32,637 nt of DNA, from contig MGTO01000140.1 in NCBI GenBank assembly GCA_001799485.1, positions 1 through 32,637 of the forward strand, given 5' to 3'. Position numbers and translations under genes: made by a program. The first letter of the stretch is position 1, and every line of letters begins with the position of its first letter. This stretch comes from Desulfuromonadales bacterium GWC2_61_20. Its GTDB lineage: Bacteria; Desulfobacterota; Desulfuromonadia; Desulfuromonadales; UBA2197. This document shows, in pieces, positions 1-32,637 of this stretch. The notes below the pieces were generated by a model that was not told the origin of the DNA, ran no database searches, and saw nothing but the letters and a program-made list of their open reading frames with translations.

Positions 1-876
1 GCCAGCGGATTTGTCGGCAGTGAGGTTCTACGGCAGTTGGTGGCGGCGGGACACACCCCGCGCTGTCTGCTGCGGCCGGGGTCGGAGAACAAACTGGCGG
101 TGCGGGACGGGGTGGAGATCCACCACGGCGACGCGACGGTGGCGGCGAGTCTCGCCGGCGCCCTGTCCGGCTGCGACGCCGTCATCCACCTCATCGGCAT
201 CATCCGCGAATTCCCCGGCAAGGGGATCACCTTCCGCCAACTGCACGTCGCCGCGACGGAAAACATCGTCGATGCCGCCGGGGCTCAAGGGATCCGCCGC
301 TTCCTGCACATGAGCGCCAACGGCACCCGCGCCGGCGCCCCCTCTCCCTATCACAGCAGCAAGTGGGCGGCGGAAGAACGGGTCCGCGAGGGAGATCTCG
401 ACTGGACCGTCTTTCGCCCCTCGGTGATCTTCGGCCCCGGCGACGGTTTTGTCACCATGCTCGCCGATATGATCCGGCGTTTCCCGGCGGTACCGGTCAT
501 CGGCGACGGCCAGTACACCTTCTCGCCCATCGCCGTCAGCGACGTCGCCGCCGGTTTCGTCGCTGCCCTCACCACTCCTGCGGCAGTCGGCCAGACCTAC
601 CACTGCGGTGGCCCCGAGACCTTGACCTACGACGCCATTCTTGACATCATCGGCAGCGCCCTCGGCAAAAAAAGTGTGACCAAGATTCACTATCCTCTCT
701 TCATGATGAAACCGGTCGTCGCCATGCTCGAAAGGATCCCCGCCTTCCCCCTCACCACCAGTCAACTGACCATGCTTCTGGAGGGGAACAGCTGCGACCC
801 CACCCCCTTCGCCACCGCCTTCGGCCGGACCCCGGAACCCTTCGCCACCGGGGTCCGGCGTTATCTCAAAGCGTAA
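1..876 (+). CDS. NAD(P)-binding SDR-family protein, NDUFA9/complex-I-like (5' partial)
   Basis: The reading frame is open from base 1, so the true start lies upstream; the TTG used by the ORF track at 37 is internal. The first residues (ASGFVG) are the end of a glycine-rich Rossmann motif. An atypical SDR active-site pattern follows: a Ser-rich MSANG segment, then YHSSKWAAE with the Tyr-x3-Lys-like arrangement, then the FRPSVIFGPGDGF stretch typical of NDUFA9-like epimerase/dehydratase proteins. These proteins bind NAD(P)H; many bacterial members have no proven substrate. The last codon is at 876 and a small lipoprotein gene follows 34 bp later on the same strand. Only the first few residues of the nucleotide-binding fold are missing. 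Family is confident, substrate unknown. Confidence 0.85.
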   Translation, partial: ASGFVGSEVLRQLVAAGHTPRCLLRPGSENKLAVRDGVEIHHGDATVAASLAGALSGCDAVIHLIGIIREFPGKGITFRQLHVAATENIVDAAGAQGIRRFLHMSANGTRAGAPSPYHSSKWAAEERVREGDLDWTVFRPSVIFGPGDGFVTMLADMIRRFPAVPVIGDGQYTFSPIAVSDVAAGFVAALTTPAAVGQTYHCGGPETLTYDAILDIIGSALGKKSVTKIHYPLFMMKPVVAMLERIPAFPLTTSQLTMLLEGNSCDPTPFATAFGRTPEPFATGVRRYLKA

Positions 877-910
877 ACTCACCCATCTCGACCACCCGAA
901 AGGATCCGCC

Positions 911-1063
911 ATGCGTCGTTTCGCCCTCCCCCTCACCCTGATCATCGCCCTCGCCTTGACCCTCCCCGCCTGCGTCATGGTCAAAGCCAAACCCGCCCCC
1001 CCCGGCCAGGTCAAGAAAGCCACCGGCTTCAACCCCGCTTCGGGCAAGGTCAAGATCAAATAG
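911..1063 (+). CDS. Small predicted lipoprotein (50 aa), too short for the ORF track
   Basis: The ATG at 911 follows an AGGA Shine-Dalgarno sequence with good spacing and opens a 50-codon frame ending at TAG 1061-1063. The product begins MRRFALPLTLIIALAL, a positively charged start and a hydrophobic stretch, followed by the lipobox LPAC. Lipidation would therefore be at Cys21 (seen motif; lipid attachment inferred). The mature part is about 30 residues, rich in Lys, Pro and Gly, with no domain I recognise. Its last 8 bases overlap tail-to-tail with the ATPase subunit D gene on the other strand. Codon use matches its neighbours. It probably sits in the envelope; function unknown. Confidence 0.65.
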   Translation: MRRFALPLTLIIALALTLPACVMVKAKPAPPGQVKKATGFNPASGKVKIK

Positions 1064-1694
1064 TCACGCCCCCCTGCCGCAGCCGTCCGGCCTTGAAGAG
1101 CTTGAGGCGAAAGTAGGCCTCGCGCTCGCGCTCGCCGAGAAAACGGGCGATCTCGCGCATCTGCCGACGCAACGTCGGCAGCACCCGCTCTTCGAGGACG
1201 CGGATGCGGCGGGTCAGCCGCAACAGCTCATCGCCGAGGCGCTTGACCTTCCCTTCGAAAGCGGCCAGGGCGAGCATTTCGGCGACAATGCTCTCGCCGC
1301 GGTCAACCGCCTCTTCCAGATGCGGCGTGGTCCCACGATAATCGTACTCTCGCTGCCACGGTGTCCGCCGGGGATCGACCCCGGCACTGACTTCGCGGTA
1401 GCGCAAACCGAGAAAATTCCCCTCCGCTACCCGCAACTCCAGATCCCGGGCCGCCGCCATGGCCGCCGCACCAACAAAACTCTCTCCTTCCCACTGTCGC
1501 CCCCGCTCCAACTCCAAAAGCGCCTCGGCGTAAAGGAGGGCCAGGCGTTCCCGCGTTCGCAACAACGGCACCGTGGCCTGGAGAAATTCGCGCAGCAGCG
1601 CTTGCCGTCGCCCTTTGAGCAGGCCGATACTCCCGGCCACGGTGAGGGCATGTTCCTTGAGGCGCAGCAGGTTGGTGCGGGTCGGGTGGATCAT
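1056..1694 (-). CDS. atpD: A/V-type ATPase subunit D (central stalk)
   Basis: This 212-aa protein begins MIHPTRTNLLRLKEHALTVA, close to the conserved start of V-type subunit D, which has a TR(T/S)xLLxLKxxL-type pattern. It is predicted to be almost entirely helical with long coiled-coil ends; the C-terminal helix (LLRLTRRIRVLEERVLPTLR) is the family's conserved pairing segment. Subunit D forms the rotor shaft inside the A3B3 head. Length is typical (about 205-220 aa). The start overlaps the stop of subunit B by ATGA (1691-1694), indicating translational coupling. It is the last gene of the operon, and its stop overlaps the lipoprotein gene of the plus strand. Confidence 0.95.
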   Translation of the reverse strand: MIHPTRTNLLRLKEHALTVAGSIGLLKGRRQALLREFLQATVPLLRTRERLALLYAEALLELERGRQWEGESFVGAAAMAAARDLELRVAEGNFLGLRYREVSAGVDPRRTPWQREYDYRGTTPHLEEAVDRGESIVAEMLALAAFEGKVKRLGDELLRLTRRIRVLEERVLPTLRRQMREIARFLGEREREAYFRLKLFKAGRLRQGGVTI

Positions 1695-3013
1695 TTCCCC
1701 TCCTCACCGAATTCGCGCAGCAGGGCGGCGCCGGCATCGAGGGTGGCGGCGACGCTGCGCCGCTCGCTCTGGGCGATGAATGCCGCCTCGAAGCGATCGG
1801 CAAAATCGAGCAGGCGGCGATCGCCGGCGAGCATGCCGTCGCGGCCGACAATCGCTTCGAGCCGCCGCAGTTCGCGCCCACGGGCATAACAGCGGTAGAG
1901 GCCATTGGCGATGGCGCGGTGATCGGCGCGGGTGCGGCCGGCGCCGATGCCGTGCTGCATCAAACGGGAGAGGCTCGGCAGGACGTCGAGGGGGGGGAAG
2001 ATGCCGCGCTGGTGCAGGTCGCGGGAGAGAACCAACTGCCCCTCGGTGATGTAGCCGGTAAGATCGGGGATGGGGTGGGTGATGTCGTCCTCGGGCATGG
2101 TCACCACCGGCAGCAGCGTCACCGAACCGGGGCGGCCGCGGATGCGCCCGGCGCGCTCGTAGAGGGAAGCGAGGTCGGAGTAGAGATAGCCGGGGTAGCC
2201 GCGGCGGCCGGGAAGCTCCTCACGGGCGGCGGCGACCTCGCGCAGAGCGTCGCAGTAGTTGACCATGTCGGTGACCAGCACCAGCACGTCGAGGCCGCGT
2301 TCGAAGGCGAGATATTCGGCGACGGTGAGGCCGAAGCGCGGGGCGAGGAGGCGTTCGACCACGGCCTGGTCGGCGAGATTGAGGAAGGCGACGAAGCCGC
2401 CGGCCATGTTGTCGAGGACCCGGCGGTAGAAATTCGCTTCCTGGTGGGTCAGGCCGAGGGCGACGAAGACGACGACAAAGGCGCCGCCGCCGGCGAGTTG
2501 CGCCTGGCTGAGGATACCGGCGACGACCTCGCGGGCGGGGAGGCCGGCGCAGGTGAAGAGGGGGAGCTTCTGTCCCTTGACCAGGGTGTTGAGGCCGTCG
2601 ATGGCGGAATAGCCGGTTTCGATGAACTCCTCGGGGCGGGCCCGGGCGGTAGGGTTGAGGGGGCGCCCGCTGACCGGGGCCCAGCGCTCGGGGAGATAGG
2701 GCGGCAGACCGTCGAGGGGACGGAAGGAGCCGTCGAAGATGCGGCCGACACACCCCGGCGCCAGGGGAGCCCGGCGCACCCGGTCGGAGAAGATCACCCG
2801 GGTCGTCGGCAGATCGAGGCCGGCGGTCTCGCCGAAGAGCTGGACCAGGACCGTGCCGCTGTCGATACGCAACACCTCGCCGGCCTGCTCGCTGCCGTCC
2901 GGGGCCACCACCCGCACCGCTTCGCCGATGCGCGCCCCGGCAATCTCTTCCAGGAGCAACAGGGGGGCGCGCACGGCGCGCAGGGTGGCATAGCTCGCTT
3001 CCATAAGTTTCAT
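1691..3013 (-). CDS. atpB: A/V-type ATPase subunit B (non-catalytic head subunit)
   Basis: The 440-aa product has the subunit B hallmarks: the ETGYSAIDGLNTLVKGQKLP segment, PGRRGYPGYLYSDLASLYERAGR, and VVTMPEDDITHPIPDLTGYITEGQ. It lacks a canonical Walker A motif, as expected for the regulatory/non-catalytic subunit that alternates with subunit A in the hexameric head. Length is close to the family norm of about 460. It overlaps subunit A upstream (3010-3013) and subunit D downstream (1691-1694) by four bases each, so the three genes are translationally coupled. No frameshift or missing motif is visible. Confidence 0.96.
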   Translation of the reverse strand: MKLMEASYATLRAVRAPLLLLEEIAGARIGEAVRVVAPDGSEQAGEVLRIDSGTVLVQLFGETAGLDLPTTRVIFSDRVRRAPLAPGCVGRIFDGSFRPLDGLPPYLPERWAPVSGRPLNPTARARPEEFIETGYSAIDGLNTLVKGQKLPLFTCAGLPAREVVAGILSQAQLAGGGAFVVVFVALGLTHQEANFYRRVLDNMAGGFVAFLNLADQAVVERLLAPRFGLTVAEYLAFERGLDVLVLVTDMVNYCDALREVAAAREELPGRRGYPGYLYSDLASLYERAGRIRGRPGSVTLLPVVTMPEDDITHPIPDLTGYITEGQLVLSRDLHQRGIFPPLDVLPSLSRLMQHGIGAGRTRADHRAIANGLYRCYARGRELRRLEAIVGRDGMLAGDRRLLDFADRFEAAFIAQSERRSVAATLDAGAALLREFGEEGK

Positions 3014-4620
3014 GGCCCGCCTCCGGTTGTCGCGCCAGCGGCTTCTCCGGCTAAACCGGCGACCCCGCGGTCATGGTCGGCAAGGATGCCGCGCAGGCAG
3101 GCGGCAGTCGCCTCGGGGGGAGAGAAGGCCTCGTCGCTGTAGGCGTTCTGACTGAGGAACTCGTCGCGGATGCGTCCGACGCTGGCGAGGAGGAGGCGAT
3201 CCGGTTCCTGCAAACCCTCGGGACCGACGATCTCGGCAATCTCGCGCAGCGCCTCTTCCTGACGCAACAGTTCGCGGCAGCGTTGGCGCAAGCCCCCCCA
3301 GTCGGCGGCGCGGTCACTGAAGAAACCGACCGCCTCCTGCGCATAGAGAGAATAGCTTTGCTGCCAGTTGATGGCCGGAAAGTGGCGGCGATGGGCGAGA
3401 CCGGCATCGAGCATGAAGAAGGCCCCGGCGGCGCGCAGACAGGCCTGGGTCACCGGTTCGGTGAGGTCGCCGCCGGGGGGAGAGACGGAGAGGAGCATAC
3501 TCAGGGAGCCGCGGCCGCCGCCGCAGGTCTCGACCACGCCGGCGCGTTCGAAATAGGCGGCGAGGCGCGAGCCGAGGTAGGTCGGATAGCCCTCCTCCCC
3601 CGGCATCTCCTCGAGGGAACTGGAGATCTCGCGCAGCGCCTCGGCCCAGCGCGAGATGCTGTCGGCGAGGAGGAGGACCTGCAGGCCCATGTCGCGGTAG
3701 TACTCGGCCAGGGTCACGGCGGTGTAGATCGACGCTTCCCGCGCCGCTACCGGCATGTTCGAGGTGTTGGCGATGACGATGGTCCGCTCCAGCAGCGCCC
3801 CGCCGCGCCAGGGGTCGCGCAGGGCCATGAACTCGTCGAGGAGGTCGGCCATCTCGTTGCCGCGCTCGCCACAGCCGACGTAGACGACGACATCGACATC
3901 GGCGAACTTGGCGATCGCCTGTTCGAGAACGGTCTTGCCGGTGCCGAAACCGCCGGGAAAGATGGCCGTTCCCCCCTTGACCAGGGGAAAGAGGAGGTCG
4001 ATACAGCGCTGCCCGGTGATCAGCGGCGCCGTCACCGGCAGCCGCCGCCGGCAGGGGCGTGGCCGCCGCGCCGGCCATGGCTGCCACAGGTGCAACAGGG
4101 TACCGTCGGCAAGGCGGCCAATCGGCGCCTCGACGGTGAAGTCGCCGCCGTCGAGGGCTTTGATGGTGCCGGCGGCGGCGGCGAGAATCTGGTGCTGGAT
4201 TGGTCCCTCCGCCACCGTGCCGAGGATCTGGCCGGGAGCGACGGCGGCGCCGGGGGCGAGGCACGGCGTCAAGTGCCAACGGCGGGTCAGATCGAGAGGA
4301 AAGAGCCCGCCGCCGGCCTGGAGAAAGGGGCCGTCGCGGGCGACCAGGGCCGGCAGGGGGCGTTGCAGCCCATCGAACATACCCCCGAGGAGGCCGGGCC
4401 CGAGACGGACCATCAGCGCTTCCCCCGTCGCCGTCACCGGCTCGCCGACGGCGAGACCGCGGGTCTCCTCGTAGACCTGGATGACGGCGCGCTGCGGCTC
4501 GAGGCGCACCACCTCACCGATAAGACCGGCGTGGCCGACCTGCACCTGTTCGTAGAGGCGAACCCCGACCAGATCTGCACTCACCGTCGGTCCGGAGATG
4601 CCGGTAATCGTCCCGTTCAT
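3010..4620 (-). CDS. atpA: A/V-type ATPase catalytic subunit A
   Basis: The 536-aa protein carries the Walker A loop GGFGTGKT at residues 223-230, the catalytic-glutamate segment VGCGERGNEM soon after, and the LADSISRWAEALREIS Walker B region. Together these identify the ATP-hydrolysing/synthesising subunit of the rotary ATPase. Residues about 95-190 form the bulge (non-homologous region) that separates A subunits from F-type beta. The family is usually about 575-590 residues, so this is somewhat short, with compact N- and C-terminal parts but no lost motif. Starts and stops overlap those of subunits F (4617-4620) and B (3010-3013), giving a tightly coupled F-A-B-D block. Confidence 0.96.
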   Translation of the reverse strand: MNGTITGISGPTVSADLVGVRLYEQVQVGHAGLIGEVVRLEPQRAVIQVYEETRGLAVGEPVTATGEALMVRLGPGLLGGMFDGLQRPLPALVARDGPFLQAGGGLFPLDLTRRWHLTPCLAPGAAVAPGQILGTVAEGPIQHQILAAAAGTIKALDGGDFTVEAPIGRLADGTLLHLWQPWPARRPRPCRRRLPVTAPLITGQRCIDLLFPLVKGGTAIFPGGFGTGKTVLEQAIAKFADVDVVVYVGCGERGNEMADLLDEFMALRDPWRGGALLERTIVIANTSNMPVAAREASIYTAVTLAEYYRDMGLQVLLLADSISRWAEALREISSSLEEMPGEEGYPTYLGSRLAAYFERAGVVETCGGGRGSLSMLLSVSPPGGDLTEPVTQACLRAAGAFFMLDAGLAHRRHFPAINWQQSYSLYAQEAVGFFSDRAADWGGLRQRCRELLRQEEALREIAEIVGPEGLQEPDRLLLASVGRIRDEFLSQNAYSDEAFSPPEATAACLRGILADHDRGVAGLAGEAAGATTGGGP

Positions 4621-4937
4621 CGCTCCAGCCTCACCTGATAGCCGAGGACCCGCCGCAGCAGCCGGCGGATATAGTCGGGACCGGCCGCCGCCCCCAAAGC
4701 CGGCGCCGGCAGCACCAGCAGCACCCCGCGCCAGCTCCGCTCCAGGGCCCGCAGCCGCGCCTCATCCAACCCCGGCAGCAGCCGTTCGTCGACCACGATG
4801 ACGCCGGTTTCGGGGTCGGCCACGAGGTGGTGCAGCACGCTCGCGACCCCGGCGCAATCGACCACCCGCTGCTGCACCCCGGCCAGAGCGAAAGCGTCGC
4901 GACCATCCGCCGGCGTCAAAAAGACCATGCGCGTCAT
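4617..4937 (-). CDS. atpF: A/V-type ATPase subunit F
   Basis: The 106-aa product shows the subunit F pattern: an N-terminal beta strand and loop (MVFLTPADGRDAFALAGV), a central GVIVVDERL strand, and a helical C-terminal part ending in RRVLGYQVRL. Subunit F binds the D-subunit shaft and regulates rotation. Length is typical (about 100-110 aa). It sits between C and A in the conserved order and overlaps each by four bases (4617-4620, 4934-4937). Recognition rests on size, motifs and position; sequence conservation in this subunit is naturally low. Confidence 0.9.
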   Translation of the reverse strand: MTRMVFLTPADGRDAFALAGVQQRVVDCAGVASVLHHLVADPETGVIVVDERLLPGLDEARLRALERSWRGVLLVLPAPALGAAAGPDYIRRLLRRVLGYQVRLER

Positions 4938-5746
4938 GGGGTTGCCTCCGCCATACCCGTCTCTGCTCCAGCCGGGGCCGACACCAGATAGCGACAGAGA
5001 CTTTCGAGCAGCAGAGAGAACTCAAGGGGATCGGGACCCAGTCGCCGCAGCCTCTGCCCCAGGGCCGCCGGCACCTGCTGCGCCCAGGCGGCGCCTGTCG
5101 CCGCCAAGCCGAAGCGCCGCTGCGCCAGCGCCGCCACTGCTGTCACCTCCCCCTGGCGCCACAGCGCCGCCAGGCGACGCGCCGGCACCTCCCCACCCGG
5201 CAGCAGGGATGGTTCGGGGCCATCCCAGCGCAACTGTTTTTGCACCGTCAGCAAATTGCGGCCATCGATGAGCCCGGCGATCACCAGCTGCACCGCCGGG
5301 TTACGCGCGGCCGCCGCAGCCGCCGTCAGCACCCTGTCGGTCAGATGCGCTTCGAATTCGCGAAGGCCGGCGACGAAGCCAAGGCCGCAGTGCTCGGCCA
5401 GGGCGGCGACAAGCTGTGCCTCCGTCATCTCCCCGGCCAGGGGCGTCACCAGCTCCACCGCCAGCAGCGTCCCGGCCAGGGCCGCCGCGCAGCCGGCAGC
5501 GTCCCCTCCCCGCCGCCGGCGCAGGGCGTTGCCGAGCTGGCGGATTTCAAGGAGGCTCAGCAGCGGCCCCAGTTCACGTCGCCAGCCGGGATCGAGACGG
5601 CGGTAGAGCCAGCGCGTCTCGGCCAGAACCGCCACCCAGGGCTCACTTTCCCGCCTCCCCGGTAGGCCTCGGCGGCGGCCGCGTACCCGCGCCAGCACAA
5701 AATCGCGGGGAACAACGGAAGCTTCAAGGGGTCGCAGCAAGCGCAT
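4934..5746 (-). CDS. atpC: A/V-type ATPase subunit C (rotor-to-ring connector)
   Basis: The ORF track extends this frame to 6217, but that upstream part is an antisense-free shadow of subunit E. I chose the ATG at 5746 because a GAGG Shine-Dalgarno lies about 8 bases upstream. An in-frame ATG at 5752 and GTG at 5755 are possible but badly spaced. The 270-aa product has the DFVLARVRGRRRGLL-like N-terminus of subunit C (usually YxYxNARVRAxxxxLL) and is all-helical. Subunit C is the socket joining the central shaft to the K ring. The family is usually 320-390 aa, so this is a short version. It overlaps subunit E by 23 bp. Confidence 0.85.
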   Translation of the reverse strand: MRLLRPLEASVVPRDFVLARVRGRRRGLPGRRESEPWVAVLAETRWLYRRLDPGWRRELGPLLSLLEIRQLGNALRRRRGGDAAGCAAALAGTLLAVELVTPLAGEMTEAQLVAALAEHCGLGFVAGLREFEAHLTDRVLTAAAAAARNPAVQLVIAGLIDGRNLLTVQKQLRWDGPEPSLLPGGEVPARRLAALWRQGEVTAVAALAQRRFGLAATGAAWAQQVPAALGQRLRRLGPDPLEFSLLLESLCRYLVSAPAGAETGMAEATP

Positions 5747-6311
5747 CGTCATCACCTCGTTCCAGAGCGGCCAGCAATTCCGGCAGGAGATCGTCCCAAC
5801 AGCGTTCCAGGCGCTTCTCCAGACTGTTATCGATCCGCACCCGCCCCTCCGCCGTCTCTGCCACCACCCCTCCGGAAAGAGCCGGGTCGGGGAGGATTTC
5901 CGCTGACGGAAAGAGCCGGGCGGCAACCTCCCGATCCCGGGGATGAACCCGGACCTTGGCCCATGATAGCGGCGGAAGTTCCTCAGCACAGGCCCTGAGC
6001 AGAGCCGCGGGGTCGCGGCTGGCCACTTCCGGCAGCAGCTGTGCCGCCTGTTGGCGCAGGCGCTCGGCCAAGGCGTTCTCTCCGGCCAACAGCAGGGCAC
6101 AGGTCTGCCGCCGCCCGGCGGCCAGACAGCGCTGGCGCTCGGCCGCCGCCGCCATTTGCCAGTCGCGTGAGGCGGCCGCCCGCAACGCGTCCCGGCGCTG
6201 CTGCGCCGCCGCCTCACGCGCGGCCATCTCGGCGTCGTGGCGCTGGTGCAATGCCGCCAGGGCGCGCTCGCCTTCCTGGCGCAATGCTTCGAGCAATGCC
6301 TCGCGGCCCAT
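5724..6311 (-). CDS. atpE: A/V-type ATPase subunit E (peripheral stalk)
   Basis: The 195-aa protein starts MGREALLEALRQEGERALAAL and continues as a long Ala/Glu/Arg-rich helix to about residue 90, then a globular C-terminal half including LFPSAEILPDPALSGGVVAE and DNSLEKRLERCWDDLLPEL. This is the standard E-subunit layout: a coiled-coil stalk with subunit G/H and a C-terminal domain on the head (the segment around DNSLEKRLE is the best conserved in the family). Length is normal. It lies between K and C, overlapping the C gene. The Ala/Arg richness partly reflects high GC. Confidence 0.9.
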   Translation of the reverse strand: MGREALLEALRQEGERALAALHQRHDAEMAAREAAAQQRRDALRAAASRDWQMAAAAERQRCLAAGRRQTCALLLAGENALAERLRQQAAQLLPEVASRDPAALLRACAEELPPLSWAKVRVHPRDREVAARLFPSAEILPDPALSGGVVAETAEGRVRIDNSLEKRLERCWDDLLPELLAALERGDDDALAATP

Positions 6312-6317
6312 GGCCGG

Positions 6318-6533
6318 TCAGACCATGAGCAGGATCATCGCCGCAACGACAAAGCCGAGGATGACCATGGTTTCAGGAATCGCCAGGAGGATGATGACCG
6401 TCGCGGTCAGCTCCGGCTTCTCGGCCAGGGTGCCGGCCCCGGCCGCACCGATGCGCGACTGCGCCCAGGCCGTGGCCAGGGCCGGGATTCCCACCGCCAG
6501 CGCGGCGGCAAAAGCAATCAGGACCTTTTCCAT
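6318..6533 (-). CDS. atpK: A/V-type ATPase subunit K (membrane ring proteolipid)
   Basis: The ORF track begins upstream at 6749, inside subunit I. The real start is the ATG at 6533, preceded by a strong AGGAGG about 10 bases away. The 71-aa product has two membrane helices: MEKVLIAFAAALAVGIPALATAWAQ, a KPE loop, and VIILLAIPETMVILGFVVAAMILL. The Glu of PET in helix 2 is the ion carrier. A Gln in helix 1 (AWAQS) aligns with the position of the Na+-ligand Gln in sodium-type c subunits. Two helices only (about 8 kDa) makes it one of the short K subunits. Ion choice (H+ or Na+) cannot be settled from this. Confidence 0.92.
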   Translation of the reverse strand: MEKVLIAFAAALAVGIPALATAWAQSRIGAAGAGTLAEKPELTATVIILLAIPETMVILGFVVAAMILLMV

Positions 6534-6549
6534 GAGTTCGCGCCTCCTT

Positions 6550-8430
6550 TTATTTTGGACGTTTCTCCAGGGGATGATAGTCGTGCCCCCCCGGCTCGAA
6601 AAACTTGCTGAAAAACTCGACGTAGTGCAAACGCAGGGCATGCACGGTCGGGGCGAAAATCCCCAGCAGGAGATTGAAGAGGTGGAGAAGTCCGGCGACG
6701 AAGATCCCGGCGACGATGCTGCCGCTGAGGCCGCCGAGCCGGTTGGCAACGGTGGCGAGGAGGACCGAGGTCAGGCCGATGGCCATGAGCCGGGCGTAGG
6801 AGACGACGTTGCCGATGGTTTTGAGCATCTCCAGCGGCGCCAGCAGCCCGCCGCTGACCAAGAGCAGCGGGATCGTCACCCCGAGACTCCACAGGGCCAC
6901 CGCCAGCAGCCCGCTCTCCGGTGCCGCCCAGCCGACCCCGACCAGCACGAGAGCCAGGAGGATGAGGAGATTGAACAGGCGCAGCCAGGCTTCGCGCCGG
7001 TGACCGGAGCGCGCCGCCACGAAAATGCCCAGAATCAGACCGAGCCCGACATGGACCAGCCCGACACTCAGGGCAAACCAGAGGAAGGGGACCAGCGATC
7101 CGCTCCTGGCGAAGAGGAGCGGTGCGAGGCCGAGACGCTGCCCCCCCTCCTCGCCGAAACATTCGCCGAAGAGGAGGCCGAAGAACATACTGCTGACAGC
7201 GCACGCCATCAGGATCCGCGCCCCATCGCGCACCGTCGGCGAAATCCGGGGCTGCATCATCACCCCGCCGGCCACGAGAGCCAGCACCCCCCCGTAACCG
7301 AGATCACCGAGCATCAAACCGAAGAGGAGGGGAAAGAAGAAGGCGACCAGGGGGGTCGGATCGATGGAAGCATAGCGCGGCAGCGGCAGCAGTCGTACCA
7401 GCAACTCGAAAGGCCGCAGGTAATAGGGATTGTGCAGCAGCACCGGTACTTGCTCCAGGTCGTGTTCGCAGACCTCCCCTTCGGTGAGGTCCACCTCGCC
7501 ACCGAAACGCGCTTCCAGCTCGTCGCGCAGTCCCGCCACCCGCGCCGCCGGCATCCACCCGTGCACACAGAAGCAGAGCTCGGTTTCGAAAACGTCGGCC
7601 GCCGCCGCCAGTACCGCCAGGCGGTCGTCGAGCCAGTCGGCGACCTTGCGGTAGAGAGGGAGCCAGCGCCGGGCGAAGCGTTCCTCCTCGGCGGCGAGCA
7701 GCAGCGCCCGCTGGCGGGCTTCCTCGCTGCGCCGGGACAGGGTCGCCACCTGTTGCTCCAGAGGCAATCCGGCCAGCTCAGCGGGAAGGGCCAATTCCGC
7801 TACCCCTTCAGCAGCCAGGGCCCCCCGCACGACCTCGGCAAAATCGTTGTCGGTGGCGATGACCCCGACGGTTGTTCCATCCGGCGCCACCGCGGTGTCG
7901 AGGTGAAAGCGGCCGCCGGTGAGCCCTTCCGCCGCTGCCGTCAACTTGCCGGCCAACTCCGGTTCGCGCAGGGTCACGCCGACGACCTGCACCAATCCGG
8001 CGGAGGTATCGCGCCCCTCCAGCAGCCCAGCCAACGTCTGCAGCAGCCCGGCCTGGCGGCTACTCTCCAGCGTCTGGCGCTGCAGCCCTTCGCGCTCGTC
8101 CCGCCGCCGCCGGCAGCTGTCGAGATGCCGGGGGAGGAGGTGCGCCAGCGCCTCCAGCGCCGCCGGCGGATCGAGGTAGGCGACTCGCAGCGGGGGTGCT
8201 GGCAGCAGGGCGCAGAGCTCGCCGATGCCGTCGCGCAGGTGGGCGAACCAGAGCTGGCGGGCGAGGCTGGCACTGTCGACATGCAACGGATGCAGACCGT
8301 GAGCGGCGGTCGCCGGCCAGGGCGCGCCCCCTTCCAGCTGGACCACGCCGATCTCGCGCAGCGCCTCGAGCACCGGCAGCAAACGCCCTTTGGGCCCGAC
8401 GATGTCAACCTTGGCCATGCGGATGATCAT
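6550..8430 (-). CDS. atpI: A/V-type ATPase subunit I (membrane stator, a-subunit equivalent)
   Basis: The ORF track start (8715) runs through the G/H gene. The ATG at 8430 gives the family-typical N-terminus MIIRMAKVDIVGPKG and has GGAGGT just upstream (spacing only 3-4). A second ATG at 8418 would be too far from it. The 626-aa product has a soluble N-terminal half of about 310 residues and a C-terminal half with roughly seven or eight membrane helices, starting near the FFPLLFGLMLGDLGYGG motif, a signature of I subunits. It forms the ion half-channels against the K ring. Length matches the family (620-660). It overlaps the G/H gene by 26 bp and is followed by K. Confidence 0.93.
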   Translation of the reverse strand: MIIRMAKVDIVGPKGRLLPVLEALREIGVVQLEGGAPWPATAAHGLHPLHVDSASLARQLWFAHLRDGIGELCALLPAPPLRVAYLDPPAALEALAHLLPRHLDSCRRRRDEREGLQRQTLESSRQAGLLQTLAGLLEGRDTSAGLVQVVGVTLREPELAGKLTAAAEGLTGGRFHLDTAVAPDGTTVGVIATDNDFAEVVRGALAAEGVAELALPAELAGLPLEQQVATLSRRSEEARQRALLLAAEEERFARRWLPLYRKVADWLDDRLAVLAAAADVFETELCFCVHGWMPAARVAGLRDELEARFGGEVDLTEGEVCEHDLEQVPVLLHNPYYLRPFELLVRLLPLPRYASIDPTPLVAFFFPLLFGLMLGDLGYGGVLALVAGGVMMQPRISPTVRDGARILMACAVSSMFFGLLFGECFGEEGGQRLGLAPLLFARSGSLVPFLWFALSVGLVHVGLGLILGIFVAARSGHRREAWLRLFNLLILLALVLVGVGWAAPESGLLAVALWSLGVTIPLLLVSGGLLAPLEMLKTIGNVVSYARLMAIGLTSVLLATVANRLGGLSGSIVAGIFVAGLLHLFNLLLGIFAPTVHALRLHYVEFFSKFFEPGGHDYHPLEKRPK

Positions 8431-8749
8431 GCCACCTCCCCGGCCACAAGCGCGGCAGCTGCCGCCGCAGCACGGCGCACAGGCGGCTGTCGCTGATACC
8501 CGCCAGGGCCGCCGCCCGCGCCTGGGCCGCCGCCACTGCCGCCGTCTGGCTCTCCTCCCCGGCGCGGCAGGCGGCGGCGCGTGCCGCCGCCCCCTCGCCC
8601 TGCAGCTCCTGCTCGAGGGCCGCAAGGTCGGCGGCGAGCGCCTTGTCGCACAGCTCCAACGCCGCCCGCAGCCGGGACTCCTCGCCGTCAAGGCGCTGGC
8701 GCAGTTGACCCTCAAGGAGGAGAATGTCGTGGAGCGGGGTCTCGTTCAT
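8405..8749 (-). CDS. A/V-type ATPase subunit G/H (peripheral stalk coiled coil)
   Basis: This 114-aa protein is the first gene of the ATPase operon. Residues about 5-95 are a continuous Ala/Glu/Arg/Leu-rich helix with coiled-coil character; no other motif is present. In A/V-type operons with order G-I-K-E-C-F-A-B-D, as in Thermus, the gene at this place encodes the partner of subunit E in the peripheral stalk. The assignment rests on position, size and composition rather than sequence signature. The ATG at 8749 follows a purine-rich GGGAAAGGG. Its last 26 bases overlap the subunit I start. Confidence 0.72.
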   Translation of the reverse strand: MNETPLHDILLLEGQLRQRLDGEESRLRAALELCDKALAADLAALEQELQGEGAAARAAACRAGEESQTAAVAAAQARAAALAGISDSRLCAVLRRQLPRLWPGRWHDHPHGQG

Positions 8750-8794
8750 CGCCCTTTCCCGGCACGAACAAGCGCTAACCTCTGGTCCCTATTC

Positions 8795-8800
8795 AGTATA
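8795..8800 (-). promoter_or_regulatory. Possible -10 box for the ATPase operon
   Basis: On the minus strand TATACT lies about 45 bp upstream of the first ATPase gene, in the 156-bp divergent gap shared with the helicase gene. No convincing -35 box is seen 16-18 bases further up, so this is a weak call. Confidence 0.3.
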
Positions 8801-8846
8801 GCGCCCCGCGCGCACTCCGCGAGGAGCGGCCGGGAGGTGACAGCGC

Positions 8847-8875
8847 TTTTCTTTTGCCCGCCCTTTCCCTATAAT
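8847..8875 (+). promoter_or_regulatory. Promoter of the JAMM-DinG helicase gene
   Basis: A perfect TATAAT lies at 8870-8875, about 30 bp before the ATG, with a weak TTTTCT -35 box 17 bases upstream. A TTGAGGAGAT ribosome binding site follows at 8888-8896. Confidence 0.5.
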
Positions 8876-8905
8876 GCCGCCTCCTCTTGAGGAGATCTTT
8901 AGCGA

Positions 8906-11440
8906 ATGGAACAATCCCTCACCCCCGCGGCACGCGCCTCCATGCGGCAGGCGATTGCCGAAGCGGGGGGGAACGAAGTCTTTTTCCTCGGCCGTACCGA
9001 CCGCGAGCGCCGCGTCGTCGAGGCTGAAGCCTTGGCCCGCGGCAGCGCCGAGGCGGTCCCCGCCATCCTCCAGCTCTGCCGCTACGGCGACGTCGTCCTG
9101 CACAACCACCCCTCCGGCCGGCTCCAGCCCTCGGGCGCCGACATCGAGATCGCTTCGCGCCTCGGCGCTCTCGGCGTCGGCTTTTACATCGTCAACAACA
9201 ACGTCGAACGGATCTATCGCGTCGTCGAAGCCTTCGCCCCGAAGGAGAAGCAGAGCCTCGACCCGGCGGCCGTCGCCGCCATCCTCGGCCCGCAAGGGAT
9301 CGTCGCCACCACCCTCCCCGGCTACGAGGAGCGCCCCGAGCAGCTGCGCATGGCCTTTGCCGCCAGCGAAGCCTTCAACGCCGGCAAGCTGGCGGTGATC
9401 GAGGCCGGCACCGGCACCGGCAAGAGCCTCGCCTACCTGGTCCCGGCGATCCTCTGGGCCATCAATAACGAAGAGCGGGTGGTGGTCTCGACCAACACCA
9501 TCAACCTGCAGGAACAGCTGATCCGCAAGGATATCCCCTTTCTCCAGCGCGCCGCCAAGCTCGACTTCCGCGCCGTCCTGGTCAAGGGACGCGCCAACTA
9601 CTTCTGCCGCCGCCGCGCCGAGACGGCGCGGCACGAGCCGGGGCTCTTCGAGGCGGAGCACGCCTTGGAGCTCGCCGCCCTCCTCGCCTGGGCCGAGAAG
9701 AGCAACGACGGCTCGCGCGAAGAGCTGCCGACGGCGCCGCGCGAGGAGATCTGGGACGAGGTCTGCTGCGAACTCGACCAGTGTTCGCGCGTCCGCTGCC
9801 CCCACTACGGCCGCTGCTTCTTCCACAAGGCTAGGCGCCAGGCGGCCCAGGCCGATCTCCTGGTAGTCAACCACAGCCTCCTTCTCGCCGACCTCGCCCT
9901 GCGCCAGCAGACCGACAACTACAGCGCCGCCGCCGTCCTTCCCCCCTTCGACCGTATCGTCCTCGACGAAGCCCATCATCTCGAGGATGTCGCCACCCGC
10001 TTCTTCGCCACCCAGACCACCCGCTTCACCTTCGGCCGCGTCCTCGGTCGCCTGCGCCACCCGCGCAAGTCGGAACGCGGACTGCTGCCGCGGCTGCAGG
10101 AGCTCCTCGCCAAAGAGTTGCCGGAGACCGAAGACACCCTCTACCGCGCCCTCTACGGCCGCATCGAGGAGCTTCTCGCCCTGCGCCAGGCCCTCCTCGA
10201 CCGCGCCGTCGCCGATCTCGACAGCGTCGGTTTCGACCTCACCGCCGTCCTCGGCCGCAGCGCCTCGCCCCAGGAGGAGTTGCGCCATCGCATCCTGCCG
10301 GCCTTTGCCGCCTCCCCCGAGTGGGGCGCCATCGCCGCCCGGGTGCGCGACCTCGGCCGCGAAAGCACCCGCCTCGCCAGCGGCCTGCGCGAGCTGCTCA
10401 AGGCCTGCGCCGCCGTTCCGGAAGAGGCCGCCGACAAACTCGTCTCGGCCCTCACCGACCTGCGCGGCATCGCCTCGCGCCTCGAAGGGATCGGCGGCGA
10501 TCTCGCCTTCTTCGCCGCCCTCGAAGCGGGGACCTGCGCCTGGCTCGAGGTGGCGCACGGCCGCATCGGCCGCGGCAACGGTCTCGTCGTCCGCCTCTGC
10601 ACCGCCCCGCTGGAGGTCGCCGCCAGCCTCAAGAGCGCCGTTTACGACCGCTACCGCACCGTCGTCATGACCAGCGCCACCCTCGCCGTCGACGGCAACT
10701 TCGACTACTTCCGCCACCGCGTCGGCCTCGACGCCAGCGAGCCGGGACGAGTCACCGAACTTCTCCTCGACTCCCCCTTTGACTTTGCCCGCCAGACCCT
10801 CCTCGCTATCCCCGCCAACATCCCCGAACCGGGGGCGCCGGGCTACGCCGAGGCGGTCAGCGAACTCTGCGAACGCGCCATCGTCGCCGCCGACGGCCGC
10901 ACCTTCGTCCTCTTCACCGCCTACTCCCTGCTGCGCCGGGTCCACGCCGAGCTGGCACCGGGGCTGCAGGCCCGTGGCTACCACTGCCTGCGCCAGGGGG
11001 ATGAAAGCCGCCACCGCCTGCTCAAACACTTTGCCGCCGACCCGACCAGCGTCCTCTTCGCTACCGACTCCTTCTGGGAAGGGGTCGATGTGCCGGGACG
11101 GGCGCTGGAACAGGTCATCATCACCCGCCTCCCCTTCAAGGTGCCGACCGAACCGGTCCTCGAAGCCCGCGCCGAAGCCATCGAGACGGCTGGCGGCGAC
11201 CCTTTTCGCGCCTACACCATCCCCCAGGCGGTCTTGCGCTTCAAGCAGGGCTTCGGTCGCCTCATCCGCCACCGTGACGACCGCGGCGTCGTCCTCATCC
11301 TCGACAGCCGGGTGGTCAAAAAGGGCTATGGCCGTATCTTCCTCCGCTCCCTCCCCCCCGCCCCGGTGGTCAGCGGTGACAGCAATGAAGTCCTGGCCGC
11401 CATTCGCACCTTCTTCACCCCTGTAGGGAAAAAGACTTGA
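8906..11440 (+). CDS. DinG/XPD-family ATP-dependent DNA helicase with N-terminal JAMM (RadC-like) domain
   Basis: The 844-aa protein joins two parts. Residues about 1-110 contain a full JAMM zinc-metalloprotease signature: Glu24, then HNHPSG with H66-x-H68-x7-S76-x2-D79. The surrounding strands resemble RadC. From about 140 on it is a superfamily 2 helicase of the DinG/Rad3/XPD group: Walker A GTGTGKS (168-174), DEAH box (354-357), and C-terminal motifs DSFWEGVDVPG and QGFGRLIRH. Cys234, C287/288, C293, C298 and C304 fit the Fe-S cluster domain of these enzymes. The DEDD exonuclease found at the N-terminus of Firmicute DinG is absent. Helicase activity is expected from the family; what the JAMM domain cuts, if anything, is unknown. 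It is divergent from the ATPase operon. The start is supported by a good RBS. Confidence 0.9.
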   Translation: MEQSLTPAARASMRQAIAEAGGNEVFFLGRTDRERRVVEAEALARGSAEAVPAILQLCRYGDVVLHNHPSGRLQPSGADIEIASRLGALGVGFYIVNNNVERIYRVVEAFAPKEKQSLDPAAVAAILGPQGIVATTLPGYEERPEQLRMAFAASEAFNAGKLAVIEAGTGTGKSLAYLVPAILWAINNEERVVVSTNTINLQEQLIRKDIPFLQRAAKLDFRAVLVKGRANYFCRRRAETARHEPGLFEAEHALELAALLAWAEKSNDGSREELPTAPREEIWDEVCCELDQCSRVRCPHYGRCFFHKARRQAAQADLLVVNHSLLLADLALRQQTDNYSAAAVLPPFDRIVLDEAHHLEDVATRFFATQTTRFTFGRVLGRLRHPRKSERGLLPRLQELLAKELPETEDTLYRALYGRIEELLALRQALLDRAVADLDSVGFDLTAVLGRSASPQEELRHRILPAFAASPEWGAIAARVRDLGRESTRLASGLRELLKACAAVPEEAADKLVSALTDLRGIASRLEGIGGDLAFFAALEAGTCAWLEVAHGRIGRGNGLVVRLCTAPLEVAASLKSAVYDRYRTVVMTSATLAVDGNFDYFRHRVGLDASEPGRVTELLLDSPFDFARQTLLAIPANIPEPGAPGYAEAVSELCERAIVAADGRTFVLFTAYSLLRRVHAELAPGLQARGYHCLRQGDESRHRLLKHFAADPTSVLFATDSFWEGVDVPGRALEQVIITRLPFKVPTEPVLEARAEAIETAGGDPFRAYTIPQAVLRFKQGFGRLIRHRDDRGVVLILDSRVVKKGYGRIFLRSLPPAPVVSGDSNEVLAAIRTFFTPVGKKT

Positions 11441-11562
11441 CCTTCCTTGCGGAAGTGGCAAGGATGATGCACAGTTAGGCCCTGCTGCGCACGACTCGAC
11501 AACGTCGTCCCGCTGGCCGACCTTGTCACCGCTCCCCCTTCAACCCCAATGGAGACCTGACC

Positions 11563-12039
11563 ATGAGCCACTTTAGCCGTTTCTGCCTGGCGGCACTCCT
11601 GTGCCTTGGCCTGGCCAGTACCACCACGGCCGGCGACATCACCATCAAGCTGCCGCGTCCACCCCTGCCAATTTTTGTCCCCGAGCCTCCGCTCTTTCTC
11701 GTTCCGCCAAACCTCGGCTTCCATGTCTCCGTCGACACCCCCGACGACATCTTTTTCGTCAATCAGCGTTACTACGTTCCCAAGGGCGCTGTCTGGTACG
11801 TCGGCCCCGGCTACAACGGCCCGTGGCAGACCATCAAGATCGACCGTCTGCCGCCGGGGCTGCGCAAGCATCATCACGACGAAATCCGCCGGGAGCGTGA
11901 CCGCGAATACCGGCGTTACCACGACGAGGGCGAGGGCTATCACGGCAAGAAGTACCGCCCCGAAAAACGCCATGACCACGACCGGGAGCGGAACAACGGA
12001 AAACACAAGGGTAAAGACAAGGGCAGGCACGACGACTGA
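11563..12039 (+). CDS. Exported protein with highly charged His/Lys/Arg/Asp-rich tail
   Basis: The 158-aa product has a clear signal peptide (MSHFSRFCLAALLCLGLAS, likely cleaved after TTTAG). Next comes a Pro-rich segment (PPLPIFVPEPPLF) and a short domain with DIFFVNQRYYVPKGAVWYVG and GYNGPWQTI, resembling small secreted proteins found in Geobacter-type genomes. From residue about 100 to the end it is a repeat-poor run of His, Arg, Lys, Asp, Glu and Gly, including HHHDE and HDHDRE, which could bind metal or anionic polymers. GGAG precedes the ATG at 11563. No enzyme motif is seen; periplasmic or cell-surface location is inferred; function unknown. Confidence 0.7.
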   Translation: MSHFSRFCLAALLCLGLASTTTAGDITIKLPRPPLPIFVPEPPLFLVPPNLGFHVSVDTPDDIFFVNQRYYVPKGAVWYVGPGYNGPWQTIKIDRLPPGLRKHHHDEIRRERDREYRRYHDEGEGYHGKKYRPEKRHDHDRERNNGKHKGKDKGRHDD

Positions 12040-12080
12040 CCGCAGCAAGCGGCAATGAATTTATCTCCAGGAGGATGGTT

Positions 12081-12659
12081 ATGGACAAATTTCTTTTCGC
12101 CGGCTGGCTGCTGCGGCGCCTCGCCGAACCGCCCTTTTTCCGCCGCCTCTTCGCCGGGACCCTGGCGCTCCTCGCCGGCGGCGCCGGACTCTACGCGGTG
12201 GTCGTCTTTTTCATCGGCTGGAAGGGGATCTTCGACCTGGCCGCCGACGCCATGGCCGGCGGCATCGTCTATCAGCTGACCTTCGTCGTCGCCATCTACG
12301 CCGCCGTCCATGCCGCCCTGCTTCGCGCCCGCGAGCTCGACCAGGCGACCGACGGCGACAATCCGGTCCTCGCCGTCGCCGCCGCTTTCTGTCGCGCTAC
12401 CGGCGAGATCTGGGCCTTCGCCGCCATCCCCCTGGGCCTGGGCGGCGGCATCCTCAACTGGTTCGCCGGGCAGGGCGCGCAGTCGATCTACAAGCCGGTC
12501 GCCGGCGTCATCTTCTTCCTCAAGGCGGCCCCGGCCTCCTTCGCCAACGGCGGCACCATCATCGTCAAGGGGCTGGTCTACGGTATCGCCGGTCTCCTTC
12601 TCGCCTACACCGTCGCCGAACTCCTTAAACTGGCGGCGGCCCGCGCGAAGCAGCCGTAA
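12081..12659 (+). CDS. Predicted integral membrane protein, unknown function (192 aa)
   Basis: I chose the ATG at 12081 over the track start at 12075 because CAGGAGG at 12068-12074 is spaced correctly only for the later ATG. The product has about four hydrophobic helices: around residues 22-46, 60-80, 108-128 and 155-180. Basic residues lie near the N-terminus and a KLAAARAKQ tail follows. There is a Gly-rich stretch (GLGGGILNWFAG) and a FANGGTIIVKG loop. I do not recognise a family. It lies 41 bp after the exported charged protein and may be co-transcribed; a strong terminator follows 18 bp after its stop. Confidence 0.65.
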   Translation: MDKFLFAGWLLRRLAEPPFFRRLFAGTLALLAGGAGLYAVVVFFIGWKGIFDLAADAMAGGIVYQLTFVVAIYAAVHAALLRARELDQATDGDNPVLAVAAAFCRATGEIWAFAAIPLGLGGGILNWFAGQGAQSIYKPVAGVIFFLKAAPASFANGGTIIVKGLVYGIAGLLLAYTVAELLKLAAARAKQP

Positions 12660-12677
12660 AGATCCCGCGGTAGAAAC

Positions 12678-12718
12678 AAAAACCCCGGTGCGCCAAGACG
12701 GCCCGCCGGGGTTTTTTT
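12678..12718 (+). terminator. Rho-independent terminator, probably bidirectional
   Basis: AAAAACCCCGG pairs with CCGGGGTTTTTTT, with an inner GCC/GGC extension around an AAGAC loop and seven Ts after the stem. The A run on the 5' side would serve as a U tract for the minus-strand gene that ends at 12744. Confidence 0.88.
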
Positions 12719-12743
12719 GTATTTCGATTTTGTTGCCGGGAAG

Positions 12744-12890
12744 CTATTGCCTTACGACGCAGAGCATCACTTTACTCCCGTCCGGATACTTCTGTTGAAA
12801 GAGCCTTGCCGCTTCCGCCGGCGTTGTCGCCTCGATCAGTTCGGACTTGACCTCTTCCCCTTCGGTGTAACTGACTTCAAAGATGGCCAT
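12744..12890 (-). CDS. Small conserved-looking protein (48 aa), unknown function
   Basis: The ORF track begins at 12932, but an AGAGGA Shine-Dalgarno sits about 9 bases upstream of the ATG at 12890, giving the 48-aa product MAIFEVSYTEGEEVKSELIE... with the ATTPAEAARLFQQKYPDG segment. It reads like a compact alpha/beta mini-protein (strand, TPxEA helix, strand), a shape common among small uncharacterised proteobacterial proteins. There is no signal peptide or Cys motif. It faces the membrane-protein gene tail-to-tail across a shared terminator. Lower GC in the upstream leader than in nearby genes. Function unknown; coding status rests on RBS and protein-like composition. Confidence 0.55.
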   Translation of the reverse strand: MAIFEVSYTEGEEVKSELIEATTPAEAARLFQQKYPDGSKVMLCVVRQ

Positions 12891-12928
12891 GATAAATATT
12901 CCTCTTGTCCAAACAGATAGACCATTAG

Positions 12929-13056
12929 TCACGCGGAGCCGCGAAGAACGCGGAGAGATTCAAGGGCAAGCAAATCTTCTGCGTAACCCCGACGAATGAT
13001 GATCTTTTTTTTGGAATCTAAAGGTTTTACTCCGCGTTCTTCGCGGCTCCGCGTGA
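12929..13056. repeat. 128-bp element with perfect 27-bp terminal inverted repeats (MITE/REP-like)
   Basis: The arms at 12929-12955 (TCACGCGGAGCCGCGAAGAA...) and 13030-13056 are exact reverse complements over 27 bases. A further imperfect pairing (AGATTCAA against TTGGAATCT) lies just inside. The middle 74 bp is AT-richer and holds no credible gene; the 66-aa minus ORF is a by-product. The element fills the first part of the 335-bp gap between the 48-aa protein and the CitE-like gene. In the rest of that gap (13057-13225) I see only an AT-rich upstream region for the lyase. Confidence 0.75.
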
Positions 13057-13225
13057 GACAGCTTTTCCAGATTTTTAGTTGTGTGCCCGGAACGGCGTGA
13101 CTATAAACCTCCCGGCGGCGCCAGGTCAACGATGAAGAAGGACATGGCGGCAGTAAAAAAACGATCCCCTTTTCTCTGCGAACAGCCTAAACTGAGGCCC
13201 CATCTTCTTTCAACAGGAGCCCGCC

Positions 13226-14131
13226 TTGACCGACAACATGCGCCCGCGCCGCAGCCTTCTCTTCATGCCCGGGGTCAACGCCCGCGCCCTGGCCAAGGCC
13301 CGGGAACTCCCCGCCGACGGCCTCATCTTCGACCTCGAGGACGCCGTCGCCCCGGCGGCCAAGGGCGAGGCCCGCGCCGCCGTCGGTACCGCCCTGGCGG
13401 CCGGCGGCTACGGCCGGCGCGAACTGGTTGTCCGGGTCAACGGACTCGATACGCCGTGGGGGCGCGACGACCTCGCCGCGGCGGCGCGCTGCGGCTGCGA
13501 CGCCGTCCTTTTGCCCAAGGTCGAAAGCGGCGCCAGCGTCCGCCGCACCCTCGATCTCCTCGAGGAATTCGCCGCCCCCGACAACCTGGAGATCTGGTGC
13601 ATGCTCGAAACCCCGCGCGGGATCCTGCGGGCCGAAGAGATCGCCACCGCCTCGACCCGGGTCGCCGCCCTGGTCATGGGGACCTCCGATCTGACCAAAG
13701 AGCTGCGCGCCCGCCACACCCCCGACCGCCGCCCTCTCCTTGCCAGCCTCGGCCACTGCCTCCTCGTCGCCCGCGCCTACGGCCTCACCGCCCTCGACGG
13801 CGTCCACCTCGATCTCCACGACGACACCGGCTTCGCCGCCGCCTGCCGCCAGGGGGTCGACCTCGGCTTCGACGGCAAGACCCTCATCCACCCCAAGACC
13901 ATCGCCGTCGCCAATAGCCTCTTCGCCCCCGATGCCGCCGCCCTCGCCTGGGCGCGCAAGGTTATTACCGTCCACAGCGCGGCGATGGAACGCGGCGAAG
14001 GGATCGTCGTCGTCGACGGCCAGTTGATCGAGAACCTCCATGTCGACGACGCCCGCCGTCTCGTCGCCCTCGCCGCCGCCATTTCCGCCCTCGAAGCCGC
14101 CAACCTCCCGGCTCCCAACGGCGGCCACTGA
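13226..14131 (+). CDS. CitE-like HpcH/HpaI aldolase family CoA-ester lyase
   Basis: The 301-aa product matches the CitE/malyl-CoA lyase family. It has RRSLLFMPGVNARALAKA at the start, DGLIFDLEDAVAP (acid-base/metal region), LLPKVESGASV with the metal-binding Glu, MGTSDLTKEL with the metal Asp region, and GFDGKTLIHPKTI. The family cleaves or forms 3-hydroxy-3-carboxyacyl-CoA esters such as malyl-, beta-methylmalyl- or citramalyl-CoA with Mg2+. No citrate lyase alpha or gamma genes are beside it, so it is a stand-alone member. The TTG start at 13226 is chosen because CAGGAG ends 6 bases before it; the next ATG (13238) is too distant. Exact substrate unknown. Confidence 0.88.
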   Translation: MTDNMRPRRSLLFMPGVNARALAKARELPADGLIFDLEDAVAPAAKGEARAAVGTALAAGGYGRRELVVRVNGLDTPWGRDDLAAAARCGCDAVLLPKVESGASVRRTLDLLEEFAAPDNLEIWCMLETPRGILRAEEIATASTRVAALVMGTSDLTKELRARHTPDRRPLLASLGHCLLVARAYGLTALDGVHLDLHDDTGFAAACRQGVDLGFDGKTLIHPKTIAVANSLFAPDAAALAWARKVITVHSAAMERGEGIVVVDGQLIENLHVDDARRLVALAAAISALEAANLPAPNGGH

Positions 14132-14144
14132 AAGAGGAAACCCC

Positions 14145-14597
14145 TTGCTGCATATCTATATCGACGCCGATGCCTGCCCGGTCAAGGAGGAGGTCTACCG
14201 CGTCGCCCGCCGTTACCAGTTGACCGTCACCCTCGTCGCCAACAGTCCCATGCGCCTCCCCGCCGATGCGCGAGTCTCCCTGCAAGTTGTTGGGGGCGGC
14301 CTCGACGCCGCCGACGACTGGATCGCCGAGACCGTCAGCGCCGGCGATATCGTCATCTCCAACGACATTCCGCTGGCCGCGCGCTGTCTCGCCAAGGCGG
14401 CCAAGGTCCTCGCCCCCAACGGCAAGCCCTTCACCGGAGACAATATCGGCGACGCCCTCGCCACCCGCAACCTCCTCGCCGAGCTGCGCGGCGGCGGCGA
14501 CCAGCTCGGCGGTCCGCCCCCCTTCGCGCCGCGCGACCGCTCGCGCTTTTTGCAGAGCCTCGACACCCTGATTCAGGACGTGCGCCAGGGGCGTTGA
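14145..14597 (+). CDS. yaiI: YaiI/YqxD family protein (DUF188)
   Basis: The ORF track starts inside the preceding gene at 14040. AGAGGA ends 6 bases before the TTG at 14145, which gives a 150-aa protein, the normal length for the family. Signatures are IDADACPVKEEVYRVARR at the N-terminus, ANSPMRLP, VISNDIPLAARCL and PFTGDNIGDAL. The pattern of conserved Asp residues suggests a PIN/NYN-like nuclease-related fold, but the function of the family is unproven. It follows the CitE-like gene after 13 bp, so the two are likely co-transcribed, and is convergent with rlmJ 16 bp away. Confidence 0.9.
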   Translation: MLHIYIDADACPVKEEVYRVARRYQLTVTLVANSPMRLPADARVSLQVVGGGLDAADDWIAETVSAGDIVISNDIPLAARCLAKAAKVLAPNGKPFTGDNIGDALATRNLLAELRGGGDQLGGPPPFAPRDRSRFLQSLDTLIQDVRQGR

Positions 14598-14613
14598 GGA
14601 TAAATCCGCTTAA

Positions 14614-15459
14614 TCAGGGAATATGGTGGTGCAGGGTGAAGGTGGCGCCGCGGTCGACGCCGAGGTGCTGGACGAGGTAGGGGAGGAGCCCCTGCAACGT
14701 GGCGGGGAGGGTGTAGGGGGGGTTGACGATGAAGAGACCGCTGCCGTGCATGCCGAAGCCTCCCTCCGCCGGGCGCTGCACCGCGAGGGTGACGTGGAGC
14801 CAGGCCGGGGCGTTGAGGGCGAGGAGCTGGGCCGGCAGCCCTTGCGCCTCGGCACGCTGCAGCTGGGGATACCACAGGGCATAGGTACCGGTGGCGAAGC
14901 GTTTGAGACTCCCCGCGAGGAGGGAGACGACCCGCTGGTAATCGCGCTTCTCCTCGTAGGGGGGATCGATGAGGACGAGGCCGCGCCGGGTCGGCGGCGG
15001 AAGATAGGACTTGAGCCCGGCAAAGCCGTCCTCCGCCGCGATGCGCACCTCCCGCCCCGCCGTGCGGAAGTTCTCGCGCAGAATCTCCTCGTCGCTGCCG
15101 TGCAGTTCGAAGAGGACCATGCGGTCGTCGGGACGCAGCTGCCGGTGCGCCAGCCACGGCGAGCCGGGGTAGTTGAGGAGCGCCGCGCCGGGATTGCAGT
15201 CGCGCACCGCCGCGCGATAGACATCCAGCGCCGCCGGCAGATCGTCGCGCTGCCACAGGCGGCCGATGCCGCCGGCATACTCGGCGTTCTGCGCTGCGTA
15301 GCCGCGATCAAGGGCGTAGAGCCCGGCGCCGGCGTGGGTGTCGATATAGGTAAAGGGTTTCTCCTTGCGCTGGAGGTAGGCGAGGAGTTCGAGGAGGACG
15401 GTGTGCTTGAGGACATCGGCGTGGTTGCCGGCGTGGAAGGCGTGGCGGTAGCTGAGCAT
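14614..15459 (-). CDS. rlmJ: 23S rRNA (adenine-2030-N6)-methyltransferase RlmJ
   Basis: The 281-aa protein begins MLSYRHAFHAGNHADVLKH, diagnostic for RlmJ (formerly ComJ/YhiR), and has the same length as the E. coli enzyme (280 aa). The SAM-binding part includes YIDTHAGAGLY, and the catalytic motif IV is LIDPPYEEKRDY. It methylates A2030 of 23S rRNA using S-adenosylmethionine; some literature also links the gene to use of DNA as nutrient. I chose ATG 15459 (GGAG seven bases upstream) instead of the track's 15543, which adds 28 unconserved residues. It is a single gene, convergent with yaiI and divergent from higBA. Confidence 0.95.
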   Translation of the reverse strand: MLSYRHAFHAGNHADVLKHTVLLELLAYLQRKEKPFTYIDTHAGAGLYALDRGYAAQNAEYAGGIGRLWQRDDLPAALDVYRAAVRDCNPGAALLNYPGSPWLAHRQLRPDDRMVLFELHGSDEEILRENFRTAGREVRIAAEDGFAGLKSYLPPPTRRGLVLIDPPYEEKRDYQRVVSLLAGSLKRFATGTYALWYPQLQRAEAQGLPAQLLALNAPAWLHVTLAVQRPAEGGFGMHGSGLFIVNPPYTLPATLQGLLPYLVQHLGVDRGATFTLHHHIP

Positions 15460-15552
15460 CGCGTAACTCCGGAATGATTCTTTGCGTCTACCAATAGCAC
15501 AGTCGCCTACCTGCGGCGCAGAAAAATCCTTCCGCCGCTGCACGCATATCCC

Positions 15553-15581
15553 TTGACGATAATATCCATTCGAGATACTAT
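15553..15581 (+). promoter_or_regulatory. Promoter of the higBA module
   Basis: TTGACG at 15553-15558, 17 bases, then TACTAT at 15576-15581, directly before the toxin ATG at 15588. An imperfect TATC-N7-GATA inverted repeat lies between the boxes and could be the antitoxin operator. The toxin mRNA would have almost no leader. Confidence 0.6.
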
Positions 15582-15587
15582 TCAGCC

Positions 15588-15869
15588 ATGATCCAGTCGT
15601 TTCGATGCAAGGAGACCGAGAAGCTTTTCCTCGGCCGTTTTTCGGCCCGATTGCCGCAGGATATCCAGCGCACGGCGGCGATCAAACTCAAGCTGCTGCA
15701 CGCCGCGACCACCCTCGACACCCTACGGGTCCCACCCTCCAACTATCTGGAGGTGCTGCGCGGCGACAGGGAGGGGCAGCACAGCATACGCATCAACCGG
15801 CAATGGCGCGTCTGTTTCCGCTGGCAGGGAAACGACGCCTACGACGTCGAGATCGTCGACTACCACTAA
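15588..15869 (+). CDS. higB: HigB-type toxin (RelE superfamily mRNA interferase)
   Basis: The 93-aa product has the HigB pattern: IQSFRCKETEKLFLGRFSARLP at the start, a central helix with KLLHAATTLDTLRVPPSNYLEVLRGDR, and the core strand HSIRINRQWRVCFRWQGNDAYDVEIVDYH. HigB toxins cut mRNA on the ribosome. The basic/aromatic residues around R-x-N-x-QWR-x-CF are those of the active cleft. The gene comes first, antitoxin second (15 bp later), the reversed order typical of higBA. Length is normal and there is no frameshift, so it is likely functional. Confidence 0.92.
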   Translation: MIQSFRCKETEKLFLGRFSARLPQDIQRTAAIKLKLLHAATTLDTLRVPPSNYLEVLRGDREGQHSIRINRQWRVCFRWQGNDAYDVEIVDYH

Positions 15870-15883
15870 GGCAAGGTGATCCC

Positions 15884-16189
15884 ATGAGCACTCGCGACTT
15901 TCCCCCGATCCACCCCGGCGAAATCCTGCTGACAGAATTCCTTGAACCGCTGGGCGTCACCCAGTACCGGCTGGCCAAAGACATTGGTGTCACCCCGCGC
16001 CGCATCAATGAGATCATCCACGGCCGGCGCGGCATCACCGCCGATACGGCGCTGCGCCTTGGGCGCTTTTTCAACATGGAGGCGCAATTCTGGCTCAACC
16101 TGCAGACGCATTACGACATGGAGGTGGCGCTGGAAGCCCTGCAGGATCGACTGGACAAGGAGGTTCACCCCCTGTCGCGGGCGGCGTGA
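15884..16189 (+). CDS. higA: HigA-type antitoxin (XRE helix-turn-helix)
   Basis: The 101-aa protein begins MSTRDFPPIHPGEILLTEFLEPLG, the classic HigA start. It contains a helix-turn-helix (TQYRLAKDIGVTPRRINEIIHGRRGITADTALRL) and the family tail RFFNMEAQFWLNLQTHYDMEVA. HigA binds HigB and represses the operon through its own operator, expected in the promoter before higB. ATG 15884 is preceded by AAGG with suitable spacing. Length is typical. The next 318 bp up to the second antitoxin (16508) contain only a hairpin and a promoter. Confidence 0.94.
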   Translation: MSTRDFPPIHPGEILLTEFLEPLGVTQYRLAKDIGVTPRRINEIIHGRRGITADTALRLGRFFNMEAQFWLNLQTHYDMEVALEALQDRLDKEVHPLSRAA

Positions 16190-16394
16190 GAAGACGCGTG
16201 GATGATGATGTCTCAGAATTCCCCAATCCCATGAGGACAAAAAGGGATGAATACGGAGAAGCACAAATGACCAAGAATCGCCGGCAAGCGGCCCTAAAGG
16301 AAATCCAGAATCTGGCGAAGGCGCTGAACTTGGTCGGGAAAGTTAAATGTTGCATCCTTCCGTGACAGGCACGCCGATGCCCAACCCATCATTG

Positions 16395-16430
16395 CACCGG
16401 CCTTGCGCATAAAGCCGCGCAAGGCCGGTG
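16395..16430. terminator. Perfect 14-bp-stem hairpin between two toxin-antitoxin modules
   Basis: CACCGGCCTTGCGC pairs perfectly with GCGCAAGGCCGGTG around an 8-base loop. No U tract follows, so it may be a Rho-independent-like stop for higBA, a processing site or a protein-binding palindrome. It separates the two modules. Confidence 0.6.
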
Positions 16431-16454
16431 AATTCAAACATTAATACCACATAG

Positions 16455-16494
16455 TTGACATTGCCCTTCGACCAGCGTACGCTTTGCCGTACGC
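16455..16494 (+). promoter_or_regulatory. Promoter and palindromic operator of the yefM-txe module
   Basis: A perfect TTGACA (16455-16460), 17 bases, then TACGCT (16478-16483). A perfect 7-bp inverted repeat GCGTACG-CTTTGC-CGTACGC (16475-16494) covers the -10 box and start point, exactly where an autoregulating Phd/YefM antitoxin would bind. AGGAGG follows at 16497-16502. Confidence 0.7.
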
Positions 16495-16507
16495 ACAGGA
16501 GGCAACC

Positions 16508-16750
16508 ATGACCACCATCACCGCGACCGAAGCCAGAAAATCCCTCTACAAACTTCTCGATGACGTAACCGAGTCACACGAACCGATCCAGATCACCGGC
16601 AAGCGCAGCAGTGCCGTCCTGATCTCCGAAGACGATTGGCGTGCCGTGCAGGAAACCCTCTATCTGCACTCGGTTCCCGGCATGCGAGAGTCAATCGTTG
16701 CCGGAATGCAAACGCCGGTCGAAGAATGCGATGAGGAACTGGACTGGTGA
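16508..16750 (+). CDS. yefM: YefM/Phd-family antitoxin
   Basis: The track start at 16484 lies inside the operator; the ATG at 16508 has AGGAGG five bases upstream. The 80-aa protein opens MTTITATEARKSLYKLLDDV, then HEPIQITGKRSSAVLISEDDWRAVQETLYL, the full YefM/Phd fold for DNA binding and dimerisation. The C-terminal tail (SIVAGMQTPVEECDEELDW) is acidic and should wrap the toxin. Its stop overlaps the toxin GTG start (GTGA), coupling translation. A single intact copy, likely autorepressing at the palindrome upstream. Confidence 0.94.
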   Translation: MTTITATEARKSLYKLLDDVTESHEPIQITGKRSSAVLISEDDWRAVQETLYLHSVPGMRESIVAGMQTPVEECDEELDW

Positions 16751-17010
16751 GCTGGAAGCTGGTCTACACCAAGCAGGCCCAAAAGGACGCGCAGAAGTTG
16801 GCGGCCGCTGGACTGAAGCCGAAAGCAAAACCGTTTCTCGACATCCTCACCGAGAATCCCTTCCAGAATCCGCCTCCCTACGAAAAGCTCGTCGGCGATC
16901 TGACCGGCGCCTACTCACGGCGCATCAATATCAAACATCGGCTGGTCTATCAGGTTCTCGCCGAGAGTGACACCGTCAAGGTGCTGCGCATGTGGACACA
17001 TTACGAATAG
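16747..17010 (+). CDS. yoeB: Txe/YoeB-family toxin (mRNA interferase)
   Basis: The 87-aa product reads MSWKLVYTKQAQKDAQKLAAAGLKP..., with ENPFQNPPPYEKLVGDLTGAYSRRINIKHRLVYQV and a C-terminal VLRMWTHYE. The last segment carries the conserved catalytic His-Tyr of Txe/YoeB toxins, and the Glu and Arg of the active cleft are in place. These RelE-fold enzymes cleave mRNA at the ribosomal A site. It uses a GTG start inside the antitoxin stop. Length is typical (84-90 aa), and no damage is seen. Confidence 0.95.
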   Translation: MSWKLVYTKQAQKDAQKLAAAGLKPKAKPFLDILTENPFQNPPPYEKLVGDLTGAYSRRINIKHRLVYQVLAESDTVKVLRMWTHYE

Positions 17011-17038
17011 AGACCTCTGTAATCCACTAACTCCCCTC

Positions 17039-17067
17039 TTGGTCCCGCCGCCCACTGCTGCTATAAT
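17039..17067 (+). promoter_or_regulatory. Promoter of the TerC-family gene
   Basis: A perfect TATAAT at 17062-17067 with a weak TTGGTC 17 bases upstream, 46 bp before the ATG. CAGGAG lies 9 bases before the ATG at 17113. Confidence 0.5.
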
Positions 17068-17112
17068 CCCCCCCGCTTTCCCCATCCATAACATTTCAGG
17101 AGCCGTCCACCC

Positions 17113-17856
17113 ATGAGCGAAATCTTCACCGTCCAGGCCTTTCTCGCCCTCGGCACCCTCACCGCCCTCGAGATCGTCCTCGGCATCGACAACATCATCT
17201 TCATCTCCATCCTCGTCGGTCGCCTCCCCGAGGCCCAGCGCGGCAAGGCGCGCTTCTTCGGCCTGGCGTTGGCGATGTTGACCCGCATCGCGCTGCTCTT
17301 CTCCCTGACCTGGGTCATGGGGCTGACCGCGCCCCTCTTCACCGTCCTCAACCAGGCGATCTCGGGGCGCGACCTCATTCTCATCGTCGGCGGCCTCTTC
17401 CTCCTCTACAAGAGCACCGCCGAGATTCACGGCAGCCTCGAAGGGGTGGAGGAACACGGGGCGCCCAAGGGAGGCGGCACATCGTTCGGCGCGACCCTGA
17501 TGCAGATCGCCATCCTCGATATCGTCTTCTCCCTCGACTCGGTCATCACCGCTGTCGGCCTCGCCCAGCAGCTCTGGGTCATGGTCGTTGCCGTGGTCGC
17601 GGCGGTCGGGGTGATGATGTTCGCGGCCAAGAGCATCAGCGACTTCATCGAGGCCCATCCGACCTTTCAGCTTTTGGCCCTGAGTTTTCTGATGATGATC
17701 GGCGTGACCCTGATCGGCGACGGCCTCGGCTTCCATATCCCCAAAGGCTATATCTACTTCGCCATGGCCTTCTCCGTCGGCGTCGAGATTCTCAACATGC
17801 GCCTGCGCAAACGCGCCAAGCCGGTCCACCTGCACAAGGAAATCGTCGAGAATTGA
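17113..17856 (+). CDS. TerC family integral membrane protein
   Basis: The 247-aa protein has seven or so membrane helices and both TerC signatures: LEIVLGIDNIIFISILVGRLP near the N-terminus and LDIVFSLDSVITAVG in the middle. Their Asp residues in the membrane are thought to bind metal ions. TerC-family proteins act in Mn2+ export or in metalating secreted proteins, and some in tellurite resistance; with no ter genes nearby, tellurite resistance is not supported. Length fits the short YoaE/YjbE-like forms without CBS domains. The DUF853 gene follows 21 bp later. Confidence 0.9.
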   Translation: MSEIFTVQAFLALGTLTALEIVLGIDNIIFISILVGRLPEAQRGKARFFGLALAMLTRIALLFSLTWVMGLTAPLFTVLNQAISGRDLILIVGGLFLLYKSTAEIHGSLEGVEEHGAPKGGGTSFGATLMQIAILDIVFSLDSVITAVGLAQQLWVMVVAVVAAVGVMMFAAKSISDFIEAHPTFQLLALSFLMMIGVTLIGDGLGFHIPKGYIYFAMAFSVGVEILNMRLRKRAKPVHLHKEIVEN

Positions 17857-17877
17857 TTTTTCAAGAAGAGGACAAAC

Positions 17878-19329
17878 ATGAGCGACCCGCTGATCATTGC
17901 CAAGGGGAGTGAACTCCTCGGCCTCCTGCCGAAAATGGCCAACCGCCACGGCCTCATCGCCGGCGCCACCGGCACCGGCAAGACTGTCACCCTGCGCGTC
18001 CTGGCCGAGCAGTTCAGTCGCGCCGGCGTCCCGGTCTTCATGGCTGACGTCAAGGGCGACCTGACCGGTCTGGCCCAGGCCGGCGGCGATCACCCCAAGG
18101 TGCAGGAGCGGGTCGCGGCGCTCAAGCTCGACGGCTACGCGGCGGAAGGCTACCCCGTCGTTTTCTGGGATCTCTTCGGCGCCGCCGGCCATCCGGTGCG
18201 CACCACCGTCTCGGAGATGGGGCCGCTGCTGCTGGCCCGTCTCTTCGACCTCAACGACACCCAGGAGGGGGTCCTTTCCCTGGTCTTCAAGATCGCCGAC
18301 GATCAGGGGATGCTCCTCCTCGATCTGAAGGACTTGCAGGAGATGGTGCGCTACGTCGGCGACCATGCCGGCGAATTCCGCACCAGCTACGGCAACATCT
18401 CGGCGGCGAGCATCGGCGCCATCCAACGCAGCCTCTTGACCCTGGAGCAGCAGGGGGGCGGGCGCTTCTTCGGCGAACCGGCCCTCGACCTCGACGACTT
18501 CATCCAGACCGGCGCGGGGGGGCGCGGGGTGATCAACATCCTCGCTGCCGACCAGCTGATGCAGACGCCGAAGCTCTACGCCACCTTCCTCCTCTGGCTT
18601 TTGGCCGAGCTCTTCGAGCGCCTGCCCGAGGCCGGCGACCCGGAGAAGCCGAAACTGGTCTTCTTCTTCGACGAGGCCCACCTCCTCTTCGACAACCCGC
18701 CCAAAGCGCTGCTGGAGAAGATCGAGCAGGTGGTGCGCCTGATCCGTTCCAAGGGGGTCGGGGTCTACTTCGTCACCCAGAACCCCCTCGATATCCCCGA
18801 AGAAATCCTCGGCCAGCTCGGCAACCGGGTGCAGCACGCCCTGCGCGCCTTCACCCCCAAGGACCAGAAGGCGGTGCGGGCGGCGGCGGAGACCTTCCGC
18901 GCCCGCCCCGGTCTCGATGTCGCCACGGCGATCATGGAACTCGGCACCGGCGAGGCCCTAGTCTCCCTCCTCGACGCCAAGGGGGCCCCAAACATGGTCG
19001 AGCGCGCCCTGGTCGCGCCGCCGCGCAGCCGCCTGCAGCCCCTCGACGCGGCGGAGAAGGCGGCGGTCATCAATGGCTCCCCGCTGGCCGGCCACTACGA
19101 AAGACAAGTCGATCGCGAATCGGCCTACGAAAAGTTGAAAACCCGTGCCGCCCAGGTCGCGGCACAACAGCCGCCGGCAGCCCCGCGCGGGCGCAGCACT
19201 GCCCCCGACAACCCCACCGGCGAGATCTTCGAAGCGGCGGCCAAGAGCGCCGCCCGCGCCATCGGCAGCCAGGTCGGGCGCCAGATCATCCGCGGCATAC
19301 TAGGCTCCCTCTTCGGCGGACGTCGCTAG
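17878..19329 (+). CDS. HerA-like ATPase, DUF853 family (YjgR-like)
   Basis: The 483-aa protein opens with [24 protein letters not shown] and Walker A GATGTGKT (29-36). It has [11 protein letters not shown], a Walker B stretch [12 protein letters not shown], and the [33 protein letters not shown] segment typical of DUF853. These are FtsK/HerA-type P-loop ATPases of unproven cellular role, probably acting as DNA- or protein-pumping rings. The C-terminus ends in [16 protein letters not shown]. It is likely co-transcribed with the TerC gene. The RBS AAGAGG lies before the ATG. Length is near the E. coli YjgR size (500). Confidence 0.92.
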
Positions 19330-19452
19330 GCGGCTGAGGAAAAACGCCCATCTGCGGCGTTGCCGTCATCCGGCGTCGACGACGTACCTTGCGGTACGCC
19401 TTACTCCGCCGGATTTCCGGCGCCTTGCACCTGGGCATTTTTGCTCAGCCGC
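19330..19452. repeat. 123-bp extragenic palindromic element
   Basis: The element begins GCGGCTGAGGAAAAACGCCC and ends GGGCATTTTTGCTCAGCCGC, which are near-perfect reverse complements. Pairing continues inward with interruptions (TCCGGCG against CGCCGGA) to a central CGTACC-TTGC-GGTACG hairpin. It starts one base after the DUF853 stop codon. The A and T runs on the two sides could let it stop transcription from either direction. Confidence 0.75.
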
Positions 19453-19508
19453 AAGAACGATCATTTTTGACAACCTGTTAAGAGTAAAGCCCAGAGCGGG
19501 AGGGTGCG

Positions 19509-21512
19509 ATGGAGATGACCCGGGAGATCTACTGGAACGTCGGCCATGGCGTCATCGTGCCGATGTATCTGCTGGTGGCGGCGGCCTTGGCCGTCCTTTT
19601 CTGGGGAATGTGGCGACGCCACCAGGTCTGGCGCCGCGGCCAACGCCTGGTCGTGCGCAACGACGACCTCGCCGGCCGCCTGCGCCGCGCTCTGATTGAG
19701 GTCCTGAGCCAGCGCCAGCTCTTGCGTGTCCACGGCGCCGGCGATATGCACGCCCTCTTCTTCTGGGGTTTCGTCCTTCTCACCATCGGCACCACATTAG
19801 TCTTTCTCCAGGCCGACTTCACCGATCCCTTTTTCGCCTGGCGCTTCCTCACCGGCCCCTTCTACCTCGGCTTTTCCCTGGTCCTCGACCTCGCCGGCCT
19901 CGCCGCCATCCTCACCCTCCTCGGCCTCGCCTGGCGCCGCTTCGTCCTCCGTCCCGAGGGGCTGATCACCGGCCGCGACGACGTCATCATGCACACGTTG
20001 CTCCTGATCATCCTCGTCAGCGGCTTCGTCGTCGAAGGGTTGCGCCTGGCGGTGACCGAACTCGGCACGCCCCTGGCGCCATGGTCGCCGGTCGGCTGGG
20101 CGATCGCCACCCTCTTTGCCGGCGGGGAGCCGGAGAGTCTGCGCACCCTGCACAAAACGGTGTGGTGGGGACACCTGGGCCTCGTCGCCGCTTTCTTCGT
20201 CGCCGTCCCTTTTACCCGCCTGCGCCACCTCCTCACCACCAGCAGCAACTACATCTTCGTCGACCAGGCGCCGAAAGGGACCATCGCCACCCCCGATCTC
20301 GAAGCCGAGGGAGTCGAATCCTTCGGTGTCGGCACCATCGCCGAGGCGAGCTGGAAGGATCTCCTCGACGGCGACGCCTGCACCCTGTGCAAGCGCTGCC
20401 AGGATCGCTGCCCGGCCTGGGCCACGAGCAAGCCGCTCTCTCCCATGCAGGTCATCAACCAGGTCCAGGCGGTCGCCTTCACCGCCCCCGAGGCCAATCT
20501 GGTCGATACCGTCAGCCGCGACGTCCTCTGGGCCTGCACCACCTGCCGCGCCTGCCAGGAGATCTGCCCGGCCGCCATCGAACACGTCAACCAGATCATC
20601 GAGATGCGCCGCCACCTGGCCCTCATGGCCGGGGAGTTCCCCGGTCCCGAAGTCGCCGCCGCCATGAACCACACCGAGATCAACGGCAACCCCTTGGGTT
20701 CCGCCTTCGCCGGCCGCGGCGACTGGGCGGCGGAACTCGGGGTCAAGTCTCTCGCCGACGATTCCGAGGTCGACCTCCTCTACTTCGTCGGCTGCTACGC
20801 CTCCTTCGACCCCCGCAACATCAAGGTCGCCAAGAGCTTCATCCGCCTCTGCCAGGCCGCCGGGCTCAAGGTCGGCATCCTCGGCAAGGAGGAGAAGTGC
20901 TGCGGCGAGCCGGCGCGCAAACTCGGCAACGAATACCTCTACCAGAGCGTCGCCGCCGAGAACATCGCGAAGATCCAGAAGTACGGGATCAAGCGCATTG
21001 TCGCCACCTGCCCCCACTGCTTCAACACCCTCGGCCGCGACTACCGCGACCTCGGCCTGGAGCTGCCGGTGGAGCACCACACCACCTTCCTCGCCGAGTT
21101 GCTGCAAGCGGGCAAGCTCCCCCTCAAAGCCGCAGCTTTTACCTGCACCTACCACGATTCGTGCTACCTCGGCCGCTACGCCGACATCTACGCCGCCCCC
21201 CGCGCATTGATCGCCGCCGCCGGCGGCACCATCAGCGAAATGGCGCAGCACGGCAGCAACAGCTTCTGTTGCGGCGGCGGGGGGGGGCGCGTCCTCGCCG
21301 AAGAGAAGCTCGGCAGCCGCATCTGCGAGGCCCGGGCGAAGATGGCCGCCGCCACCGGCGCACCGCTGCTCATCTCCAACTGTCCCTTCTGCCTGACCAT
21401 GTTCGAGGATGGAATCAAGGGGGGGGGATTTGAAGAGCAGCTGGCGCCCAGGGATCTTGCCGAGCTCCTGGTCGAGCGGCTGCTAGCGCCGGCGGCGATG
21501 GGCCGGGGATGA
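19509..21512 (+). CDS. Membrane Fe-S oxidoreductase, probable ETF:(methyl)menaquinone oxidoreductase (EMO-like)
   Basis: The 667-aa protein has an N-terminal membrane part (about 1-240) with five or six helices and His residues (HGAGDMH, HTLL, HKTVWWGH) resembling a NarI/HdrE-type cytochrome b domain. It is followed by two [4Fe-4S] motifs, CTLCKRCQDRCP (291-302) and CTTCRACQEICP (343-354), and two CCG domains (EEKCCGEP, NSFCCGGGGGR) as in HdrB. This arrangement (formerly DUF224) is that of the EMO proteins that carry electrons from acyl-CoA dehydrogenases via ETF to menaquinone. An acyl-CoA dehydrogenase gene follows directly, which supports this. etfAB are not in the window. Start: ATG 19509, or 19515, which has better RBS spacing. 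Confidence 0.85.
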   Translation: MEMTREIYWNVGHGVIVPMYLLVAAALAVLFWGMWRRHQVWRRGQRLVVRNDDLAGRLRRALIEVLSQRQLLRVHGAGDMHALFFWGFVLLTIGTTLVFLQADFTDPFFAWRFLTGPFYLGFSLVLDLAGLAAILTLLGLAWRRFVLRPEGLITGRDDVIMHTLLLIILVSGFVVEGLRLAVTELGTPLAPWSPVGWAIATLFAGGEPESLRTLHKTVWWGHLGLVAAFFVAVPFTRLRHLLTTSSNYIFVDQAPKGTIATPDLEAEGVESFGVGTIAEASWKDLLDGDACTLCKRCQDRCPAWATSKPLSPMQVINQVQAVAFTAPEANLVDTVSRDVLWACTTCRACQEICPAAIEHVNQIIEMRRHLALMAGEFPGPEVAAAMNHTEINGNPLGSAFAGRGDWAAELGVKSLADDSEVDLLYFVGCYASFDPRNIKVAKSFIRLCQAAGLKVGILGKEEKCCGEPARKLGNEYLYQSVAAENIAKIQKYGIKRIVATCPHCFNTLGRDYRDLGLELPVEHHTTFLAELLQAGKLPLKAAAFTCTYHDSCYLGRYADIYAAPRALIAAAGGTISEMAQHGSNSFCCGGGGGRVLAEEKLGSRICEARAKMAAATGAPLLISNCPFCLTMFEDGIKGGGFEEQLAPRDLAELLVERLLAPAAMGRG

Positions 21513-21563
21513 CTGAATATCCGTCCCGAACCGCAACCGCCGCTCCCTAATCGCCCTGACCGA

Positions 21564-21572
21564 TGGTATGAT
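21564..21572 (+). promoter_or_regulatory. Possible extended -10 promoter before the acyl-CoA dehydrogenase
   Basis: TGGTATGAT matches the extended -10 pattern (TGnTATaaT-like) and lies about 58 bp before the ATG at 21630. No clear -35 is seen, as allowed for extended -10 promoters. The gene could also be read from the upstream oxidoreductase. Confidence 0.35.
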
Positions 21573-21629
21573 CATCACGCGGCCCCTGCAAAAAAGAGCT
21601 GCTGGCACCCTTAGCAAAGGAGATAAATC

Positions 21630-23408
21630 ATGACCGTGCGCCTGCGCAAAGGCTGCGAATACCTGCTGGCCGACATCGGCCCCGACGAGGTCTTCACCCC
21701 GGAAGAGTTTTCCCTGGAGCAGAAGCAGATCGCCGAGACGACCGAGCAGTTCGTCCACAACGAGATCCTCCCCCACGCCGAGGCGATCGAGCACCAGGAC
21801 TTCACCAAGGTGGTCGCGGGGATTCGCAAGGCCGGCGAACTCGGCCTGCTGATGATCGACGTCCCCGAGGTCTACGGCGGCCTCGAACTGGACAAGGCGA
21901 CGAGCATGCTGGTGGCGGAGAAGATCGGCCCCTCGGCCTCCTTCTCCGTCGCCTTCGCCGCCCACACCGGCATCGGCACCCTCCCCCTGATCTACTACGG
22001 CACCCAGGCGCAGAAGGAGCAGTATCTCGGCAAGCTCATGAGCGGCGAAGTCATCGGCGCCTACTGCCTGACCGAACCCGGCTCGGGGAGCGACGCCCTC
22101 GCCGCCCGCGCCACCGCCACCCTCTCGGCCGACGGCCAGTACTACCTCCTCGACGGCACCAAACAGTTCACCACCAACGGCGGTTTCGCCGACCTCTTCA
22201 CCATCTTCGCCAAGATCGACAAGGAGCACTTCACCGCCTTTCTCGTCGAACGCTCCTTCCCCGGCGTCAGCATCGGCCCCGAAGAGAAGAAGATGGGGAT
22301 CAAGGGCTCCTCCACCACCCAGGTCATCCTCGACCAGGCCCAGGTGCCGGTGGCCAACCTTCTCGGCGAGATCGGCAAGGGGCACAAGATCGCCTTCAAC
22401 GTCCTCAACGTCGGCCGCTTCAAGCTCGGCGCCTGCGTCACCGGCGCGGCCAAGTACGCCCTCGCCCACGCCCTCAAATATGCCAACGAGCGCAAACAGT
22501 TCGGCCAGCCGATCAGCCACTTCGGCGCCATCCGCGAAAAGCTTGCCGACATGACCGCCGACATCTACGCCGCCGAGTCCCTGGTCTACCGTCTCGCCGG
22601 TCTCCTCGACAGCAGTCTCGCCGCCATCCCCAAGGGGGGGGAGCACTACTACGAGGAATACCAGAAGGGGATCGAGGAATACGCCGGCGAGTGCGCCATC
22701 AGCAAGGTCTTCTGCAGCGAGGCGCTGTCCCGGGTGGTCGACGAGGTGGTGCAGGTCTTCGGCGGCTACGGCTTCGTCAGCGACTATCCGGCCGAGCGTT
22801 TTTACCGCGACGAGCGCATCAACCGCATCTTCGAGGGGACCAACGAGATCAACCGCATGCTCATCCCCGGCATGCTCCTGCGCAAGGCGCAAAAGGGGGA
22901 ACTGCCGCTGCAGCAGGCCTCGCTCAAGGCTTTCGAGGGGCTGATGACACCGTCCTTCGAGGAGCTCGACGAGAGTGACCCTCTCGCCCGGGAAAAGGTT
23001 CTGATCAAGAATCTCAAGACCCTCTTTCTCGTCCTCGCCGGGGCGGCGGCGCAGAAGTTCGGCGCCCAGCTCCAGCACGAGCAGGAGCTCCTCCTCGTTT
23101 GCGCCGACCTGGCGATCTGGATCTTCGCCTTGGAGAGCGCCGTGCTGCGCACGGCCAAGGCCCTGCCAACGGCCAGCGCCGAGAAACGCGCCCTCTTCCT
23201 CGCCGCAACGACGGTGGTCGCCTTCAGCGCCGCCGAGCACTGCGGCAGTGCCGGGCGCAAGGCCGCCGTCTACATTGAAGAAGGGGACACCCTGACCATG
23301 CTCCTCTCCGGGGTGCGCCGCTTCAGCCGTTACGACGCCGCCGGCCTCCTCGCCGCCAAACGTCTCCTCGCCGATGCCGCCAGCAACAAGGAAACCTATC
23401 TCTTCTAG
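21630..23408 (+). CDS. Acyl-CoA dehydrogenase with C-terminal extension (VLCAD/ACAD9-like)
   Basis: The 592-aa flavoprotein has the standard fold to about residue 400: GELGLLMIDVPEVYGGLELD, the FAD/substrate segment AYCLTEPGSGSDA, and the catalytic-base region RIFEGTNEINRMLIPGM, where the Glu of EGT matches the MCAD-type active-site base. A further helical domain of about 180 residues follows, as in very-long-chain and ACAD9-type enzymes. It oxidises acyl-CoA to trans-2-enoyl-CoA, passing electrons to ETF. AAAGGAG lies before ATG 21630. It is followed by the MBL hydrolase after 8 bp. Chain-length preference cannot be read with certainty. Confidence 0.93.
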   Translation: MTVRLRKGCEYLLADIGPDEVFTPEEFSLEQKQIAETTEQFVHNEILPHAEAIEHQDFTKVVAGIRKAGELGLLMIDVPEVYGGLELDKATSMLVAEKIGPSASFSVAFAAHTGIGTLPLIYYGTQAQKEQYLGKLMSGEVIGAYCLTEPGSGSDALAARATATLSADGQYYLLDGTKQFTTNGGFADLFTIFAKIDKEHFTAFLVERSFPGVSIGPEEKKMGIKGSSTTQVILDQAQVPVANLLGEIGKGHKIAFNVLNVGRFKLGACVTGAAKYALAHALKYANERKQFGQPISHFGAIREKLADMTADIYAAESLVYRLAGLLDSSLAAIPKGGEHYYEEYQKGIEEYAGECAISKVFCSEALSRVVDEVVQVFGGYGFVSDYPAERFYRDERINRIFEGTNEINRMLIPGMLLRKAQKGELPLQQASLKAFEGLMTPSFEELDESDPLAREKVLIKNLKTLFLVLAGAAAQKFGAQLQHEQELLLVCADLAIWIFALESAVLRTAKALPTASAEKRALFLAATTVVAFSAAEHCGSAGRKAAVYIEEGDTLTMLLSGVRRFSRYDAAGLLAAKRLLADAASNKETYLF

Positions 23409-23416
23409 GATACGCC

Positions 23417-24364
23417 ATGCGCCAGCACACCATTGCCACCCCTTTTCTCGTCGGCGACGTCCACTACTACACCGCCGAGATCAACGGTGAATCGATCCTC
23501 TTCGACACCGGCCCGTCGACCCCCGAGGCGCTGCACCATCTGCGCTCCGAGGTCAACATCAAGAAGCTCTCCTATGTCTTCGTCACCCACTGCCACGCCG
23601 ATCACTACGGTCTGGTCGACCATCTCAGCCACCACACCGTGGCGACCATCCTCCTGCCGCGGCGCGATGTCCTCAAGTTCACCCATCATCAGCGGCGGAT
23701 GGAACTGATGCAGCAGCTCATCCGCGAGCAGGGTTTCGACGAGCGCCACGTCACTCTCTTTCGCCAGGTCATCGAGAACAACATGGTGACGCCGAAACTC
23801 CCGACCCGTTATGAAATCGCCGAGGAGTCGGCCATCCCCGCCAGCCTCGGCATCGAGGTCATCCCCTGCCCCGGCCATTCGCAGAGCGATCTCGTCTACG
23901 TCTGCGGCGACGACGTCGTCAGCGGCGACGTCCTCTTGCGCAACGTCTTCCAGGTCCCTCTCCTCGACGCCGACCTCGAGACCTTTGCCGGCCGCTTCGA
24001 CAACTACGGGGCCTACTGCCAGACCCTCTTGCAGCTGCCGCGCCTCAGCGGCAAACGCATCCACCCCGGCCATCGCGGCAGCATCGACGGGGTCGAGGCG
24101 ACCATCGTCTGGTATGTGCGCAAGATGCTGGAGCGCGCCCGCCGCCTGCGCGCCCTCTCCCACACCGACGGCATCGACCTCATGCAGATCGTCCATCGCC
24201 TCTTCGGCGAGAGCTTCAGCGACATCTTCGTCGTCTATCTCAAGGTCTCCGAGATCATGTTCCTGCGCGACTTTCTCGCCGATCCCGACCTGCTGCGCAA
24301 TTCCCTGGCCCGTATCGGGCTGCTCGACGAGGTGAGGGAAACCTTCGAAGCGTTGACGGGTTGA
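23417..24364 (+). CDS. MBL-fold metallohydrolase
   Basis: The 315-aa protein carries the metallo-beta-lactamase metal motif THCHADHYG (HxHxDH) after ILFDTGPST, a second metal His in CPGHSQSDLVY, the Asp of SGDVLL, and a last His in IHPGHRGS. This is a complete two-metal site. The family includes thioesterase-like, glyoxalase II-like and oxidoreductase members. Position 8 bp after an acyl-CoA dehydrogenase suggests action on an acyl-CoA or related thioester (inference only). The C-terminal 80 residues are helical. AGGA lies just before the ATG. A strong hairpin follows at 24409. Confidence 0.88.
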   Translation: MRQHTIATPFLVGDVHYYTAEINGESILFDTGPSTPEALHHLRSEVNIKKLSYVFVTHCHADHYGLVDHLSHHTVATILLPRRDVLKFTHHQRRMELMQQLIREQGFDERHVTLFRQVIENNMVTPKLPTRYEIAEESAIPASLGIEVIPCPGHSQSDLVYVCGDDVVSGDVLLRNVFQVPLLDADLETFAGRFDNYGAYCQTLLQLPRLSGKRIHPGHRGSIDGVEATIVWYVRKMLERARRLRALSHTDGIDLMQIVHRLFGESFSDIFVVYLKVSEIMFLRDFLADPDLLRNSLARIGLLDEVRETFEALTG

Positions 24365-24408
24365 AGGGGTGGACCCCGCAACGGTTACAAGTTTTTTCAG
24401 TAATAACG

Positions 24409-24449
24409 AAAGGGACGGGCGACTCGCCGATCGAGTCGCCCGTCCCTTT
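24409..24449. terminator. Perfect 18-bp-stem bidirectional hairpin between convergent genes
   Basis: AAAGGGACGGGCGACTCG pairs perfectly with CGAGTCGCCCGTCCCTTT around a 5-base loop. It lies between the ends of the MBL hydrolase (plus) and the penicillin-binding protein (minus). The flanking AAA/TTT give only short U tracts, but the stem is very stable. Confidence 0.78.
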
Positions 24450-24489
24450 AGCCTTGTTCGTAAAAGCTCCGTTAAACGGCCTTCCCCTG

Positions 24490-26412
24490 TCAGGGTATCG
24501 CCGGCGGGACGGCATGCAGCGGACACGGCTGCGTCGGTTCGCTCCAGGCCCGATAGTACTCGCGGCGCGGATGCGGACAAGCCGGGGTCGCCAAGCCGCC
24601 GCTGATCGGGTCGATGTCGACCGAAATGACCCCTTCCGGCTGAGCAAAGTCGCGCACCTCGACCCCGGCCAGGGCCACCCGCATGAAACGCTCCCACAGC
24701 GGGGCGGCGATGGCCCCGCCGGTGAATCCCTTCCCCCCTAGGCGCGGCTGGTCGTAGCCGACCCAGACGCCGGTGAGAAGCTGCGGGGTATAGCCGATGA
24801 ACCAGGCGTCGCGGCCGTCGTCGGTGGTGCCGGTCTTGCCGGCGAGGGGGCGTTCGGCGGCAAAGGCCTTGAGGCCCCGGGCGGTGCCGGAGGTGAGGAC
24901 CTCCTGCAGCATGCGGCTGGTGATGAAGGCGCTCTCGGGGCTCAAAACCGCGGTCAACTGCAACGGCACTTCGCGCCAGGCGTTGTCACGGCGGTTGTAG
25001 ACACTGAGGAGGGTGCGCGGGGCGGGGAGCTGACCGCCGTTGGCGAAGGGGGCATAGGCGCGGGTGAGGTCGTGCAGGGTGACGTCGTCGGTGCCGAGGG
25101 CGAGGGAGAGGTTGGCCGGCCGGCGCAGGTTCAGGCCGAAGCGCCCGGCAAAGTCGGCAAAAGAGGCCGCGCCGATCTTGTCCAAGAGTTTGACGGTGAT
25201 GACGTTGCCCGAGTGGGCCAGGGCCTCGCGCAGGGTCAGGCTGCCGAAGGACTCGCCGCCGTAGTTGCGCGGCGTCCAGCGTTGCCCCTTCCCCTGCCGG
25301 TAGCCGACCGGGGTGTCGTCCCAGCGACTGCTGGCGGTAATCCCCTGCTCGAGAGCGGCGGCGTAGATCAGCGGCTTGAGCGCCGAGCCGGGCTGGCGCG
25401 CGGCGACCAGCGCCCGGTTGTAGGCGCTCTTGGCATAGTCGACGCTGCCGACGACGGCGAGGAGATCGCCGCTCTGCGGTTCGAGGCAGATCAGCGCCCC
25501 CTGCAGCTCGGGGTTGAGTTTCGCCACTCCTTCGCCGATGGTCTTCTCGGCGAGGAGCTGAAGCTTCAGATCGAGGGCGGCGACGACCTCCATCCCCCCC
25601 TGCTCGATGACCTGCTCGCCATAATCCGCCACCAGCTGGCGGCGGATCTGCGCCAGGTAGGCCGGGGCCTGGTCGAGGGGGGCGGTGACCAGCGGCACGG
25701 CGCGCAGCGCCTCGACCTGCTCGGCCGTCAGCAATTCTTCCGCGACCATGCGCGCAAGGACGATCGCCTTGCGCCGCTCGACCTCTTCGGCTTTGCCCCG
25801 GGGATTGTAGCGCCCCGGGTTCTTCGGCACCCCGGCGAGAACGGCGCACTCGGCCTCGTTCAGTTCTTCCGGCTGCTTGTCGAAGTAGAGCCGCGCCGCC
25901 TGGGCGATCCCCCAGGCACCGTTACCGTAGTAGATCTCATTGAAGTACATCTCCAGGATCTGATCCTTGGAGTATTTCGTTTCGTACTCCATGGCGAGAA
26001 AACCCTCCTTGACCTTGCGGTCGAGGGTCTTCTCCCCGGTAAGATGTTTGTTCTTGACCAATTGCTGGGTAATGGTCGAGCCCCCCTGGGCCAGACTCCC
26101 CTTGCCGACGTTGGTGACGAGGGCGCGGGCGACGCCGCGCATGTCGATGCCGCCATGCTCATAGAAGCGGGAATCTTCGACGGCGAGGAGGGCCTGCTGG
26201 AGGAAGAGGGGAATGCGGTCGAGGGTGACCCAGTGGCGCTCGACGGAGAGGATGCGGCCGACGAACTGCCCCCGGCGATCAAAGACTTTGATCGAGCTGT
26301 AATCGCGCAGCAGCGGGGTCGAGGTGGCGATGGCCTCCTCGGCGTGCGCTGCCGGGACGAGGGTCAGCAGCAGGAGGATGAAGGCGAAAACGAGGTTGCG
26401 GGACACGGGCAT
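24490..26412 (-). CDS. Class A penicillin-binding protein (PBP1A-like transglycosylase/transpeptidase)
   Basis: The protein (640 aa from ATG 26412; the track's TTG at 26424 lacks an RBS) has a glycosyltransferase-51 domain: AVEDSRFYEHGG with the catalytic Glu, GGSTITQQLVKN, and EMYFNEIYYGNGAWGI. A transpeptidase domain follows with SALK (S-x-x-K), SGN and KTGTTDD. It polymerises and cross-links peptidoglycan in the periplasm. The N-terminal hydrophobic stretch ends in PAAHAEEA, which looks like a cleavable signal peptide; class A PBPs normally keep an uncleaved anchor. It is shorter than E. coli PBP1a (850) because the OB-like insert is missing. DUF3185 gene upstream on the same strand. Confidence 0.92.
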   Translation of the reverse strand: MPVSRNLVFAFILLLLTLVPAAHAEEAIATSTPLLRDYSSIKVFDRRGQFVGRILSVERHWVTLDRIPLFLQQALLAVEDSRFYEHGGIDMRGVARALVTNVGKGSLAQGGSTITQQLVKNKHLTGEKTLDRKVKEGFLAMEYETKYSKDQILEMYFNEIYYGNGAWGIAQAARLYFDKQPEELNEAECAVLAGVPKNPGRYNPRGKAEEVERRKAIVLARMVAEELLTAEQVEALRAVPLVTAPLDQAPAYLAQIRRQLVADYGEQVIEQGGMEVVAALDLKLQLLAEKTIGEGVAKLNPELQGALICLEPQSGDLLAVVGSVDYAKSAYNRALVAARQPGSALKPLIYAAALEQGITASSRWDDTPVGYRQGKGQRWTPRNYGGESFGSLTLREALAHSGNVITVKLLDKIGAASFADFAGRFGLNLRRPANLSLALGTDDVTLHDLTRAYAPFANGGQLPAPRTLLSVYNRRDNAWREVPLQLTAVLSPESAFITSRMLQEVLTSGTARGLKAFAAERPLAGKTGTTDDGRDAWFIGYTPQLLTGVWVGYDQPRLGGKGFTGGAIAAPLWERFMRVALAGVEVRDFAQPEGVISVDIDPISGGLATPACPHPRREYYRAWSEPTQPCPLHAVPPAIP

Positions 26413-26449
26413 GGTCCTGCTCAAGGGTGCGGGGAGGGACCGCGTTGCC

Positions 26450-26665
26450 TCACTTCTTGATCAGGAGGAAGAGTCCGACGACGGCGCTCACGGCGCCGCC
26501 GATGTAGCGGTACATGACCGCGTCGGGGAGGGCGCCGGAGAGGGAGCGGGAGATTTTCGCCGAAAAGGCGCCGGACATCTGGTAGCCCCAGTAGGCGACA
26601 CCGACGCCGCCCACCAGCAGGATCAGGCCGAGGACCTTGAAAACGGTATTATTGGATGCGCTCAT
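26450..26665 (-). CDS. DUF3185 family small membrane protein
   Basis: The 71-aa product has two membrane helices (VFKVLGLILLVGGVGVAYWGYQ and YRYIGGAVSAVVGLFLLIKK) and, between them, MSGAFSAKISRSLSGALPD. This is the DUF3185 layout; function unknown. AAGGAG stands 8 bases before the ATG at 26665. It is 37 bp upstream of the penicillin-binding protein start and likely shares its transcript. The upstream gap to the msrA gene (26666-26837) contains a 7-bp-stem hairpin CTCCGCC/GGCGGAG (26751-26771) and no gene. Confidence 0.85.
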   Translation of the reverse strand: MSASNNTVFKVLGLILLVGGVGVAYWGYQMSGAFSAKISRSLSGALPDAVMYRYIGGAVSAVVGLFLLIKK

Positions 26666-26837
26666 GGATGGACTCCTTGCTGAGGGATTGACGGAACCGC
26701 TGCATTATTCCCTTTTTTGCCGCCGCTGCAAAGCTGAAAACGCATAAACGCTCCGCCAGTACCCGGCGGAGGCGCACCTGTGGCACAATGGAGCGAGAAG
26801 ATTCCCCCGGCCTCACCCTTGCGACGGGAGGTTGTTT

Positions 26838-27419
26838 ATGCAACGACTGCTGATACTTACCCTGTTTCTGCTCCTTGGCGCCGGCGGCGCCCGGGCCGAC
26901 ACGGCGATCTTCGCCGGCGGCTGCTTCTGGTGCATGGAGGCGGATTTCGAAAAACTCCCCGGCGTCGGTGAGGTCGTCTCCGGCTTCACCGGCGGCACCC
27001 TGAAAAATCCGACCTACAACGGCAACCACGCCGGGCATTACGAGGCGGTCGCGGTCAACTACGACCCCAAGCTGGTCGGCTACCGGCAGCTCCTCGACTA
27101 CTACTGGCGGCACATCGACCCCTTCGATGCCGGCGGCCAGTTCTGCGACCGCGGCGAGAGCTACCGGACGGCAATCTTCGTCGCCAATGCCAGCGAGCGG
27201 ACCCTCGCCGAGGAATCGAAGCGCCAGGTCGCCGCCCGCTTTCCGGAACAGACCATCGTCACGCCGATTCTCGCCACTGCGACCTTCTACCCGATTCAGG
27301 GGGAGGAGAGCTATCACCAGGACTTCTACAAGAAGAGTTCGCTCCGCTACCAGTACTACCGCCGGAGCTGCGGACGGGATGAGCGGGTCAAGGCGATCTG
27401 GGGAGATACGGGGCACTGA
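26838..27419 (+). CDS. msrA: Exported peptide methionine sulfoxide reductase MsrA
   Basis: GGGAGG ends six bases before ATG 26838 (the track's TTG 26832 is inside the RBS spacing). The 193-aa product starts with a signal peptide ([20 protein letters not shown]) and then [16 protein letters not shown], the MsrA active site with catalytic Cys29. The residue after the Trp is Cys instead of the usual Gly, as in one branch of the family. It also has [19 protein letters not shown] and the [11 protein letters not shown] end motif. It would reduce Met-S-sulfoxide in periplasmic proteins. A second, unexported MsrA gene follows 59 bp downstream. Confidence 0.94.
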
Positions 27420-27478
27420 ACGAAAGGGCGGCCAACCGGCCGCACTCTGCGGAGCGGGCGCCTGGAAAGGGCGAGACC

Positions 27479-27982
27479 ATGACTACGAAAAAATATGCGC
27501 GGGCCGAGCCCACCCAGGTCGCCACCCTGGCCGGCGGCTGCTTCTGGGGGATGGAGGATCTGCTGCGCCAACAGCCGGGGGTGATCGCCACCGAGGTCGG
27601 CTACACCGGCGGCAACGTGGCCAACGCCACCTACCGCAACCACGAGGGGCACGCCGAGGCGGTGCGCATCGAATTCGACCCGACCAAGACCAGCTTCGCG
27701 GCTCTGCTGCGCTTCTTCTTCCGCATGCACGACCCGACCACCCGCAATCGCCAGGGGAACGACGTCGGCTCCAGCTACCGCAGCGCCATCTTCTATCACG
27801 ACGCCGAGCAGCAGCGCATCGCCGAGCAGGTCAAAGCCGAGGTCGACGCTAGCGGCAAGTGGTCGCGGCCGCTCGTGACCGAAATCGTCCCGGCCGGGCT
27901 CTGGTGGCGGGCCGAAGAGGAGCATCAGGATTATCTGGTCAAGAACCCGGGCGGGTATACTTGCCATTGGGTGCGGGAGTAG
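27479..27982 (+). CDS. msrA: Cytoplasmic peptide methionine sulfoxide reductase MsrA
   Basis: The 167-aa protein lacks a signal peptide. It has [18 protein letters not shown] with catalytic Cys21, [33 protein letters not shown], and [19 protein letters not shown]. The C-terminal Cys162 is a likely resolving Cys. It reduces methionine-S-sulfoxide with thioredoxin. It differs clearly from the exported MsrA upstream (WG versus WC, different C-terminus), so this is an old paralogue pair, not a recent duplication. Likely co-transcribed with it. Confidence 0.95.
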
Positions 27983-28003
27983 GGAAGGTATATTCCGGTC
28001 CGG

Positions 28004-28032
28004 TTGACGCATAATTTCGGTAATGCTATGTT
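28004..28032 (+). promoter_or_regulatory. Promoter of the DUF4160/DUF2442 pair
   Basis: TTGACG (28004-28009), 17 bases, then TATGTT (28027-28032), 47 bp before the GTG start. The local sequence is distinctly AT-richer than its surroundings. Confidence 0.55.
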
Positions 28033-28078
28033 CTGCTCACTGTGAAAGCATCCAGCCGGCAAGAAGGGGGAGCAACAG

Positions 28079-28384
28079 GTGCCGAAACAGTATGAGTACT
28101 TTGGTCTGATCGTCCTTTTTTATGCCAACGAACACGAGCCGGTTCATGTCCACGGCAAGTTTCAGGGACGGGAATCGCGGGCTGAAATTATCCTGATCAA
28201 TGGTGCTGTCGCGGAGATTCGCTACGGCGGGGTCGCAGGACGACCACCGCTTGAAAATACCGAGATGCGATCTTTCGAAGAAGTCTTGAATGCCCGCGCC
28301 GAGGAAATCGTTGCCAAGTGGATCGATTTTTTCGTTCTGCATAAACCGGTCGCGACCGAACGGATTACCAGGAGGCTCAAATGA
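28079..28384 (+). CDS. DUF4160 domain protein
   Basis: The 101-aa protein begins MPKQYEYFGLIVLFYANEHEPVHVHGKFQGRES, the DUF4160 signature (short strand, then HEPxHVHV/G), and ends in a helical tail with EEIVAKWIDFFVLH. DUF4160 genes usually stand directly before a DUF2442 gene, as here, and the pair has been suggested to behave like a toxin-antitoxin or accessory module, but no function is proven. The GTG start at 28079 is preceded by GGGGAG with good spacing. Its ATGA stop overlaps the next start. Lower GC than the neighbours suggests transfer. Confidence 0.85.
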   Translation: MPKQYEYFGLIVLFYANEHEPVHVHGKFQGRESRAEIILINGAVAEIRYGGVAGRPPLENTEMRSFEEVLNARAEEIVAKWIDFFVLHKPVATERITRRLK

Positions 28385-28662
28385 TCCCCAGCATCGTAAA
28401 CATTGTCGCCGCCGAACAGGTTGCTACCTATGCCCTACACCTGCGCTTCGATGACGGGGCCGAGCGACGCGTCGATTTCGAACCGTTTCTGAACCACTCC
28501 CAACATCCCGACATCCGCAAATTTCTCGATCCGAAACTGTTCGGCGGATACCGGCTCGAGTACGGTGAACTGGTCTGGGGGGATTATGAGCTGTGTTTCC
28601 CCATTGCCGATTTGTATTACAACGATCTGGAGCACAAACTGTCACTTGAGGCTGTAGCATAG
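28381..28662 (+). CDS. DUF2442 domain protein
   Basis: The 93-aa protein has the DUF2442 pattern: VATYALHLRFDDGAERRVDFEPFL, then FLDPKLFGGYRLEYGELVWGDYELCFPIADLYYND. DUF2442 proteins are small, all-beta and helix-capped, some resembling NE0471-type DNA-binding folds, and are usually partners of DUF4160. Translation is coupled to the upstream gene by ATGA (28381-28384), with AGGAGG just before. A 21-bp perfect hairpin 18 bp after the stop may end the transcript. Function unproven. Confidence 0.85.
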   Translation: MIPSIVNIVAAEQVATYALHLRFDDGAERRVDFEPFLNHSQHPDIRKFLDPKLFGGYRLEYGELVWGDYELCFPIADLYYNDLEHKLSLEAVA

Positions 28663-28679
28663 GCCTGAACAGTGTAAAT

Positions 28680-28729
28680 ATCGTAACTTGAAAGGCGGCC
28701 CCCAAGATGGCCGCCTTTCAAGTTACGAT
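28680..28729. terminator. Perfect 21-bp-stem hairpin (terminator or REP-like palindrome)
   Basis: ATCGTAACTTGAAAGGCGGCC pairs perfectly with its reverse complement around an 8-base loop. No U tract follows. The core AAAGGCGGCC/GGCCGCCTTT recurs in the hairpin at 32528-32551. Confidence 0.7.
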
Positions 28730-28790
28730 GCTGAATAAATACGTCCCGTTTTCGTCTATTTCATCCCCTCATCTCAGCGAGCCAGCAACC

Positions 28791-29174
28791 ATGACCCGAA
28801 CTCACAGCACTCCCGTCGGCTACATCCTCTGGATTTTCGGTTTCATCGGCGCGCACCGCTTCTACTTCGGCCGCCCGATCAGCGGCACCATCTGGTTCTG
28901 CACCCTCGGGCTGCTCGGCATCGGCTGGCTGATCGACCTGTTCCTGATCCCCGGCATGAACCGCGACGCCGCCACCCGCTACCGCATCGGCCCCTACGAC
29001 TACACCGTCGCCTGGGTGCTGCTCACCTTCCTCGGCCTGTTCGGCGTTCACCGCTTCTACCTGGGCAAATGGATCAGCGGCCTGATCTACCTGCTGACCG
29101 GCGGCCTGTTATTGCTCGGCGTGTTGTACGATCTGTGGACACTGAATGGGCAGGTGGACGAGCGGAACCGGTAG
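28791..29174 (+). CDS. TM2 domain membrane protein (two TM2 units)
   Basis: The track's start at 28707 lies in the hairpin; the better start is ATG 28791, giving MTRTHSTPVGYILWIFGFIGAHRFYFGRP. The 127-aa product contains two TM2 repeats, each with a helix, a G(A/V)HRFY(F/L)G(R/K) turn, and a second helix ending in a D motif (WLIDLFLIPGM; LLYDLWTL). TM2 proteins are found in bacteria and animals; their molecular role is not known. No strong Shine-Dalgarno is visible. The gene is alone, convergent with the MBL hydrolase 18 bp away. Confidence 0.88.
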   Translation: MTRTHSTPVGYILWIFGFIGAHRFYFGRPISGTIWFCTLGLLGIGWLIDLFLIPGMNRDAATRYRIGPYDYTVAWVLLTFLGLFGVHRFYLGKWISGLIYLLTGGLLLLGVLYDLWTLNGQVDERNR

Positions 29175-29192
29175 GATAAGCGAGAATTCACC

Positions 29193-30038
29193 TCAGCCCG
29201 GCAGCGCCCCCCCATGGGAAGCGAGGGAGCGGGCGACCAGCGGATTGGCGGCCGGCGCCGGCAGCCCCAATACTTCCACCACCTGCCGGCAGAGGGCCAG
29301 GGGATCGGCGGGTGACCCGGCGCTCGCCGCGCGGTGCACCGCCGCGTCGATCTCGCGCAGCCACGCCGCTCCGGCGGCGAGGCGCGCTGCCGGCGGCTGG
29401 TGAGTCGGCGCCGTCCACGCTTCCAGCAATAGTTCCACCCCCGTCAGCGCGGCGAGACGTTCCAGCGTCGCCAGGGAGGTGCGATAGTCGTCGTAGATCG
29501 GCAGATCGTGCGGCAGCGGCACCGCGTCACCGCAAAAGAGCGCCCCCTCCCGGCGCAGGAAGTAGGCCGTGGAGCCGGCCGAGTGGCCCGGCGCGGCCAC
29601 CGCTTCCAGTTGCAGCCCGCCCCCCAGGTCGATGACATCCCCGGAATGGACGAGATGATCCACCGCCACCGGGCCGCCGACCAGGGTGGCGAAGCCGGGG
29701 ACCGGCCGCTCCCGCGCCTGCCGCTCGGTGTCCTCGATCCACGCCCGCTCCGTCGCCGGGGCGAGGACGGCGCAGCCGGTAGCGGCGCGCAGGGCGCGGG
29801 CGGCGCCGATGTGGTCGGGATGGCTGTGAGTGAGGATCAGGCGGGTGATCTCTCCACCTCGGCCGATCTCTTCCAGATAGGCGAGGATCGGCACCTCGCA
29901 GCCGGCGACGCCGCTGTCGATGAGGGTGACCTGTTGGCCGCAGATCAGGTAGACGGTGACGCTGCGGGGAATCGGCCCGGCGGGGGTGGGGACGGTAAAG
30001 GGGATGGTCAGGGCGTGGATGGTCTCGGTGATCTGCAT
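29193..30038 (-). CDS. MBL-fold metallohydrolase behind a putative attenuator
   Basis: I chose ATG 30038 (AGGAGGA about 8 bases upstream) over the track's 30059. The 281-aa product has SVTVYLICGQQVTLIDSGV, the metal motif THSHPDHIGA (HxHxDH), APGHSAGSTAYFL, and FCGDAVP with the bridging Asp; the last metal His may be in THQPP. This is a glyoxalase II/beta-lactamase-fold hydrolase of unknown substrate. It is a different subfamily from the MBL protein at 23417. Its 5' region carries a promoter, a Thr/Val/Ile-rich leader peptide and two stable hairpins, so its expression may depend on amino-acid supply (inference). Confidence 0.87.
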   Translation of the reverse strand: MQITETIHALTIPFTVPTPAGPIPRSVTVYLICGQQVTLIDSGVAGCEVPILAYLEEIGRGGEITRLILTHSHPDHIGAARALRAATGCAVLAPATERAWIEDTERQARERPVPGFATLVGGPVAVDHLVHSGDVIDLGGGLQLEAVAAPGHSAGSTAYFLRREGALFCGDAVPLPHDLPIYDDYRTSLATLERLAALTGVELLLEAWTAPTHQPPAARLAAGAAWLREIDAAVHRAASAGSPADPLALCRQVVEVLGLPAPAANPLVARSLASHGGALPG

Positions 30039-30078
30039 GGTGCCTTCCTCCTCAGACAAAGGGTGATGGCCGCCCCAA

Positions 30079-30146
30079 CACGAAGGCCGCGGGAAATACC
30101 CGCGGCCTCGTGAGATGCAAAAGAGCGCGGGCTTGTGGCCCGCGCT
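30079..30146 (-). promoter_or_regulatory. Tandem attenuator-like hairpins upstream of the MBL gene
   Basis: Read on the minus strand, AGCGCGGGC-CACAA-GCCCGCGCT (30146-30124) follows the leader stop after six bases and runs into CTTTTGC, a short U tract. CACGAGGCCGCGGG-TATTT-CCCGCGGCC(T)TCGTG (30112-30079) follows it. The arrangement is that of a ribosome-mediated attenuator, although the second hairpin has no U run. Confidence 0.55.
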
Positions 30147-30151
30147 TCCGG

Positions 30152-30223
30152 TTATCGGCAGCGCAGAGCCGTCACAAAGGTGACGACTGCGACGACGGTG
30201 GTGGTGATGGGGTTGGTGATCAT
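30152..30223 (-). CDS. Putative Thr/Val/Ile-rich leader peptide (23 aa)
   Basis: The minus-strand ATG at 30223 opens MITNPITTTVVAVVTFVTAL... ending at TAA 30152-30154. Of 23 residues, 6 are Thr, 5 Val and 2 Ile, the bias expected of leader peptides that sense branched-chain amino acids or threonine. A CGTCAC-CTTT-GTGACG hairpin lies within the coding part and two stable hairpins follow. There is no strong RBS, but the promoter -10 box ends only six bases before the ATG, so the message may be leaderless. Too short for the ORF track. The downstream gene is not an amino-acid biosynthesis gene, which is unexpected. Confidence 0.5.
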   Translation of the reverse strand: MITNPITTTVVAVVTFVTALRCR

Positions 30224-30229
30224 GCCAAG

Positions 30230-30258
30230 GTTGTAAGGTATTTTCGTCTGCCTGTCAA
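30230..30258 (-). promoter_or_regulatory. Promoter of the leader peptide/MBL transcript
   Basis: On the minus strand: a perfect TTGACA (30258-30253), exactly 17 bases, then TACAAC (30235-30230). It is one of the best sigma-70 promoters in the window and points at the leader peptide. Confidence 0.65.
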
Positions 30259-30280
30259 TGCGCTGAAGAAAACTGCCTCT

Positions 30281-30343
30281 TTAACGGTACCCCTCGTCAT
30301 GGCTGCCGATGTCGAGGGGGACGATCTCGCGTTCAGTGAGCCG
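30281..30343 (-). pseudogene. Broken C-terminal fragment of a RelE-like toxin gene
   Basis: On the minus strand the frame reads RLTEREIVPLDIGSHDEGYR then stop. The intact toxin at 31891-32166 ends ITEREIVLLDIGSHDEVYR. DNA similarity is high over about 57 bp and stops abruptly; a stop codon lies about 23 codons upstream in frame and there is no start. This is the tail of a lost paralogue about 1.6 kb from the intact copy and in the same orientation. Confidence 0.75.
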
Positions 30344-30354
30344 GATGTCCGCCT

Positions 30355-30423
30355 AATTGGTATTATGTCCCCGGAATTCTGTCGATGGACGCCTTTGCGA
30401 ACTAGGTATGGTGTCCGTCTATT
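30355..30423. repeat. Two REP-like motifs of the GGTATnnTGTCC type
   Basis: AATTGGTATTATGTCCCCGG (30355-) and AACTAGGTATGGTGTCC (30400-) are related, and the first is followed by GGAATT. Such motifs recall extragenic repeats linked to Y1/TnpA_REP transposases. A partial copy in the other orientation (GGGGATGTACCGAATTT) is at 31803-31819, beyond the AAA ATPase gene. Confidence 0.4.
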
Positions 30424-30448
30424 CCGTTTTGCCGACAACAAAAACATC

Positions 30449-30498
30449 TTTACATCGATACAAATAATCACTATTTTGTACCTTATCGGAGGTACAAA
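30449..30498 (+). promoter_or_regulatory. Promoter and RBS-covering hairpin of the DUF4143 ATPase gene
   Basis: TTTACA (30449-30454), 17 bases, TATTTT (30472-30477). Next, TTTGTACC (30475-30482) and GGTACAAA (30491-30498) form a perfect 8-bp inverted repeat whose loop and 3' arm hold the CGGAGG ribosome binding site and the A of the ATG. It could be an operator or a translational switch. Confidence 0.55.
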
Positions 30499-31772
30499 TG
30501 AAACCCTGGAAACAGCTCATCACCGACTCCCTGGAGCGCGACTATTCCCGAGTCATGCCGCGTGACCTCGAAATTCCTCTCGATTCCGGCAAAATCATTT
30601 CCCTGATCGGTGTCCGCCGCAGCGGCAAGACCAATATCCTCTACTCCCTGATCCATCGGCTGCGCCAGACAATGCCGGCGGATACACTTGTCTATATCAA
30701 CCTCGAAGACGACCGTCTCTTTCCCTTGACTCCGCACGATCTGGGAGGATTCCTCGACGCCTACTTCGAGTTGTTTCCGCACAACCGCGACCGGCGGGTC
30801 TACTTTTTCTTCGACGAAATTCAGAACGCGCCGGAATGGGAACGCTTTATCCGCCGCCTGCACGATACGGAAAACTGCTCCGTCTTTGTCACCGGTTCTT
30901 CGGCCAAGTTGCTCAGCCGGGAGATTGCCACCTCCCTGCGCGGCCGCACGATCCCCTTCGAGGTTTTTCCCCTCTCCTTCAGCGAATACCTCCGCTTTCG
31001 CGAGATCAAGCCGGGTCACTCGTCGCGCGCCGTATCATTGCTCAAAAACGCCTTTGCCGAGTACTGCCGCACCGGCGGTTTTCCCGAAACCGCCGGGGTC
31101 GACGACCTGCGGGCCAAGCAGATTCTGCACGAATATCTGCAGATGATCATGTATCGCGATGTTGCCGAGCGCCACAGTGTCGGCAATCTCTTTCTGCTCA
31201 AATCGCTGATCAAGCATTGTTTCGCCAATATTGCCAATCCCCTCAGCCTCTCCAAGTTGTACAACGATTTCCGCTCACAGGGGATGCAGCTGTCGCGCAA
31301 TACTCTTTTTGACTATATCTCCTACCTTGAGGACGCTTACGCCCTCTTTCTCGTCCCCGTCAACTCCCCGTCACAACGGGAAGTCATGCGCAATCCCCGC
31401 AAGCTTTACGCCATTGATCACGGATTGAAAGGGGTCGTTGACCTGGCGACCGGCAACGATAGCGGCAGAATTTTCGAGAACATCGTTTTTCTCCAATTGC
31501 GCCGGCAAGGGCAGAACATCTGTTACGGCCGGCAAAAACAGGAGATCGATTTTGTCCTGCCCGAGAGTGAATCGCCACGACTGATCAATGTCGCCTACGA
31601 TATTTCCGCGCTCGAGACCAGAAACCGTGAGTTGAATGGGCTGGTTGAAGGGATGCAGGGACTTGGCGTCCAGGAGGCGCTGCTGCTGACCGCCGAGGTG
31701 GAGGAGACCGTTACGACGGCGGCAGGCAAGATCACCATCCTGCCGCTTTGGAAGTGGCTGGCGGGAGTGTGA
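30498..31772 (+). CDS. AAA ATPase with C-terminal DUF4143 (archaeal-type ATPase family)
   Basis: The 424-aa protein has an N-terminal AAA_14 ATPase domain: LIGVRRSGKTNILYSL (Walker A), VYINLEDDRL, YFFFDEIQNAPEWERFIRRL (Walker B with DEIQ), and VFVTGSSAKLLSREIATSLRGR (sensor 1). Next is the PLSFSEYLRF linker, and a C-terminal DUF4143 with ENIVFLQLRRQGQNICYGRQKQEIDFVL, a restriction-endonuclease-like E-IDFV motif. The family is widespread in accessory regions and has no agreed function. The RBS CGGAGG lies in a hairpin. It sits alone between toxin remnants and REP-like repeats, with lower GC than the core genes, suggesting transfer. Confidence 0.9.
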   Translation: MKPWKQLITDSLERDYSRVMPRDLEIPLDSGKIISLIGVRRSGKTNILYSLIHRLRQTMPADTLVYINLEDDRLFPLTPHDLGGFLDAYFELFPHNRDRRVYFFFDEIQNAPEWERFIRRLHDTENCSVFVTGSSAKLLSREIATSLRGRTIPFEVFPLSFSEYLRFREIKPGHSSRAVSLLKNAFAEYCRTGGFPETAGVDDLRAKQILHEYLQMIMYRDVAERHSVGNLFLLKSLIKHCFANIANPLSLSKLYNDFRSQGMQLSRNTLFDYISYLEDAYALFLVPVNSPSQREVMRNPRKLYAIDHGLKGVVDLATGNDSGRIFENIVFLQLRRQGQNICYGRQKQEIDFVLPESESPRLINVAYDISALETRNRELNGLVEGMQGLGVQEALLLTAEVEETVTTAAGKITILPLWKWLAGV

Positions 31773-31822
31773 GGGACGGCGGCGCGAACGCGCTATAAAT
31801 CTGGGGATGTACCGAATTTCTT

Positions 31823-31890
31823 TTGAAGAATGGAGAGTTGACCCCTTAGTGGCTCCTTGAAGAATGGAGAGTTGACCCCTTAGTGGCTCC
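31823..31890. repeat. Perfect 34-bp tandem duplication
   Basis: The unit TTGAAGAATGGAGAGTTGAC... ending GTGGCTCC occurs twice head to tail with no mismatch (31823-31856 and 31857-31890), ending one base before the toxin stop codon. Its exactness points to a recent event. Confidence 0.9.
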
Positions 31891-32166
31891 TTAGCGGTAG
31901 ACCTCGTCATGACTGCCGATGTCGAGGAGAACGATCTCGCGTTCGGTGATCAGCAGGGTCAGGGTGATGCGGTAGGAATAGGTCAGCCTGACGGCATGGC
32001 ATTTGGCAAGCTTGCCGGAAAGTTGATGCAGTCCGAGGCTCGGCTGAAACGGATCCTCTTTGAGAGCCTCGAAGAGCGCGGCGAGGCGAGGCTTGAGGTC
32101 AGGGGGCTGCTTGAAGAATTTCCGTGCCTGGCGGAGGAACTGCTCCGACGTGGTAACGGTGAACAC
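31891..32166 (-). CDS. RelE/YafQ-like toxin (plasmid stabilisation family)
   Basis: The 91-aa protein has the RelE-fold pattern: TTSEQFLRQARKFFKQPPDLKPRLAALFEAL, EDPFQPSLGLHQLSGKLAKCHAVRLTYSYRITLTLL, and a C-terminal ITEREIVLLDIGSHDEVYR with the conserved His near the end. This is a type II mRNA-interferase toxin of the RelE/ParE superfamily. GTG start at 32166, three bases after the antitoxin stop. Its normal length and intact core suggest function. A broken copy of its C-terminus lies at 30281-30343. Confidence 0.88.
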   Translation of the reverse strand: MFTVTTSEQFLRQARKFFKQPPDLKPRLAALFEALKEDPFQPSLGLHQLSGKLAKCHAVRLTYSYRITLTLLITEREIVLLDIGSHDEVYR

Positions 32167-32169
32167 GCG

Positions 32170-32439
32170 TCACTCTCCGTCGGTGTCGAGCGCTTGCAGC
32201 AGTTCCTCGGCAGAGGCAAACTTTCGTACGCGGCCGGCTTTCACATCCTGCAACGACGCCTTGACCCGGGCGACGTAGGCCTCTTCGGCCTCGGCTACCA
32301 GTTCGCGGTAGCGCTCCTCGGAGAGGACGACATACTGCGGCTGGTTGTTGCGGATGACGTGCACGTCCCCCTTGGCGATGGCCTCGTCGATGGCGGCGAG
32401 GCCGCGGCGTTTGAGTTCCTGGGCGGGGAGGGTGTTCAT
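32170..32439 (-). CDS. Phd/YefM-type antitoxin
   Basis: The 89-aa protein begins MNTLPAQELKRRGLAAIDEAIAKGDVHVIRNNQPQYVVLSEERYRELV, a Phd/YefM-like DNA-binding part, and continues with a helical tail (EAYVARVKASLQDVKAG...EELLQALD) that should bind the toxin. AGGAG lies 8 bases before ATG 32439. The gene directly precedes the RelE-like toxin (3-bp gap), the usual antitoxin-first order. Three GTACC repeats at 12-bp spacing upstream are candidate operator sites. The family is recognised more by fold pattern and pairing than by an exact motif. Confidence 0.85.
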   Translation of the reverse strand: MNTLPAQELKRRGLAAIDEAIAKGDVHVIRNNQPQYVVLSEERYRELVAEAEEAYVARVKASLQDVKAGRVRKFASAEELLQALDTDGE

Positions 32440-32442
32440 TGT

Positions 32443-32471
32443 GGTACTCCTGTCGGTACGCGATTCGGTAC
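32443..32471 (-). promoter_or_regulatory. Three GTACC direct repeats spaced exactly 12 bp (candidate antitoxin operator)
   Basis: GTACC occurs on the minus strand at 32471-32467, 32459-32455 and 32447-32443, ending 3 bases before the antitoxin ATG. CATAAT about 40 bp upstream of the ATG is a possible -10 box. The even phasing suggests repressor binding. Confidence 0.4.
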
Positions 32472-32527
32472 TGGGATTATGGCATGGATGGGAGGCGGGG
32501 GGAAATGGATTTTTGTGCGGAAAACAT

Positions 32528-32551
32528 AAAGGCGGCCGGATGGCCGCCTTT
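32528..32551. terminator. Perfect 10-bp-stem hairpin
   Basis: AAAGGCGGCC-GGAT-GGCCGCCTTT. Same core as the hairpin at 28680-28729. It lies upstream of the antitoxin gene and may end a plus- or minus-strand transcript from beyond the window. In 32552-32637 I see no gene. Confidence 0.55.
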
Positions 32552-32637
32552 GAGGCAACAACTTACATAAATTACCAACGTCCCCTCTGCTGCCTTACTC
32601 ATACATGAGCGGTCAAGCATAAAGTTCATTTATCCAC

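Follow-up and report, generated by a model that had tools for sequence, protein, structure and literature searches.

RadC-like DinG in the Desulfuromonadales, an Fe-S helicase carrying an N-terminal JAB/JAMM domain

Helicases of the DinG type may carry a further domain in front of the motor. The exonuclease of the Firmicutes enzymes, to which the original prediction compared this protein, is a known example but not the sole one, as an endonuclease occupies the same place in other members, and both types, ExoDinG and EndoDinG, are described in the review by Cheng 2025 (PMC11981726). The architecture with a RadC-like domain was named "RadC-like DinG" in the same source, with a protein of Desulfuromonas soudanensis as the type, and RadC-DinG fusions had been mentioned earlier by the Aravind group (PMC5512222). 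The fusion itself is, thus, already known, and the novelty that the original prediction implied for it does not stand. For RadC, a family found widely in bacteria, a biochemical role is not established, and the fusion offers a good opportunity to work out its function. RadC is of the JAMM type, as the original prediction had it. The tie of radC to DNA repair is disputed (PMC11981726). Domains of the RadC-type branch have been reported to lack the groove that accommodates a ubiquitin tail and were proposed to be nucleases (PMC5512222).

The gene considered here lies in a window of 32,637 nucleotides, the whole stretch of DNA analysed, from Desulfuromonadales bacterium GWC2_61_20 (Table 1). Its product is a full Fe-S helicase of the DinG/YoaA type, headed by a JAB/JAMM domain of the RadC type. 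The reading frame, the Pfam RadC match, the AlphaFold2 and Foldseek results and the match to structure 6fwr all agree with the DinG/XPD helicase fused to an N-terminal JAMM domain that had been predicted. A Walker A motif, a DEAH box, four Fe-S cysteines and a Helicase_C_2 domain place the protein among the Fe-S SF2 helicases of the DinG/XPD type; the chain beyond the N-terminal domain gave profile matches to DEAD, to DEAD_2 (weakly) and to Helicase_C_2 (156 bits). Three of the cysteines (C234, C298, and C304) are present in 81/81 alignment rows and C293 in 77/81. The full-length AlphaFold2 model (pLDDT 88, pTM 0.83) matched E. coli DinG with single-stranded DNA (6fwr) in a structure search with an E value of 5e-41. 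The top NCBIfam model was that of YoaA (NF053712), with a score of 593 bits, which is below the equivalog cut-off of 680 bits. An antisense reading frame of 890 amino acids (window 8789-11461, minus strand) covers the entire helicase gene; judging by its composition, it seems to result from high-GC codon usage and not to be a gene.

Table 1 Features of the RadC-like DinG gene and its product (positions in the window)
Feature	Position	Strand	Basis
CDS, RadC-like DinG helicase, 844 aa, ATG start	8906..11440	+	ORF and profile matches
AGGAG, probable ribosome-binding site, 11 nt 5' of the ATG	8890..8894	+	Read from the sequence
N-terminal RadC-type JAB/JAMM domain, residues ~1-115	8906..9250	+	Pfam RadC, AlphaFold2, Foldseek
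E24, predicted general acid-base	8975..8977	+	Alignment; role by analogy with AfJAMM (PMC300881)
HNHPSGRLQPSGAD: H66, H68, and D79, predicted Zn ligands, plus S76	9101..9142	+	Alignment
Walker A GTGTGKS, residues 168-174	9407..9427	+	Sequence
Fe-S cluster cysteines C234, C293, C298, and C304	9605..9817	+	Alignment
DEAH box, residues 354-357	9965..9976	+	Sequence
Helicase_C_2 motor domain, residues 659-818	10880..11359	+	Profile match
C-terminal helix at the YoaA alpha-7 position	11381..11416	+	Full-length model, YoaA alignment

The RadC-like character of the N-terminal region was borne out by the Pfam RadC profile (PF04002), which matched residues 12-89 with 35.4 bits when the domain was searched alone and with 28.8 bits in the context of the whole protein; both scores are above the curated cut-off of 22.1 bits and make the domain a member of this family. 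The Prok-JAB score was 17.8 bits, under the 25-bit cut-off of that profile, and the equivalog model of full-length RadC, NF000642 (180 bits), reached 30.6 bits over the JAB part only. The JAMM fold, on which the original prediction hinged, is present in the AlphaFold2 model of the domain (pLDDT 91, pTM 0.84, from an alignment of 46 rows), for which Foldseek returned RadC 2qlc as the top match (E 4.6e-5, prob 1.00), followed by the JAMM domains of Rpn11, CSN5, and AF2198. The modelled fold class appears secure but its details are not, because the domain TM-scores are only about 0.5-0.6. E24, H66, H68, S76, and D79 are spaced exactly as in the JAMM signature, as had been predicted, with one refinement: residue 67, between the histidines, is Asn in 118/120 alignment rows. 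The original JAMM motif, EXnH(S/T)HX7SXXD, has Ser or Thr at this position and accepts Asn for distant relatives (PMC300881). The Asn between the histidines marks the RadC branch.

The five residues are invariant in all 79 orthologues of the first set that cover the region, so that the His and Asp residues are kept as the original prediction demanded. In a wider collection, E-H-H-S-D is intact in 107/109 distinct genes, at a mean column identity of about 60% over the N-terminal domain; the 109 genes are the 120 rows of the first set, the class, and the phylum sequences, from which ten duplicates and one row with a frame broken between the N-terminal domain and the helicase (L028) were removed by hand. 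Conservation to this degree indicates that the metal site of the RadC-type domain is under strong selection.

The spread of the architecture proved to be wide, as the gene is present in all 146 genomes of the class and the fusion spans at least seven phyla. Among the matches listed, 140 of the 146 class genomes have one that starts within the N-terminal domain, the other six listed matches being partial, and no DinG-type helicase besides RadC-like DinG was found in the class. A sample of 198 genomes of the phylum yielded 17 matches to the N-terminal domain at 125-179 bits, all of them in reading frames of 845-917 amino acids; the other matches reached at most 36 bits and nearly all fell in reading frames of the size of stand-alone RadC, the exception being the fused, degenerate protein of genome G056. 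As the strong matches are all in frames of fusion size, the N-terminal domain of RadC-DinG was found in this phylum sample only in fused form. A second DinG was not detected in the genomes of this sample that carry the fusion, and 88 other genomes gave a plain DinG-type match that begins after the N-terminal region. Members were found by a scan of genome contigs in Desulfuromonadales/Geobacterales, Planctomycetota (Brocadiales), Calditrichota/KSB1, Acidobacteriota, Hydrogenedentota, Dadabacteria, and Auribacterota, some of these assignments being record titles of metagenome-assembled genomes, in which single contigs may be misbinned. In a tree of the helicase part only (56 rows), all 41 fused proteins fell together, set apart by a branch with an SH-aLRT of 100. 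The tree supports a single origin of the fusion rather than proving it, because the fused rows were picked by similarity and the IQ-TREE run was a quick one.

In the window, a gene for a V-type ATPase subunit I (6553-8715, minus strand) precedes the helicase gene and is divergent from it, and the genes 3' of the helicase gene are unrelated. A conserved operon around the gene was not found in its own lineage, where the neighbours vary. Further along, a gene for a HerA_C-type ATPase (17878-19326, plus strand; PF05872, 741 bits) adjoins one for a TerC family membrane protein (17113-17853). At ten loci of Calditrichota/KSB1 (L046, L049, L050, L056, L057, L058, L061, L062, L067, and L081), the gene immediately 5' of the helicase gene, in the same orientation, codes for a homologue of the MBL/beta-CASP nucleases; one representative that was scanned scored 195 bits with TIGR04122, below the cut-off of 325 bits. 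The distances between the two genes range from an overlap of 55 bases to a gap of 174 bases, with several of 3-6 bases, all approximate as start codons were chosen by script. This arrangement suggests an operon in Calditrichota/KSB1, and the pairing with an MBL-type nuclease gives contextual support to a role in DNA repair. In two genomes that belong to a single family of the order (f2; L096 and L097), a stand-alone radC gene in the same orientation follows RadC-DinG at a distance of two to three genes, and none was found near the window gene or at any locus of the first set. The sequence GGTT-N2-C-N4-G-N3-ACC is a form of the LexA/SOS box. Neither this box nor the E. coli-type SOS box was present near the start of the gene, and their counts in the window were below chance, which speaks against LexA/SOS control through these two forms; a box of another type is possible.

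The RadC-like domain in front of a DinG helicase and the conserved E, H, H, D center together identify the protein, with high confidence, as a RadC-like DinG with an active metal site. It is most likely an ordinary chromosomal housekeeping 5'-3' repair helicase that carries a metal hydrolase. Taken as a whole, the best explanation, and a reasonably probable one, is a class-wide repair helicase of single origin bearing a zinc hydrolase, with a nucleic acid slightly favored as the substrate. Going by the biochemistry of DinG and YoaA, the helicase would engage the single-stranded DNA of stalled or damaged forks and translocate in the 5'->3' direction. The JAB domain would bind zinc via H66, H68, and D79, with E24 and S76, and hydrolyze a substrate exposed by unwinding, by a small margin more likely a nucleic acid (an end or a damaged strand) than a peptide bond. 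A nucleic-acid substrate (DNA or RNA) is put forward tentatively, at somewhat less than even chance, because the domain occupies the site of the exonuclease or endonuclease of other DinG proteins and because RadC is reported to lack the ubiquitin-tail groove (PMC5512222; PMC3482391); a protein substrate is more doubtful, and the rest falls to a structural role or another reaction. Against a nucleic acid, the JAB/JAMM domains of known reaction in the literature cited here are peptidases of ubiquitin-like tails, and nuclease activity of RadC is without report in that literature. The repair role itself has to be reconciled with the normal DNA-damage sensitivity of E. coli radC mutants (cited in PMC11981726) and with the lack of an SOS-box-like site near the start of the gene in the window.

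The alternative that survives best, although it is unlikely, is that the RadC-type domain acts as a peptidase or isopeptidase on proteins at the DNA, which would make the whole chain a one-piece counterpart of FANCJ plus a DNA-dependent metalloprotease of the SPRTN type. The fold is that of JAMM, none of the five active-site residues is missing, and an Asn between the histidines is able to support the Glu in the manner of Ser or Thr (PMC300881). FANCJ, a 5'-3' helicase of the XPD type, is reported to unfold the adduct of DNA-protein crosslinks in vertebrates, likely before cleavage by SPRTN, which is a DNA-dependent metalloprotease (PMC10175854); a helicase of this type is thus able to act in concert with a metalloprotease. 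The reported lack of the groove in RadC-type domains (PMC5512222) weighs against a peptidase, as does the compactness of the predicted domain, and a gene for a ubiquitin-like partner was not found adjoining the helicase gene. The isopeptidase that was originally proposed to process a roadblock or a modified partner at the unwinding site is possible but is not supported over its rivals. A single-polypeptide machine in which the helicase unfolds a DNA-protein crosslink and the RadC-type JAMM domain proteolyzes the adduct is improbable; if real, it would provide the first known activity of the RadC branch.

Also unlikely, with a probability separate from those of the other readings since any reaction of the RadC domain would fit it, is that the protein is the YoaA of this order, recruited to the replication fork by HolC (the chi subunit of DNA polymerase III), with the RadC domain as an add-on. 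Besides the top rank of the YoaA model, it is HolC that argues for this role: the gene is present in the same genome (G000:C108:3146-3550, corresponding to L100:1501-1905; 98.9 bits), in all nine sampled genomes of the order, and in the seven Desulfuromonadales genomes behind the loci, and W57 and F64 of HolC are conserved. A search of 38 genomes from the order detected no HolD, which would fit but is a weak point since HolD is poorly conserved and its Pfam model matches only the E. coli protein among the controls. R619 and T620 of YoaA are, however, replaced by V-V in the window protein, and RadC-DinG occurs where HolC was not found, in 8/8 sampled genomes of the rest of the class and 27/27 others. 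In Cheng 2025, the alpha-7-like helix of RadC-like DinG was considered likely not to serve HolC, the encoding organisms being without HolC (PMC11981726). This absence does not hold for the present order; the presence of HolC in the window organism and in the sampled genomes therefore corrects the observation, and lack of HolC is not taken as a defining feature of the subgroup.

Still less probable is a domain whose present role is chiefly structural or regulatory, as a module for docking or for guiding DNA such as that of the pseudo-exonuclease DinG, pExoDinG, a parallel published in PMC11981726. Two proteins retain the domain with a lost site: that of G421 (L151), from the same order, reads A-H-H-T-E and that of G056 (L095:996-4043), from elsewhere in the phylum, reads G-R-R-E-E. 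These losses fall in separate parts of the fused clade in the helicase-only tree and are independent, and the two proteins are candidate "pseudo-RadC" DinGs; as they keep the fold without the site, a non-catalytic role may also apply, which counts against a hydrolase. A purely structural domain would, however, not need the five residues that 107 of the 109 genes in at least seven phyla retain, and the helicase of G056 sits on a long branch, which suggests general relaxation. A defense gene was rejected, since PADLOC matched only the DinG models of type IV CRISPR, via the shared helicase, and other signs of a CRISPR or defense setting were not seen among the genes examined. Chance or artefact was rejected because nearly the whole class has the gene at full length and because the N-terminal domain is conserved at 40-68% identity.

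The probable repair helicase with its RadC-type domain can be set beside several known systems. The domain has its fold and five active-site residues in common with the peptidases Rpn11, CSN5, and AfJAMM, which carry Ser or Thr instead of Asn between the histidines and to which the TM-scores are low, as given above. The stand-alone RadC of the same genome (contig C100, 228 amino acids) shares the HNHPSG...PS..D motif and the JAB fold, but it is the product of a separate second gene, is 24% identical to the fused domain over 88 residues, and extends at its N terminus by a region with no counterpart in the fused domain. ExoDinG and EndoDinG also have a hydrolase domain N-terminal to the helicase, which is a nuclease in their case and a RadC-type JAB domain here. 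E. coli YoaA, likewise an Fe-S helicase and the closest curated model, is 35-42% identical over the motor segments; it has no N-terminal domain, and its HolC-contact residues are not conserved in the window protein. From RadC-like DinG, as PMC11981726 describes it, the protein itself does not differ: in both, a RadC-like domain that has E, D, and two H comes first, and an MD1-FeS-Arch-MD2 helicase and an alpha-7-like C-terminal helix follow. The difference lies in HolC, which the review gives as absent and which the window organism and its order possess. In at least seven phyla, the fusion joins a JAB domain of RadC whose metal site is intact to a helicase with a known mechanism. Concrete tests are offered by the two natural losses of the active site, by the co-occurrence with HolC in one order, and by the pairing with a nuclease gene in a different clade. 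Set against the available part of the published description and the open-licence PMC texts covered here, the additions are the class-wide census, the finding of the N-terminal domain in fused form only, the placement of the fused proteins in one clade, the two lineages with a lost active site, the pairing with a nuclease gene, and the correction regarding HolC.
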